Shown here: one piece after another, positions 1-64,000 of the stretch | Position numbering within the stretch: the stretch's first letter is position 1 | Layout of the letters: every line of letters begins with the position of its first letter | Assembly: GCA_027491215.1 (NCBI GenBank) | Contig: JAIXWP010000070.1 | Location: 36,713-100,712, forward strand | Reading direction: 5' to 3' | Length of the DNA stretch: 64,000 nucleotides | DNA from: Flavobacteriales bacterium | GTDB taxonomy: Bacteria; Bacteroidota; Bacteroidia; Flavobacteriales_D; Sanyastnellaceae | The notes under the pieces: generated by a model | The model's input: the letters and a program-made list of their open reading frames with translations, nothing else | Databases searched by the model: none | What the model was told of the DNA's origin: nothing | Program-made: the position numbers and the translations under genes

Positions 1-765
1 ATCAGGAGCACTATTAGCATTGATGTCGTTCACTAGTGACTGATATGTTTGACTGTAGAACTCAAGTGCCAATGGATCTTCCGTATTCGGCAATGAGAAA
101 GTCGTTGAGATATCGTCTAAGTAATCGGTGAATGTTGTTCTCCAGCTAAACTCCCATCCCACTCTCCATTGTTTATTGAAAGTGAAATAGAATCCAAGAC
201 CAGCAGGAACTGCCAGACCAAACGCCGAGTATTCTTGTTCTTGACCTTCTGTTTTCCAATCGCGGAGATCAAACCAGAAACCGTCGTACTGAAGTACTCC
301 TTCCTTGTAGATCTGCCCTTGCGGGTTATGATAATAACCAGCCAGACCACCGAACACATACATTTTGAAGTCAGGGTTATAGTAACCACGATTTCCAACG
401 TCGTTATCATACCAAACAGTCAATTCCGCACGCACACCTAATTCTATGATATTGTTGCGGAAATTCATATTACGACCGCGGCGTGAAGGATTGGTAGTTA
501 GATTATCTCTGTCAGTAATTCGAATAAAATCTGTATTTGCAGCTACAGCAAGTCTTTTTGAAAACTTATAACGTCCATAGGCTCCTGCAGCATAGCGTGT
601 AGAAAGCAAGTGCATATCCCACACAAAATCACGGCGGGTCAACTGCTTTCCACCAATATCTCCGAGGTAATTGGCTGCGCCAACCTTCATCCCATAATCC
701 CAGCTGTATTGGGCTTGTGAGGTAATGCTTGCAAGCAAAGCGAGTATGAGTAGATATTTTTTCAT
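1..765 (-). CDS. Outer-membrane beta-barrel protein, DUF6089-like (partial, runs off left edge)
   Basis: Reverse-strand translation from ATG at 765: MKKYLLILALLASITSQAQYSWDYGMKVGAANYLGDIGGKQLTRRDF...; signal peptide followed by barrel-like sequence typical of Bacteroidetes DUF6089 proteins. Absent from the ORF track because it is truncated. Confidence 0.75.
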   Translation of the reverse strand, partial: MKKYLLILALLASITSQAQYSWDYGMKVGAANYLGDIGGKQLTRRDFVWDMHLLSTRYAAGAYGRYKFSKRLAVAANTDFIRITDRDNLTTNPSRRGRNMNFRNNIIELGVRAELTVWYDNDVGNRGYYNPDFKMYVFGGLAGYYHNPQGQIYKEGVLQYDGFWFDLRDWKTEGQEQEYSAFGLAVPAGLGFYFTFNKQWRVGWEFSWRTTFTDYLDDISTTFSLPNTEDPLALEFYSQTYQSLVNDINANSAPD

Positions 766-895
766 TCGCAACGAGTTCTCTTTAAGGCTCTAAAACAATG
801 CGCTAAGATAGATTTTCGCCTTCTTCTAACCAAATCTAATTTTACGATTGAAAAATTAATAGGTTTTCGCTTCTTTGCAAAAAAAATGGTTCGTG

Positions 896-1849
896 ATGAA
901 AAACAGCGTTTGTTCACTTTTTGGGATTGAATATCCCATCATTCAGGCAGGAATGATTTGGTGCAGTGGTTGGGAGCTGGCGTCTGCTGTCAGCAATGCT
1001 GGCGGGCTTGGTATATTGGGTGCTGGGTCCATGTACCCAGAGGTTTTGCGAGAGCAAATTTTGAAATGCCAAGCAGCTACTTCCAAGCCATTCGGAGTGA
1101 ATCTACCGTTGCTTTATCCCGATATTGAAAAACACGTTCAGACCATTATTGAGTTGAATGTGCCAATTGTATTTACCTCAGCGGGAAATCCGAAAACATG
1201 GACTGAGACCTTCAAAAAAGCGGGGATTACTGTGGTGCACGTTGTTTCAAGTAGCAAGTTTGCAAAAAAATCAGAAGATGCAGGAGTAGACGCTGTCGTG
1301 GCGGAAGGGTTTGAAGCAGGCGGACATAATGGTCGCGAAGAGACCACTACCCTGTGCTTGATACCGGCAGTGCGCGATGCGGTATCAATCCCGGTCATTG
1401 CAGCGGGTGGGATTGGGTCTGGAAAAGCAATGCTTGCCGCGATGGTCTTAGGAGCAGATGGCGTACAAATCGGCTCACGTTTCGTTGCCACTCCAGAATC
1501 TAGTGCACATCAAGCGTTCAAAGAACGCGTGATTGATGCTAATGAAGGCGATACACTTCTCACTTTGAAAGAATTGACTCCTGTAAGACTTCTTCGCAAT
1601 GAATTTTTCAATCAAGTTATGGAGGCCTACGCCCGCGATGCCAGCAACGAAGAATTAAACGAAATTTTGGGCCGTGGCAGGGCAAAAAAAGGAATGTATG
1701 AGGGGGATATGGTAAACGGAGAGCTGGAGATTGGTCAAGTATCATCCACCATCAAAGAAATCAAGCCTGCGGCGGATATCGTGAAAGAAATCATTCTTGA
1801 ATACAGACAACTACTTCAGACTGAATCTCTAAATAGACTTCTAATTTAG
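896..1849 (+). CDS. Nitronate monooxygenase / FabK-like flavoprotein
   Basis: FGIEYPIIQAGMIWCSG..., AGGLGILGAG, EGFEAGGHNGREETTTLCLIP, IPVIAAGGIGSG, GADGVQIGSRFVAT motifs. The ORF opens at 875; the ATG at 896 (MKNSVCSLFG) is a likely start. Confidence 0.88.
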   Translation: MKNSVCSLFGIEYPIIQAGMIWCSGWELASAVSNAGGLGILGAGSMYPEVLREQILKCQAATSKPFGVNLPLLYPDIEKHVQTIIELNVPIVFTSAGNPKTWTETFKKAGITVVHVVSSSKFAKKSEDAGVDAVVAEGFEAGGHNGREETTTLCLIPAVRDAVSIPVIAAGGIGSGKAMLAAMVLGADGVQIGSRFVATPESSAHQAFKERVIDANEGDTLLTLKELTPVRLLRNEFFNQVMEAYARDASNEELNEILGRGRAKKGMYEGDMVNGELEIGQVSSTIKEIKPAADIVKEIILEYRQLLQTESLNRLLI

Positions 1850-1941
1850 TTGCACCATGCAACCTTTTAGTACTAAAGAACGTGAAATATAAAGAGGCAC
1901 GTTCCGTTGTAGCGTGCCCTCGCCCTTATCTTTGCAGCGAA

Positions 1942-4059
1942 TTGAATAAACGATTACATAGCTTACTTCTGATCGCCCTACTAACAGGGCTTTCTGTGCT
2001 ATTTTCGAAATCATCATTCGCACAACCTGTTTTATCCCCGGCCATTCAGTGTATTCAAATGTCCAACACAACTGATTTCAGTTTAACATGGCAGGCAGGT
2101 AATGATCCTAGTGGTAACTTCATAGGTTATCACCTTTATCAAGGTTCAAGTTCGGGCGGCCCTTTCATCGAAATCGGTGTTATCAATAATGTAAACGCGA
2201 ATAATTTTATAGTCCTTTCGCCTACTCCACCAGTAAGCGATATGTGCTTTTATATTCAAGCAGAAAATTTAGTTGGCGGGATCCCGACCCTCTCACCTCC
2301 TGGTGAGGTTTTTTGTTCGATTTTCCTAAATGTCTCTCCCAGCGCAGCTCCGCAAGGATTTGCCTTTTTGGATTGGAACAATCCAAGTCCAAACGTTCAG
2401 GTAAGCGGTGAGTATGTGATTAGCATGGAATACCCTGCAGGCACGTGGACAGAAATAGCTTATTTGCCACAAGAAATTACTTCTTACAATCATGAAATTT
2501 CTACTTGTAATGAAGTACTAAATTTTCAAGTCGTATTTGAAACCGCTGTTGGCTGCGACTTTGCGAGCAATATAGATGGGGAATTATTGACCGACCTTAC
2601 CCCTCCCGCCATTCCGGTTGTCACTTCTGTATCCATCGATCATACTACCAATGATGCTGTTATTTCTTGGAATGTTTCACAATCGGCGGATTGTCAGGGA
2701 TACATTCTTTACAACTGCAATAGCAACGGAAGCGTGTCATTGATTGACACCATTTTTGGCATCAACAACACCCAATTTATTGATTTGCTTGCACCCACCG
2801 CATCCGGACCAGTAAGCTACTTGCTTGCAGCGATTGACACCTGCTACAGCGGCACGCCGCCATCACCAAACACCAGTCCTGCGGGCGATGTATGTAATGA
2901 ATCGATTTATATCAGCCCGATTGGATATGCTGTTTGTTCCGAAACTGTAGATATCAATTGGACACCATACATAGGATGGGAAGATGGTGTTGCAGCATAT
3001 GAAATTTATCATCGCTTTGGCACTGATCCATACGTTTTAATCGAGTCATTGCCTGGCGACCAACTTACTTTCACGCACGATGTTACCGTGGGAGGACTTA
3101 ATTCCTATTACATAAGAGGAGTTTCTAATACGGGCGGATACTCAGCGATTTCGAATCTTCAAAATGTACAAGTGACCTATCCTGTGCCTCCAAGTTTTAC
3201 CTATATCACATCTGTGTCCGTTTGGAATAATGACACCCTTCATATTTCTGTACTAACCGAATCAGTAGGCAGTGATCATTTCTACACACTCGAGCGTCAA
3301 CGCACGGGTACCAATGATTGGGATGAAATGATAACAATAAATAATCTCGGTGCGCAAGATTTATTTTTCGAAGATGGTGAGAATATTAACGCAGATTTTT
3401 TCACCTACGAATATCGCTTGATCGTCGAGAATGTTTGTGAGGATATTGTAGACACATCAAATATCGCCATAAGCTGTTTACTAAATGGTTTTGCATACAG
3501 TGACCGATTAACGAATACCCTTCAATGGTCCAACTACGTTGGTTTTGATGAAGGAGTAAACGAGTATCGCATTCATAGAAAAATGGGAATAGACGGAGCA
3601 GATATGATAATTGGAACAGTTTCAGGAGGAACTAATTCCTATGATGATGATGTAAGCGGATTAGAATTTAGCCCTGGCGATTTCATTTATCGAATCGAAG
3701 CGGTGTCCTCTCCCAGCAGTGATTATCCGGACATCTACACAGCCCTGAGCAACGAAATAAGACTGTCACTCGATCCTGTGATTTGGGTGCCCAATGCCTT
3801 CGTAGTTGATGGTTTTAATACCACATTTGGCCCAGTAATTCGCTTCGCTGATTATGACAATTATCGAATGCTAATTTATAGTCGTTGGGGAGACGTAATT
3901 TACGACACCAACGATATCGCAGCGCCGTGGGATGGCTTTATGAATGGAGAACCTGTTCAGGAAGGAGTCTATGTTTATTACATCCAAATTAAGGACGGGA
4001 AGGGCCGATTAGAGGAACGCAGAGGAACAGTTACCTTGCTTACAGCAAGAGACCAATAA
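1942..4059 (+). CDS. Secreted FN3-type multidomain protein with gliding-motility-associated (T9SS type B) C-terminal domain
   Basis: C-terminus WVPNAFVVDGFNTTFGPVIRFADYDNYRMLIYSRWGDVIYDTND...PWDGFMNGEPVQEGVYVYYIQIKD is the type B CTD signature. In-frame TTG at 1942 gives a clean signal peptide (MNKRLHSLLLIALLTGLSVLFSKSSFAQ) just after a -7-like TATCTTTG; the ORF track opens at 1882. Confidence 0.8.
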   Translation: MNKRLHSLLLIALLTGLSVLFSKSSFAQPVLSPAIQCIQMSNTTDFSLTWQAGNDPSGNFIGYHLYQGSSSGGPFIEIGVINNVNANNFIVLSPTPPVSDMCFYIQAENLVGGIPTLSPPGEVFCSIFLNVSPSAAPQGFAFLDWNNPSPNVQVSGEYVISMEYPAGTWTEIAYLPQEITSYNHEISTCNEVLNFQVVFETAVGCDFASNIDGELLTDLTPPAIPVVTSVSIDHTTNDAVISWNVSQSADCQGYILYNCNSNGSVSLIDTIFGINNTQFIDLLAPTASGPVSYLLAAIDTCYSGTPPSPNTSPAGDVCNESIYISPIGYAVCSETVDINWTPYIGWEDGVAAYEIYHRFGTDPYVLIESLPGDQLTFTHDVTVGGLNSYYIRGVSNTGGYSAISNLQNVQVTYPVPPSFTYITSVSVWNNDTLHISVLTESVGSDHFYTLERQRTGTNDWDEMITINNLGAQDLFFEDGENINADFFTYEYRLIVENVCEDIVDTSNIAISCLLNGFAYSDRLTNTLQWSNYVGFDEGVNEYRIHRKMGIDGADMIIGTVSGGTNSYDDDVSGLEFSPGDFIYRIEAVSSPSSDYPDIYTALSNEIRLSLDPVIWVPNAFVVDGFNTTFGPVIRFADYDNYRMLIYSRWGDVIYDTNDIAAPWDGFMNGEPVQEGVYVYYIQIKDGKGRLEERRGTVTLLTARDQ

Positions 4060-4066
4060 GACATCC

Positions 4067-4786
4067 ATGCACCTCATTATCGATCAAGGAAATTCATACA
4101 CTAAAGTGGCCCTATTCGAAGGTGCCAAGCTAGATGAGTTTTATAGATTTGATGATCTTCAACTAGCCTCTTATTTAAACGAACTATCACCTTCAATAGT
4201 CGATGTTTTTGTATCCACAGTACGAGCATCTATTGGAGATAGCATTGAATCGTTGAAATCGAATCACCGTGTAACTCTTCTGAACAGAAGTATGAAGCTA
4301 CCCATTGCTTTCGATTATACAACCTTCGATACACTTGGACTTGATCGCATTGCCAATGCATGTGCTGTTCACTATCTTTTTCCGAATCAAAACTGTTTGG
4401 TGATAGATGCCGGAACCTGCGTGACATACTCCGTCATAAAAAATGGAGCTTTTATCGGCGGGGCCATTTCGCCTGGCCTACAAATGAGATTCAAATCCCT
4501 CCATCATTTCACGGGGCGCTTGCCGCTTTTGTCTTCAACAACGGAATCTATTGACACCACTGGAAAATCGACAGATGAATCCATCTTGAGCGGTGTTGAA
4601 GTAGGCATTGTGAAAGAAATTGAAGGAATGATTGATTCTTTTTGTAGTGAAAACGGCCTTTTGAACGTCATACTGACCGGTGGAGATGGAAGTTATTTGG
4701 GCAGCCGCCTTAAAAGCCCCATTTTTGCGAACGAAAATTTAACCCTTGAGGGGTTGAATCAAATTTATCTTTATCAATTAACGTGA
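4067..4786 (+). CDS. coaX: Type III pantothenate kinase
   Basis: MHLIIDQGNSYTKVALFEG N-terminus, GLDRIANACAVHYLFPNQNCLVIDAGTCVTYSVI, GGAISPGLQMRFKSLHHFTGRLP, LTGGDG. Confidence 0.93.
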   Translation: MHLIIDQGNSYTKVALFEGAKLDEFYRFDDLQLASYLNELSPSIVDVFVSTVRASIGDSIESLKSNHRVTLLNRSMKLPIAFDYTTFDTLGLDRIANACAVHYLFPNQNCLVIDAGTCVTYSVIKNGAFIGGAISPGLQMRFKSLHHFTGRLPLLSSTTESIDTTGKSTDESILSGVEVGIVKEIEGMIDSFCSENGLLNVILTGGDGSYLGSRLKSPIFANENLTLEGLNQIYLYQLT

Positions 4787-6216
4787 AGAAACTTTCCTTA
4801 GTTATTGCCTTATTATCGGTCACAGTTGGAGCATGGACACAGTCTAGCATTAGCAATGTGTACTCTCGTCTTGGCATAGGATTATTAGAACAACCGGGTA
4901 ATGTAAATAGCCTTGGAATGGGCGGTATATCTACAGTGAGCTTTGACAACAATGCTCTCAATTTATTTAACCCAGCTAGTTATTCTCATCTTTCCCGCAC
5001 CGTATTACAGCTCACAGGCAAGGGTATTCAGTCGTCATTGAACAACGGAGAGTCTACTACTCGATATCGCGGTGGTCAAATACAAGAGATTGGTTTAGGT
5101 TTAAAAAAGACAGGCAGCCCGTGGGGATTTGCGATGGGCGTCACACCATACAGCGCTGTTGGTTTCAACCTTACAAGCACAGGAGTGGTAAATGATTCCA
5201 CCACTGTAAAATATAAAAACGACGGATCTGGAGGAATCAACCGATTTGTGGTAGGTGTATCACGTTCATTCAAGCTTTATAAAAACCCATCACAAGACAC
5301 TACACTCAGAGGAACTGCGCGTTTCAATTCCGATAATCGTTGGAAAGAAATCAAGGATTCATTAGAGCTTGTTTCTCCTAAACTTTCTGTTGGTTTAAAT
5401 ATCAACTATCTATTCGGTTCCGTAAGAAACGAGCGCAAAGTTGAATATAACAACACCAGATATTTCGGCACCAGAATTACTTCAAGAACTTCCATCTCAG
5501 ATGTATTGCTAGAAGCAGGTTTACACTACTATATGCCACTTCAACTGACCTGGGATCAAAAGAAAATCAAGTCAGGAACCTACCTTATGTTGGCAGCTGA
5601 TTATATGATGGGCTCTGATCTCAATTCTACCTTCGATGAATTGGGTGAACTGTATCTATATGCAAATGCTAGAGAGACCGTTGTTGACACTAGCTATCAA
5701 ATTTTAGAGCAGTCTGGCACATTCGCTATTCCGCAGAGAATATCTCTTGGTGCAGGAATCATGCGTGTTGGAACAGAAGGAAGACTTTGGCAATACAGCG
5801 CAGAGTATCGAGTGCAAGACTGGACTTCTTTTGAAAGCACCTTCTCTGATGCTTTAGGAGTTGAGTCCTTATCCAAGTATCAGCATTTAGGATTTGGAAT
5901 AGAGTTAACCCCTAAGGGATCTGAGAATGCTAACAATTTATTTGAGCGCACCACCTATCGCATTGGCGCAAGAAATACCGACACATATGTCACATTGAAT
6001 GAGACACAAATCAATCAACGCGCAATTTCGGCGGGAATCAGCATGCCCATCTTAGCTTCAAGATCATCTAGTAAGTTTAATTTCGGAATTGAGTATGGCA
6101 CTTCAGGAACATTAGAAGGAGACCTCATCAAAGAAAATTTCGTCAATTTCCAAATAGGCCTCAGTCTTACCCCCTATTTCTTAAATCCATGGTTCGTGCA
6201 ACGTCAGTATGATTAA
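4783..6216 (+). CDS. Conserved Bacteroidetes outer-membrane protein (beta-barrel)
   Basis: GTG start, signal peptide (MKKLSLVIALLSVTVGAWTQ), SSISNVYSRLGIGLLEQPGNVNSLGMGG, long amphipathic repeats; 4-bp overlap with coaX. Confidence 0.7.
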   Translation: MKKLSLVIALLSVTVGAWTQSSISNVYSRLGIGLLEQPGNVNSLGMGGISTVSFDNNALNLFNPASYSHLSRTVLQLTGKGIQSSLNNGESTTRYRGGQIQEIGLGLKKTGSPWGFAMGVTPYSAVGFNLTSTGVVNDSTTVKYKNDGSGGINRFVVGVSRSFKLYKNPSQDTTLRGTARFNSDNRWKEIKDSLELVSPKLSVGLNINYLFGSVRNERKVEYNNTRYFGTRITSRTSISDVLLEAGLHYYMPLQLTWDQKKIKSGTYLMLAADYMMGSDLNSTFDELGELYLYANARETVVDTSYQILEQSGTFAIPQRISLGAGIMRVGTEGRLWQYSAEYRVQDWTSFESTFSDALGVESLSKYQHLGFGIELTPKGSENANNLFERTTYRIGARNTDTYVTLNETQINQRAISAGISMPILASRSSSKFNFGIEYGTSGTLEGDLIKENFVNFQIGLSLTPYFLNPWFVQRQYD

Positions 6217-6760
6217 TCTGCGTTACATATTCATAGCAGTGGTGAGTGCTTTTAGCACCCTATTTTTATTTTCTTGTAAAAATGAAATTGCGGATATCAA
6301 AGCGATAACCGAAGATCGTGTAGTGCCTTTGCAGACCAATATCGAGGCGTCTTACAAATACACTGAGAATGGCAAATTGCGTAATCTATTAGAAGCAAAA
6401 CAGCTTGATCAATATGGAGGTGACTCCACCTATATCGTGGCTTCAGGTGGGTTCAAGATGACCTTCTATGATTCGACAGAAGTTGAAACAGCGAGCATGA
6501 GCGCCGTTAGAGGCACCTACTTTGAGAAACAGAATAAATTAATTGCTGAGGAAAACGTTGTCCTTGTAAATACACAAGGAGAAATGCTCGAAACTTCCAA
6601 GTTAATATTTGAACAAGATAGTTCTCGGATTTACACCGATCAATTTGTGACCATTACCAGTGGAGATGGTAAGTTTTATGGCAAAGGCTTAGAGAGCAAC
6701 GGTAGTTTTACCAAATATCGCATCCTCCAGCCGACAGGCGACATCTATGTCGAGGAATAA
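6209..6760 (+). CDS. lptC: LPS export ABC transporter periplasmic protein LptC
   Basis: Lipoprotein signal (LFLFSC), GGDSTYIVASGGFKMTFYDST...A.RGTYFEKQNKLIAEENVVLVNTQGEMLETSKLIFEQDSSRIYTDQFVTI; typical LptC pattern. Confidence 0.85.
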   Translation: MINLRYIFIAVVSAFSTLFLFSCKNEIADIKAITEDRVVPLQTNIEASYKYTENGKLRNLLEAKQLDQYGGDSTYIVASGGFKMTFYDSTEVETASMSAVRGTYFEKQNKLIAEENVVLVNTQGEMLETSKLIFEQDSSRIYTDQFVTITSGDGKFYGKGLESNGSFTKYRILQPTGDIYVEE

Positions 6761-6784
6761 ATAATTCCGCTGTATCTTCGCAGC

Positions 6785-6988
6785 ATGGAGAAGGCTAATA
6801 AATTTCTGATTCATTTTTGGTTGGCAGTAGCAATTGCCTCCACCATTTTTGCCATTTACATGACTGCTGCGCATGGCTGGGAAGTGGGTCAGAAGTACTT
6901 TTTCGTTCCTGTAATTTCTTTTGTGTGGTATCTTTTCAGAAGAATGATGTACAAGCGTATGAGCGCACAAAACCAGGATCGCAAATAG
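6785..6988 (+). CDS. Small membrane protein, unknown function
   Basis: 67 aa with two hydrophobic segments (FLIHFWLAVAIASTIFAIYMT; YFFVPVISFVWYLFRRMMY). TATCTTCG -7-like element just upstream of ATG. Confidence 0.6.
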   Translation: MEKANKFLIHFWLAVAIASTIFAIYMTAAHGWEVGQKYFFVPVISFVWYLFRRMMYKRMSAQNQDRK

Positions 6989-7005
6989 CCTCTAATTTCG
7001 CTTGA

Positions 7006-8283
7006 ATGGATTCCTATTGGATATTAATTGTCTTACTCTCATTGGTAGCCTCCGCTTTCTCTAGCGGAATGGAAATCGCGTTTATCACTTCAAATAAACT
7101 TAAGATAGAACTCGACCGAAAGCAGGGAGTTTTCGGAGCGGAGATTATTGGTCATTTTACGAGACATCCAAAGATGTTTATAGCAGCAATGCTCGTAGGA
7201 AATAATATCGCGCTCGTTATCTACGGATTATATATGGGTGAGGCGGTAACGAATATTTTTACCCATAACCTACCCGACTTCTCCATTTGGCTTGGTGATG
7301 CCGGAATGCTGATTACACAGACATTAATTTCGACCATCATAGTATTGATTTTTGGAGAGTTTATTCCCAAAGCTATTTTCCAAATCAATCCTAATCGCTG
7401 GCTTAATTTCTTCGCTGTACCCATGTTGTTATGGTATGCAGTATTGTATGTATTCGCCTGGTTTGTTGCTATGATCAGCGACATATTCTTGAGAGTGTTT
7501 TTGAAGACAAAATCCGAAAGCGAAAAAGTAGAATTTGGCCGAATCGATCTTGACCATTTCTTAACAGAAGCCACGGGCAACATCGATAGATCAAAAGAGT
7601 TTGATCATGAAATTCAAATTTTTCAAAACGCGCTTGACTTTTCTAAAGTGAAAGCACGTGATTGCCTTATTCCACGTAATGAAATCGTAGCGGTAGAGAT
7701 TACCGATAGCGTTGAAAAACTTCGTCAACTTTTTATTGAAACAAGGCTTTCAAAAATCCTTGTATTCAAAGAAAACATTGATCACATCATCGGGTATGTG
7801 CATAGTTTTGAGATCTTCAAAAAGCCTGCACACATTCAGCACGTATTGCGTCCTGTAGCGATCATTCCAGAACCAATGGCCGCGAATGAAATTTTGGAAT
7901 TATTTATTTCCAAGAAAAAAAGTTTGGCGGTAGTCGTTGATGAATATGGCGGTACTGCGGGGATAATTACCATGGAAGATATCGTGGAAGAAATTTTTGG
8001 GGAGATCGAAGACGAGCACGATAAAGACGAGACCACAGAGAAAAAAATAGATGAACATATCTATGAATTTTCTGCACGATTAGAAATTGATTATTTGAAC
8101 GATAAATACCAGTTTAACTTACCGACTAATGTTGAGGAATACGATACATTGGGCGGCTTGATTCTCTATTTATACGAAGATATTCCCGAAGAGGGGGATG
8201 TCATTGATGTCGAGAACTTTACTCTGACCGTCTCTAAGGTCAGTGAAACACGGGTAGAGCTAGTAAAACTGGCGATTAACTGA
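7006..8283 (+). CDS. CNNM/CorC-family protein (DUF21 + CBS pair + CorC/HlyC domain)
   Basis: SLVASAFSSGMEIAFITSNKLKIELDRKQG, VKARDCLIPRNEIVAVEI, KKKSLAVVVDEYGGTAGIITMEDIVEEIFGEIEDEHD. Confidence 0.92.
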   Translation: MDSYWILIVLLSLVASAFSSGMEIAFITSNKLKIELDRKQGVFGAEIIGHFTRHPKMFIAAMLVGNNIALVIYGLYMGEAVTNIFTHNLPDFSIWLGDAGMLITQTLISTIIVLIFGEFIPKAIFQINPNRWLNFFAVPMLLWYAVLYVFAWFVAMISDIFLRVFLKTKSESEKVEFGRIDLDHFLTEATGNIDRSKEFDHEIQIFQNALDFSKVKARDCLIPRNEIVAVEITDSVEKLRQLFIETRLSKILVFKENIDHIIGYVHSFEIFKKPAHIQHVLRPVAIIPEPMAANEILELFISKKKSLAVVVDEYGGTAGIITMEDIVEEIFGEIEDEHDKDETTEKKIDEHIYEFSARLEIDYLNDKYQFNLPTNVEEYDTLGGLILYLYEDIPEEGDVIDVENFTLTVSKVSETRVELVKLAIN

Positions 8284-8392
8284 CCTGCAAATTATTGATT
8301 TTCATTACTTTAAAAGGTTATTCGATTAAGATGTGTTTTGTGTCTATCAATTTACGATATTCGCATCCCAAATTTTTATTAAGCTAGACTAT

Positions 8393-10447
8393 ATGGCAAT
8401 GATCGAAAAAATCAGGAACCAGAAATGGCTCGTGATCACAGTAGTAGGTTTAGGTCTCATCCTATTTTTGGTAACGGGACTAATCCAGAACATTGATAAA
8501 TTATCATCTGATTCTATTGGAGAAATTGATGGTGATGAAATCTCTGCTCAAGAATGGATGGCTGCAGTAGAGCAGCAAAAAGTATTGTTCAACTATTCAG
8601 GTAATGAAAGCAGTTTGAGCAATGACACTTGGAACAATCTTGTGGAAAGCAAGCTCATGAAAGATGAGTTTGATGCAATTGGATTGACCGTAACGGAAGA
8701 AGAGTACGACCAAATCGTATTTGGTGAAATGCTTTCTCCATTCGTTAAGCAAACCATTTATGGTGGACAAGATTCTGCTTCTGTAAGAGAGCAAATGCGT
8801 ACCAATTTTGATGGTATGGAGCCTGCTCGTGCTGAGGGTTGGAAAAAACTTATCACTCAAAAGCGTTTGAAAGAGAAGTATGACTTGATGGTGAAGCGTG
8901 GTTTGTATGCGAACAACCTTGATGGTAAGTGGGCATTCAAGCAGCAAGCTGACAAAGTAAATATCTCTTACGTTGTTAAGACGTACGCTGAAATTCCAGA
9001 CAGCACTATCACTTGGACTGAAAGCGATCTTAAGAGCTACTATAACAAGCACAAAAACGATCGTGAATACAAGCAAGAGACTAGCCGCACAGTGGAATAC
9101 ATTAAGTTTCCTGTTCAGCCAAGCTCAATGGATAGCGTTTCTATCCGTGAGAGTTTAACTACGCTTGCTACAACATTCAGAACAGCTACAAACGATTCAG
9201 CTTACGCTGCGGAGAATACTTCAGTAGGTTCTATACCAACTATGAAGTATCACTCAGGTGCTTTCCCAGAGCCTTTCAACACACAAGTATTGAATGATTC
9301 AATGGGTAAAATCGTTGGTCCATTTGCATTCAATGGCAAAATGAGCATCGCTAAAGTAACCAAGCGAATGAACGAAGTTGACTCCGTAAAGGCTCGTCAC
9401 ATTTTGATCAAAGCAGATCGTAAAGATGCTGGAGCATTGGCTATTGCTAAAGCAAAGGCTGACTCAATCAAGAATGTAATCGCTAAAGAAAATAACTTCG
9501 AAGCAATGGCTGCGCAATTCGGTTCGGACGGAACTAAGAACACCGGTGGTGATCTTGGTTGGTTTGGTCGTGGTGCAATGGTTAAAGAATTCGAAGACGC
9601 ATCATTCAATGGTAAGTTGAAGCAGTTGCAAACTGTTACTACTGACTTCGGTGTTCACGTTTTGGAAATCACAGAACAGAAGAGTGCAGTAGCGAAGGTT
9701 GCAGTTATTGAGCGTCGTATTGAGCCTAGCGCTGGTACACGTAAGGGTGCATATAGCTTGGCAAGCGAGTTCTCTATCAACTTTGCAGACACTGCGGCTT
9801 TTAGAGCGGCAGCGGATACATTGAACGGTGGAACTCCAATTATCCCAGCACAAAATATTCGTCCAAACAGCACAACTGTTAGTGGATTGCAAGATGGATA
9901 CTCTGTTGTATCATGGGCTTATTCAGCTGACTTGGGTGAAGTATCTCAACCAATGTTGATTGGTACAGATTACATCATTGCTGCTCTAACAGAAGTGAAA
10001 GAGCGCGGTGTTCCAACGCTTGATAACGTTCGTGAGAAAATGGAAGTTGAAGTAATCAAGGAAAAGAAAGCTGAGAAGTACATGGAAATGATGAAGTCTG
10101 GTAGCCTTCAAGAAATCGCTACTGCTATTTCATCAACCGTTAAAAATGCTGAGAACATCACACTTCGTAGCGGTAACATTCCAAACAGTGGAGTAAGCCA
10201 ACAAGAATATGAAGTGATCGGTATCGCATTTGGATTAAAGAAAGACTTCATCTCTTCTCCAATCCAAGGAAAGGGCGGTGTTTATGTGATCCAAAAGACT
10301 TCAGATGTAGTTGAAGGTGTTACCACTGATAACTATACTGCTGATCGCGATGGTTTGATGACAAACCTTCAAAACAGAGCAGCAATGGCAGTATTCAATT
10401 CATTCAAAGAAGAAGCTAAAATCGAGGACAATCGATTTGAAAGATAA
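8393..10447 (+). CDS. Peptidyl-prolyl cis-trans isomerase, PpiD/SurA type
   Basis: MAMIEKIRNQKWLVITVVGLGLILFLVTG (TM anchor) and parvulin core VKARHILIKAD...NNFEAMAAQFGSDGTKNTGGDLGWFGRGAMVKEFEDASFNGK...TDFGVHVLEI. Start refined from ORF start 8333. Confidence 0.92.
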   Translation: MAMIEKIRNQKWLVITVVGLGLILFLVTGLIQNIDKLSSDSIGEIDGDEISAQEWMAAVEQQKVLFNYSGNESSLSNDTWNNLVESKLMKDEFDAIGLTVTEEEYDQIVFGEMLSPFVKQTIYGGQDSASVREQMRTNFDGMEPARAEGWKKLITQKRLKEKYDLMVKRGLYANNLDGKWAFKQQADKVNISYVVKTYAEIPDSTITWTESDLKSYYNKHKNDREYKQETSRTVEYIKFPVQPSSMDSVSIRESLTTLATTFRTATNDSAYAAENTSVGSIPTMKYHSGAFPEPFNTQVLNDSMGKIVGPFAFNGKMSIAKVTKRMNEVDSVKARHILIKADRKDAGALAIAKAKADSIKNVIAKENNFEAMAAQFGSDGTKNTGGDLGWFGRGAMVKEFEDASFNGKLKQLQTVTTDFGVHVLEITEQKSAVAKVAVIERRIEPSAGTRKGAYSLASEFSINFADTAAFRAAADTLNGGTPIIPAQNIRPNSTTVSGLQDGYSVVSWAYSADLGEVSQPMLIGTDYIIAALTEVKERGVPTLDNVREKMEVEVIKEKKAEKYMEMMKSGSLQEIATAISSTVKNAENITLRSGNIPNSGVSQQEYEVIGIAFGLKKDFISSPIQGKGGVYVIQKTSDVVEGVTTDNYTADRDGLMTNLQNRAAMAVFNSFKEEAKIEDNRFER

Positions 10448-10470
10448 TCCTTGAATTAAGGAAAAAGAAA

Positions 10471-10504
10471 AAGGCTTTCTCAATTGAGAAAGCCTTTTTT
10501 TATG
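10471..10504. terminator. Bidirectional intrinsic terminator between convergent PPIase and queA
   Basis: Perfect inverted repeat AAGGCTTTCTCAA/TTGAGAAAGCCTT followed by T-run on + and preceded by A-run (T-run on -). Confidence 0.88.
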
Positions 10505-11705
10505 GGATTAAAATCGAGCTATCTCCGTAGCTGAGAAAATGGAACTTCTCATCGACAGCCTTCTGATAGACTTCCTTCCACTTTTCACCTATCAAAGCGG
10601 CTACTAGTAAAATGAGAGTGCTTTGCGGTAAATGAAAATTAGTAACCAGTCCTGCTGTTACTCGCACTTTGTATCCTGGAGCCATTAATAGCGCAGTAGA
10701 ACCTACCACCCTCTTTCTTTCGGTCATCTCACACCAATTTATAATTGCTTCAAATGAAGCCTGTATGGTGATGTCTTGAGGCAATTCATATGCATCCCAT
10801 TGTTTTAAATGTAGTTCGGACAGACTATGATTTGTTTCGATCAATTTCACCCCGAGCCAATAAATACTTTCCAGCGTTCTCATGCTAGTGGTGCCGACGG
10901 GGATAATTCTGCCAGAAGTGTCTTTTAATCTAAGAATTACATCTAAGGGTACATCAAAGTACTCTGCGTGCATATCATGTCCTTCTATCGTTTTTGTAGA
11001 CACAGGTTTGAAGGTGCCTGAACCGACGTGCAGGGTTAGCTTTTCATTCTTCACTCCTTTCAATTCGAGATCCGCCAACACTTCTGACGTGAAGTGTAAA
11101 CCAGCAGTGGGCGCGGCTACCGAACCCTCATTTTTTGCGAAAACCGTTTGGTAGCGATCAAGGTCTTCTTCTGTGGCCTTTCTTTCGAAATATGGAGGCA
11201 GCGGTAGTTCTCCTATGTGCTGCATAATTTCCGAAAAACTCACACCACCATTCCACTCGAATTCTACTACAAAACTTGGATCCGTTGCAATTTTTTCTAC
11301 GGATAGAATTATCTCTTGCCCGCTGATCAATATATTTTTGAAGAGCTTGCCTTCCTTCCATTTTTTAGCACCACCGATAAGCGCGTCCCATCGCACGTTG
11401 GAGCGCTGGTCCATGGCTTGCTGGTGTTCCATTTTGTGAGGAGAAAGACAGAAAACTTCTATTTCTGCACCAGTTTCCTTTTGAAAATGTAGGCGTGCAG
11501 GAATGACCTTCGTTTCGTTCAAAACCAAGGTGTCATTTGGCTTGAGATACTGAGATAATTCGGTAAAATGAGAAGGGATGATCTCACCATTTACGTAGGC
11601 CATTAATCGCGCTTCTTCTCTTTTAGTGCGCGGAAACTTTGCGATTAGCTCTTCTGGAAGAAAATAAGAATAATTTTCTATTTCGATTTTTTTAGGATCT
11701 ATCAT
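10500..11705 (-). CDS. queA: S-adenosylmethionine:tRNA ribosyltransferase-isomerase
   Basis: FPRTKREEARLMAY, LNETKVIPARL, YQTVFAKNEGSVAAPTAGLHFTSEVL, LHVGSGTFKPV, GHDMHAEYFDV, VGTTSMRTLES, NFHLPQSTLILLVAALIG. Confidence 0.96.
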   Translation of the reverse strand: MIDPKKIEIENYSYFLPEELIAKFPRTKREEARLMAYVNGEIIPSHFTELSQYLKPNDTLVLNETKVIPARLHFQKETGAEIEVFCLSPHKMEHQQAMDQRSNVRWDALIGGAKKWKEGKLFKNILISGQEIILSVEKIATDPSFVVEFEWNGGVSFSEIMQHIGELPLPPYFERKATEEDLDRYQTVFAKNEGSVAAPTAGLHFTSEVLADLELKGVKNEKLTLHVGSGTFKPVSTKTIEGHDMHAEYFDVPLDVILRLKDTSGRIIPVGTTSMRTLESIYWLGVKLIETNHSLSELHLKQWDAYELPQDITIQASFEAIINWCEMTERKRVVGSTALLMAPGYKVRVTAGLVTNFHLPQSTLILLVAALIGEKWKEVYQKAVDEKFHFLSYGDSSILIP

Positions 11706-11730
11706 GTTGCGAAGTTAAAACAGAAGGGTA

Positions 11731-11762
11731 TAAAAAAATCGAAGCTGGACGTTTCCAGCTTC
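11731..11762 (-). terminator. Intrinsic terminator downstream of fecR-like gene
   Basis: On minus strand: GAAGCTGGAAACGTCCAGCTTC stem-loop followed by GATTTTTTTAT. Confidence 0.75.
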
Positions 11763-11969
11763 AATTCTAAACCTTAACTAAAACTAACTATACTATCTGA
11801 TGCATCTCTGAAGGATGCTTCATTGTGTGATACTTATCGATTTGTGTAGAGATTAGCTCTACCACTATATTTTTTTTGAGAATTACCGTTGTAATAAATA
11901 GACAACGCGAATATTTAATTTTATTCCTTTAATCTCATTTTATTTTTACCAAAAAAACCTAAAATCAGA

Positions 11970-12782
11970 TTATTTAATTTCAACAATCATGTTATCCTTA
12001 ATGGTGTAGTTCAATCCAAATGGTGCGCAAACTGAGATGAGTGCTTCTTCCAGATTCTTGGAGTTAAATTCACCCACATACACTTTAGAATCAAGATTAT
12101 TACATTGAATTTCAACATTAAATTGTCTTTCAATTTCATTCAAAACATTCACAAGAGGTTCATTTTCGTAAACGAATTTTCCGTCTAGCCATTGATTTCC
12201 TTTCTTGTATGATTTGAAAGCTACCACTGCACCTTTTGAGGCTCTTGCCATCATGCCTGGTGTAATAATTACTTCTTTATCTCCAGATGACACTTTCACA
12301 CGACCCGTTTCGCAAATGACAGAAAGTTCGTTGTTGCGATCACTTACGTCAAAACTGGTTCCAAGTACTTGGACATTTCCGAGGCTCGTTTCTACTGTGA
12401 ACGTGCTCCCTTTCTGCACTTCAAAGAATGCTTGCCCTTTTAATGAGAGCTTTCTTTCCTGTGACCAGTCAGTGTTGTATGAAATCTCAGCTTCTGGCGC
12501 AAGTGTTACTTTCGAATGATCCGGTAATTCTATTGATTGTGAATTTCCCTTCAGGGTTGCAACTACTACAAGTTCATTGTTAGATGGCCAAAAAATGAGC
12601 AATCCCACGAGCAGTGCAATTGCTGCGGCAGCGCTAATTGCCGGCCACATGCGCACTACCTTCTTTTCTTCAGAGGGCAATGCATCTATACGACTTTTAA
12701 TATCCTTCCAAGCATCCTCTTCGGATTTCTTAAAAGGTATCTCCACCCCCCCAAAAAACTTATTATTCTTATGCTGATCCAT
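11970..12782 (-). CDS. FecR-family anti-sigma factor
   Basis: Single TM (AAIALLVGLLIFWP), FecR core (VELPDHSKVTLAPEAEISYNTDWSQERKLSLKGQAFFEVQKGSTFTVETSLGNVQVLGTSFDV), C-terminal DUF4974-like LVNVLNEIERQFNVEIQ...FNSKNLEEALISVCAPFGLNYTI. Confidence 0.9.
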   Translation of the reverse strand: MDQHKNNKFFGGVEIPFKKSEEDAWKDIKSRIDALPSEEKKVVRMWPAISAAAAIALLVGLLIFWPSNNELVVVATLKGNSQSIELPDHSKVTLAPEAEISYNTDWSQERKLSLKGQAFFEVQKGSTFTVETSLGNVQVLGTSFDVSDRNNELSVICETGRVKVSSGDKEVIITPGMMARASKGAVVAFKSYKKGNQWLDGKFVYENEPLVNVLNEIERQFNVEIQCNNLDSKVYVGEFNSKNLEEALISVCAPFGLNYTIKDNMIVEIK

Positions 12783-12855
12783 CTTCTCGTTTTTAAGTCG
12801 ATCGAAGGCTTATACACGTATTGCTCGCAACCCCCTACCGACGATTAAAATATTT

Positions 12856-13608
12856 TTATTCTAAATTCAAATTAATTTCAATTGCATTGATTCCAGTCCA
12901 AAAGCCCTTACCCCCGCTTATGTTGTCGGCACCTTCTGTAATAGTGAGTCCGAGCGCTTGATTCCTCAGGAAGAAAAGAGAGCTATACTCCTCCTCAATG
13001 ATATAAATCGTCAGTCGATGTGCCCCGAAATATTTGAAATCGCTAGCAAAAACAATAAGATTGCTTTCCTCAATTGGGCCGGAAAATGTATTTTGAAACA
13101 ACCCCGACGGCACTCCAAAAGGAATTTCAACAGGATCTGTTTCTAAGCATTCCAGCTTCAAGAGGTAAGAATATCCCTCTTGATTAAGCCAAGAGGTGCT
13201 GTACACCTCTTCAAAAGGATTATCCGCATTTACATTGACTGTTGGTGAACTGGATTCCAAGATTTGGATATTTGGAGGAATGAGCGCAGATGCCTGGCTA
13301 GCAGTATTGCCGAATGCCTCAAGCACCACAATTTCCCCTGCATTGAAATCGAAAGGCACATCATCCCGATAATAGATACCATTTTCGTTTTTCTTTAAAT
13401 ACCACGAAAGCTCATCTTTCTTGATTTCTAACTCAGCATTTTCTACCGGGATTTGATAGCCCTCCTCATCCATCTCAAAATATTGCACAAAAACGCTATC
13501 GGAGTTTGCAATAACATAACCACTCATCACGACCATATTGCGAGGAGTTTCAGGTTCACAGCTAGAAAGACCGAAAACGAATAGTAATATGTAAATTATT
13601 TTTCTCAA
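12856..13608 (-). CDS. DUF4249-family lipoprotein
   Basis: Lipoprotein signal MRKIIYILLFVFGLSSC, position directly after a TonB receptor, DUF4249-like arrangement; 4-bp overlap with the receptor gene. Confidence 0.75.
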   Translation of the reverse strand: MRKIIYILLFVFGLSSCEPETPRNMVVMSGYVIANSDSVFVQYFEMDEEGYQIPVENAELEIKKDELSWYLKKNENGIYYRDDVPFDFNAGEIVVLEAFGNTASQASALIPPNIQILESSSPTVNVNADNPFEEVYSTSWLNQEGYSYLLKLECLETDPVEIPFGVPSGLFQNTFSGPIEESNLIVFASDFKYFGAHRLTIYIIEEEYSSLFFLRNQALGLTITEGADNISGGKGFWTGINAIEINLNLE

Positions 13609-16238
13609 AATATGATACTCAATTGTAGTGAAGGAATGAATCCATTCATTTGAATTTCTCGAAGGCTAACTTCCGTTCCGCCTTGATCGTTAATGACCAA
13701 GACATATTGTTTGTCTCGAATATTTTTGCGGTTGTAGACATTAGAAATGCTCGCTTTCCATTCGAAACTCACTTTTTCTCGTTGCATGGTATAGGTGGCT
13801 CCGATGTCCAAACGGTGATAAGGCTTGATTCTCGCGCCATTGATATCACCGTAGACTGGGTAAATAATATTGCTGCCATTTTGCAAAGTCAGTTGTGTAA
13901 TACCATAGTACTGCGTAAAAGGTCTACCGCTGCCGAAAATCCAAGTACTCCAGAAATTCCATTTTTTCCATTTGAACTCATAGTTCATCTTCGCCTCATG
14001 TAATTGATCAAAAGCAGGAGCAATCGCACCCGGCTGATCCAACCCCGGAATATCCATTCTAGAATGTGCTAACGAGTAGCTCACCCACATTTCATGGCGC
14101 TTCCATTCTCTGCGAAGCAAAATATCCACACCTAAAGAATAGCCTGTTCCCGATTGAATATTTCTTCTCGCATTATTTTCAATCCAAAGAATTTGAGAGA
14201 GATCGATTGCTGTTCCAGTATTCTTTTTTAAGTATCCCTCCACATCGAATTGCCATTGATTGAGTGGCACTAAAACCCCAACAACAAATTGATCAGAATA
14301 CAACACTGGAATTTGATCATCACCGCTCAGCATCCATGCGTCTGGCTGATTGAGGAAAAGGCTTTGTTGACTTAATCGATGGACGAATTGATAAACCCTT
14401 CCAACAGAGACTTTGAATAAGATACTATCCGGATTTCCCCAACTGGCATTGGCGCGCCATTCTGGGTACACTTTATTTGTTTTTGAATAATGATTAATAC
14501 GCCCTCCCACACTCCATCGAAGTTCTTCCCATTCATCTACGCGCTCAAAATAAAGCGTACTAATATTTGCAGAGGTACTTATTGTATCTCTTACAATATC
14601 ATCTGAACTACCTGAGTTTATTGATATACCATTGTAGTGTATGCCTCCGTAGTAGGTCGCGTCATTGCTCAAATATTTGAGCTGATAGTCTGTCTTGAAA
14701 TCGTTAAGTCTACTATTCCCTTCTCTAAAAAAACGTTGTGAATCTTGAAACAGATTGTCGAAAAGTGTATCAATCGCATTCAAAGAAGCCACATAACTGC
14801 TGCGGCCAACCTTCAAATCGTGCTTCCATTTTGTGCTCCAATTTCTTGTCCATCCCATACCCAAACCTCTATTTCCCCATTCACTTTCATCGGAGTAGAA
14901 ATATGAATAATTGCCACTTGTAGTTTGTGAGTTGTAAAGAATACCCAATCTGTCTTGGCTGTAGTATCCACTGATAAAGAAGATATCTTTTTCGGTAGGT
15001 CGAAATGTCAATTTTGTGATGGCGTCAGAGAAACTGTAGTCAGCACTTTGACTTGCATCGTTTTGATTTTCGATGAGCACTGAACTATTGTAAACCGTGT
15101 TAAAAAGTTCATTGTAGCTCGGCGAATTCCAAAAATCATTGATTGATCTTCGTGCAGCGATCATGAGCGAAGAATTGTTTTTTGTACCGAGCGGTGTTTC
15201 TAGATAGAGGCCTGCGGCGAGTGGTCCGAGATCTATTCTTGCTCCTGATTGATATCGATTCCCTTCCTTTCCTGTAATTTGAACCAAGCCTCCAACGCGT
15301 GCGTCAACGCGGCCTTCTGCGGCGCTTTTACTGATACGCATATTCTTTACTGCAAGCGGATTGATCGCGCTAATTACACCGAACAAGTGATCCATATGAT
15401 AGATCGTAAATCCATCAAAACTTAACAAGCTTTGGTCTCCCGCACTGCCGCGAATGATTAGTCCGTTGCTCGATTCATTTGTAGCATTGATACCAGGAAG
15501 CAATTGCGCGCTGCGCAATACATCCGCCTCACCCGGACCGTTGATTGATCCAATTACTTGAGGATTCAAAGATTGAATTCCTGCTATTGATCCGCTTTCT
15601 ACTGATGATTTTCCTTTTGCAATGACTTCTGCTGTGGGCAAAAAATCTTTTTTTACTCCAAGCAGTACTGTTGGTTTTCTTTCTCGCTTTAATTTTTTTA
15701 CAGAATGAAAAGCTACTTCATATCCTACATAATAAAAAATAAGCGTGCAGGTATCGCTAGGCAGATCGAGGATTGAGAAATTACCCTGCGCATCACATTG
15801 ATAATATTTCGCGGGATTCAAAAGGCGAATATTTGTGAAGGGTAAAGGCTCGCTTGACTCTCTATCGATTACCGTTCCCTCTATCGTGATAGTCCTTGTT
15901 GAATCGACAATAGGATCTGCTGCTACAAGTGGAATGATAACATACGTTGCACCGACCTTTCTATACCCGAGATTTTTATTTTCTAGTAAAAGAAAAATAA
16001 CATTATCCAATTCTTCATTTGAAACATTGATGGTCACCTTCTCCTTTTCCAAAGCTGCAGCATCGTATGCGAATCGGACATCATAGGAATTTTTTATCGC
16101 CTTAAGAACATCCGAAATTGGTTTGTTTTCGCAAGAATAGGTGATGAGCACTGGAGATTTTTGAGCGAGCAAATTTGTATTGCCAACGGCAATAAAAACA
16201 AGAAAGATGATAGATCGAAAAATGAAAGTAAATCTCAC
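13605..16238 (-). CDS. TonB-dependent outer-membrane receptor with N-terminal STN and carboxypeptidase-regulatory-like domains
   Basis: STN-like (ITYSCENKPISDVLKAIKNSYDVRFAYDAAALEKEKVTINVSNEELDNVIFLLLENKNLGYRKVGATYVIIP), IEGTVIDRESSEPLPFTNIRLL, plug GSINGPGEADVLRSAQLLPGINATNESSNGLIIRGSAGDQSLLSFDGFTIYHMDHLFG, barrel with terminal F. Confidence 0.93.
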   Translation of the reverse strand: MRFTFIFRSIIFLVFIAVGNTNLLAQKSPVLITYSCENKPISDVLKAIKNSYDVRFAYDAAALEKEKVTINVSNEELDNVIFLLLENKNLGYRKVGATYVIIPLVAADPIVDSTRTITIEGTVIDRESSEPLPFTNIRLLNPAKYYQCDAQGNFSILDLPSDTCTLIFYYVGYEVAFHSVKKLKRERKPTVLLGVKKDFLPTAEVIAKGKSSVESGSIAGIQSLNPQVIGSINGPGEADVLRSAQLLPGINATNESSNGLIIRGSAGDQSLLSFDGFTIYHMDHLFGVISAINPLAVKNMRISKSAAEGRVDARVGGLVQITGKEGNRYQSGARIDLGPLAAGLYLETPLGTKNNSSLMIAARRSINDFWNSPSYNELFNTVYNSSVLIENQNDASQSADYSFSDAITKLTFRPTEKDIFFISGYYSQDRLGILYNSQTTSGNYSYFYSDESEWGNRGLGMGWTRNWSTKWKHDLKVGRSSYVASLNAIDTLFDNLFQDSQRFFREGNSRLNDFKTDYQLKYLSNDATYYGGIHYNGISINSGSSDDIVRDTISTSANISTLYFERVDEWEELRWSVGGRINHYSKTNKVYPEWRANASWGNPDSILFKVSVGRVYQFVHRLSQQSLFLNQPDAWMLSGDDQIPVLYSDQFVVGVLVPLNQWQFDVEGYLKKNTGTAIDLSQILWIENNARRNIQSGTGYSLGVDILLRREWKRHEMWVSYSLAHSRMDIPGLDQPGAIAPAFDQLHEAKMNYEFKWKKWNFWSTWIFGSGRPFTQYYGITQLTLQNGSNIIYPVYGDINGARIKPYHRLDIGATYTMQREKVSFEWKASISNVYNRKNIRDKQYVLVINDQGGTEVSLREIQMNGFIPSLQLSIIF

Positions 16239-16768
16239 AACTCGGTGCCAAGCTTTTCACGCAATATACGCAATACTTTGCTCATGCGCTTTTCAACTGC
16301 CTTTACCGAAAGACCAAGGCGTTCTGCTATCTCCACATACGTGAGATCTTCCATTCTATTCATGAGAAAAACTTCGCGACCGCCCTCTGGTAAAGCAGCG
16401 ATTACCTGACTGATTTTATCATGGTATTCAGACATTTGAAGGAGCTTTTCAGGAGAATCATATTCTCTATCTAGCCCTGGCTTTTTCTGAAATTTATAAA
16501 GAAGTTGTTGTCTCTTTAATTGATTGATCATCACATTTTGTGCGATCGTGTAGAGATAAGCCTTGATAGTACGTTTATCTATTCTATCTCTTGTTTCCCA
16601 AAGCTTTACGAATACATCTTGCGTGATATCTTCGGCCATGTCGACATCCCCACATCGATAGTAAACAAACGATCGAATGGGTTTGAAAAACTCTTTAAAT
16701 GCCTGATGATATTCGGCATCCGTGAGTTGTTCTAATTTTTTATCTGGACGAAAGAGGCTTAATAACAC
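16235..16768 (-). CDS. ECF (FecI-like) RNA polymerase sigma factor
   Basis: FVYYRCGDVDMAEDITQDVFVKLWETRDRI (region 2), LPEGGREVFLMNRMEDLTYVEIAERLGLSVKAVEKRMSKVLRILREKL (region 4). GTG start. Confidence 0.93.
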   Translation of the reverse strand: MLLSLFRPDKKLEQLTDAEYHQAFKEFFKPIRSFVYYRCGDVDMAEDITQDVFVKLWETRDRIDKRTIKAYLYTIAQNVMINQLKRQQLLYKFQKKPGLDREYDSPEKLLQMSEYHDKISQVIAALPEGGREVFLMNRMEDLTYVEIAERLGLSVKAVEKRMSKVLRILREKLGTEL

Positions 16769-16884
16769 AATGTACTAGTCAATTGGTAAATCGGTTTATG
16801 GCATTATTGTCAAAAGTATACCGATTGTCACATTTTAGGTGGCGAATATGGCTTAAACTTTTACTTTGGCTCAAAACCACTAGT

Positions 16885-17922
16885 ATGCACAAGCTTGGAA
16901 TAACCCTACTTTTTTCTTGTATTCTTATGACGCTAAGCGGACAAGAAGAACTCCTCATTCCGCATCCAGATGGGCATTCGTTGGCAGGAACTCTTGTATT
17001 GCCAAGCGGCACTGGACCGTTTAAGTGCGTGATATTAATTTCTGGTAGTGGGCCACAAAATAGAGACGAGGAGCTTTTGGGTCACAAGCCATTTCAAGTT
17101 ATCTCCGATCATTTATCAAAAACAGGCACTGCTGTATTTCGCTTTGATGATCGCGGCATTGCTAAAAGTACAGGAGACCATGACAAGGCCACAAGTGCTG
17201 ATTTCGCTTCGGATGTGGTCGCGATCTATGATTATTTATCCAAGGACAAAAGAATAAATACCTCTCAAATTGGACTAGCTGGTCACAGTGAAGGCGGAAT
17301 GATTGCGGCAATGGCCGCAGTAAAACGACCAACTGTAGCATTTGTCATTTCTCTTGCTGGCACTGGTGTTTCTGGAAAAGACGTGTTGTTTTTACAGAAT
17401 TTTTTGATTGCAAAAAAAATGGGACTTAATGATGAACAAGCTAAGACACAACAGGAGAATGTGATGCGCCTCATCAACATCATCGAATCTGAATCCGATA
17501 CAGCAGTAGCTAAACAAAAATTAACGGATGCTTTCGATGAGCAATATGGAGCCCAGAAAGAATTCATTCCAAATTATGATGAAATGCGCAAAGGGCAGAT
17601 TGCTTCTATGGGTAGTCCATGGATGCGTTTTTTTGTGACATATAATCCCGCAGATGATTGGAAAAAAGTGAAATGTCCCGTTTTAATTTTGAATGGTGCA
17701 GACGATATACAAGTGATTGCCGATCAGAATATGTCAGCTATTGCTGCTGCTTTAGAAAACGGCGGCAACAGTAATTATCAAATGGTTCTTTTTCCAAAAA
17801 TGAATCACTTGTTTCAATATTGCGAAACTTGTTCCTTGCAAGAGTACAGTACTATTCAAGGTTGTTTTGAATTGGATGTACTCACTGAAATGGAGGAATG
17901 GCTGCGCAAGACTATTCGTTAG
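16885..17922 (+). CDS. Alpha/beta hydrolase (secreted)
   Basis: LAGTLVLPSGTGPFKCVILISGSGPQNRDEELLGHKPF, FRFDDRGIAKSTGDHDKAT, GLAGHSEGGMIAAMAA nucleophile elbow, CPVLILNGADD. Start refined from 16783 to a Met before a signal peptide. Confidence 0.88.
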   Translation: MHKLGITLLFSCILMTLSGQEELLIPHPDGHSLAGTLVLPSGTGPFKCVILISGSGPQNRDEELLGHKPFQVISDHLSKTGTAVFRFDDRGIAKSTGDHDKATSADFASDVVAIYDYLSKDKRINTSQIGLAGHSEGGMIAAMAAVKRPTVAFVISLAGTGVSGKDVLFLQNFLIAKKMGLNDEQAKTQQENVMRLINIIESESDTAVAKQKLTDAFDEQYGAQKEFIPNYDEMRKGQIASMGSPWMRFFVTYNPADDWKKVKCPVLILNGADDIQVIADQNMSAIAAALENGGNSNYQMVLFPKMNHLFQYCETCSLQEYSTIQGCFELDVLTEMEEWLRKTIR

Positions 17923-18029
17923 TCTGTTTAAAAAAATGAGAATTAGCATGTAAAAATGCCTTTAAATAAAAGGGCGCTTTATTTACATTTGTCTCTCTCG
18001 TTCAATGAAAGCGAGCAAACCACATAGAC

Positions 18030-19001
18030 ATGCAAGGAAACATTCTTATCATTGGTGCCTCTGGACAGATAGGCATTGAACTCACGATGGCATTACGAAC
18101 GAAACACGGCGTGGACCGCGTAATTCCTTCGGACATTCGCAAACCCGATTTGGAACTGTTCAATGAAGGACCATTTGAAATCCTGAATGTACTTGACAAA
18201 GCTCGCCTAGAAGAAGTTATTGCTGAGCATAACATTACTGAAGTGTATCAACTGGCGGCATTACTGTCTGCCACATCAGAAAAGAATCCTGCTTTCGCCT
18301 GGGATTTGAACATGAACGGTCTGTTTCATATTCTAGACATTGCAAAAGAAAAGAAGAATCTAAAGGTGTTTTGGCCTAGCTCTATCGCTGCATTTGGACC
18401 AAATACTCCAGCGGATAATACACCACAATACACTATTATGGAGCCTTCAAGTGTTTACGGAATCAGTAAGCTTGCAGGCGAACGTTGGTGCGAATATTAT
18501 TTCCAAAAATTTGGTGTAGACGTTCGCAGCATTCGTTACCCTGGCCTTATCGGTTATCGCTCTGAACCAGGCGGCGGTACTACGGATTATGCAGTGGATA
18601 TTTTCTATCACGCATTAGATAATGGCAAGTACACAAGTTTCTTAAGTGAGAATACCATGTTGCCTATGATGATGATGGAAGACGCAATCAAAGCGACCAT
18701 TGGCATCATGGAAGCGCCATCAGAATCTGTAAAAATTCGCAGCAGCTATAATTTAGCGGGAGTGAGTTTTACACCGAAAGAGCTGGCGGAAGAAATCAAA
18801 AAACACATCCCTTCATTCGAAATAGATTACGCTCCTGATTTCCGTCAATCTTTAGCTGATTCTTGGCCGAACAGCATTGATGATTCAAGCGCAAGACAGG
18901 ACTGGGGTTGGAATCATGAATATGATATGAGCAAACTTGTATCGACGATGATTACCGAGATTCGTAAAAAAAAAGCGGTAAGCATTGAAACTTCCAACTG
19001 A
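18030..19001 (+). CDS. NAD-dependent epimerase/dehydratase (L-threonine 3-dehydrogenase-like SDR)
   Basis: ILIIGASGQIGIELTMALR, PQYTIMEPSSVYGISKLAGERWCEYYFQKFGVDVRSIRYPGLIGYRSEPGGGTTDYAVDIFYHAL. Confidence 0.88.
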   Translation: MQGNILIIGASGQIGIELTMALRTKHGVDRVIPSDIRKPDLELFNEGPFEILNVLDKARLEEVIAEHNITEVYQLAALLSATSEKNPAFAWDLNMNGLFHILDIAKEKKNLKVFWPSSIAAFGPNTPADNTPQYTIMEPSSVYGISKLAGERWCEYYFQKFGVDVRSIRYPGLIGYRSEPGGGTTDYAVDIFYHALDNGKYTSFLSENTMLPMMMMEDAIKATIGIMEAPSESVKIRSSYNLAGVSFTPKELAEEIKKHIPSFEIDYAPDFRQSLADSWPNSIDDSSARQDWGWNHEYDMSKLVSTMITEIRKKKAVSIETSN

Positions 19002-19046
19002 CAACTCTCGTAAATAGGTGCAACATCTCCCAGTGTTGAACCTAAC

Positions 19047-19943
19047 TTGAGTGTTGTTATGAAGTGTTTCTATAAAATTGTATTAAGTCTTTCCCTAGTA
19101 TTGATTGGCTTTGTAGCCTCCGCTATTCCTGGAGTGCGCTCTGGCCATAATGAAAAAGACGCCACTGGTCATCGCCAAGGGTATTGGATCATTACTGGAG
19201 AAATGATTTCTGATAGACAATTCCCACCACAAGCTACAGTTGAGGAAGGCATGTACAAAGACGATCGCCGAGAAGGTCTTTGGAAAAAATATTGGCCTAA
19301 TGGCAAACTCCGTTCGGAGATAACCTACACATCAGGAAAACCTCTGGGTCCATATCGCGTCTATTACCAATCCGGTCAAATGGAAGAACTTGGATTTTGG
19401 GATGATGGAAAAAACACTGGAGAATTCAAGCGCTTTTATTCGAATGGAAATATGAACCAGCATTTCTATTTTGGAACAAATGGAAAGCGTAATGGCATTC
19501 AATATTATTTTCATGAAAATGGCCGTCCTGCTTTGGTTGTAGAGATTAGCAATGGAATGGAGTCTGGCTCCATGAAACGATACAATGAAGACGGCGAATT
19601 AATCGAGGAGAAGATCTTCGAAAATGGAAAAATCAGAAAAGTAGTTTCTTCAAAGACCGAACCTGTTAAAGAAGATATTGTAAAAGCGGACCCACACAAT
19701 CCTTCCATTGGAAAAGAAGCGACAAAAGCTATAGGTACTCCAAACGAAGCACAAGGCTTTAAAGCGAATGGCTTCAACACGTTATATGATGCCAATGGTA
19801 ACATCGTACAGAGCGGTGAATTCAGAAACGGAAAGCTACACTCCGGAAAATGGTATCGCTACAACAGCTCGGGCATTCTCACCAAAATTGACCTTTATCA
19901 GAAAGGGCGATACATTGGTGAAGGCATTCAAGATGAAAAATAA
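19047..19943 (+). CDS. MORN-like / YwqK-type repeat protein
   Basis: Repeats such as EGMYKDDRREGLWKKYWPNGKLRSEITYTSGKPLGPYRVYYQSGQMEELGFWDDGKNTGEFKRFYSNGNM; N-terminal signal peptide. Confidence 0.82.
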   Translation: MSVVMKCFYKIVLSLSLVLIGFVASAIPGVRSGHNEKDATGHRQGYWIITGEMISDRQFPPQATVEEGMYKDDRREGLWKKYWPNGKLRSEITYTSGKPLGPYRVYYQSGQMEELGFWDDGKNTGEFKRFYSNGNMNQHFYFGTNGKRNGIQYYFHENGRPALVVEISNGMESGSMKRYNEDGELIEEKIFENGKIRKVVSSKTEPVKEDIVKADPHNPSIGKEATKAIGTPNEAQGFKANGFNTLYDANGNIVQSGEFRNGKLHSGKWYRYNSSGILTKIDLYQKGRYIGEGIQDEK

Positions 19944-19962
19944 ATAATTCAATACATATTTT

Positions 19963-20001
19963 AGAGGTCTTCTTTCGGTGAAAGAAGACCTCTTTTTTTT
20001 T
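19963..20001 (+). terminator. Intrinsic terminator after MORN-like gene
   Basis: AGAGGTCTTCTTT-CGGTG-AAAGAAGACCTCT followed by T8. Confidence 0.92.
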
Positions 20002-20035
20002 CAATAAATACCTCAACCCTTCTTTACTTTGCAAC

Positions 20036-21505
20036 ATGGAGCAAAAGCTATATATCTATAACAGTCTTTCGAGAAAAAAGGAACTCTTCGAACCAATCGT
20101 TGAAGGCAACGTGGGCATGTATGTATGCGGCCCAACAGTTTACAGCGATGTGCATTTAGGAAACGTCCGTACGTTTCTTACGTTCGATATTGTCTATCGC
20201 TATTTGCAATTTCTTGGCTACAAAGTGAGATATGTTCGCAACATTACAGACGTAGGACACTTAGTGGGTGATGGAGACGTTGGAGAAGATAAGATTGCAA
20301 AAAAGGCAAAGCTCGAAAAACTGGAGCCAATGGAAATCGTACAGAAGTACACCAATGGCTTTCATGATGTAATGCGTTTATTCAATATTCTCAATCCATC
20401 GATTGAGCCTACTGCTACAGGACATATTGTAGAACAAATTGAAATGATTCAAGAAATCATTCAAAATGGATATGCCTATGAAAGCAATGGTTCGGTTTAT
20501 TTTGATGTTAGAAAATTCAACGAAAAATACCCTTACGGAAAATTGAGCGGACGGGTCATCGACGATTTGTATACCAATACACGAGAGTTGGATGGTCAGG
20601 ATGAAAAGCGTGACGCCCTCGACTTCGCGATTTGGAAACAAGCCGACCCATCCCACATCATGCAGTGGAATAGCCCATGGGGCAAAGGATTCCCAGGATG
20701 GCACCTTGAGTGTTCAGTGATGAGCACCAAGTATCTTGGAAAAACATTTGATATTCATGGAGGTGGAATGGACTTGAAGTTCCCTCACCACGAATGTGAA
20801 ATTGCACAAAATGTTGGTGCTACTGGTCACGAACCAGTGCGTTACTGGATGCATGGAAACATGCTTACAGTGAATGGCCGCAAGATGGCCAAGAGCGAAG
20901 GAAATGGCTTTACTCCGGAAGAACTTGTAACTGGTAATCACAAATTACTAGACAAAGGATACAGCCCAATGACCGTTCGTTTCTTTATGCTTCAAGGACA
21001 TTACACTTCAACGCTCGACTTCAGCAATGAGGCTCTGCAAGCGGCGGAGAGAGGATATAAGCGTATGACGGCTGCAATGAAATTAATGGAGAAGTTGGCA
21101 CCATCTGACACGAGCGATGAAAATATTCAAGCTATAACGGATGCTTGCTATGCAGCAATGAATGATGATTTCAATACACCGATTTTGATTTCGCATTTGT
21201 TTGAAGGCGTGCGCATCATCAATTCAATAAATGACGGCAAACTAAAATTGACGGCTCCAGATATTGCGCTTCTTTCAAAAACAATGGATGAATTCTTCCA
21301 TCAAGTGTTAGGTTTAAACATTGAAGATGCCGGTGCTAATGATGCATTGACAGAGCAATTAATGAATTTCATTTTAGAAATGAGATCCAATGCGAAGTCA
21401 AACAAAGATTTTGTGACAAGCGATTTAATCAGAGATTCTTTAGCCAAATTAAATATTCAAATCAAGGACACGAAAGAAGGTGCTACTTGGTCTATAAATG
21501 AATAA
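20036..21505 (+). CDS. cysS: Cysteinyl-tRNA synthetase
   Basis: [81 protein letters not shown]. Confidence 0.97.
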
Positions 21506-22539
21506 TGATGTATAAAAAATTCAAGCAGCCATTTCGATTTGCCTTTACCCTAGCGCTCTTGGTATTGACAGCTTGTGAAAGCTGCACCGATACTCCACCA
21601 CCAGTAAAGCCAGAGGATAAGCCTACGAATGAATCGGTAAACGTGCCGAAATTTCAAGCAGATAGCGCATATGCATTTGTAAAAGCGCAAGTTGATTTTG
21701 GCCCACGTGTTCCAGGCTCGTCACCACATTCAGCTTGTGGAGATTGGATGGTCGCTAAATTGAAGTCATACGGTGCAAATGTGATCGAGCAGAAAGGAAC
21801 TACCACAACCTATGATGGAAAGTCTGTTCCACTACGCAACATTATAGCAGAATTTAACCCCGCTTCAAAAAAGAGAATCACACTTGCTGCACATTGGGAC
21901 ACTCGCCCATTTGGTGATAAGGACTCAAACGAAGGCATGTGGAAAAAACCAATTGACGGCGCGAATGACGGTGGCTCGGGAGTTGGCGTGTTGTTGGAAA
22001 TGGCGCGCTTGTTTTCTGCTCAAGCACCTAAAGTGGGTGTAGATATTATTTTCTTCGATGTGGAAGATTACGGCACTCCAGAATTTGCAACACAAACCGA
22101 CAATGATGTTTACACATGGTGTTTGGGTTCACAATATTGGGCACGCCAACCGCATAAAGTAAATTACAATTCGCAATGCGGAATTTTATTGGATATGGTG
22201 GGAGCGAAAGATGCTACTTTCAATAAAGAAGGCAAATCAATGGAGGTTGCTATCGGCACCGTTGGTCGTGTTTGGAGTATTGCTGAAAGCCTTGGATATG
22301 GTAGTTATTTTCAAGACAGAACAGCACAAGAAATTGTCGATGACCACCAGTTTATGATTCTTGCGGGAGTGCCGACTATTGACATCATTGATATGCGTCA
22401 AGAAACACAAGCAATGGGACTGAGTGGATATGGCTTTGGATCATTCCATCATACGCATAATGACAACATGAGTATCATCGATACTAAGACCCTTGAAGCA
22501 GTGGGCACAACAGTTTCTCATTTCGTGTACAAATACTAA
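21505..22539 (+). CDS. M28-family metallopeptidase lipoprotein (glutaminyl-peptide cyclotransferase-like)
   Basis: LTACESC lipobox; DFGPRVPGSSPHSACGDWM, AAHWDTRPFGDKD, GANDGGSGVGVLLEMAR, IIFFDVEDYG, SFHHTHNDNMSIID. Confidence 0.88.
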   Translation: MMYKKFKQPFRFAFTLALLVLTACESCTDTPPPVKPEDKPTNESVNVPKFQADSAYAFVKAQVDFGPRVPGSSPHSACGDWMVAKLKSYGANVIEQKGTTTTYDGKSVPLRNIIAEFNPASKKRITLAAHWDTRPFGDKDSNEGMWKKPIDGANDGGSGVGVLLEMARLFSAQAPKVGVDIIFFDVEDYGTPEFATQTDNDVYTWCLGSQYWARQPHKVNYNSQCGILLDMVGAKDATFNKEGKSMEVAIGTVGRVWSIAESLGYGSYFQDRTAQEIVDDHQFMILAGVPTIDIIDMRQETQAMGLSGYGFGSFHHTHNDNMSIIDTKTLEAVGTTVSHFVYKY

Positions 22540-23618
22540 GGCTGATATCTCTCTGCAAGAAAGATATACGGTGCCATCATGTGATGGATGAAATTATTGG
22601 TGGTACTCTCAGGATATTTTTGAAAATACGTTTCGTCGGCTCTAAGAATCACAAATGGGCCCACGCGTGAATAATTTCCTCCATCGATAAAGTCTGGCAT
22701 TTTATAAAAAGGCAGTTCCTTTTGAATGAGGGGATATGTCTTTTCACCTAAAATTTCCTTGTAGGTTTCGTGAGCATCTTGTGTTGCTCCATTGAGGTCA
22801 TTATAAATTTTCTTCATCACCAATCTGGTCATAAACTTTTGCTTTTTGATGATCTCTTCAGCATTTGAAAACGGATTGGTAGTATTAAAATCATTCAATG
22901 TTTGAATCGTGATTGGTACCTCTGGAACCCAATCTGCGGAGTTCACCACCGACATACACCAACCACCCTTTGTGAGGTCTTCATAGTCATAAGCGAAATG
23001 TAAGTTTCCTGGCTTGGGAGCGGCGCTGCAAATGGATTTAAAACGAATGTCTTTCCACATCATTCCTTTTGACTGCATATCGAATAAATGCGCCGTCAAC
23101 AAATAATTAATAGCTCCTCCTTGACTATGACCTGTTAAAATAAACTCGCGTATTCCGACACCGTAGCATGAATCTATTTTCGAAATAACATCATCTGAAA
23201 TAGAAGCAAGACCAATCAACCAACCGGGATGCACAGCGGCTTTTGGATTGCGTGCCAATTGATACTTGAAAATCTTATCAGGTTTCACTTGAATTTCACC
23301 CTGTGCAGGAACCATTGCTGCATAAAAATTCTCAAGCCAGCTTATATTCTTTGCTGTAGTGCCTCGCACATTAATAACAGCATAACCCTTTTCTGAAATC
23401 CATAGATCCCAAAGATTATCTAAGCCCATGATTGGAGAACGATACACACGTTTAAAACCTATTGGTTCTGGGATATTTTTATAGAAGGTGCTATCACCAA
23501 ATCGCGATGTCATTCGCATAATTTGAATGTATTCCTCCTTATCGAATTTCGGTTTTAGATTTTGAGAAAAAGAAAGAAGACTGCAAAATGTACAAAGTGC
23601 AAGCAGCAAAGTTTTCAT
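22536..23618 (-). CDS. Lipase family (class 3-like) secreted hydrolase
   Basis: Signal peptide; GIREFILTGHSQGGAINYLLTAHLF (GHSxGG), AVINVRGTT, SICSAAPKPGNLHFAYDYE. Confidence 0.82.
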   Translation of the reverse strand: MKTLLLALCTFCSLLSFSQNLKPKFDKEEYIQIMRMTSRFGDSTFYKNIPEPIGFKRVYRSPIMGLDNLWDLWISEKGYAVINVRGTTAKNISWLENFYAAMVPAQGEIQVKPDKIFKYQLARNPKAAVHPGWLIGLASISDDVISKIDSCYGVGIREFILTGHSQGGAINYLLTAHLFDMQSKGMMWKDIRFKSICSAAPKPGNLHFAYDYEDLTKGGWCMSVVNSADWVPEVPITIQTLNDFNTTNPFSNAEEIIKKQKFMTRLVMKKIYNDLNGATQDAHETYKEILGEKTYPLIQKELPFYKMPDFIDGGNYSRVGPFVILRADETYFQKYPESTTNNFIHHMMAPYIFLAERYQP

Positions 23619-23639
23619 AGTAATAGCTGTAAGAAAAAC

Positions 23640-26600
23640 TTAAAAATCTAAGTTAAGAGAAAGATAGAATACGCGAGGTAAAACTCTACCATCATCCACT
23701 CCCCAAGCCCAGTCGGCACGCATAAAATAACCAAGCACTCGAGAGCGCAAACCGAACCCATAACCATAAATAATAGGCTCTTTATTATTCTGAATTTGAA
23801 CAGTAATTGGATTCTGATAAACTGTAGTTTGGTTAAATAAATTCTCTGTCGAATATGGTGTTTTTCCTGTCCAAGCAGAGCCCGCATCAAAGAATCCGAC
23901 GATTTGGAAATTCTCTACAAAATCGTTCTTAATTGGTTTTCTCATCAAGTATTTGAACACTGGCCAACGCAATTCGGCATTCATTAAAGCGAACGAATTT
24001 CCATTTCTTGAATTGACATAAAAACCTCTCAATGGACCAATGAATGTTTGGTGCTGAAACACTGCGGTATCTAATGGAGGCAATGAATTATCAACCTTTT
24101 GGAAAAGCCAGTTATCCACGCCGCCCAGATAGTGTGCGAGCTTATAGCGTCCCACAGAAGTAGATCCAGAGAAGCGCACCGCTGCAATCAAATCACGATG
24201 TATTTTTTGATAGTGTCTGAAATCAAACCCAAGAATATTGAAGTCTGTTCTTGTGCCTGTCACATTTGGCTGCTGGTAGCGCTCTACCCAGAATTTGTAA
24301 CGTGTACCGTTGTAAAGGTTCAATCCTCGATTGACAGTATTATCAAAAACATATTCTGCGCGCAATCCCAATTGATAAGTAAATCTTGTAGGCACTACAA
24401 GGCTTGTTGGATCAATACTAGATGTAACCGTTCTATCCTGACGTCCGATAACAGTCATGCGGAGGCTTGACAATTCTGTGAAAGGATACTTCACTTGATA
24501 AGCGATCGAGTGCGTATGTATTTTATAGAAGCGGAAATTATCGAATGACTCTTGTGCTTGACGTTGAAGCATGATTTTTTTATCCCATCGACTTCGCAAA
24601 TTTTCAAGACTGATTCCAAAGTCGTTGTTTTGCAAATCAAATGCTAGGCGGGCCCCTCCCACTAATTTGTAATCCTCAAATAAATCGCTCAATCCAAATT
24701 TCACCAAACCTGAAATACCCGGATTGATAGAAGTTGGGCTTGTAAATCGTTGATAGAACGCATTCGTAAAACTATTATCCACCTGGCTAAGCACAAAGTC
24801 TGTAGCGAAGTTGAGTCGATAATTTCTTGATTTAGGAATTGAAAATTCTTGTGCTATAGAATCTGATTCAGCAATTTCTCCATCCTCTGTTATTTCTTGG
24901 ATACGCACCGATTCCTTCTCATAGGTGTAATTCAGTTTTTCGTCTTCAAATACATAATTATCGGTGTCCACCTCATCTGGCGCAATGCTATCAGGCTTAA
25001 TTGATATGATTTCAAGCAAATTCGACTCCTTTTCATCTGAAGCAGTTTCCTCAGAATACACATTATCAAATGTGGAGTCGTTCGCGCGATTATCTTTATA
25101 GAAAATCGGTCGGGAGTTTTTCTTAAAGACCAATGTATAATCACCGGTTTGAGCATTAAATTGATAGTCTATCGGCCTTCGCGGGAAATTTGAAAGCAGC
25201 TTCGCGCTGGTCAAATAGCGATAGTTGATAGTGGTATCAATACTTGCAATGGTACTGTCAATCGTTGCAAGGAAACGGTTATCAATTCCCTTTTCATTGC
25301 TGAGATATGTAAAGTGTTTCGTCTTGTATTCAGCGGGATGGTGCTCATCTGCCTCGGGCGTATTGGTTACACGCTCCAAAATTTTCCCTCGATTTTCGTA
25401 ATCTAAAATGAAGATATCTTTATTCAATGCTATAATCTCTTCATCCTCTTCCTTGCGCAGTGTATCATCTTGTCGATTTGAAGCAAAGATGATTCGCGTA
25501 TCATTTTCAATGAAGCGCGGATTGATATCATCAAACGCATCGAAAGTGATTTGCTCTTGGTTATTCCCTAAAACCTGATAGACGAAAATATCTGTTTGAC
25601 CTTTGTTTGATCCACTGAATACAATCTTCTTTCCGTCTTGACTGTATTGCATGTCCACTACTTTCTCCAATCGGAACAACTCTTTTTCGACTTTCTTTTT
25701 TTCGGCTAATTCATAATTACCGATAAACGCACGTCCCCTCGCCTCGAAGATATAGGTAAGGATTTCCGACGTGGGGTGCCATGTTAGAATGGGATAAGAT
25801 TCATCAGCGATACGATCAAGACGATAATCTTTCTTGATGATCCGTTTTAACTTTTGGGTGGTGTAATCATAGACCCAAATCTTAGACTGCCCCATTTCAT
25901 GCGTTACAAATGCAAGCTTGGTGCTATCCGGAGAAAGTTTGAATTGCGAGTAATTATATTTTTTCTTGTACTTAACAGGAAGCTGACCCAATTTTTTCTC
26001 CGATTTTTTCCAAGCTCTCTTTTCCGCGCGTGGAGCTTCTTTTGGAGGACGAGGACGAGTTCCGGGAATTAAAACATCACGTGTTTTAGAATATTTTTCT
26101 TTGTAATAATTGATGAACTCCTTTGTAATCTCTTCAGTAGAAAGTCCTAGCACAAATAAAAATCCACTTTCTACATTCCTACTTAGACGAGTCATGTAGA
26201 GCACGTTCGGGATAACATTTTCACCATAAACTTCAGAAATAAATTTCCAGAAAGCATGTCCTGCGTATTGCGCAGACTTGCCTTCGAATCTATTCATGGT
26301 TCCTACTTTTTTCTTTTGCACCAAATCGCGCATGAATAGTTCTGACTCTGCGGAGAACGGCGAAGCTGAGTAGGAAATGATTCCGTCTTCATACCACTTA
26401 GGCATGTTTAATAGCGTGTTGCTTTTCAGAACGTCCTTCCAATCACCACCATACATCATGTTATTAAAGAGCACCCTCGAGATATTATCTCTGATTTGTC
26501 TTTCGAGTGCTGCATGATCACCTTCGTAGTAAACAAACATTTTGTTTCCCATGATGCGAGCGGCACCGCCGATGTTGTATTGGTCATCGTTAGAAATACC

Positions 26601-26918
26601 AATATTACTTTGACGAAATTCGCTTTGCTTCGAATACACCAAGACCTGCACTTTGTCATCCAAAGTGTAGTCGTAAAACTTCTGAAGATCTTGAAGATTT
26701 TTCTCGGAAGAGATAAGGGTGTACTGTGCTAGTTTTTCGCCACCGAAATAATAGTACACCTCAAAATGATCTGTCGGATAATAGAGCCAATCAAATTCTC
26801 GGTACTGAACTCTATTTTTTCCAAACTCCATGTTTGATCCTTGGTAGAACTGCGCCCATGAGCATAAAGGGCCCATGAGGATAATACCAAGTATGACAAT
26901 GAGAGCTTTAGACTTCAT
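23640..26918 (-). CDS. Large protein: degenerate peptidase-like N-domain, PD40/TolB-type beta-propeller, C-terminal BamA/D15-like outer-membrane barrel
   Basis: YSQFKLSPDSTKLAFVTHEMGQSKIWVYDYTTQKLKRI..., YSQDGKKIVFSGSNKGQTDIFVYQVLGNNQEQITFDAFDDINPRFI; C-terminus GYGFGLRSRVLGYFMRADWAWGVDDGRVLPRVFYLSLNLDF ends in aromatic residue. Start Met refined from 26936. Confidence 0.82.
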   Translation of the reverse strand: MKSKALIVILGIILMGPLCSWAQFYQGSNMEFGKNRVQYREFDWLYYPTDHFEVYYYFGGEKLAQYTLISSEKNLQDLQKFYDYTLDDKVQVLVYSKQSEFRQSNIGISNDDQYNIGGAARIMGNKMFVYYEGDHAALERQIRDNISRVLFNNMMYGGDWKDVLKSNTLLNMPKWYEDGIISYSASPFSAESELFMRDLVQKKKVGTMNRFEGKSAQYAGHAFWKFISEVYGENVIPNVLYMTRLSRNVESGFLFVLGLSTEEITKEFINYYKEKYSKTRDVLIPGTRPRPPKEAPRAEKRAWKKSEKKLGQLPVKYKKKYNYSQFKLSPDSTKLAFVTHEMGQSKIWVYDYTTQKLKRIIKKDYRLDRIADESYPILTWHPTSEILTYIFEARGRAFIGNYELAEKKKVEKELFRLEKVVDMQYSQDGKKIVFSGSNKGQTDIFVYQVLGNNQEQITFDAFDDINPRFIENDTRIIFASNRQDDTLRKEEDEEIIALNKDIFILDYENRGKILERVTNTPEADEHHPAEYKTKHFTYLSNEKGIDNRFLATIDSTIASIDTTINYRYLTSAKLLSNFPRRPIDYQFNAQTGDYTLVFKKNSRPIFYKDNRANDSTFDNVYSEETASDEKESNLLEIISIKPDSIAPDEVDTDNYVFEDEKLNYTYEKESVRIQEITEDGEIAESDSIAQEFSIPKSRNYRLNFATDFVLSQVDNSFTNAFYQRFTSPTSINPGISGLVKFGLSDLFEDYKLVGGARLAFDLQNNDFGISLENLRSRWDKKIMLQRQAQESFDNFRFYKIHTHSIAYQVKYPFTELSSLRMTVIGRQDRTVTSSIDPTSLVVPTRFTYQLGLRAEYVFDNTVNRGLNLYNGTRYKFWVERYQQPNVTGTRTDFNILGFDFRHYQKIHRDLIAAVRFSGSTSVGRYKLAHYLGGVDNWLFQKVDNSLPPLDTAVFQHQTFIGPLRGFYVNSRNGNSFALMNAELRWPVFKYLMRKPIKNDFVENFQIVGFFDAGSAWTGKTPYSTENLFNQTTVYQNPITVQIQNNKEPIIYGYGFGLRSRVLGYFMRADWAWGVDDGRVLPRVFYLSLNLDF

Positions 26919-27067
26919 ATTTGACCGACCTTCCAATTCAGCTAATTTAACTAATCATACTAATAACTCTACAAATACCAGAAAGTTTAACGGTTTTAGG
27001 GTGAAAAGAGACAAAAAGCTTTCATTTTCAGGCTATCGAAATACGTTATTTTCGCAAAAAAAATTAC

Positions 27068-27721
27068 ATGTCTATCCACCTCTTCACATTCAATGCATTC
27101 CAGGAAAACACGTATGTATTGGTCAATGCTTCAAAACAAGCCATCATCATCGACCCCGGAATGACAGATGAGTCAGAGGATGCAGTGCTTTTTGATTTCA
27201 TTGAAAGAAACGGATTGACTCCAGTGTATCTACTCAACACCCATTGTCACATTGACCACATATTGGGAAATGCTGCTGTGGTAAAAAAATATGGCGTACC
27301 ATTTTATGCCCATAAGAATGAAATAGCTGTGCTAGAAAGAGCTGGAGCTGCATCATTGCGCTGGGATATACCTTATCGCGAAAGTCCGATGCCCACTCAT
27401 TTTATAGACGAAGGCGACCGCATCGAATTTGGAGAACATTCTTTGGATGTGATTTTCGTACCGGGCCATGCTCCAGGCCATGTAGCCTTTATCGATCACG
27501 AGCATGAGCAAGTTATATCCGGCGACGTACTTTTTGATGGCAGTGTAGGACGAGTTGATTTGCCTGGATGTAATGCGCAAGACTTGGTGGACTCTGTGCA
27601 GAAAAAAATGTATGCCCTCCCCGATCAATATGTAGTTCATCCAGGGCACGGTGGCGCTACTACTATTGGGAAAGAAAAGAAGACCAATTATTTTATTGGA
27701 GAAAATTACAGCCGCTTCTAA
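27068..27721 (+). CDS. MBL-fold metallo-hydrolase (glyoxalase II-like)
   Basis: LLNTHCHIDHILGNA (HxHxDH), VPGHAPGHVAFIDHEHEQVISGDVLFDGSVGRVDLPG, VVHPGHGGATTIGKEK. Confidence 0.94.
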   Translation: MSIHLFTFNAFQENTYVLVNASKQAIIIDPGMTDESEDAVLFDFIERNGLTPVYLLNTHCHIDHILGNAAVVKKYGVPFYAHKNEIAVLERAGAASLRWDIPYRESPMPTHFIDEGDRIEFGEHSLDVIFVPGHAPGHVAFIDHEHEQVISGDVLFDGSVGRVDLPGCNAQDLVDSVQKKMYALPDQYVVHPGHGGATTIGKEKKTNYFIGENYSRF

Positions 27722-28771
27722 CTAGCGAACTTTCTTAAGTGTAAAAGCGAAAGTACTTCCGACTAATTCCGAACTGCGAACAGAGATCGTTTGTTTGTGC
27801 CCTTCGATAATGTGCTTGCAAATTGCAAGGCCAAGACCCGAGCCTCCTTCGTTACGTGATCTGCTTTTATCTACGCGATAAAAGCGCTCAAAAATGCGCG
27901 GTATGTGCTCTTTGGCTATACCCATTCCATTATCCGCAACTTCAATCAAGATATTATCATCCATATCATAGAAGCGAATACGAGTCTCGCCGCCCTCACG
28001 ACCATAGTTGATACTATTGACCAATAAATTCGTGTACACCTGCTGAATCCTTTTTGGATCTGCTTCAACCCAAATAGATTTTTCGTTCGCATTCTTCAAT
28101 CGCAAAGTGATGTTCTTTTCACGCGCTTGTTGTTCAAGTGAATCCATCATTTGGCGGGCCATTTCCACAATGTCAAAGCGCACCATTTCAAATTGCAATC
28201 CATCACTTTCAAATCGCGTAATTTGATCTAGATCCTGCAACAAATCCGTAATTCGATCACAATTGTTAGATGCCTTTTGTAAAAATTTCTTGGTCAGATC
28301 TTTATCGTCAAGCTCGCTTTCAAGCAATGTGTCAACATATCCTTGAATATTGAAAATGGGTGTTTTCAATTCATGCGCTAGGTTTCCGATGAATTCCTTT
28401 CTGAAATTCTCGGTTGCACGCAAATCCTTGACCTCTTGAATTTTCTCTTTTGCCCAGTCGGCAACTTGTTCATTTACTAAACCAAGTACATCAGAACTCA
28501 TGCGAATGCTAGGCTTGATGTCGCCACCTGTTACTTTAAGCGCGTGAATCGTTTTATAGATAATCTTTACCTTGCTGTAAAGGAACCGTTCAATAAACGT
28601 GAAAATGATAAAGTAGGAGATTACAAATCCTAATATGACAAACACCAATACCCACAGCCATTCGAATTCTCTTTCAAGAAAATAAACGACCAAGAAATAA
28701 GTGACGGCCAACAATCCCGTGATGAGGGATGCTGAAACAATCGATACGCTTTTTGGTGAGTTTTGGGTCAT
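27722..28771 (-). CDS. Sensor histidine kinase (PhoR-like)
   Basis: FIGNLAHELKTPIFNIQGYVDTLLES (H-box), LVNSINYGREG, DNGMGIAKEHIPRIFERFYRVDKSRSRNEGGSGLGLAICKHI. Confidence 0.95.
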   Translation of the reverse strand: MTQNSPKSVSIVSASLITGLLAVTYFLVVYFLEREFEWLWVLVFVILGFVISYFIIFTFIERFLYSKVKIIYKTIHALKVTGGDIKPSIRMSSDVLGLVNEQVADWAKEKIQEVKDLRATENFRKEFIGNLAHELKTPIFNIQGYVDTLLESELDDKDLTKKFLQKASNNCDRITDLLQDLDQITRFESDGLQFEMVRFDIVEMARQMMDSLEQQAREKNITLRLKNANEKSIWVEADPKRIQQVYTNLLVNSINYGREGGETRIRFYDMDDNILIEVADNGMGIAKEHIPRIFERFYRVDKSRSRNEGGSGLGLAICKHIIEGHKQTISVRSSELVGSTFAFTLKKVR

Positions 28772-29448
28772 TAAGGCTCAAATTTATAGCCTACGCCCTT
28801 AACTGTTTTAAAATTATCATCACCAAGTTTTTCACGAAGTTTGCGGATATGAACATCGATGGTCCTGTCACCCACGATTACATCGTTTCCCCAGACATTT
28901 GCCAAGATAGTTTCTCTAGTGAAAACGCGACCTGGAGCGGAAGTCAAAAGAGCAAGCAATTCAAATTCCTTTTTAGGTAAATTGAGCTGGACTCCTTCCT
29001 TAAAAACCACATATCTTTCCTTGTCTATCACAATTCCATGAGACGGCGCTTCCTTTACTTCGATTTCCGCACCACTATTTCTTCTAAGCAATGCCTTTAC
29101 TCTTGAAACAAGCACTCTTGGCTTGATAGGCTTTGCGATATAATCATCTGCGCCAGCATCAAATCCTGCAATCTGCGAATAGTCTTCGTTTCGTGCAGTC
29201 AAGAATGCGATAAGCACATTTTTCAAATTATCATCATCTCTTAGCTCTCTGCATGTTTCCATCCCGTCCATGCCTGGCATCATCACATCTAATAAAACTA
29301 AATCGGGATTATTTTTCCGAGCCAACTCTAGACCGTCGCGCCCGTTGTTCGCAGTGAATACTTCAAACCCTTCCTTTTCCAGATTAAATCCAATTAAATC
29401 TAGAATGTCCTGTTCGTCATCTACGAGAAGTACTTTCTGTTTGTTCAT
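28771..29448 (-). CDS. Response regulator, OmpR/PhoB family
   Basis: KVLLVDDEQDILDLIGFNLEKEGFEV, DLVLLDVMMPGMDGMETCRELR, winged helix RVFTRETILANVWGNDVIVGDRTIDVHIRKLREKLGDDNFKTVKGVGYKF; 1-bp overlap with kinase gene. Confidence 0.96.
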   Translation of the reverse strand: MNKQKVLLVDDEQDILDLIGFNLEKEGFEVFTANNGRDGLELARKNNPDLVLLDVMMPGMDGMETCRELRDDDNLKNVLIAFLTARNEDYSQIAGFDAGADDYIAKPIKPRVLVSRVKALLRRNSGAEIEVKEAPSHGIVIDKERYVVFKEGVQLNLPKKEFELLALLTSAPGRVFTRETILANVWGNDVIVGDRTIDVHIRKLREKLGDDNFKTVKGVGYKFEP

Positions 29449-29585
29449 GCGGTAATTTTTCGCTTTTTATAACGATGCAAAGCTACCATTACATCGTTAA
29501 GCTAAGGTTAATAAACCCTTAATGCTAGGCTATGGAAATCGTTAAAGTTTGTAGCAATATCGGAAATAGTTGCTTATTTCGCTGC

Positions 29586-30383
29586 ATGAAGAATAACTAT
29601 TATAACGGCAAGACTATTTGGATCACCGGAGCCTCAAGTGGTATCGGTGAAGAATTGGCCTATTTACTTACTTCAGCTGGCGGCACGCTTATTCTCAGCG
29701 CTCGTCGAGAAGAAGAATTGGAGCGAGTAAAGAAAAATTGCAATAGCAGTAATGTCTTCATCTACCCTCTCGATCTTGGAAATGAGGACAGCGTAAGAAC
29801 AACCGCAGAAAGTGTATTAGCTACATTTCCTGCCATCGATATTTTATTCAACAATGGCGGAATTAGTCAAAGAGGCGAAGCTGTAGAAACCGCATTGGAA
29901 GTGGATCGTAGAATTTTTGAAGTGAATTTTTTTGGAAATATTTTACTCTCAAAAATGGTGGGGCGTCAGATGGTTGCAAATAAAAAAGGTCAAATCGTTA
30001 TCACATCAAGTCTTGTCGGAAAATGGGGATTCTATTTGCGTTCTTCTTATTCTGGTTCTAAACATGCATTGCACGGATACTATGAATCTATGCGAATGGA
30101 AGTGGAAAAAAGTGGTGTTGCCATTTCCCTAGTTCTACCTGGATTTACACAGACCAATATTTCAAAACACGCACTCAAAGGTGATGGAACAGCGAGCAAT
30201 GAATTAGACAGTAACCAATCTTCAGGACTAAGTCCTGCATTCGTTGCCCAAAAGATTTTGAATGGTGTCGCGAAGAAAAAATATGAGATTTCAGTTGGCC
30301 GCACTGAGGCTCTGGGATTGATAGTTCGAAGGTATTTTCCAGCGCTATTTCATCGTCTCGTTAGAAAATGGAGCGCTCGATAA
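29586..30383 (+). CDS. Short-chain dehydrogenase/reductase
   Basis: KTIWITGASSGIGEELAYLL, DILFNNGGISQRG, YSGSKHALHGYYESMR. Start refined from 29532 (TATTTCGC just upstream of ATG). Confidence 0.93.
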   Translation: MKNNYYNGKTIWITGASSGIGEELAYLLTSAGGTLILSARREEELERVKKNCNSSNVFIYPLDLGNEDSVRTTAESVLATFPAIDILFNNGGISQRGEAVETALEVDRRIFEVNFFGNILLSKMVGRQMVANKKGQIVITSSLVGKWGFYLRSSYSGSKHALHGYYESMRMEVEKSGVAISLVLPGFTQTNISKHALKGDGTASNELDSNQSSGLSPAFVAQKILNGVAKKKYEISVGRTEALGLIVRRYFPALFHRLVRKWSAR

Positions 30384-30451
30384 CAGAATAAAAATTAGTC
30401 AACTAGCTAACCATTTTCGTTGTACGTTTGTAGCGATATCCATCCCTATCA

Positions 30452-31021
30452 ATGGTCGCTCGAATTTTTTACTTCACCCTCTTTGCATCTAGCCTTATCG
30501 CATGTGGCGAAAAGCCTGCTGCTGTAGCGATTGTAGCCCCGACCAGAGCAGATTACATTATAGTAGACGAGCCCGTTCATCCTGATTTAGATTCCATCGG
30601 AACTGGTGAAGTACTTAATGAATTTTCAGACTATGTAGATCTTTATGTGCTTGTTGCAGACACCGGAACAAGCTATTATAATCTTCGCTCTATCATGATA
30701 TCTTCTGCAGAAAAACTTGAGCAAGAAATAGACACGATGGGAAGGGAATTTAATTCTGAAAAAAACCTCATTGCTCTTCCTCTTGATTCAGAAGATGAAA
30801 TGTGGGCTGGAGATTATTATCCTCGTCGATTTACATCCAACTACTTGAGTCTCGAATATCTCGATTACTATGAGGAAAACGCGGGTGACTCCACCATCGT
30901 CCTTGTTTCGGGAATTTATGATACTGAGAATTCTGCAGATAGCGCACTCGCAAAAGTCAAGGCTGTACTACCAAGTGCACGTCTTATCAAAACCAAGCTA
31001 TATCAAGGCTGCATGCACTAA
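30452..31021 (+). CDS. Putative lipoprotein, SPOR-like C-terminus, unknown function
   Basis: ASSLIACGEK lipobox; C-terminal DSTIVLVSGIYDTENSADSALAKVKAVLPSARLIKTKLYQGCMH. Confidence 0.55.
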   Translation: MVARIFYFTLFASSLIACGEKPAAVAIVAPTRADYIIVDEPVHPDLDSIGTGEVLNEFSDYVDLYVLVADTGTSYYNLRSIMISSAEKLEQEIDTMGREFNSEKNLIALPLDSEDEMWAGDYYPRRFTSNYLSLEYLDYYEENAGDSTIVLVSGIYDTENSADSALAKVKAVLPSARLIKTKLYQGCMH

Positions 31022-32076
31022 TCTTTGATTTTGCTAAAGCGCAATGCTTTTAGCATAAAATCAGGAAGAGGCTTCAATGGATCACGTTTTTCAACATTCA
31101 AGAATACGCCCCATTTTTCAATGATAGGAACTTTGTACACCTCGATCATTTCAATGAGTGTGCGGTCTTTATCGTGGATGTAAGTGCAGTGTACTTTCGT
31201 ATTTCCCATGCTCAAAGCATCATTGCTATCACAAGTAAAGCCATAGCCAACTTTAGCTAGGTCATCGCCCAAGGCTTTCATTCCCTTTACATCAAATCCA
31301 ATATGCGCAAAGCCAGTATCACCCCAGATACGATCTTTAAAAATGAACTCAGGAGTGCGCTCAAGTGATTGAATCAACTCGATATAAGTCTTACCAGTAA
31401 CTTTAGCAAATCCACCACCTGGTTGTGCTGATTGTGTGAGCAAAACACGTCGGTATTTAGAGTCTCCACCTCCAAGCGCCTTCCAGTCTTCGAAAACTCC
31501 AGTACTATCATAAACAATCTCGTCAAACCCTAACACTCCAGCATATAGCTCGAGCGCCTTTTCCATGTCACTCACTCCTGTACTGCATCCTACTACTCCT
31601 CCGCTATGGTGCTTTTGATCCGTGTACCAGCCGCTGCCTTGAAGAAATTGCCAAATATTTTTATCTGGATCTTGGATATAAAATGTCTTGCGTCCCATTG
31701 GGTCATTTTCTAAAGGAGTAAGACCTGGTGCATTATTTTCTTTGCAGAAAGAATACGACTTTTCAATATCGAGGCATTTCACTTGCGTAATACAGATGCC
31801 TAGGTCGCCCACTTTCACCTCGAATGGTGCAGGTTTAGCAACAAAAGATGTAGGCTGAATAACCTCGATAGCACAACCACCTTGTAGATTGACAACCATA
31901 CTTGCGCGCTTGGTAATATTGTCACCATTGCAGTAAACACGCATCAACGGAGCTTGAGCAACACTATCAAAAAAAGGAATATTTAATCCAAAAAACTTTC
32001 GGTAAAAAGCTAATGACTCATCCATTTTGCTAACAGCCACTCCTATGTGCTGAAGCCCGTTAATTCTCTTATACAT
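31018..32076 (-). CDS. VOC superfamily protein with two glyoxalase-like halves (4-HPPD-like)
   Basis: GLQHIGVAVSKMDESLAFYRKFFGLN and GGVVGCSTGVSDMEKALELYAGVLGFDEIVYDS, GFAHIGFDVKGM, DKDRTLIEMIE. Confidence 0.82.
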   Translation of the reverse strand: MYKRINGLQHIGVAVSKMDESLAFYRKFFGLNIPFFDSVAQAPLMRVYCNGDNITKRASMVVNLQGGCAIEVIQPTSFVAKPAPFEVKVGDLGICITQVKCLDIEKSYSFCKENNAPGLTPLENDPMGRKTFYIQDPDKNIWQFLQGSGWYTDQKHHSGGVVGCSTGVSDMEKALELYAGVLGFDEIVYDSTGVFEDWKALGGGDSKYRRVLLTQSAQPGGGFAKVTGKTYIELIQSLERTPEFIFKDRIWGDTGFAHIGFDVKGMKALGDDLAKVGYGFTCDSNDALSMGNTKVHCTYIHDKDRTLIEMIEVYKVPIIEKWGVFLNVEKRDPLKPLPDFMLKALRFSKIKD

Positions 32077-32080
32077 GCGC

Positions 32081-33385
32081 TTATTTTGATATTGAAAGAA
32101 TGTAATCTGAACATTCCTTTTTCAAGGATTCTAAACTTTTCTTTTTCTCTGAATTCTTCGACTGAAAAGACAACCAACGATTAGTAGATTGGAATTTTCT
32201 ATATGCCCTTAACCAGCCAATAGCAATGCGTCCAGCCAATAAAACTCCTAATAACCCAATGCACCATTCCATCCAACTGCACTGCGTAAATAATTTAATT
32301 GGAATAGAAATAATTCCCAAATAAATAGGAACTAGAAATGTCCAAAGTGCCATTCTAAGGGAGTTCTTGAATAGCGGGTCTTTGATTTTATTTTTTATAA
32401 AAATATCAATTGGCTTTTCTATTGGTAAGAATAGAATTCTTGCAAGTAGATAGATTGGAGTTAAAAAGCCAAGAACCAAAGCCATAAGGTTGGCCTTCAG
32501 TTTTGACGCCGACAATGATGATGTTGTAAAACCATTCTCCTTGCAGATTGAATTGAGTTCAATAATTTTTGCGCTCATTTCCTCTCCGCGACTATCCGAT
32601 TCAAATGCTTTGATGAATTTCTGATAAAAATCAAATTGCTCTGAAAGCTTTCGACTAGCGCTCAACTCGAAACAAAGTTCTCTGCTCTGAATAATAGCAT
32701 CGTAAAGCTCTTCCTTTTGAACGTCAATCATCAAATCGCTCAATGCCTTTCTAGCTTCCTCCATTAACTCTGCAATAGCCTTTGCTGAATCGACTTTATA
32801 AACACTTCGCCACTTCTCTACTTCTATTGGCTTTCCAAATTTTATAAGAAGTTCTGGGTGATATTCATAAAAATCTGAGTAATCCAAACCTACAGGTAGA
32901 ATGACTAAGTCATGCATATTAGGCTTGCTTTCTAAAGCACCGAAAGCGAGTCGGCCAAGCCCTTTCTTAAACGGTATCAACTGTTTCTTCCCGCGATGGG
33001 TTCCCTCTGGGAACATTGATACTACGGCATGATACTCCAATCTATCATAGCACTCTTCAAATATTTTGGTATTTGCATCGCGCATATTACCCACCCCATC
33101 ACGTTCGCGATATACGGGCATCATGTTGAAATTGTGGAGTAGCTTTTTTATCAGACCATTTTTAAAAATATCAGCTCGTGTAAGCCAATGCAATTGTTTG
33201 GGTGAGAAAAAACAAATAAGCACGGGATCCAACATTGCATTTTGGTGGTTTGAAATGAGTAATACTGGTTTATTCTTTGGAAAATTTTCCAAGCCCGTAA
33301 TCTCATGTCTGCACACAAACGTCTTCGCCCCTTGTCGAAGGAAGGGGCGTAAGGCTAAATAAAGTATGGATCCTGTTTTTGGCAA
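32081..33385 (-). CDS. 1-acyl-sn-glycerol-3-phosphate acyltransferase (PlsC-like)
   Basis: PVLLISNHQNAMLDPVLI (NHxxxxD), VSMFPEGTHRGKKQLIPFKKGLGRLAFGAL, C-terminal TM segments. Confidence 0.9.
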   Translation of the reverse strand: MPKTGSILYLALRPFLRQGAKTFVCRHEITGLENFPKNKPVLLISNHQNAMLDPVLICFFSPKQLHWLTRADIFKNGLIKKLLHNFNMMPVYRERDGVGNMRDANTKIFEECYDRLEYHAVVSMFPEGTHRGKKQLIPFKKGLGRLAFGALESKPNMHDLVILPVGLDYSDFYEYHPELLIKFGKPIEVEKWRSVYKVDSAKAIAELMEEARKALSDLMIDVQKEELYDAIIQSRELCFELSASRKLSEQFDFYQKFIKAFESDSRGEEMSAKIIELNSICKENGFTTSSLSASKLKANLMALVLGFLTPIYLLARILFLPIEKPIDIFIKNKIKDPLFKNSLRMALWTFLVPIYLGIISIPIKLFTQCSWMEWCIGLLGVLLAGRIAIGWLRAYRKFQSTNRWLSFQSKNSEKKKSLESLKKECSDYILSISK

Positions 33386-33396
33386 CGACTAAACCC

Positions 33397-34491
33397 TTAT
33401 TCGTGATAGTTAATCACTTTATGACCACCTGCCATTAGATATTTATCTTTTTTGAATAGCGCCACATCTGCCGCCATCATTTCTTCTACTAGCTGCTCAA
33501 GGCTGTGCTTGTTTTCCCAGCCCAATTTTGCTTTAGCCTTAGATGGATCGCCAATCAGCAAATCGACTTCTGTTGGACGGAAGTACTTCGGATCAACTTC
33601 AATAAGAACTTTTCCTGTTTTCTTGTCGATTCCTTTTTCCTCTACTCCTTCGCCTTTCCATTCAAGTTCGATGTCAACGTGCTTAAATGCTAGTTCACAG
33701 AAATACTTCACTGAGTATGTTTTGCCGGTAGCGAGTACATAATCGTCAGCTTCTTCCTGTTGCATCATTAACCACATTCCCTCAACATAATCCTTTGCAT
33801 GTCCCCAGTCGCGCTGTGCATCTAGGTTTCCGAGGTATAATTTATCTTGAAGGCCGAGCGAAATTTTCGCCGCAGCTCTTGTGATCTTTCTCGTAACGAA
33901 TGTTTCACCTCTCAATGGTGATTCATGATTGAAAAGAATACCATTGCAAGCATACATACCATATGCTTCGCGATAATTCTTAGTAATCCAAAACGCATAA
34001 AGTTTTGCTACAGCATATGGACTTCTAGGATAAAATGGGGTGGTTTCGCTTTGCGGAACCTCTTGCACTTTACCGTACAATTCGCTGGTAGATGCTTGAT
34101 AGATTTTGGTCTTTTTTTCACGACCTAAAATACGAATCGCCTCAAGTAGACGAAGGGTGCCTGTACCGTCAGCATTGGCTGTATATTCAGGTGTTTCAAA
34201 TGACACGTGAACGTGGCTCATTGCCGCGAGATTATAAATTTCATCAGGCTCGATTTGCTGTACGAGACGAATCAAATTGGTAGAATCGGTAAGGTCGCCG
34301 TAGTGAAGTGTCATCTTCACGCCTTCTTCATGTTGGTCTTGATACAAGTGATCAATACGATCAGTATTAAACAAAGAACTTCTTCGTTTAATACCATGAA
34401 CTTCATATCCTTTGCTTAGAAGTAATTCCGCAAGGTATGCACCATCCTGACCTGTGATACCTGTGATTAGCGCCTTCTTTCTTTCCATCAT
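33397..34491 (-). CDS. gmd: GDP-mannose 4,6-dehydratase
   Basis: [156 protein letters not shown]. Confidence 0.97.
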
Positions 34492-34522
34492 TCGTAATAG
34501 TTAAGGCCGCAATTTACAACGA

Positions 34523-36370
34523 TTAGCCCAAATCTACCTCAGTCTTAAATTGGATTTCGCTGAGTCGCTTGTAGACACCATCAGCATTTGCGATTAATTC
34601 TTGGTGTGTTCCCGATTCGACTACCCTTCCACCCTCTAAAACAATGATCTTATCTGCAGCGATAATTGTAGATAATCGGTGCGCAATCACAATAGAAGTG
34701 CGGTCTTTCATCAGATCGTCTAAGGCTGCCTGCACAAGCTTTTCACTTTCACTATCAAGGGCTGATGTAGCTTCATCGAGGATAAGAATTGTCGGGTTGC
34801 GCAATACAGCGCGAGCGATAGCGATGCGTTGACGTTGTCCACCACTCAATTGAATTCCTCGCTCACCGACAACGGTGTTGAGCCCATCTGGGAAAGATTC
34901 AATGAACTGAAGTGCGTTTGCCTTTTTAGCAGCAGAGATAATTTCTGCTTCTGATGCATTTGGCTTGCCATAAGCAATGTTTTCTCGAATAGTACCACCG
35001 AAAAGAATTACTTCTTGCGGCACATAGGCCATCTGGCTTCGAAGCGCAGAAAGTTCAAAAGTGGAGGCATCACGACCATCAAATTGAATAGACCCAGCGA
35101 TAGGTTCGTAGAACTTTTGTAGTAGCGAGGCGATGGTTGATTTACCCGAACCCGAAGAGCCCACTAACGCAATTTGTTGTCCTGCTTTTACTTCGAAAGA
35201 CACTTTCTTCAAAACTTGAATATCTGGACGCGAGGCATAGTGAAATTCAACATCCTTGAAATTCACGTTGCCATGAATCATGTCCTCCTTAGGAGCAGTT
35301 TCTAGTGAAATCTCTTCCGTTTTCATGGATAAAATTTCCATCACACTTTCGATCACACCAATGCTTCTGCTGAGCGACCCCATTTGTGCCGCGAGTCCAC
35401 CAATCGAGCCTGCGACAAGACCTGTAACGAAAACAAACTCAGATATAACGTTGCCAGGGATTTCGCCTTGATCTCTCAAATAAGCCCCAACACCCATTAC
35501 AATTCCCAGCGCTCCGAAAAGAAATATGATAATGAAAGTACCGAATACGCCACGCCAGATGGCTCCTTTCATTGCCACTTTGCGAATAGCTTGAATGCCA
35601 ATGACGAAACGATTTGCTTCGAAGCGCTCGCTTGTAAACGATTTCACATTGACAATACCCGTCAGTGATTCATTAACGATGACGCCGCTTTCAGCTACTT
35701 TATCTTGTGTTTCTTTTCCTAGTTTCCTAATGAATTTCCCAAACAATACCATCACCACAATCATCACGGGAAGCGTGAGAAGCATCACGAGGGTGAGCTT
35801 ATACGAGTAGCTAATCAGCCATCCAATACCCACCAATATGATGACAGTCTGACGAAGGAATTCAGCGAGCGTTACCGTAAGTGTTTCTTGTATCGTACTG
35901 ATATCGCTTGATAGTCGGCTTGCGAGATCTCCCACCCTGCGTTCATTAAAGAATTGCATGGGCATTCTGATAATCGTACTGAAAGCATCTTTTCGCAATT
36001 CGAACATTGCATTTTCTGTCACATAGGCAAAGATGTACACTCGAAAAAATGAGAATATCCCTTGTATGATGAGCAATGCCACGAGCGCAGCGAGTGTCAT
36101 ACCTGTATCCCCCAATGATTCATCAACACCAATGGCATGAAGTGCATTAGTCATGAACTTTCCTCCAGGCATTGCACTTTGCTCAACCGGAGTAACTAGC
36201 CTACCTAGCAAAGCAGTAATCACAATTACCAATAAGCCTGACACAACAAGCAAGAGATTACCAAGTAAGAAGAGATACTTGTCTTTTTTGAGATATTTAA
36301 ATACACCCCAACTGCGCTTTAAAGCTTCTTTGGAGATTTTCTTCTTTTCCTTTTTTTCGTCTTTTTCCAA
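34523..36370 (-). CDS. ABC transporter, fused permease/ATP-binding (MsbA-like exporter)
   Basis: LVGSSGSGKSTIASLLQKFYEP (Walker A), LSGGQRQRIAIARAVLRNPTILILDEATSALDSESE, IAHRLSTI. Apparent TTG start. Confidence 0.96.
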   Translation of the reverse strand: MEKDEKKEKKKISKEALKRSWGVFKYLKKDKYLFLLGNLLLVVSGLLVIVITALLGRLVTPVEQSAMPGGKFMTNALHAIGVDESLGDTGMTLAALVALLIIQGIFSFFRVYIFAYVTENAMFELRKDAFSTIIRMPMQFFNERRVGDLASRLSSDISTIQETLTVTLAEFLRQTVIILVGIGWLISYSYKLTLVMLLTLPVMIVVMVLFGKFIRKLGKETQDKVAESGVIVNESLTGIVNVKSFTSERFEANRFVIGIQAIRKVAMKGAIWRGVFGTFIIIFLFGALGIVMGVGAYLRDQGEIPGNVISEFVFVTGLVAGSIGGLAAQMGSLSRSIGVIESVMEILSMKTEEISLETAPKEDMIHGNVNFKDVEFHYASRPDIQVLKKVSFEVKAGQQIALVGSSGSGKSTIASLLQKFYEPIAGSIQFDGRDASTFELSALRSQMAYVPQEVILFGGTIRENIAYGKPNASEAEIISAAKKANALQFIESFPDGLNTVVGERGIQLSGGQRQRIAIARAVLRNPTILILDEATSALDSESEKLVQAALDDLMKDRTSIVIAHRLSTIIAADKIIVLEGGRVVESGTHQELIANADGVYKRLSEIQFKTEVDLG

Positions 36371-36401
36371 AATAAAAATCCCGGCTAATGAGATAGCCGG
36401 G
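36371..36401 (-). terminator. Intrinsic terminator upstream of ABC exporter
   Basis: Minus strand: CCCGGCTA-TCTCAT-TAGCCGGG followed by ATTTTTATTTT. Confidence 0.8.
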
Positions 36402-36453
36402 ACGAAGGTACTTTTACTTTTTGGACAACAGCAATACTATTGTCACAATTGGA

Positions 36454-36975
36454 TTAATATCCGCTGTGTGTCTTCTTAATTTTTTTCAATGCTTTCTCGA
36501 GTTCGCGAGCCTTAAACTCCGTGTACTCTACATCAGGTGTTAGTTCTCTGTATTCAGAATCCCATCTCACCTTTACATAATGATCCACTAGTAAAGGAAA
36601 TTCAGCATTTTCAATAGGCTTGAATAGTCCCATGTCGATATTGCACTCATAACCAATTTTTCTCTGTGGCATCTTTCGAGCATCTACATAAACCTTTTTA
36701 TTCACGTATGCTTTTCCGCCAAACCAGACCTCGTATTCGTGACCTACAGGTAGCACGAATTCGTAAGAGCCATTTTCTTTTCCAAAAAATGAAACATAGA
36801 TCTCTTGATCTTGATAGACAATGACATTCACATTGGAAGCTTCTACTGCACCGTCTTTGAATACATCGATTTCGTAGATTTTCCCTTGGAGAATGAAATG
36901 ATCTCCTTCAATTTCTTTCTTCGCTTGAGCTCCTAAAGATAGAAGAGCTAACATTCCAAATAATAGCGTTTTCAT
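36454..36975 (-). CDS. Secreted protein of unknown function (tandem paralogue A)
   Basis: Signal peptide MKTLLFGMLALLSLGAQA; similar architecture and motifs to the next gene (GKIYEIDVFKD.../ GKITKMNLSDS...; VDxALFK). Confidence 0.6.
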   Translation of the reverse strand: MKTLLFGMLALLSLGAQAKKEIEGDHFILQGKIYEIDVFKDGAVEASNVNVIVYQDQEIYVSFFGKENGSYEFVLPVGHEYEVWFGGKAYVNKKVYVDARKMPQRKIGYECNIDMGLFKPIENAEFPLLVDHYVKVRWDSEYRELTPDVEYTEFKARELEKALKKIKKTHSGY

Positions 36976-36987
36976 ATTGCTTAATTA

Positions 36988-37503
36988 TTAATATCCATAT
37001 GCGTTGAGAACAGACATAATTCTGTTCTTCATTTGTTCTGTATGTTTATAATCCCAAACCAAGGTTTTCTTTCTTGGTATGTATTGGGCTTTGGCCATCG
37101 GCATTTGATTCATAAAATCAAGACCCATCAAGCCAGTATCCTTAAAAAGGGCAACATCCACTTGCATTTTCAAAGCCTTTAAATCCTCAGCATCTTCATA
37201 AAACTTAGTGATATCTACTTCGATAAGCTTTTGAACATATTCTTCTGTTCCGTACTTAACGAGATAAACCTTTCTATATGGAAGATTGCAGGAATACTTT
37301 CCTTTCCCTGCAGAATAAACTTCCCCGAGCATTTTATTATCTGACCAAAACTCAACTTTAACTCCGTCTAATGGCTTTTCCACGGAATCAGACAAGTTCA
37401 TTTTTGTGATTTTTCCGTAAAAATTAATCATCTCACCTTCAGGCGCTTGCGCAATCATATGAGACGACCATAATAGAATCAATAGGGTTATGACGCTTTT
37501 CAT
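36988..37503 (-). CDS. Secreted protein of unknown function (tandem paralogue B)
   Basis: Signal peptide MKSVITLLILLWSSHMIAQA; paralogous to 36454..36975. Confidence 0.6.
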   Translation of the reverse strand: MKSVITLLILLWSSHMIAQAPEGEMINFYGKITKMNLSDSVEKPLDGVKVEFWSDNKMLGEVYSAGKGKYSCNLPYRKVYLVKYGTEEYVQKLIEVDITKFYEDAEDLKALKMQVDVALFKDTGLMGLDFMNQMPMAKAQYIPRKKTLVWDYKHTEQMKNRIMSVLNAYGY

Positions 37504-37600
37504 GGAATAAATTATTTGGTTTTTATACTGTTAAACCCAAATAATAGTTACACCCAAATCAATGACTTTAACAGATTTTTGAAAATATATGTACCTACAT

Positions 37601-37618
37601 TATATGTATATACATATA
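37601..37618. promoter_or_regulatory. Perfect 18-bp palindrome, candidate MarR-family operator overlapping a -7-like element
   Basis: TATATGTAT|ATACATATA, 9 nt before the MarR-family start codon; overlaps TATATTTG at 37615-37622; preceded by an imperfect inverted repeat ATATATGTA-CC-TACATTATAT (about 37585-37604). Confidence 0.7.
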
Positions 37619-37626
37619 TTTGCCCC

Positions 37627-38082
37627 ATGTCAATAGAAAACGACATCAAACAAACAAAGTTTATTAGTGAGTATCATAAACTCGCTGTGAATGTGCTGTT
37701 TAGCGCCAGCTGGCTAAGTGACAAGAATTTACAGGTCATGAAACCCTTCAAACTGACACCTCAACAATTCAATATTCTTAGAATATTGAGAGGTCAAAAG
37801 GGATCTCCGCTCTCCGTTAATAGTTTGATTGAGCGAATGATTGACAAAAGCAGCAATGTGTCACGTCTGGTTGACAAACTAGAAGATAAAGGATATGTAG
37901 AGCGCAAGACATGCCCTAGCGATAGAAGACAAGTACATGTGATCATTACTGAAAGCGGTTTAGAGTTTATTGGAAAATTGGACGAACCGATGAGTAAACT
38001 AGACGCTCACATTAAGGCACTGTCTTTGGAAGAAGCCGCAACGCTCAACCACCTATTAGATAAAATGAGAAATAGTAAATAA
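37627..38082 (+). CDS. MarR-family transcriptional regulator
   Basis: MSIENDIKQTKFISEYHKLAVNVLFSASWLS, LTPQQFNILRILRGQKGSPLSVNSLIERMIDKSSNVSRLVDKLEDKGYVERKTCPSDRRQVHVIITESG. Start refined from 37516. Confidence 0.94.
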   Translation: MSIENDIKQTKFISEYHKLAVNVLFSASWLSDKNLQVMKPFKLTPQQFNILRILRGQKGSPLSVNSLIERMIDKSSNVSRLVDKLEDKGYVERKTCPSDRRQVHVIITESGLEFIGKLDEPMSKLDAHIKALSLEEAATLNHLLDKMRNSK

Positions 38083-38110
38083 GCATACAAACTACAATTA
38101 ATAAATAACA

Positions 38111-38719
38111 ATGAAAAAAGTAATCTTAGCCTTAGCAGTAGTTGCACTTAGCGCAACTGGAGCATTCGCTCAATTGAAAGATGGTAAATTCAACATCGAC
38201 TACAAAACTTCTACAATCAACTGGTACGCTACAAAAGCAACTGGTAAGCATGATGGTACTGTACGTGTATCTAGCGGACAAGTAACTGTTGCTGGCGGTA
38301 ACGTGACAGCAGGTAAAGTGAAGGTAGACATGAACAGCATCGCTGTAACAGACATTAAGGATGCAGAAACAAATGCAAACTTGGTCAACCACTTGAAAAG
38401 CCCAGATTTCTTTGAAGTAGCTAAATTTCCAGATGCAAACTTCGAAGTAACTTCAGTTACAGCGAAAGCTGACAAAGCAACTGGTAACACTCACGTTGTA
38501 AATGGTAAAATGACCATCAAAGGAATCGCTCAGGATGTTTCTTTCCCAGCGAAAGTAACAGGCACTGATGCTTCATTGACTATCAACGGAACACTTACAC
38601 TTGACCGTTCTAAGTTTGATATCCGTTTTGGTTCTGAGACTTTCTTCGGAAGTCTTGGTGACAAAGCAATCAGCAATGACATGAAATTGGTAGTGAACTT
38701 GATCGCTAACAAAAAATAA
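38111..38719 (+). CDS. YceI-family protein
   Basis: Signal peptide; FNIDYKTSTINWYATKATGKHDGTVRVSSGQVTVAGGNVTAGKVKVDMNSIAVTDI...NLVNHLKSPDFFEVAKFPDANFEVTSV...TLDRSKFDIRFGSETFFGSLGDKAISNDM. Confidence 0.95.
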   Translation: MKKVILALAVVALSATGAFAQLKDGKFNIDYKTSTINWYATKATGKHDGTVRVSSGQVTVAGGNVTAGKVKVDMNSIAVTDIKDAETNANLVNHLKSPDFFEVAKFPDANFEVTSVTAKADKATGNTHVVNGKMTIKGIAQDVSFPAKVTGTDASLTINGTLTLDRSKFDIRFGSETFFGSLGDKAISNDMKLVVNLIANKK

Positions 38720-38735
38720 TTTTCAATAGAAAATG

Positions 38736-38766
38736 AAAAACCCGAGCGTTGCTCGGGTTTTTTTTT
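38736..38766 (+). terminator. Intrinsic terminator after yceI-like gene
   Basis: AAAAACCCGAGC-GTT-GCTCGGGTTTTTTTTT. Confidence 0.93.
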
Positions 38767-38769
38767 GCC

Positions 38770-39531
38770 TTATTTTTTATTCTTCAACATTCGCTTTCGA
38801 TCAGGATCCTCATGAAAAAAGTATCTGAAGTCTAATGTCAGATAGCTTCCAGAGAGCGCGTAATTAATCCTTGTTGGATTGGTATTGATATCAAACTGCA
38901 CAGCGGTTTGGGCAATGTCCGCAAAAGGTCTATGGAAGGAAGCTCCAAAATAAAAATACCCATCTTCTTTCGTACGGTATTCAAAACCATAATTTGCGAG
39001 CAGCGCCACTTGCACCCAGCTGTTCTTGAAAGTTCTTTGAAAAAAATCAAAACGCAACGTATCTCTTCTCGAACTCACTTGACTTTGAACATCTGTCGGA
39101 TATAAATCGATTGATACGCCACCGCTCGCATTCATATAAAGCTGATCCCCAAGTCGCACATAGATCATCCCCTGCAGTGGAATTTCATAGCCAATGAAAC
39201 GAAAGTCCAACTCTTGCTTCTCCTCTAAAATGGGATGGTCAAATGTCAAGGTGTAATTTCTTTGAACAAGATTGATTCCTGTTTCAAAACTCCAGTTTTT
39301 ATTTAACCCTCTTCTGATCACCATCCCCATTGTCACTCCGAGGTTGGGTTTGTTGGTAACAGAAAGATCTTCGCTAGAAGTTGTGATTTCCCCAGTACCA
39401 AAAAACTTACTGGTAATAATGGGTTTGATTTGGATACCGAGCGTAGTGACATTTTCTTGGGCAACAGCAGTCAATGCTGATAACAACACTACTAAAAACA
39501 AGCTTATTTTAATGCCTATTCTGAAATCCAT
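38770..39531 (-). CDS. Outer-membrane beta-barrel protein (PorT-like)
   Basis: Signal peptide (LFLVVLLSALTAVAQ), LGVTMGMVIRRGLNKNWSFETGINLVQRNYTL, alternating barrel pattern ending SGSYLTLDFRYFF. Confidence 0.75.
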   Translation of the reverse strand: MDFRIGIKISLFLVVLLSALTAVAQENVTTLGIQIKPIITSKFFGTGEITTSSEDLSVTNKPNLGVTMGMVIRRGLNKNWSFETGINLVQRNYTLTFDHPILEEKQELDFRFIGYEIPLQGMIYVRLGDQLYMNASGGVSIDLYPTDVQSQVSSRRDTLRFDFFQRTFKNSWVQVALLANYGFEYRTKEDGYFYFGASFHRPFADIAQTAVQFDINTNPTRINYALSGSYLTLDFRYFFHEDPDRKRMLKNKK

Positions 39532-40103
39532 TCACTAACGTATTCAATCGGTTTTCGATGACTCTTTGGCCATTCCTCATTTGTGTAGCCTACATAAAAC
39601 AATCCTAGGCATTTATCATTTTCACCAAGGCTCAAAAACGTATTCATTTCTTTGGTGTAGATCAAAGCTGGCGTAGCCCAAAATCCTGCAAGCCCATAGG
39701 CAGTGCAAGTCAAGTGTATGTTTTGAACAGCACAAGCTACCGCTTCTACCTCTTCGATTTCTGCAATTTTCAAAGCTGGGTCGCGCTCCATACAGATGGC
39801 AATGACAGCAGATGCCAACATAGGGCGTTGTGACATTTTATCAAATTTAGCTTGTTTAAACGACTCCGGTGTTGTTTTAGTCTTGTAGAGTTCTGGTAAA
39901 AATTCTGCAATTCTCTTGCGTCCATCGCCCATAAAAACCTTGAATCTCCACGGCTGCGTCATGCCATGAGAAGGTGCCCAGATGGCATTATTGAGCAATA
40001 ATTCTATCTGCTCCCGATGCACTTGTCTGGAGCTAAATTTTTCAGGAGCTATTGATCGGCGATTTTTGATCACTTCCGTGATTTCGCTCAAATTATATTT
40101 CAT
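39516..40103 (-). CDS. Nitroreductase-family protein
   Basis: EVIKNRRSIAPEKFSSRQVHREQIELLLNNAIWAPSHGMTQPWRFKVF, NIHLTCTAYGLAGFWATP, LGLFYVGY. Confidence 0.9.
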   Translation of the reverse strand: MKYNLSEITEVIKNRRSIAPEKFSSRQVHREQIELLLNNAIWAPSHGMTQPWRFKVFMGDGRKRIAEFLPELYKTKTTPESFKQAKFDKMSQRPMLASAVIAICMERDPALKIAEIEEVEAVACAVQNIHLTCTAYGLAGFWATPALIYTKEMNTFLSLGENDKCLGLFYVGYTNEEWPKSHRKPIEYVSEWISE

Positions 40104-40174
40104 AATGAGATTGACGAATTAATGGTGCAAAGCTACATTTCAAATTAGCGTTGCCCTTACTTTTGAGCAATATT

Positions 40175-40942
40175 ATGACAATGAAGACAATTATTATAAC
40201 AGGCGCCGGCACCGGAATGGGAAAGGCAACGGCTCAAACGCTCTCCAAAGACCCATCAAACAGGCTTGTGCTTGTCAGCAGAAGCATCAACAACCTTCAA
40301 GACACCTTAGCTTCTCTAGAAAATGCCGACCAACACCTCATCGCACCGATTGATGTGAGAGATGCAGATGGATGGAAAAAATTCTATCACGCACAAGGTC
40401 CAAACTTTACAATTGAAGGTGTATTTGCCAATGCAGGTATTGGTGGTGAGAATCACTATGGAGAAAATGATCGTTGGGATGAAATCATATCTATCAATCT
40501 CACCGGAACCTATGTGACGATTATGGAAGCCTTGCCATTTATCCGCAAGTCAAAACAAAACTTTCGAAATATCGTGATCACCTCTTCATGTTTAGGAAGA
40601 TTTGGAGTTCCTAATTACACCGCATATTGCACAGCAAAGACGGGACTCTTGGGCCTCACAAAAAGCCTAGCTGTTGAACTAGGAAGCGAAAAAATCTTGG
40701 TAAATGCGATTTGTCCAGGTTGGGTTGAGACGGATATGGCGCGTGCAGGAATTCAAATGTTAGCAGATAAAATCGGAATGGACTATCAAAAGACATTCGA
40801 TGATCAGATGAGTATTGTCCCACTTCAGCGAATTTCGCAACCAGAAGAAATTGCTGAATTAGTGAAGTTTCTTCTTTCCGGTCTTCAAACTAGCATGACT
40901 GGGCAAGGCATCGATATCAATAATGGTTCATACATGATTTAA
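40175..40942 (+). CDS. Short-chain dehydrogenase/reductase
   Basis: TIIITGAGTGMGKATAQTL, GVFANAGIGGENH, YTAYCTAKTGLLGLTKSLAVELGSEKILVNAICPGWVETDM. Start refined from 40151. Confidence 0.93.
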   Translation: MTMKTIIITGAGTGMGKATAQTLSKDPSNRLVLVSRSINNLQDTLASLENADQHLIAPIDVRDADGWKKFYHAQGPNFTIEGVFANAGIGGENHYGENDRWDEIISINLTGTYVTIMEALPFIRKSKQNFRNIVITSSCLGRFGVPNYTAYCTAKTGLLGLTKSLAVELGSEKILVNAICPGWVETDMARAGIQMLADKIGMDYQKTFDDQMSIVPLQRISQPEEIAELVKFLLSGLQTSMTGQGIDINNGSYMI

Positions 40943-40944
40943 TC

Positions 40945-42309
40945 ATGAAAAAAAGTATCCTCTTCATTTTTCTTTCCTTCAGCATTGGAATGTCGGCGCA
41001 AACCGATTCAGCGATGATAGCCTCCATTTACCAAGAAGCATTAGTAAATGGCGAGTGTTATGAAAATCTGCGTGTCTTATGCAAAGATGTCGGCAATAGA
41101 ATCGCTGGCTCTAAAAACGCAGAAAGAGCTATGGAATGGGGTGTTCGCGTAATGAAAGGATATGCATTAGATAGTGTTTATACAATGCCCGTTGAAGTAC
41201 CACATTGGGAGCGTGGTAAGAAAGAAGTAGGCTGCTACGCATCTAAAAAATCCAATGAATGCTTCGATATTGTGGCACTTGGCGGTTCTGTTGGAACGGA
41301 CAATGCAATTAATGCCTATGTCATCGAAGTAAAATCGATTCAACAGTTGAGAGATTTACCAGAAGAAAAAGTAAAAGGTAAAATTGTTTTTTTCAATAAA
41401 GCAATGGATCCAATGCTCATCAATACTGGCGCAGCTTATGGCGGAGCATATGACATTAGGTCTGATGGCCCGAGCGAAGCTGCTAAGAAAGGTGCTGTTG
41501 GATGCTTAATCAGATCACTTACGCTTGCTGATGACAAATTCGCGCATACGGGTGGAACGCAATATCAAGATGGAGTAACGAAAATTCCAGCAGCGGCACT
41601 TAGCAGTGTTGATGCTCGCTTATTAAGCCAAGCATTGGTAAAAGACAACGAATTACTTTTCACTCTTCATCTGACATGTAAACTTTTCCCTCGTGTAATG
41701 CAGGGAAATGTGATTGGAGAAATTCGAGGAAGCGTTCATCCTGAAAAAGTAATTGTGGTTGGCGGGCACCTTGATTCATGGGATGTTGGAGAAGGCGCAC
41801 ATGATGACGGAACAGGTGTTACACAAAGCATTGAAGTGTTGCGTATTTTGAAGACCATTGGATACAAGCCAAAATATACGATTCGAGCGGTTCTTTTCAT
41901 GAATGAAGAGTTTGGTAATGACGGCGGAGAAACTTACGCTCGCGTTGTGAAAGAAATGAATGAGGAGCATATTGCCGCTATCGAAAGTGATGGCGGCGGA
42001 CTAACTCCGCAAGGCTTCAATCTTCAGGGGAATGAAAAACAATTGGCACAGCTTCAATCATGGGCACCACTCTTCGAGCCATATCAGTTGTTTCGATTCA
42101 AACCAGGCTGGAGCGGGGTGGATATTGGACCATTAAAAAACGATACTATAGGACTGTATGGTCTATCGGTAGATAGCCAGCGATATTTTGATTTTCATCA
42201 TTCGAATAATGATATTTTCGAAAATGTAAATAAACGAGAGCATACGCTCGGCGCAGCGGCCATGGCGGGATTGGTCTACTTAATTGATCAACACGAAACT
42301 TCTAAGTAA
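40945..42309 (+). CDS. Secreted M28-family peptidase (carboxypeptidase Q-like)
   Basis: Signal peptide; PEKVIVVGGHLDSWDVGEGAHDDGTGVTQSIEVLRIL, IRAVLFMNEEFGNDGG, FDFHHSNNDIFENVN. Confidence 0.92.
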   Translation: MKKSILFIFLSFSIGMSAQTDSAMIASIYQEALVNGECYENLRVLCKDVGNRIAGSKNAERAMEWGVRVMKGYALDSVYTMPVEVPHWERGKKEVGCYASKKSNECFDIVALGGSVGTDNAINAYVIEVKSIQQLRDLPEEKVKGKIVFFNKAMDPMLINTGAAYGGAYDIRSDGPSEAAKKGAVGCLIRSLTLADDKFAHTGGTQYQDGVTKIPAAALSSVDARLLSQALVKDNELLFTLHLTCKLFPRVMQGNVIGEIRGSVHPEKVIVVGGHLDSWDVGEGAHDDGTGVTQSIEVLRILKTIGYKPKYTIRAVLFMNEEFGNDGGETYARVVKEMNEEHIAAIESDGGGLTPQGFNLQGNEKQLAQLQSWAPLFEPYQLFRFKPGWSGVDIGPLKNDTIGLYGLSVDSQRYFDFHHSNNDIFENVNKREHTLGAAAMAGLVYLIDQHETSK

Positions 42310-42313
42310 ATGA

Positions 42314-42362
42314 AGAAAGGGATCAAAAATGAAAACAATTGATTTCATTTTTAATCCCTTTC
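42314..42362 (+). terminator. Intrinsic terminator between convergent genes
   Basis: GAAAGGGATCAAAAATGAAA ... TTTCATTTTTAATCCCTTTC long stem. Confidence 0.75.
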
Positions 42363-42382
42363 AAAGCTGAAAATAAATTTTG

Positions 42383-44734
42383 TTATCGATTCTCGATAAT
42401 CAATCGTTGTGTTGTGTGTTCGCCCTTAGATTCAAATACTATTGTGTAAACACCTGCTGCTAGTTGCTTGTCAACAAGCATAGGAGTATTCAACTCTGCA
42501 TCCACTTGTACTTGATTTGTATAAACCAATTTCCCCATCATATCAAACATGCTCACGTGCAGCATCGTTTGCTCGTCTGAATTTACAAGAAGATTCAAGT
42601 CTGATCCATTCGCAGGGTTTGGATATACACTCGCTGTGTAAGATATCTCAGTAGTGATCTCTTCACGGCTCACAGCTGGTTCGTCCATCAAATTGTTTGT
42701 AATTGTAAAGAATGAACTTGTACCTGCCACTCGAACGCACACAGCTGGTCCCCATGGGCCTGAATAATCATAGGTGAAGATTGGACGAATTCTAACATCG
42801 TAAAATGCTCCGTTCTGTGCTTGTGGAACTTGAGCAAATCTGAAAAATCTGCTCGCTGTCATACTTTGTAGTGTAAACGGCGCTTGTATTCCATTCTGAT
42901 TTGTAAATTGAATTTCATAACCGATTGCAGTGCAAACACGCGGATTAAATGATATCCAAACATTTCTTGGAACTGCCCCATAGCTCGAACAGCTAAAATT
43001 CGAATTCACGCTTACTGCTGGAGGATTTCCTATTGTCAAGGTGCATCCCGCCAACGGTGGGACAGTCAACATTTCTTCTTGACCTAGTGAATTTGGAAGA
43101 AGGAAAATAGCTTCAATTTCCAAATTGTAAGAACCTCCATATTCTATTCCTTGAACACTCTCTAACGGAATGTTGGTTGAACCAAAGCTTTGATAGTTGT
43201 TTACCTCGCTGGTTGCATTATTTGTAAAAATAAAATTGTAGTTTGATGTACCCGCATGCGGCGCTTTCAAGACAGAGCATACAGCATATGGGCCAAGGTT
43301 TGTAGGACAACCAGATCTTCTCAAGAACTGGCTATTAATTGTAAATGAACCAGTACCCAATGCACTATTGTAGTTTCGAACTCCTATGTAATAAACTTCA
43401 CCAGCAGTCAAGTCATCTGTATTAAATCGCTCACCTCCTATTCCGCTTACCAAGTTTACACTTGTTACTGAGTGATAGGAAGCATCCACTAATTCAATGA
43501 TTGCATCGAAAGCCGAAGTAGTAACTTGGAATGTTGCGCCATTGGTTGGAGCAGTAAATCTGAACCAAATATCTTCCCCCGTTAAGTCTGCACTCTGCGT
43601 TATTTGAGTCGATGTTGCACCAACGAGAGTTCCTGCAGTATTTGCATTCAAAGGAAATGCTCCCAAAGTGATTGGACGAGCAGTCCAAGGGTTATCGTAA
43701 GCTACACATGGCCCGTCGATACATGATCCGTCATCGATAAATGCAAATGGATTGTAAGTGCATGCGTCTGGATCTGTGCAACCAAAACAGAATCCGCCAC
43801 CGATAGAAAAATAAGTTGATGTGAAAGAAATACCATCACCTGAAATATTTCCAGTGTCGGTGCCATTAATAGTCCATTCCACTTCTTCAGGATATCCCGA
43901 CCCCTGCACGCTGAAATAATAACATCCATCTGGAAGACACAGACTTTGCAGTTCATAAGAAAGCGGATATCCAAGAGTCCCAGACATTACTAATGTCATT
44001 GCTTCATCTCTAATTTCATATGTACCATCATCCCATCCATCCCCTACATAGTCAACAAGTTCAAGAGTTAGACAATTTTCTGTACAGCATGAAGCGTCAT
44101 CGATCGTTGCTTCTGCCTTGTAATTACAAGCAAGCACGTTCGTGCAGCCAATACAAGTTGTATAGTCACATGAGCCATCATTGCATGTTGCGTTTGAATC
44201 ATAATTACAAGCCAAGGGATCATTGCAGCCAAGTTGACCAGGGCCTAACAAGAAATGTACATCACGCTGATATGCCTCAAATGTTGGATTATTTGGGAAA
44301 ATTCCTGATTCAATCACTGTACTTGTATTCAAGTAAGTTACCGTAAATGTGCCGTCATCCCAGCCATCGCCATATGCATCGTATAATTCGATGACATAAC
44401 AGCCATCAGAAAGACATACAATATTCGATGAAGGTGCTGCGTCGGAATACAATCCAAAGATTTCGGTACCATTATCATCTTTCAATGAATAGGCAACCTC
44501 ACCAGGAAAGTCGCAATCTGAGATTTCAATCTGTATACAATTATTATAGCAACAAGAGCCATCATTGAAAGATGCTGATGGGTCATAGTTGCACGCACTC
44601 ATATCTGTACAGCCTCCATTTAAATAGGAGTTTGATTGATCATTTCTTGCTTCCCAAGAAAACTGAAACAAGCTAGAAGCTTGTGCATTCAAGGAAATAA
44701 GAAGAATAATTATAGGGGTAATCAAGCACTTCAT
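42383..44734 (-). CDS. Large secreted Cys-rich modular protein with T9SS type A C-terminal domain
   Basis: Four GCTDxxACNYxxxAxxxDGSC-type repeats, two GDGWDDGT... modules, C-terminus SVYPNPANGSDLNLLVNSDEQTMLHVSMFDMMGKLVYTNQVQVDAELNTPMLVDKQLAAGVYTIVFESKGEHTTQRLIIENR. Start refined from 44806. Confidence 0.85.
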   Translation of the reverse strand: MKCLITPIIILLISLNAQASSLFQFSWEARNDQSNSYLNGGCTDMSACNYDPSASFNDGSCCYNNCIQIEISDCDFPGEVAYSLKDDNGTEIFGLYSDAAPSSNIVCLSDGCYVIELYDAYGDGWDDGTFTVTYLNTSTVIESGIFPNNPTFEAYQRDVHFLLGPGQLGCNDPLACNYDSNATCNDGSCDYTTCIGCTNVLACNYKAEATIDDASCCTENCLTLELVDYVGDGWDDGTYEIRDEAMTLVMSGTLGYPLSYELQSLCLPDGCYYFSVQGSGYPEEVEWTINGTDTGNISGDGISFTSTYFSIGGGFCFGCTDPDACTYNPFAFIDDGSCIDGPCVAYDNPWTARPITLGAFPLNANTAGTLVGATSTQITQSADLTGEDIWFRFTAPTNGATFQVTTSAFDAIIELVDASYHSVTSVNLVSGIGGERFNTDDLTAGEVYYIGVRNYNSALGTGSFTINSQFLRRSGCPTNLGPYAVCSVLKAPHAGTSNYNFIFTNNATSEVNNYQSFGSTNIPLESVQGIEYGGSYNLEIEAIFLLPNSLGQEEMLTVPPLAGCTLTIGNPPAVSVNSNFSCSSYGAVPRNVWISFNPRVCTAIGYEIQFTNQNGIQAPFTLQSMTASRFFRFAQVPQAQNGAFYDVRIRPIFTYDYSGPWGPAVCVRVAGTSSFFTITNNLMDEPAVSREEITTEISYTASVYPNPANGSDLNLLVNSDEQTMLHVSMFDMMGKLVYTNQVQVDAELNTPMLVDKQLAAGVYTIVFESKGEHTTQRLIIENR

Positions 44735-44780
44735 GTCACTCTTTTTAAGGGTATGTGACATTGATACGTATAGAAACGAA

Positions 44781-44818
44781 AAAAGGTTATGCCATTTGCA
44801 TGACATAACCTTTTTTTT
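44781..44818 (-). terminator. Intrinsic terminator downstream of 1322-aa repeat protein gene
   Basis: AAAAGGTTATG...CATAACCTTTTTTTT inverted repeat with A/T runs on both sides. Confidence 0.8.
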
Positions 44819-44835
44819 ACTGTTTATACCTGATT

Positions 44836-47800
44836 TTAACAGTTCGAACCGAAAGCTCCTAGAAGCTGAATCAAGTCAGCCACACCGATGATACCATCGT
44901 TGTTAAGGTCTTCTGGGCAAGTGTCATCAACAGCGTTGATGATACATGAACCGTCATCGATTAAAGCTGCTGGATCGAAGTTCTCTGCTTGAGAGTACGT
45001 ACATCCTTGGCAAGAATCGTATTCACAAAGTGTACAATCGCTGAATCCAGCGTTTGCATCATAGTTACAAGCTAATGGCTCCATACAACCTGGAGTACAG
45101 TTACCTGAACCAGTGCTGAATTGAACACCTGCAGCGCTTACGCCACCTGTGATAATACCATTGTTTGTTCCAGTAAGGATATAGCTAACCTCACCTGGGA
45201 ATGTTCCACCACCTACAGTAATTCTGTAGCAACCGTCTGGCAAGCAGAAAGTAGCCGTTGCAGTAGAACCACCAGCTGGTACTGTACCCGTGCCAACAAT
45301 AGCACCAGTTGACTCGTCAGTGATTACAGCAGTGTTACCGTTCCAACCATCTCCGAATGAATCGTTCATGATAAGAGTAATACAGTTATCATAGCAGCAT
45401 TCAACTGGGTTAGAAATAGTAGCGTTTGGATCGAAGTTACATGCAGTATTGTCTGTACAACCAGCACAAGAATCGAATTCGCAAGAACCGTCATCGTCTG
45501 TTGCTGCTGGATCGAAGTTACAAGCACCAGCGTCAGTACATCCGCAAACACCAGCACCTACAGTGAATCCAAGAGTTTCAGCTTCACCAGCGATGATCAC
45601 GTTTCCGTTTGCATCTTCCAATGACCAAGAAATTTCAGCATCCCAGTCTCCACCACCTACAGTGATATTGTAGCAACCATCTTCTAGACAGAATACATCA
45701 AATCCAGTTTCTGGACCCACGAAGTTGTTTGCATCAACAGAACACTGAGCATCATCGATAGAGCCAGTAGCAACGATGTTGCCTGCAAGGTCTTCGATAG
45801 CGTATGTAGCATCGTTCCATCCGTCACCGAATTCATCGTTCATATTCATAATAACAGCGATACCATTTGTACAAGTAACGCAAGAGAAGAATTCGCAAGA
45901 AGCATCATCCACGTTAGCTACATCATTGTAGTTACAAGCACATGGATCTGTACAACCTTGAACAACTGGAGAACACTGGAAGTCGATAGAGAAAGCTCCA
46001 TCAAATAGATCATCTTGGAAGTCACCATTTGTATCAGCTGCACCTGCAGTAATGTACACATAATAGTTAGTACCAACCGTAGAAATGAATTCTACTACTG
46101 CATCATCTCCAGAGAAGAATCCACAACCAGCATCTGTAGCATCGTCATCAGCAGATACAACGCAAGTATATGGTCCACCGCAAGCAGCAGCAGATAATAC
46201 CTCTATACGTGTATCGATAGCAGATCCGCAAGTGCTAATAGTGTGGAATTGGCCATCACCAACGAAAGTGTACCACACACCGTTATCACCGTTAGAAACA
46301 CCACAAGCTGTTGGAGCACCAGTAGCAGTTGAAAGTGCAGTAGTACCAGCGATAACCTCGTTGCAGTTCAATGTGAACGCACTAGCGCAAAGGTCGTTTG
46401 CTGGAGGTCCATCATAAGCACATGATCCATCTTCAACAGTTGCATCTGGGTTGTAGTTGCTCGCGAATGGGTCAGTACATCCAACGTAAATTAGATCTGC
46501 CGTGAAAGTATAGTCACCGCAATCTGCTGGAGCATTAGTATAAACTAAGAAATAGTATTGTGTATTTTGAGTAACAGCGATGTTTGCTTCGTACAAGCTA
46601 CCAGCGCATGTTCCAGTTACTGGACCACAAACAGCTACTACGTCTAGATCACCGCAGCTAGCTGTTGGTGAAGAGTAAACGATAAGACCTGCGTTAGTAC
46701 CAGAAACGTTTGTAAGGTTAAAGTCAAAGCTATCGAAATCAGCTGAGTTCATTGAGTACCAAACACCGTATCCGCTAGCGAAAGGATTCACTGCAGCGAT
46801 ATCATCAGGGTTAGTACAGCAAAGTGAACCACCTACTTGAGCTCCATCTGGAAGTGGCAGAGCTTGTGCGCATGCATCATTGAATGGCGCACCACCGCAA
46901 GCGATACATTCCATTGTAAGATCGAAATCAACACCTACACCAACACCGAACTCAGATACTAACACATAGTACTGAACAGCAGGCTGAGATGTAAATAGAA
47001 CTGAAGAAGCGAAACCAGCACAGTTTGGATCATCATCATTAGCTGCTACGCAAACAAGAGCGTTGCAAGTACCAGCGAATACTTGAAGTTTTGTATCAAC
47101 TGCAGAGGCACAAGTAGAAAGGCTGATTTGGTCGCCAGTTCCGATGAATGTATACCATACACCACCAGAAGTTTGAGCGATACCAAGACAGTTTGGAACA
47201 CCGTCAGTGTTAGAGAAAGTAGTAGTACCACTTACAGTTACACCACAACCGATTGCTACAGCCGCAGCGCAACCATCGTTTGCAGGAGGACATTCGCAAG
47301 AACCGTCATCTTCAGAAGCTTGTGGATTGTAGTTATTACATCCTGGGTCAGTACAACCTGGGATCGTACAACCTGTAGCACCTGCCCAAGCGAAAGCTTG
47401 ACCAGAACCGTCTGGGTCAGCACCACTAGCGATAATGGTTCCATCACCTGTAGTGATACTCCAATCGATTTCTAATGGGAAACTACCAGGAGTTACTGTT
47501 AAAGTGTAGCAACCAGCAGGTAAGCAAAGCGCATCAGAACCTTCAGAAAGTCCATCACCTACTTCAGCAGTGTTCAAACCTCCTTGTGCAACGATGTTAC
47601 CAGCGTCGTCAGTCAAGAAGTATAAAGCACCATTCCATCCGTCACCGAATGTATCGAACATATTAATAACTGCTACTTGCTCGCCTGGAGCACAGTAGAT
47701 ACAAGAAGCGTTGTCGATTGTAGCATTTGGATCGTAGTTCGTAGCCAATGGATCAAGACATCCTGCGATACAAACTTCACCACCAACACCGAATACTTCG

Positions 47801-48804
47801 TTGTTAGCAGGAGCACCACCATCAAGCACTGTACCTTCAGCAGTTACAACTTCCCAAGAAACTTCAGCTGGGAAGCCACCTGCAGTTACTGTGATAAAGT
47901 AACAACCTTGATCAGCACAGAATTCAATTGAATTGAAATCCAAACCAGCACCGATTGTTCCAGTAGCTACAGTATTTCCACTTGCATCTACAATGGTTGC
48001 AACAGCACCGTTCCATCCGTCACCGAATGAATCGAACATATTGAATGTAACAATATTTGAGAAGCAGCAAGAACCATCATCACAACCCGCAGTTGGATCG
48101 TAGTTGATAGCGCCTGAGTTTGTACAACCAGGGAACACACAAGAGCCGTCATTTGCGTTTGCGCTTGGGTTGAAATTACATGCAGTAGCATCAGTACAAC
48201 CTGTAAGAGGAGCTGAGAACGTAATGCTCCATCCGCCTGAAACGGAACCTGCATCACCTGCAACGTCATCTTGAATGAACAATGACCAGTTTCCGTTTGC
48301 AGCATCGCCGCCAAAAACAGAAGCAAAAGTCGCAACTCCCGCAGGAGCAGGATTATTGATTGGACCTACATAGCCTGTAAATACATCACCAGCACCGATG
48401 TTTGATGGCTTATATGTACCACCGAGTTGTGTAGCTGCCGCAGTCATGTTTGCAGCACCAAAATCACCAAAAACAAAAGTTTGATTTGTGAAAGCAGAAC
48501 CTGTTGGCAACCCAACATCTGACATAAGCACTAGGGTTTCACCATTTGGTGCTAATAACATCACATCAATGTCATCTTGCCAAGTGTGGCTCATCCCATT
48601 AAGTGTAACAGATACGATACTAATGGCAGCTGGGCCACCTGTTACATTGATTACTGAAGGGCTCGGCGTAGCGGCACCTACAGCATTGATCGTAATTGCT
48701 GCTGGATTACTATACGTCTGCGCAAACGCAGTGGAAGCGAAAAGCCCACAGCAGACAGTAAGAATCGAAGCAATCACCGAAAGCTTGGTAAACTTTTGGA
48801 TCAT
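44836..48804 (-). CDS. 1322-aa secreted modular protein: P-domain-like N-terminus, ten GCTDxxAxNYxxxAxxDDGSC repeats, four GDGWNGA modules, dockerin-like C-terminal half-repeat
   Basis: Signal peptide; N-terminal proprotein-convertase P-domain-like segment (ISIVSVTLNGMSHTWQDDIDVMLLAPNGETLVLMSDVG...NGNWSLFIQDDVAGDAGSVSGGWSITF); C-terminus CPEDLNNDGIIGVADLIQLLGAFGSNC. Confidence 0.85.
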   Translation of the reverse strand: MIQKFTKLSVIASILTVCCGLFASTAFAQTYSNPAAITINAVGAATPSPSVINVTGGPAAISIVSVTLNGMSHTWQDDIDVMLLAPNGETLVLMSDVGLPTGSAFTNQTFVFGDFGAANMTAAATQLGGTYKPSNIGAGDVFTGYVGPINNPAPAGVATFASVFGGDAANGNWSLFIQDDVAGDAGSVSGGWSITFSAPLTGCTDATACNFNPSANANDGSCVFPGCTNSGAINYDPTAGCDDGSCCFSNIVTFNMFDSFGDGWNGAVATIVDASGNTVATGTIGAGLDFNSIEFCADQGCYFITVTAGGFPAEVSWEVVTAEGTVLDGGAPANNEVFGVGGEVCIAGCLDPLATNYDPNATIDNASCIYCAPGEQVAVINMFDTFGDGWNGALYFLTDDAGNIVAQGGLNTAEVGDGLSEGSDALCLPAGCYTLTVTPGSFPLEIDWSITTGDGTIIASGADPDGSGQAFAWAGATGCTIPGCTDPGCNNYNPQASEDDGSCECPPANDGCAAAVAIGCGVTVSGTTTFSNTDGVPNCLGIAQTSGGVWYTFIGTGDQISLSTCASAVDTKLQVFAGTCNALVCVAANDDDPNCAGFASSVLFTSQPAVQYYVLVSEFGVGVGVDFDLTMECIACGGAPFNDACAQALPLPDGAQVGGSLCCTNPDDIAAVNPFASGYGVWYSMNSADFDSFDFNLTNVSGTNAGLIVYSSPTASCGDLDVVAVCGPVTGTCAGSLYEANIAVTQNTQYYFLVYTNAPADCGDYTFTADLIYVGCTDPFASNYNPDATVEDGSCAYDGPPANDLCASAFTLNCNEVIAGTTALSTATGAPTACGVSNGDNGVWYTFVGDGQFHTISTCGSAIDTRIEVLSAAACGGPYTCVVSADDDATDAGCGFFSGDDAVVEFISTVGTNYYVYITAGAADTNGDFQDDLFDGAFSIDFQCSPVVQGCTDPCACNYNDVANVDDASCEFFSCVTCTNGIAVIMNMNDEFGDGWNDATYAIEDLAGNIVATGSIDDAQCSVDANNFVGPETGFDVFCLEDGCYNITVGGGDWDAEISWSLEDANGNVIIAGEAETLGFTVGAGVCGCTDAGACNFDPAATDDDGSCEFDSCAGCTDNTACNFDPNATISNPVECCYDNCITLIMNDSFGDGWNGNTAVITDESTGAIVGTGTVPAGGSTATATFCLPDGCYRITVGGGTFPGEVSYILTGTNNGIITGGVSAAGVQFSTGSGNCTPGCMEPLACNYDANAGFSDCTLCEYDSCQGCTYSQAENFDPAALIDDGSCIINAVDDTCPEDLNNDGIIGVADLIQLLGAFGSNC

Positions 48805-48957
48805 TTGTTTTGGTTTTGGTTAATAAACAGTATTTCAACGTGGTAGCACTATTAGAAAGTGCTTGCTTTCTAGAATTGCACGTCGCCGGTTAAGCATATC
48901 CTCTTCTTTAAAGCAGGCTAAAAATAAGACATACTTCTATTAATATATAAAATGTGG

Positions 48958-48991
48958 AAAAAAAAAGAGGAATCCCAACGGTAACCCTCTT
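48958..48991 (-). terminator. Candidate terminator downstream of XrtF operon
   Basis: Minus strand AAGAGG-GTTACCGTTGGGATT-CCTCTT followed by a T-run. Confidence 0.55.
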
Positions 48992-49030
48992 ATTCACAGT
49001 CAATTTCTAATCAGCGATTTTGTGAGTTCT

Positions 49031-49519
49031 CTAACTTCTTCCCCACATTTCAGCATGCCAACTTTTTGCAAATGAAACGCGCCATCTCTCTTTAAACTCA
49101 GCGATATTTTTCACCAAGTTGTCATAAACCACAATATCATCTCCAATCAAGTTGGCCTTTCTCATTGCCCAAAATTGATGCAATGGGGTATCTTTTAATT
49201 CCCCATCGATTTCATACATCACTTGCATTCGATTGAAAAAATCCACATTGATCTCTTCTCCTATTTTTTGAAAAAAGTGTACAGATTTATCGATGCTACA
49301 GCCACTCGCAAGTGCTTTTTCCTCATCCACAGCCAAAACCACAAATCGGCTTGAGATGATTTCGAAGCCTGCGTAAAGTGAAGCACCGTGTGCATTCCAA
49401 CCTTCGATGAATTGACTCAGTGCATTTGATATAGCAACTATTTCCTGTTCTGATAAAAATCGATTTGCTTGATACACCCATACCCGAGAGTGCTCTGCCA
49501 AATGTTGAATAGATCTCAT
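49031..49519 (-). CDS. Conserved protein of unknown function, fourth gene of XrtF operon
   Basis: MRSIQHLAEHSRVWVYQANRFLSEQEIVAISNALSQFIEGWNAHGASLYAGFEIISSRFVVLAVDEEKALASGCSIDKSVHFFQKIGEEINVDFFNRMQVMY; ATGA overlap with preceding gene. No nucleotide-binding motif seen. Confidence 0.75.
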   Translation of the reverse strand: MRSIQHLAEHSRVWVYQANRFLSEQEIVAISNALSQFIEGWNAHGASLYAGFEIISSRFVVLAVDEEKALASGCSIDKSVHFFQKIGEEINVDFFNRMQVMYEIDGELKDTPLHQFWAMRKANLIGDDIVVYDNLVKNIAEFKERWRVSFAKSWHAEMWGRS

Positions 49520-50046
49520 TTTTTCGATTGTTGAATATATAATTGCCATGCTGCCCAGTTCATCATTGCAGGAACTGGAGACTGCAGGGCACCCACCATT
49601 TTTCTACTTATATTATAAAACAAGTCCATGCTTCCGAATGCATAGCCCAATCCATAGATAAAAAAGGCCGACCCGAAAGATATGAAATAGGTTGAGAGAA
49701 GCCATTTGTTCATTCGCGCATCTTTGATCAACCAGCTTAGTGCTTTTCTATTCAGCAAAAAGAAAATGACCACGAACACTATAGTCAACAACCATTTAAG
49801 CGCCTTCAGTTGACCTAAACTCAGAAGCTGCAAAGCATTAATCGGAGTGTGACTGTGATAATAATCAAACGGATTATTTCTCTTTGAATCGGCCAATGCC
49901 GTAATTCTTTCGTCATACCCTTTATCGAAGAATCCCTCAATGAGGCTTCCCTGCTCAATGACATAGTTGACATTTACTTTTATCAGTTCTTGAAAAAACC
50001 CAAGAATGACAAAGGCTATTACCAGTACCAACCATTTAATTTTCAT
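49516..50046 (-). CDS. Exosortase F system-associated membrane protein
   Basis: MKIKWLVLVIAFVILGFFQELIKVNVNYVIEQGSLIEGFFDKGYDERITALADSKRNNPFDYYHSHTPINALQLLSLGQLKALKWLLTIVFVVIFFLLNRKAL; multi-TM and directly follows an XrtF-like gene, matching the known neighbour family. Start refined from 50115. Confidence 0.82.
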   Translation of the reverse strand: MKIKWLVLVIAFVILGFFQELIKVNVNYVIEQGSLIEGFFDKGYDERITALADSKRNNPFDYYHSHTPINALQLLSLGQLKALKWLLTIVFVVIFFLLNRKALSWLIKDARMNKWLLSTYFISFGSAFFIYGLGYAFGSMDLFYNISRKMVGALQSPVPAMMNWAAWQLYIQQSKK

Positions 50047-50575
50047 TCGCAACCTTTGGTTTTGAAAACTTCGTGATCCAAATCCACCAGAGCCCGAAGA
50101 CGATCGCGTAAACAATCAACGTGAAGGTGTAATCATGATTAAAAGAAAACCAGTCTTGCTTGTGATACACTATCAAGGCTAAAGCTGAAACCCTCAAAAC
50201 ATTAATGAGGTGAATAAATACAAGACCTGCGGGCAAGAACCAGAGCTTGTGTTTGATAGGACCAGGATAGGAAATAATGAAAACTATAAACAACGCGAAA
50301 AGCACGATACCATCACATGGGGCGCCAATTGTAACTCCCTTTGAGCCGGCCACTCCAAAGTGAACACGGTACAAGCCATCAGCATAATCAGTAATTGGAT
50401 AACCAATTAATTTTAGAAAACCCTCACCGAGATTGACAAGACTATCAATCACCCATTCATCAATCAATGAGTGATCCTTTAGATAAAACTCATAAAAAAA
50501 GTACCAACTCAAATACAGAGTGGTACTTACTATTAGAAATCTTGAAAATGGATTCTTAAATAAAGAAGAAAGCAT
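50036..50575 (-). CDS. xrtF: Exosortase family protein XrtF
   Basis: Multi-TM protein with the expected Cys/Arg/His pattern: VTIGAPCDGIVLFALFIVFIISYPG..., FIHLINVLRVSALALIVYH, FSFNHDYTFTLIVYAIVFGLWWIW. Confidence 0.9.
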   Translation of the reverse strand: MLSSLFKNPFSRFLIVSTTLYLSWYFFYEFYLKDHSLIDEWVIDSLVNLGEGFLKLIGYPITDYADGLYRVHFGVAGSKGVTIGAPCDGIVLFALFIVFIISYPGPIKHKLWFLPAGLVFIHLINVLRVSALALIVYHKQDWFSFNHDYTFTLIVYAIVFGLWWIWITKFSKPKVANEN

Positions 50576-50796
50576 TACGAGCGTTTGCGATTCATGTCAT
50601 ACGCCTTCTTTCCGCCCAGCGCAAGACCAGCAGCGATAAGCAGACTTACGCCACCGTCAATTGGACAAACTGCGCCAAATGGCTCGCCGCAAGGTGGCGG
50701 ACCGAAACCTCCGGGAGGATCTGGTGGTTGTGCTGAAAACAATAAAGGCATGGCTAACAACAAAGCCATAACAAACACGCTGCGGAGTAATCTCAT
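50575..50796 (-). CDS. 73-aa mini-protein with signal peptide and PID-CTERM-type C-terminal sorting signal
   Basis: MRLLRSVFVMALLLAMPLLFSAQ | PPDPPGGFGPPPCGEPFGAVC | PIDGGVSLLIAAGLALGGKKAYDMNRKRS: signal peptide, short Pro/Cys linker, PIDGG + hydrophobic segment + basic tail. TAATG 1-bp overlap with xrtF. Confidence 0.85.
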   Translation of the reverse strand: MRLLRSVFVMALLLAMPLLFSAQPPDPPGGFGPPPCGEPFGAVCPIDGGVSLLIAAGLALGGKKAYDMNRKRS

Positions 50797-50928
50797 CGCT
50801 TTTAAATTTAAACTTACCTACAAAAGTATATCTTTTTAGGTTACCAAATGATTTTCGTAGACATTTCCTTATATACAGTGTAAAAAAGCAAGGCTACACT
50901 ATATTTGCTTCGTTTACTAAATCTTGCT

Positions 50929-53349
50929 ATGTCCAAACAAAAAACGAGCTTCCTTGATGCCGACGATTTACGTCCCATAATTAAGTTCATTGGAAAAAAT
51001 TGGTATTTAATGGTCTCGTTTTGCTTGGTAGCATTCGTGATTGCCTATACCCTAAATTACCGTAAGCCTAACATTTACGGCGCTCGTACAGAGATTCTCT
51101 TAAAGTCCAATGAGTCTTACGACTACCAAACAAAAATCCTCAATAACGTTGGTTACTATTCTATCATCCAAGATTTGACTAACCAAAAAAGAATTTTGGT
51201 TTCACATGACATGATTGGAAAGGTCATCGACAAACTAGACTTTAATATTTCTTATTACCTCATAGGCCGACTGCGTGTAAATCAAGTAGATCGATTTGAG
51301 GCGATTGATATCGAATGCGATTGGAGAAGAATGGAACCAAGTCTTTACCGTGTTCCTTTTAACATCAAGGTGATTGACTTGAAAAAATACGAATTAAGCT
51401 TTGAGCACAGAGGAAAAAAGCAAACATATGTTTATGATTTCGACTCGTTATACTCGAACTTAAATTTCGCACTTCGTGTAAATATTTCTAAAAAGCTCGA
51501 TGAAACTTGGCTGAGAACTGTGCAAGATCAAAACTTCCAATTCAGAGTTGAGTCGCCAACGCTTCTTATTAATAAATACAAAGGAAGACTTGTTATTGAA
51601 AACACCGACTATAGCAGTATTCTAACATTATCGGTGCAAGATGAATTACCTTCTCGAGCTACTAGATTTCTTGATACGCTCGGAGCGGAATACATCAACT
51701 ATACTGTAGAGAGTCAATTCGCGATTAATAAAAATACCGAAAAATTCATCGACGCTCAGATTGATGAGGTGACGAAGATCATCGATTCTCTTGAATACAA
51801 GATTAATAACTTCAAGCAATCGAACGACATTCTTGACCTTGACAAAGAGCAAGCAGAGGCATTCAATCAATTAACCTTGGCAGATCAAGCTGAAACCACG
51901 CTAAAGCTTCGCCTAGAAGCTCTGAACAGCCTAGAAAAATATGTGTACGAAGAACGAAATACAAAAGCTATTCCTACACTAGCTTATCTTTCAGGTGAAG
52001 ACGACCTTTTGAGAAAAATGATTCTTGATTTGATTGATCTCAAAATCAAAAGATCAGAACTCTTACTCGATTATAAAGAAACAGATAGTCGTATCATGAA
52101 ACTCGACACGACCATTCAAACAACTGTAAACAATGTCTACCGCTACATCAATGACACACGTGTTTATGTTTCAAAAAATATACAAAAAGCAAAAGAGTCA
52201 GTTGCGGAATACGAAGCTGTTTTAAGAGACCTGCCTATTACAGAGCGTGAACTTTTCTCTTATCAGCGCAAGCTAACCGTTAACGAAAGCCTTTATAATT
52301 TCTTACTTGAGAAAAAAGCGAATACGGTAATTGCACGTGCAGGTCTCATTCCTCAAACATCAGTTATTGAAAAAGCTCGTTCAGTGGGTGTGGTTGGACC
52401 GGATAAAAAATCTGCTATTTATCTATCACTTGCAGTTGGGCTTTTATTAGCATTAATTACTGGATTCATTCGTTTGATATTCTTTGAAAGAATTGAGAAT
52501 ACAACAGAGTTAAAGTCATTAACAAAACTCCCTGTAATCGGAGGAATTCCAAACTATCAAGAGATCGACATCGAGCCACTTGCTCTTGTGAATAATCCTC
52601 GAGGCAACGTGTCAGAGGCATTTAGGTCTATTCGAACAAACCTGCAGTACATCCTTACTTCAGAAGGCACCAAAACGATCATGGTTTCGTCTCTTCACCC
52701 AAGTGAAGGTAAAACTTTTGTATCCGTCAACCTCGCGAGTGTGCTTGCAAAAGCTTCTAAGAAAGTGGTACTTCTCGACTTCGATATGCACAAGCCTAAA
52801 GTTCACAAAATTTTTGGCGTTGAAAACGTTAGTGGTATATCGTCTTACTTATCAGGCCGCACCGATTATGTGGATAGTTTGATTCCAACACAAATCGAAA
52901 ACCTCGATATTATTACAGCGGGCCCCGTGCCTCCTAACGCATCTGAGCTTGTGTTAAATGAACGCGTTCAAACACTGTTAGAGAGCCTAAAAAACACATA
53001 CGAATACATCATTGTCGATACACCGCCACTTTCACTCATCAGTGACTCATTGGTGCTTGTAAACAAAACGGACCTCGGGATATTCGTAATGAATACTGAG
53101 AAGGCAACCAAGCAAGGTGTGAACTTCTTGGATGAAATGTTGGTTCAAAATGGCATTTCCAATTGTTCATTGTTGTTGAACAACATCAAGCAAAAACGTT
53201 GGAAATACTATTACGGTAAATACGCATATAAGTACGGATATGGTTATGGTTACGGCTATGGCTATGGTTATGGCTACGGATATAACTACGGCGGATATGG
53301 CGACTTTGACAAAGGAGAAAAGAAAAAAGGAAAGCGTAAACCGAGATAA
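50929..53349 (+). CDS. Polysaccharide biosynthesis tyrosine autokinase (Wzc-like, Wzz + BY-kinase)
   Basis: Wzz-like TM regions; kinase NVSEAFRSIRTNLQYILTSEGTKTIMVSSLHPSEGKTFVSVNLASVLAKASKKVVLLDFDMHKPKVHKIFGV, YIIVDTPPLSLISDSLVL; C-terminal Tyr cluster. Start refined from 50905. Confidence 0.95.
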   Translation: MSKQKTSFLDADDLRPIIKFIGKNWYLMVSFCLVAFVIAYTLNYRKPNIYGARTEILLKSNESYDYQTKILNNVGYYSIIQDLTNQKRILVSHDMIGKVIDKLDFNISYYLIGRLRVNQVDRFEAIDIECDWRRMEPSLYRVPFNIKVIDLKKYELSFEHRGKKQTYVYDFDSLYSNLNFALRVNISKKLDETWLRTVQDQNFQFRVESPTLLINKYKGRLVIENTDYSSILTLSVQDELPSRATRFLDTLGAEYINYTVESQFAINKNTEKFIDAQIDEVTKIIDSLEYKINNFKQSNDILDLDKEQAEAFNQLTLADQAETTLKLRLEALNSLEKYVYEERNTKAIPTLAYLSGEDDLLRKMILDLIDLKIKRSELLLDYKETDSRIMKLDTTIQTTVNNVYRYINDTRVYVSKNIQKAKESVAEYEAVLRDLPITERELFSYQRKLTVNESLYNFLLEKKANTVIARAGLIPQTSVIEKARSVGVVGPDKKSAIYLSLAVGLLLALITGFIRLIFFERIENTTELKSLTKLPVIGGIPNYQEIDIEPLALVNNPRGNVSEAFRSIRTNLQYILTSEGTKTIMVSSLHPSEGKTFVSVNLASVLAKASKKVVLLDFDMHKPKVHKIFGVENVSGISSYLSGRTDYVDSLIPTQIENLDIITAGPVPPNASELVLNERVQTLLESLKNTYEYIIVDTPPLSLISDSLVLVNKTDLGIFVMNTEKATKQGVNFLDEMLVQNGISNCSLLLNNIKQKRWKYYYGKYAYKYGYGYGYGYGYGYGYGYNYGGYGDFDKGEKKKGKRKPR
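53232..53295 (+). repeat. In-frame hexameric (GGNTAY) tandem repeat encoding (GY)n in Wzc tail
   Basis: GGATATGGTTATGGTTACGGCTATGGCTATGGTTATGGCTACGGATATAACTACGGCGG. Confidence 0.9.
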
Positions 53350-53351
53350 TC

Positions 53352-53993
53352 ATGGTATCATTAATCATTACCTCATACAACTATGCACAGTATGTTGAGC
53401 GCGCCATCAGAAGTGCTCTCGATCAATCATTGAGCAAATCAGAATATGAGATATTGGTCATCAACGATTGCTCTACAGACCGCACAGTAGATGTACTTTC
53501 AAATTATACAGAAGAAGTTCGTGTTTTTAATTTGGAAAAAAATCTAGGTCTTTCAGGTGCGAGAAATTATGGCATTCAAAAAGCGAAAGGACAATTCATC
53601 GTATTCCTCGATGCCGATGATTATATCCATCGCGATTTGTTGAAAGTGCAAAAGCTTTTTTTGGAAGAAAACACTTCATTAGATGCCGTTTCAACTGACT
53701 ACTATTTAGTGAATGAAAAAGGGGTTCGCCAGCGTCATGTAAATGCCGAAGAAGAACCCATTGCTTGTGGCATCATGTTCCGCAAAGATTTTCTTTACAA
53801 CGTTGGATTGTATGATGAAACTTTTCGTGCGCGAGAAGAAGAAGAACTTCGTATTCGCTGGACAAAAAAATACAATATTTACAACGTCATCATTCCATTG
53901 TATCGCTACCGAATGCATGATTCGAACTTGACAAAGAACGAAGACGCGATGTCGAAGCACCAAGACTTGCTTCAATCAAAACACAAAGAATGA
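53352..53993 (+). CDS. Glycosyltransferase family 2
   Basis: VSLIITSYNYAQYVERAIRSALDQSLSKSEYEILVINDCSTDRTVDVL, NLGLSGARNYGIQKAKGQFIVFLDADDYIHRDLL. Confidence 0.94.
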   Translation: MVSLIITSYNYAQYVERAIRSALDQSLSKSEYEILVINDCSTDRTVDVLSNYTEEVRVFNLEKNLGLSGARNYGIQKAKGQFIVFLDADDYIHRDLLKVQKLFLEENTSLDAVSTDYYLVNEKGVRQRHVNAEEEPIACGIMFRKDFLYNVGLYDETFRAREEEELRIRWTKKYNIYNVIIPLYRYRMHDSNLTKNEDAMSKHQDLLQSKHKE

Positions 53994-54745
53994 TTGTCGG
54001 TATAATTCAAGCTAGAATGGGAAGCACTCGCCTTGCGGGAAAAGTGCTTCTTCCTATCGGTGAATTGACGCTACTTGAACATTGCTATAATAGACTTCAA
54101 CACTCGACAAAAGTTGACCGTTGGATTTTAGCCACCACTACCGAGCCAGCTGATGATGTAATCGAGGCTTTTTGTAAAGAATACAATATCTCATGCTATC
54201 GAGGTTCTGAATGGGATGTCTTGGATCGATTCTATCAAGCCATTCAACATTTCAATCTCACACCGACAACCATAGTGCGAATTTGTTGTGACAATCCCAC
54301 GCATCATGGTGAAGTTGTAGACTTTGCCATTCGAGAATTTCAGCGCTATCAAGTCGACTATTTCTCCAATGGAAACCAACCCCCAACGTATTCTCAAGAC
54401 GGAATTACATCTGAAGTTTTTTCATATAACGCATTAGAAAAAGCTTGGAAAGAATCAACCATGCTTTCTGAGCGCGAGCACGTCACACCGTACATCAAAA
54501 CTTCTGGTTTATTCAAATGTGCATGGAGAAAATACAGCGATAATTATCAATTCAAATTATCTGTAGACACTCCCGCTGATTTGGAATTATCAAAACGAGT
54601 TTTTCAAGAATTAGGAAATGATTTTACTATTGAAGAGCTCATTGTATTTTTAACTAAAAATAAAAACCTTCTATCAATAAACGAAGAGAGCATCATTAAT
54701 GAAGGCTATCAGAAAAGTTTGAAAGAAGATCGCAAGGTGAAGTAA
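53990..54745 (+). CDS. Cytidylyltransferase (CMP-sugar synthetase, SpsF-like)
   Basis: MIVGIIQARMGSTRLAGKVLLPIGELTLLEHCYNRL, TTTEPADDVIEAFCKEYNISCYRGSEWDVLDRFYQA, VRICCDNP; 4-bp overlap with the upstream gene. Confidence 0.88.
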   Translation: MIVGIIQARMGSTRLAGKVLLPIGELTLLEHCYNRLQHSTKVDRWILATTTEPADDVIEAFCKEYNISCYRGSEWDVLDRFYQAIQHFNLTPTTIVRICCDNPTHHGEVVDFAIREFQRYQVDYFSNGNQPPTYSQDGITSEVFSYNALEKAWKESTMLSEREHVTPYIKTSGLFKCAWRKYSDNYQFKLSVDTPADLELSKRVFQELGNDFTIEELIVFLTKNKNLLSINEESIINEGYQKSLKEDRKVK

Positions 54746-54748
54746 GTA

Positions 54749-56041
54749 ATGAAAGATATTCTAGAAAAATACTTTGACAAGCTCTGGCCTATTTGCCGCT
54801 CTATCACTGGTGATGGCGTAAGAGAAACACTTTCCATTTTAAAAGAAATTGCACCGATTGAAATCAAGGAAGTGCCAAGTGGAAAGAAAGTATTTGACTG
54901 GACCGTTCCACAAGAATGGAACGTCAGATCTGCATATATCATTACTCCTTCTGGGGAAAAAATCGCCGACGTTCACGTCAACAATCTTCATCTAGTCAGC
55001 TATAGCGAACCCGTCGATAGTACCATTGATTGGGAGGAGTTGAAAGAACATTTGCACTTCAACAGCGAACTCCCAGATGCCATTCCATATGTTACTTCAT
55101 ATTATAAAAAAAGATGGGGTTTTTGTATTTCAAAAAATGAATATGACCGTCTTCCAAAATCTGGAAATTATAAAGTATTCATTGATTCAGAATTGAAGGA
55201 TGGCTCGATGACTTATGGTGAAATCATATTGCCTGGAGCAACACAAGAAGAAGTTTTTTTCTCCACATATGTATGTCATCCAAGCATGGCCAACAACGAG
55301 CTTTCGGGACCGTTGGTTCAAGCCTTATTGTTTCAAAAAATAGCAGCACTTCCCAATAGAAAATACACCTATCGTTTTGTGTTTATTCCCGAAACCATTG
55401 GTGCTATCGCCTACTTATCAGAACATGGCATGACCATGAAGGAGCGTGTAAAAGCAGGTTATGTGATTACTTGCGTGGGAGATGCAGGTGATTTTCATTA
55501 CAAAAAATCTCGCCGCGGAAATAGCTTGGCAGATAAAGCTGTGATTCACTATCTATCACAACAAACCGAACAATTCCATCTTCGCGAGTATCGTCCAGAT
55601 GGTAGCGATGAGCGCCAATATTGCTCTCCAGGATTCAATCTGCCCGTGGGTTCGTTGATGCGCACCCCCTATTACGAATACCCCTATTACCACACCTCAT
55701 TAGACAATAAATCATTTATTGATTTCGAGAAAATGGCCGCATCGGTAGAGGCTTATTCGCACATTGCACAGATCCTCGAATTGAATGAGATCTATTACAA
55801 TCAAATCATGTATTGCGAGCCGCAATTAGGCTCTCGCGGGATGTACCCTTCTTCGCTTACCCATGATTCGTCACGAGCTTATATCGATCGCGTTTTGCAT
55901 TTGCTTAACTACTCTGACGGAGAACACGACCTCATTGACATCGCCAACATTTTTGGCACTGATGTGTTAAGTTTCCGTGAAGCGCTTTTGGCTTGCATAG
56001 AAAAAAATCTCCTTGCCCTCCAGCCTTCCGCAAATAGTTAA
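54749..56041 (+). CDS. DUF4910 / aminopeptidase-like protein of surface-polysaccharide loci
   Basis: YFDKLWPICRSITGDGVRETLSILKEIAPIEIKEVPSGKKVFDWTVPQEWNVRSAYI, STYVCHPSMANNELSGPLVQALLFQ, FIPETIGAIAYLS, YPYYHTSLDNKSFID. Confidence 0.88.
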   Translation: MKDILEKYFDKLWPICRSITGDGVRETLSILKEIAPIEIKEVPSGKKVFDWTVPQEWNVRSAYIITPSGEKIADVHVNNLHLVSYSEPVDSTIDWEELKEHLHFNSELPDAIPYVTSYYKKRWGFCISKNEYDRLPKSGNYKVFIDSELKDGSMTYGEIILPGATQEEVFFSTYVCHPSMANNELSGPLVQALLFQKIAALPNRKYTYRFVFIPETIGAIAYLSEHGMTMKERVKAGYVITCVGDAGDFHYKKSRRGNSLADKAVIHYLSQQTEQFHLREYRPDGSDERQYCSPGFNLPVGSLMRTPYYEYPYYHTSLDNKSFIDFEKMAASVEAYSHIAQILELNEIYYNQIMYCEPQLGSRGMYPSSLTHDSSRAYIDRVLHLLNYSDGEHDLIDIANIFGTDVLSFREALLACIEKNLLALQPSANS

Positions 56042-56110
56042 CAATCAATTGGTGAAAGCCAAAATTTCTGAAATAGGTAAACATTGCTTTGATGTTTATA
56101 CATTGGCGCT

Positions 56111-56812
56111 TTGAATAAAAATAATAAACACATGATAACCCGTAAAGAATTTAAGAACTACGCGGTCAACCATCGCGGCATCAGCAGCACGGTTGTAGAC
56201 GATGTAGTAAGCCATATGTACGGCCCAGAAAACATGACCCGTACGGTAATTGAAGAACGTAATATGCCTTTCCGAGAAGTAGATGTATTCTCTCGTTTGA
56301 TGGCTGACCGTATCATCTTTCTTGGAACAGAAATCGACGATTATATCGCGAACATCATCCAAGCTCAGCTTCTATTCTTGGAAAGCGCTGACAGCAAAAA
56401 AGACATTCAGATCTACATCAACTCTCCTGGAGGTAGCGTTTATGCAGGTCTTGGTATCTACGATACTATGCAATACATCAATCCAGATGTAGCGACGATT
56501 TGTACAGGTATGGCTGCTTCAATGGGAGCTGTACTTCTTTGCGCTGGCGAAGCTGGAAAGCGCACTGGTTTGAAGCACTCTCGTGTAATGATTCACCAAC
56601 CTCTAGGTGGAGCACGCGGCCAAGCTAGTGATATCGAAATCACAGCTCGCGAAATCGCAAAGTTGAAGAAAGAACTTTACGAAATCATCGCCTCTCACAG
56701 CGGTCAGACCTATGACAAAGTGTGGGCTGATAGCGATCGTGATTACTGGATGATTGCTGACGAAGCAAAAGCATACGGCATGATCGACGAAGTGCTAGAA
56801 AGAAAGAAATAA
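56111..56812 (+). CDS. clpP: ATP-dependent Clp protease proteolytic subunit
   Basis: [93 protein letters not shown]. Confidence 0.96.
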
Positions 56813-56833
56813 GCTTACTTATTGTCTAAAATA

Positions 56834-56868
56834 CAAAAAGGGCGGTCCGACTTGGACCGCCCTTTTTC
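56834..56868 (+). terminator. Intrinsic terminator after clpP
   Basis: AAAAAGGGCGGTCC-GACTT-GGACCGCCCTTTTTC. Confidence 0.93.
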
Positions 56869-56968
56869 GTTCACAAATCGGTTGATAACAAGGCAGCTTA
56901 GTACTCAAAACCCATCTCTCTTAGAGTGTTACTTTGTGTAAGTGCTTAACCCTAACCTTGATTATCGC

Positions 56969-59900
56969 ATGAAACATGTTTATTCTTTCATTTTCGTGAT
57001 CCTACTTATGATCACGGGAATTTCTTCTTCTTTTTCACAATGCTATCCCACCATTCTCTCTACTCCAGAGAATACAGTAGTAGATTGTAATGATGCATCA
57101 ACTCCAACATTTGATGCAGTAGAATTCAGCAATGAGTGCTGCGCCTTTGCTTCTTCTGATCAAGTGACGATCGGCAGCGGACAAGTAACTAGCACATGTA
57201 ACCTTACCACCGCATTCGGACCTGGCGCCGATTGGTCTATTTGGCTACCTGGGGTAAACGATGCCAACGTTTCTTGGCATTTCAACACACCCGGTATCCT
57301 TGAGCAATATGCCGATGGTCATGCACGCATTACTGGTCACATCACCAGCGCTGCAGATCCGAGCCAAGGCTTCGATGTGTTTTTCATTTTATCCAATGGA
57401 AGAAACTGGGCAGATTGGTCGGCACTTGGTAGATCTTACAAAGACGACCTCAACCTTGCTGGTAACGCATTTCAGGACTGGACATACTATGAAATGGAAG
57501 CTGGATTCTGCTATCTCCAAGGTACAGGAAGCCTCGAGGGAAGCCAACTTCAATTGACACACCAACCAAGTAATTATTATTTCGGTTTCCAAATTGGACA
57601 GGCTGCGAATAATAAGAACAGCGCGAACGGTATTAGCGGTTGGTTCTATTACAACGGTTATTTAAACAACGAATTTATTCAAGGACATGGTGACTTGAAT
57701 GCCAACGCGGCTTGTACAGATATCACAAACAATTGCGGAAGTAGCGCCTATACTCAGTATTCATCAAATACCAATACATGTGGCTATACTGCTTACGCTT
57801 CGCAAATGTGGAGTTCAGTAGATAACACGGCTCCAATCTTTGATGAATATGTTACTCCAATCTCTGTCTTTTGTGATGATTTAGCTTCTGTTACTGTTTC
57901 TGCAACGGACAACTGCTCCAGCGTATCAGTGACATTTACGGATGTAATTATTGAAGAAGGTTGCAATGGCACTATCGAAAGAACTTACACCGCAATTGAT
58001 GGATGTGGAAATTCAACAACCACCGTTCAGATCATTGAATTATTCGGCAACACGGAATTAGAGTTCACTGTTTTCCCAGAAAATATTACTGCTGAATGCG
58101 GCTTATGGTCTGATAATACGCAACCAAATATTCAATTCACGGATGGTTGTGGTGGCGCAGTGCTAACCTTCGAAGACGAATTTATTCCAGGCACTTGCGG
58201 CAATACGTACACGCTCAATCGCACTTATACCATCACAGATGAATGTGGCGAAAGCGTGTCTCAAGTCTGGACCATTGTCTTAGTAGATACAACCCCTCCC
58301 CAGATTTTCAACATCCCAACGGATGCAACGATTTCATGCGGAGATCCAGTGCCAGGTGCTGATGTTTTTGCACTAGATAATTGCGATGGATTGATTGCTG
58401 TTAGCCTTACAGGAAGTACTGAAAACATCGGCTGCGGTTACATCTTTACTCGCACATGGACAGCCACTGACGGTTGTGGAAATTTCGTCGAGGCAACACA
58501 AACAATTACTGTCGTTGACAATACTGCACCTAATTTTATTGAAGTTCCAAGTAATCTGGAATTAGAGTGCGGCACTAGCGAAATTCCTTTGACATATCCA
58601 ATTGCTGAAGATGCTTGCTCTGAATTCACTATCACATTCGAAGATTTTATTGAAGAAACAGAGTGCGCTACATATATCAGTCGTGTATTTACAGCAACTG
58701 ACCTTTGTGGTAACAGCGCTGACTACACACAAAACATTATCATCGCTGATTTCACATCTCCAGAAGCTAGCTTCCTTCCAGAAGATATGACCTTTGAATG
58801 TGCAGCGGGCGAAATTCCAATGCCTATCGCAACAGACAACTGCGGGTCTGTAGATATTTCATTCTTTGATGAATTAACAGGCGATTGCGCAGGTAGCTTT
58901 AATCGTACATACTTCATCTCTGATGCATGTGGAAACACTATAACGCATACCATCACAGTAACGCTATTTGACGAAACACCTCCAACAACAGTGTTCTTCC
59001 CTGAGGATCTCACTGTAGAATGCGGAACAGAATATAATATGGATGGTGTTACTCCAATTTTCAGCGACAACTGTGACAACCTCACTGTTGTTCAATTACA
59101 AGATGACATCATATTTGGTGTATGCCCAGGTACATACTCTATTCGCCGTGTATGGCAAGTAGAAGATGGTTGTGGAAATAGAATTTTCCCAGCGTGGACA
59201 GTAACCTTCCAAGATAATACTCCTCCAACATTAATTAATGTCCCTGCTGATATTACCATTGAATGTGGTGATGATATCGACGATCAAAATGTGACAGCAT
59301 TTGATACATGCGCTAATGACTTTATCCCTGTTCAATTCGAAGAAATAGAAGTTCTTCTAGAATGCGGTCGTCAAGTCACTCGTACTTGGACAGCTATCGA
59401 CTATTGCGGAAACGAATCCGTTGCAACACAAACTATCACACTTGAAGATACTCAAGGCCCTGTATTTACAACCTTCCCAGAAGATATTACAATATCTTGC
59501 GGAGATGAAATTCCAGCAATTATCCTACCTGAAGGATATGATGAGTGTCAAGGTGAAATAGAAATTTTCGTTGCGGAAAATTTCATTCCAGGCAGCTGCG
59601 TAGGAGAGAGTTACATTCAACGTATTTTCCGTTCGTTTGACGACTGTGGAAACGGTGCTATCTACTTCCAAACAATTACAATCGTCGATACAGAAGCTCC
59701 TGAATTCATCAACCCACAGTCGTTTGCTCAAATTACTTGTTCAAATAATCAGTTGCCTTTGATCAATGTTCAAGATGCATGTTCCTCGGTAGATATATTC
59801 TTTGAAGACAGTGATCCAGCCCCATTCTGTGGAGCAATTTTCGAACGTTACTACACAGCCATCGATCAGTGCGGAAACATCGCAACATTCACTCAAACAA

Positions 59901-60643
59901 TTGAGTTGATTGATGAAACCCCTCCTACTATTTTCAATACTCCAGCCCCTACATTAACCATTGAATGCGGTACTCCTGTGCCAGATGTATTTGTATTCGC
60001 TTTGGACAATTGCTCTGGTGTGACACCTGTTGGTCTCGGAGCAATTACAGAAGAAACGGAATGTGGCTACATTTTCACAAGAACATGGATCACATCAGAC
60101 GACTGCGGCAACATGGCTGAGTTTACACAAGTAATCACTGCTGAAGATACCACAGCTCCTGTATTGAGCTCTTATCCTAGCAACCTAAGCATTAGCTGCT
60201 CGCTAGACTTACCGGCAGTTCCAATTATCATAGCAACCGATGCTTGCGGTGGAAATGTTCCTGTAGATTTCCAAGAAGAGATCATTGGAATCACTGCCTG
60301 CCCTACAGTAGAGCGCACTTGGTGTGCTGAAGATTGCGCGGGGAACCAAACATGTCACACACAAACCATCACGTTTGTGAATGATTTCAATGTGGTATTC
60401 CGCGTAGATCCAACGATTGACGCCAACTACAATGTTAAATGGCAGTCAGATCTAGAGGATTTCACCACTATCCAGATTTATAACATTGCTGGTCAATTGG
60501 TAAAGACACTTTATACAGGACAAACCATTGGCGGTGCGATGTACAATCTGCCACTAGATACTAGCAATATGGCTACTGGCGTGTATTTGGTGCAGGCAAA
60601 GGGTAGCCAAGGCGTGCATACTCAGCGCATTGTTATTCGCTAG
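56969..60643 (+). CDS. HYR-like tandem-module secreted protein with T9SS type A C-terminal domain
   Basis: About 11 repeats of the form D.T.P.F...P.D.T.ECG.....D.C......RTWTA.D.CGN....Q.I...D; C-terminus TIQIYNIAGQLVKTLYTGQTIGGAMYNLPLDTSNMATGVYLVQAKGSQGVHTQRIVIR. Start refined from 56942. Confidence 0.88.
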   Translation: MKHVYSFIFVILLMITGISSSFSQCYPTILSTPENTVVDCNDASTPTFDAVEFSNECCAFASSDQVTIGSGQVTSTCNLTTAFGPGADWSIWLPGVNDANVSWHFNTPGILEQYADGHARITGHITSAADPSQGFDVFFILSNGRNWADWSALGRSYKDDLNLAGNAFQDWTYYEMEAGFCYLQGTGSLEGSQLQLTHQPSNYYFGFQIGQAANNKNSANGISGWFYYNGYLNNEFIQGHGDLNANAACTDITNNCGSSAYTQYSSNTNTCGYTAYASQMWSSVDNTAPIFDEYVTPISVFCDDLASVTVSATDNCSSVSVTFTDVIIEEGCNGTIERTYTAIDGCGNSTTTVQIIELFGNTELEFTVFPENITAECGLWSDNTQPNIQFTDGCGGAVLTFEDEFIPGTCGNTYTLNRTYTITDECGESVSQVWTIVLVDTTPPQIFNIPTDATISCGDPVPGADVFALDNCDGLIAVSLTGSTENIGCGYIFTRTWTATDGCGNFVEATQTITVVDNTAPNFIEVPSNLELECGTSEIPLTYPIAEDACSEFTITFEDFIEETECATYISRVFTATDLCGNSADYTQNIIIADFTSPEASFLPEDMTFECAAGEIPMPIATDNCGSVDISFFDELTGDCAGSFNRTYFISDACGNTITHTITVTLFDETPPTTVFFPEDLTVECGTEYNMDGVTPIFSDNCDNLTVVQLQDDIIFGVCPGTYSIRRVWQVEDGCGNRIFPAWTVTFQDNTPPTLINVPADITIECGDDIDDQNVTAFDTCANDFIPVQFEEIEVLLECGRQVTRTWTAIDYCGNESVATQTITLEDTQGPVFTTFPEDITISCGDEIPAIILPEGYDECQGEIEIFVAENFIPGSCVGESYIQRIFRSFDDCGNGAIYFQTITIVDTEAPEFINPQSFAQITCSNNQLPLINVQDACSSVDIFFEDSDPAPFCGAIFERYYTAIDQCGNIATFTQTIELIDETPPTIFNTPAPTLTIECGTPVPDVFVFALDNCSGVTPVGLGAITEETECGYIFTRTWITSDDCGNMAEFTQVITAEDTTAPVLSSYPSNLSISCSLDLPAVPIIIATDACGGNVPVDFQEEIIGITACPTVERTWCAEDCAGNQTCHTQTITFVNDFNVVFRVDPTIDANYNVKWQSDLEDFTTIQIYNIAGQLVKTLYTGQTIGGAMYNLPLDTSNMATGVYLVQAKGSQGVHTQRIVIR

Positions 60644-60712
60644 AATACGCATTTATAAAATATTCGATTATTCTTTCGTCTCGCGTGCCATGGCTGGCTT
60701 TAATTTGCAGCC

Positions 60713-63190
60713 ATGGAACGCGAGACTTTTTTTGCAGATGTGATATTGCCCTTGGCCCTGCCGAGAGTGCTCACCTATCGCGTTCCTCAAATCCTTAGCG
60801 AGCACATTCAAGTAGGCCAGCGTGTGATAGTGCCAATTGGCAAACACAAGCGTTACACCGGCATCGTTGAGCGAATTCATACAACAGTTCCATCGGGATA
60901 CGAAGCGCGATACGTCGAGGACATCCTCGATACGCAGCCTCTTATTTACCCGCTGCAATTAAAATTCTGGCGATGGATAGCCGAGTACTATTGCTGCACC
61001 GTTGGTGAAGTAATGAATGCCGCACTTCCCGGCGGTTTGAAGTTGAGCAGTGAAACAAAATTCGTTTTGATTGAAGCGGATTTCGGCGCGCATCAACTCA
61101 ACGAAAAAGAAGTATTGCTCATCGAAAGTTTGCAAAACAATGGCGCACTTAAAGTGGAAGAAATTGCCACTGCGTTGCAACTGAAAAATCCGTCGAAGGT
61201 GCTCAAATCATTGATGGAAAAAAGAATCATTGCAGCTGAAGACGAGATCAAAGAAAAATACAAACCGCGCACAGCTGACATGCTAAGCCTCGGCTCAAGC
61301 ACCAATACCGACGCCGGACTCAAAGAAGTTTTTGCTGCTTTAGAAAAAAAGAAAGCACAAAAACAAATCGACGCATTGATGATGTTTTTGCAAATGAGTC
61401 GATATGATGAAGATCAAAGAGGAGAAGTAGATCGATTGAAATTGCAAAATGCTTCACAGACTACTGCTTCGATTATTCAGAATTTAATTCAGAAAAATAT
61501 ATTTCAATCTCGCACCGTCGAGATAGGAAGATTGCCTGCACATTTACTCGCAAGCGAAAATGCTAAACCGCTCTCAGAAGCACAGCAGACAGCACTTGTA
61601 GAAATTCAAGAGCATTTTCAAACTAAAGATGTTGTTCTTCTTGAAGGGGTTACTTCGAGTGGTAAAACAGAGGTGTATATCCACCTAATTGAGCAAGCTT
61701 TGATTGATCAAAAGCAAGTTCTTTTTCTTTTACCAGAAATAGCATTAACCACGCAAATCATTCATCGATTGCGCAGACATTTTGGTAAACGCGTTGGTAT
61801 TTATCACAGTGGATATAGCGACAACGAACGCACGGAGGTTTGGAATAAAGTACTCGCAGATTCACCTGGAGAATGTGATATCATTCTTGGTGCACGATCT
61901 TCTCTCTTTCTTCCCTTCACCCGTCTTGGACTTGTGATAGTGGACGAGGAACACGAACACAGTTTCAAGCAGCACGACCCCTCTCCACGTTATCACGCGC
62001 GGGATGCAGCAATTGTGTTGGCGAGCGCGTTCAAAGCAAAAGTGCTCCTTGGCAGCGCTACTCCTGCCGTAGAAACCTATTGGAATGCGAAGAAAGAGCG
62101 CTTTGGATTAGTGCAGCTCACACAACGATATGGTGGAGTTTCATTACCCGAAATTCATATCACAGATATTCGAAAAGAATTGAAGGGAAAAAGCATGCAG
62201 GGCAATCTGTCTTCTGAATTAATTCAGGCGATGGAAGCGAGTATGGCTGCAGGAGAACAAATTATTTTATTTCAAAACAGAAGAGGATATTCCCCTATTT
62301 GGCAGTGTCACTCATGTTCGTGGATACCAGTTTGCACGAGGTGTGACGTGAGCTTGACGTATCATAAAAATGTACATCAACTAAAATGTCACTACTGTGG
62401 ATACAGCTGTGATCCACCCAAAGGATGCAACGCATGTGGAAGCACCGATCTGCGAATGTTGGGATTTGGAACGGAAAAAATCGAAGAGGATATTCAATTG
62501 ATTTTTCCTGAAGTGACAGTCCAACGAATGGATTTGGATACCACACGAAATAAAAATAGCTATCAAAAAATCATTCAAGATTTCGAAACAGGAAAAATTC
62601 AAATTCTGGTGGGTACGCAAATGGTGACCAAAGGACTTGACTTTGATAATGTATCACTTGTCGGAATTTTGAATGCGGATAAAATGATGAATTACCCCGA
62701 TTACCGCAGCATTGAGCGTAGCTATCAATTGATGATGCAGGTATCAGGAAGAGCGGGCCGTCGCGGCAAACAAGGAAAAGTGATTATCCAAACATTTAAT
62801 CCAACGCATTGGCTTTTTGATTTTGTAAAAAGAGGAGACTACCAAGCATTGTATGATCACGAGATCGCGGAGCGACAACACTTCGGTTACCCACCATATG
62901 TGCGAATGATCAAGATCACTGTGAAGCATAAAGAAGAGGACAAAGCAGAGCGTGCAGCGCAAGAAGCGCGCAAGCTATTGGCCGAAATCGTTGGGCCGCA
63001 CGTGCTTGGTCCCGAAAAGCCTCACATTCCCCGCATCAACAATTACTATCTTCAGCAATTAATGGTGAAGCAGATTCGCAACACAGAATTGAAGGAGAAA
63101 AAAGCACAAATCGCCCAAGCCATGCGGGATGTACTTTCCATGACCGAATTCAAAAGCGCGAAAATCAGTATTGATGTCGACCCGATTTGA
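60713..63190 (+). CDS. priA: Primosomal protein N' (replication restart helicase PriA)
   Basis: LLEGVTSSGKTEVYIHLIEQAL, VIVDEEHEHSFKQHDPSPRYHARDAAIVLA, Zn-binding CHSCSWIPVCTRCDVSLTYHKNVHQLKCHYCGYSCDPPKGCNACGS, GTQMVTKGLDFDNVSLVGIL, QVSGRAGRRGKQGKVIIQTF. Confidence 0.97.
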   Translation: MERETFFADVILPLALPRVLTYRVPQILSEHIQVGQRVIVPIGKHKRYTGIVERIHTTVPSGYEARYVEDILDTQPLIYPLQLKFWRWIAEYYCCTVGEVMNAALPGGLKLSSETKFVLIEADFGAHQLNEKEVLLIESLQNNGALKVEEIATALQLKNPSKVLKSLMEKRIIAAEDEIKEKYKPRTADMLSLGSSTNTDAGLKEVFAALEKKKAQKQIDALMMFLQMSRYDEDQRGEVDRLKLQNASQTTASIIQNLIQKNIFQSRTVEIGRLPAHLLASENAKPLSEAQQTALVEIQEHFQTKDVVLLEGVTSSGKTEVYIHLIEQALIDQKQVLFLLPEIALTTQIIHRLRRHFGKRVGIYHSGYSDNERTEVWNKVLADSPGECDIILGARSSLFLPFTRLGLVIVDEEHEHSFKQHDPSPRYHARDAAIVLASAFKAKVLLGSATPAVETYWNAKKERFGLVQLTQRYGGVSLPEIHITDIRKELKGKSMQGNLSSELIQAMEASMAAGEQIILFQNRRGYSPIWQCHSCSWIPVCTRCDVSLTYHKNVHQLKCHYCGYSCDPPKGCNACGSTDLRMLGFGTEKIEEDIQLIFPEVTVQRMDLDTTRNKNSYQKIIQDFETGKIQILVGTQMVTKGLDFDNVSLVGILNADKMMNYPDYRSIERSYQLMMQVSGRAGRRGKQGKVIIQTFNPTHWLFDFVKRGDYQALYDHEIAERQHFGYPPYVRMIKITVKHKEEDKAERAAQEARKLLAEIVGPHVLGPEKPHIPRINNYYLQQLMVKQIRNTELKEKKAQIAQAMRDVLSMTEFKSAKISIDVDPI

Positions 63191-63252
63191 CCATTAATGC
63201 GTACCTTTAGGGTATCAACACCCATTCGTTGTATGAGTACAAAGTAATCGCC

Positions 63253-64000
63253 ATGAGAAGTCCGTTTCTTTATTACACGTTCATTATTCTTTCTTCGCTC
63301 TTCTTCTCTTCATGCGATCCTGAAGAAAAAAAAGAAGTGGAGACCCCACCTGCATCAACCGCTCCAACGGTGAATGTTAGTTTTTCTTCAAAATACAATG
63401 ACGCACTTTTAGAAATAGGCACTGTTTATTTCGATGCGCTTGGACATCGCATCAGAGTAGAAAATTTTCAATCTTATCTAAGTAATATTCGCTTGGTAAA
63501 TGATCTAGGGGAAGAAGTGGTGATCAAAGAAATTGCCCTTGCCAACCTTGGAACAGGATATTCCTTCAGTGCACAAGTTGATGCTGGAACATACACACAA
63601 ATTAAATTTGGAATTGGCGTTCCGGAAGACATCAACAAAGACATCGATCCATCTACTTATCCCAACAGCAGCCCACTGAGTATTCAAGGAGCGGAAGGCA
63701 TGTTTTGGACATGGAATACTGGCTATATTTTTTCTAAATTCGAAGGACGAGGCGACTTAACTGGTCAGGAAGGCGCAGCTCTTCTGTCACCATTCTCTTA
63801 TCATACTGGAGATGATTTCTTGTACCGCACGGTAACGCTTGATAAATCATTTACAATAGAAGCAACGCAAAATCAAAATTTAGCCATCATCATTCAAGCA
63901 GATCAAATCATCAATGGTGGTCCAAATCCATTAGATATCGCAGTAGATGATGTTACGCATACAGCGGGCAATCCAGAACTTGCGACCAAAGTGGTAGAGA
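63253..64000 (+). CDS. MbnP-like lipoprotein (partial, runs off right edge)
   Basis: Translation from 63253: MRSPFLYYTFIILSSLFFSSCDPEEKKEVETPPASTAPTVNVSFSSKYNDALLEIGTVYFDALGHRIRVENFQSYLSNIRLVND...SIQGAEGMFWTWNTGYIFSKFEGRGDL; MbnP-type core and MFWTWNTGYIF motif. Absent from ORF track because truncated. Confidence 0.8.
   Translation, partial: MRSPFLYYTFIILSSLFFSSCDPEEKKEVETPPASTAPTVNVSFSSKYNDALLEIGTVYFDALGHRIRVENFQSYLSNIRLVNDLGEEVVIKEIALANLGTGYSFSAQVDAGTYTQIKFGIGVPEDINKDIDPSTYPNSSPLSIQGAEGMFWTWNTGYIFSKFEGRGDLTGQEGAALLSPFSYHTGDDFLYRTVTLDKSFTIEATQNQNLAIIIQADQIINGGPNPLDIAVDDVTHTAGNPELATKVVE

Follow-up and report, generated by a model that had tools for sequence, protein, structure and literature searches.

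Genomes with the PEP-CTERM/EpsH (XrtA-type) sorting system typically encode many substrates each, and larger ones than the protein considered here. The substrates of this system carry a tripartite tail, and the system is linked to exopolysaccharide genes (PMC1569441; also PMC7468200). The MYXO-CTERM tail is likewise tripartite and the cysteines of its motif are required for cleavage (PMC11980579), but myxosortase belongs to an unrelated protease family. For the exosortase XrtF (TIGR04128; Fjoh_1448), a 2024 study of Flavobacterium johnsoniae left the substrates for future research (PMC10936215). The fourth system is XrtX/PID-CTERM of NCBIfam, which comprises exosortase X (NF046081), the PID-CTERM tail (NF046080) and an associated membrane protein (NF046082).

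The operon described here, located in a window of 64,000 nucleotides (the whole stretch of DNA that was analysed) from a Flavobacteriales bacterium, resembles the XrtX/PID-CTERM system in that the enzyme and the substrate tail both score above the curated cut-offs and that a gene for the probable associated membrane protein is adjacent. It differs in that the substrate, a mini-protein of 73 aa, is encoded within the exosortase operon, is present in a single copy and contains a Cys pair, and in that the associated protein scores below the NF046082 cut-off. The motif, transmembrane segment and basic tail as well as the link to exopolysaccharide genes are shared with PEP-CTERM/EpsH, but here there is a single substrate without cargo. 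In MYXO-CTERM proteins the cysteines lie inside the motif, whereas the two cysteines of the mini-protein stand just before PIDGG. XrtF belongs to the same superfamily, is also followed directly by a membrane-protein gene and occurs in genomes that also hold PID-like mini-proteins; however, the enzyme of this operon falls below the TIGR04128 cut-off and into another clade, and no mini-gene adjoins xrtF at the XrtF-type loci read. On balance, the operon probably combines XrtX, a membrane partner and a dedicated, cargo-less substrate that would yield a peptide product.

The operon, its exosortase and the mini-protein

The initial annotation had reported three minus-strand open reading frames, at the positions confirmed here and with a one-base overlap (TAATG) between the mini-ORF and the exosortase gene, and had confined the operon to 49516-50796. 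The three genes indeed belong together, but the span was too short, because a fourth gene (49031-49519) has to be included (Table 1). Given that the successive overlaps among the four genes are 1, 11 (exosortase and membrane-protein genes) and 4 nt, they are likely to be transcribed together, as a single transcript. The product of the fourth gene matched no family in Pfam or NCBIfam; the gene is kept at the same place, after the XrtX-associated gene, in 36 order-level loci.

Table 1. Positions of the operon genes, the parts of the mini-protein and neighbouring genes in the window
Feature	Position	Strand	Basis
PID-CTERM mini-protein, 73 aa	50575..50796	minus	NF046080 match
Predicted signal peptide, residues 1-22, MRLLRSVFVMALLLAMPLLFSA	50731..50796	minus	sequence
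Mature 22-residue peptide, QPPDPPGGFGPPPCGEPFGAVC, with Cys36 and Cys44	50665..50730	minus	Cys pair of relatives, pN/pS
PIDGG sorting motif, residues 45-49	50650..50664	minus	start of NF046080 match
Transmembrane segment and basic tail, VSLLIAAGLALGGKKAYDMNRKRS, with stop	50575..50649	minus	sequence, NF046080
Exosortase X (XrtX), 179 aa	50036..50575	minus	NF046081 match, invariant residues
Probable XrtX-associated membrane protein, 176 aa	49516..50046	minus	NF046082 homologue, below cut-off
Fourth operon gene, 162 aa	49031..49519	minus	4-nt overlap with third gene
Wzc-type polysaccharide tyrosine autokinase, divergent	50929..53349	plus	TIGR01007, 173.8 bits (cut-off 108)
Cys-rich secreted protein, 1322 aa, P-domain and dockerin-like C-terminus	44836..48804	minus	PF01483; 79 Cys
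Protein of 807 aa with T9SS type A sorting domain, 33 Cys	42383..44806	minus	

The mini-ORF encodes, in this order, a hydrophobic leader, QPPDPPGGFGPPPCGEPFGAVC, PIDGG, a hydrophobic stretch and KKAYDMNRKRS. Its tail (residues 45-67) matches the PID_CTERM model NF046080 with 37.3 bits (cut-off 26, E=1.7e-9), so that by curated score the protein is a member of this family, in support of the earlier proposal that it is a sorting substrate. A search of the entire genome (3.17 Mb) with the same model gave a single match over the cut-off, at the operon, and only one enzyme exceeded the general exosortase cut-off. The mini-ORF is accordingly the sole recognisable PID-CTERM gene of the genome, in line with the suggestion that it is the only local substrate. 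Cleavage of the signal peptide is predicted before Gln23, because the mature part of the relatives mostly starts with Q, and the PIDGG motif marks the expected region of exosortase cleavage.

The enzyme had been labelled XrtF, an identity that is ruled out: its score against TIGR04128 is 82.2 bits (cut-off 90), whereas that against exosortase X is 184.4 bits (cut-off 170), and in a tree of 137 exosortases the XrtF sequences form a clade of their own (support 100/96). In the same tree, most order-level XrtX sequences with adjacent Cys-containing mini-proteins group together, and the type with dispersed mini-proteins falls into a clade of 28 sequences (support 100/100). The Pfam family Exosortase_EpsH is matched barely above its cut-off. 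The Cys, Arg and His singled out in the initial annotation are present as Cys87, Arg128 and His147, are invariant across 16 relatives and are presumed to be the catalytic residues. The predicted structure of XrtX is mostly helical (mean pLDDT 90); no sequence match was found in the PDB with an exosortase profile, and comparison of the predicted fold with solved structures gave no significant match. The membrane protein, first described as a neighbour of XrtF, is present but probably belongs with XrtX: it scores 50.8 bits against NF046082, below the cut-off of 75, but a homologue of this type immediately follows xrtX in 97 of the 98 order-level loci.

Conservation of the mini-ORF and selection on the mature peptide

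XrtX (E<=1e-10) is present in 103 of the 196 genomes sampled in the order, and in 70 of these 103 a PID-CTERM match lies directly 5' of it (same strand, within 161 nt). Inspection of 98 order-level loci identified a mini-ORF directly 5' of xrtX in 76, often with an overlap of 1 or 4 nt; some of the further loci are at contig ends. Across the phylum (397 genomes), a PID-CTERM match (E<=0.01) was detected in 45 of the 47 genomes with XrtX over the cut-off vs 30 of the 350 others. The conserved position (76/98) together with this co-occurrence excludes chance, and the pairing of mini-ORF and exosortase that had been read from the one locus is retained in most relatives. Most of the relatives that have names are metagenome-assembled Flavobacteriales, among them Crocinitomicaceae and Cryomorphaceae. 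In one genus (g177), ahcY lies 5' of xrtX and the PID protein is encoded elsewhere in several members; at four loci of this genus it is a Cys-rich PID protein, away from xrtX and directly 3' of a gene with a dockerin-like end, which some of the PID genes overlap by 1 nt.

PID-CTERM frames are short throughout the phylum, with a median of 80 aa and one of the 150 listed exceeding 200 aa. Substrates without cargo are the rule among these frames, which is a new observation; literature searches for PID-CTERM or XrtX by those words found nothing, although the notes of the NCBIfam curators may mention small substrates.

The mini-proteins of the order carry a Pro-rich spacer, bounded by two cysteines, immediately ahead of PIDGG. 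The 14-residue stretch that precedes the motif contains exactly two Cys in 67 of the 72 distinct mini-proteins, the last of them mostly 0-2 residues from the motif and the spacing usually 4 or 7, and neither Lys nor Arg was found before the motif in the 1296 positions of these 72 sequences. Four relatives have longer, Cys-rich mature parts. In 17 close pairs taken together, uncorrected pN/pS was highest in the signal peptide (0.55), followed by XrtX (0.22), the tail (0.14) and the mature part including PIDGG (0.10); the measure is a simple one, synonymous divergence is high, and a rule set the start of the mature part. Of the mini-protein segments and XrtX, constraint is strongest on the mature peptide, which had not been noted before. 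Such strong conservation of a short peptide makes a function at the peptide level, as envisaged in the initial annotation, credible.

Gene neighbourhoods and the mini-proteins of XrtF genomes

Upstream of the operon, on the opposite strand, a gene for a Wzc-type kinase is found in 45 of the 54 named loci. On the other side, 3' of the fourth gene, lies a gene whose product is rich in Cys, about 1300 aa long and dockerin-like at its end; it was found whole in 14 named loci of the family, and its representative here, the 1322-aa protein, is a possible surface partner. This protein contains repeated CTD..ACNY..DDGSC motifs and ends in the dockerin-like CPEDLNNDGIIGVADLIQLLGAFGSNC, an ending shared by about six proteins of the genome that is perhaps a sorting or docking tail of an undescribed kind. 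Further along the same strand is the 807-aa protein listed in Table 1.

In other families, the mini-proteins are often multicopy, dispersed and devoid of Cys. Among 70 loci from these families, a same-strand ORF lies directly upstream of the mini-gene in 61, and 53 of these 61 neighbours carry the sorting domain of type IX secretion (T9SS, PF18962), compared with 4 of 76 other neighbours (20 loci, ~12 kb each; Fisher p ~2e-24), the loci not being independent, as most come from a single family (f24) and 48 of the upstream pieces fall into one homologous cluster. These 48 pieces have a common homologous region ahead of the T9SS domain. Eight genomes contain 64-135 T9SS matches each, and the region ahead of the domain is found 6-14 times per genome, at positions that include most of the PID loci compared. 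The identity of the neighbours points to a link between exosortase sorting and type IX secretion, which is newly proposed here. Biofilm formation and colonisation by F. johnsoniae are impaired in similar ways when xrtF or T9SS genes are deleted (PMC10936215), and a study of T9SS speculates that the chemistry of linking sugars is common to the T9SS and PEP-CTERM systems (PMC7468200).

Mini-genes of the order are rarely preceded directly by a T9SS gene (two loci detected by HMM and three by eye), which leaves the partner uncertain here. A disulphide between the Cys pair and a Cys-rich partner was considered as a general rule but is not supported, given that the T9SS pieces beside Cys-pair mini-proteins in these five loci have 0-2 Cys each.

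Inspection of XrtF-type loci found no mini-gene beside xrtF. PID-like mini-proteins are encoded elsewhere in XrtF genomes and mostly score below the PID_CTERM cut-off. A profile built from 12 PID-like tails, two of them taken from the tested genomes themselves, matched 17 of the 17 XrtF genomes tested (E<0.005; best frames 69-115 aa) and, among genomes of the same class that gave no XrtX or XrtF match, 1 of 17, in a longer frame. These mini-proteins are new candidates for XrtF substrates. Such mini-proteins were observed in XrtF-bearing Flavobacteriaceae at loci L368, L372, L386 and L392-L409, and similar ones were seen by eye directly 3' of T9SS-type genes at five loci.

Processing and possible roles of the peptide

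Under the scenario favoured here, the mini-protein would be exported by Sec and have its signal peptide removed, which would expose an N-terminal Gln that could be converted to pyroglutamate, while the C-terminal helix would hold it in the inner membrane. XrtX (Cys87, Arg128, His147) would then cut at or near PIDGG, and the new C-terminus might be passed to a lipid or glycan acceptor, as proposed for exosortases. The cleavage by XrtX, the acceptor and the crossing of the outer membrane are all inferred, and a search of the literature found no processing of any PID-CTERM protein. The product would be a Pro/Gly-rich peptide of roughly 25 residues with the conserved Cys pair, for which the most likely job is that of an outer-surface anchor or linker beside exopolysaccharide and large exported surface proteins. 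This anchoring role is put forward tentatively, with somewhat less than even confidence.

The gene neighbourhoods suggest, but do not prove, a common function, and because of them a surface role involving polysaccharide or T9SS proteins is favoured over a soluble signal. A freed peptide acting as a signal or effector, rather than as an anchored structural piece, would suit a product that is short, strongly conserved, equipped with two Cys and free of Lys and Arg. However, a freely secreted peptide would need neither a transmembrane and basic tail nor a partner exosortase, and the neighbours are polysaccharide and surface-protein genes, not those of sensors or transporters; this reading appears unlikely. 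Slightly less likely still is that the mini-protein serves XrtX as a regulator or chaperone-like partner and that the true cargo has a tail missed by the model. The strict adjacency and overlap with xrtX would be expected of such a partner, but the tail of the mini-protein itself fits the sorting model, no second PID-CTERM protein over the cut-off was found in the genome, and the several mini-proteins that other families encode away from xrtX would be needless for a regulator.

A more serious contender, though still a doubtful one, is that one particular T9SS surface protein uses the processed mini-protein as its anchor or receptor, which would bring two sorting systems together on one product; the partner would be encoded directly 5' in other families and here might be the 1322-aa or the 807-aa protein. 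The excess of T9SS domains among upstream neighbours (53/61 vs 4/76 in controls), the coincidence of the region ahead of that domain (6-14 places per genome) with most PID loci compared, and the mutant phenotype common to xrtF and T9SS genes in F. johnsoniae (PMC10936215) all argue for it. Against this, the signal comes mostly from family f24, with 48 pieces in one cluster and hence fewer independent events, and Wzc, rather than T9SS, is the usual link in the present order. The broader proposal that the Bacteroidota exosortases XrtX and XrtF mainly produce short surface peptides from precursors without cargo, and that polysaccharide and T9SS surface proteins would be anchored or received by these peptides so that both systems are joined, is likewise speculative and could well prove wrong.

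The common picture of an exosortase substrate is that of a protein to which a sorting tail is attached, whereas the probable substrate in this operon is almost only tail. Selection is strongest on the peptide that would be left over, so that the chemistry of exosortases becomes testable on a very small product, and the PID-like mini-proteins provide candidate substrates for XrtF.
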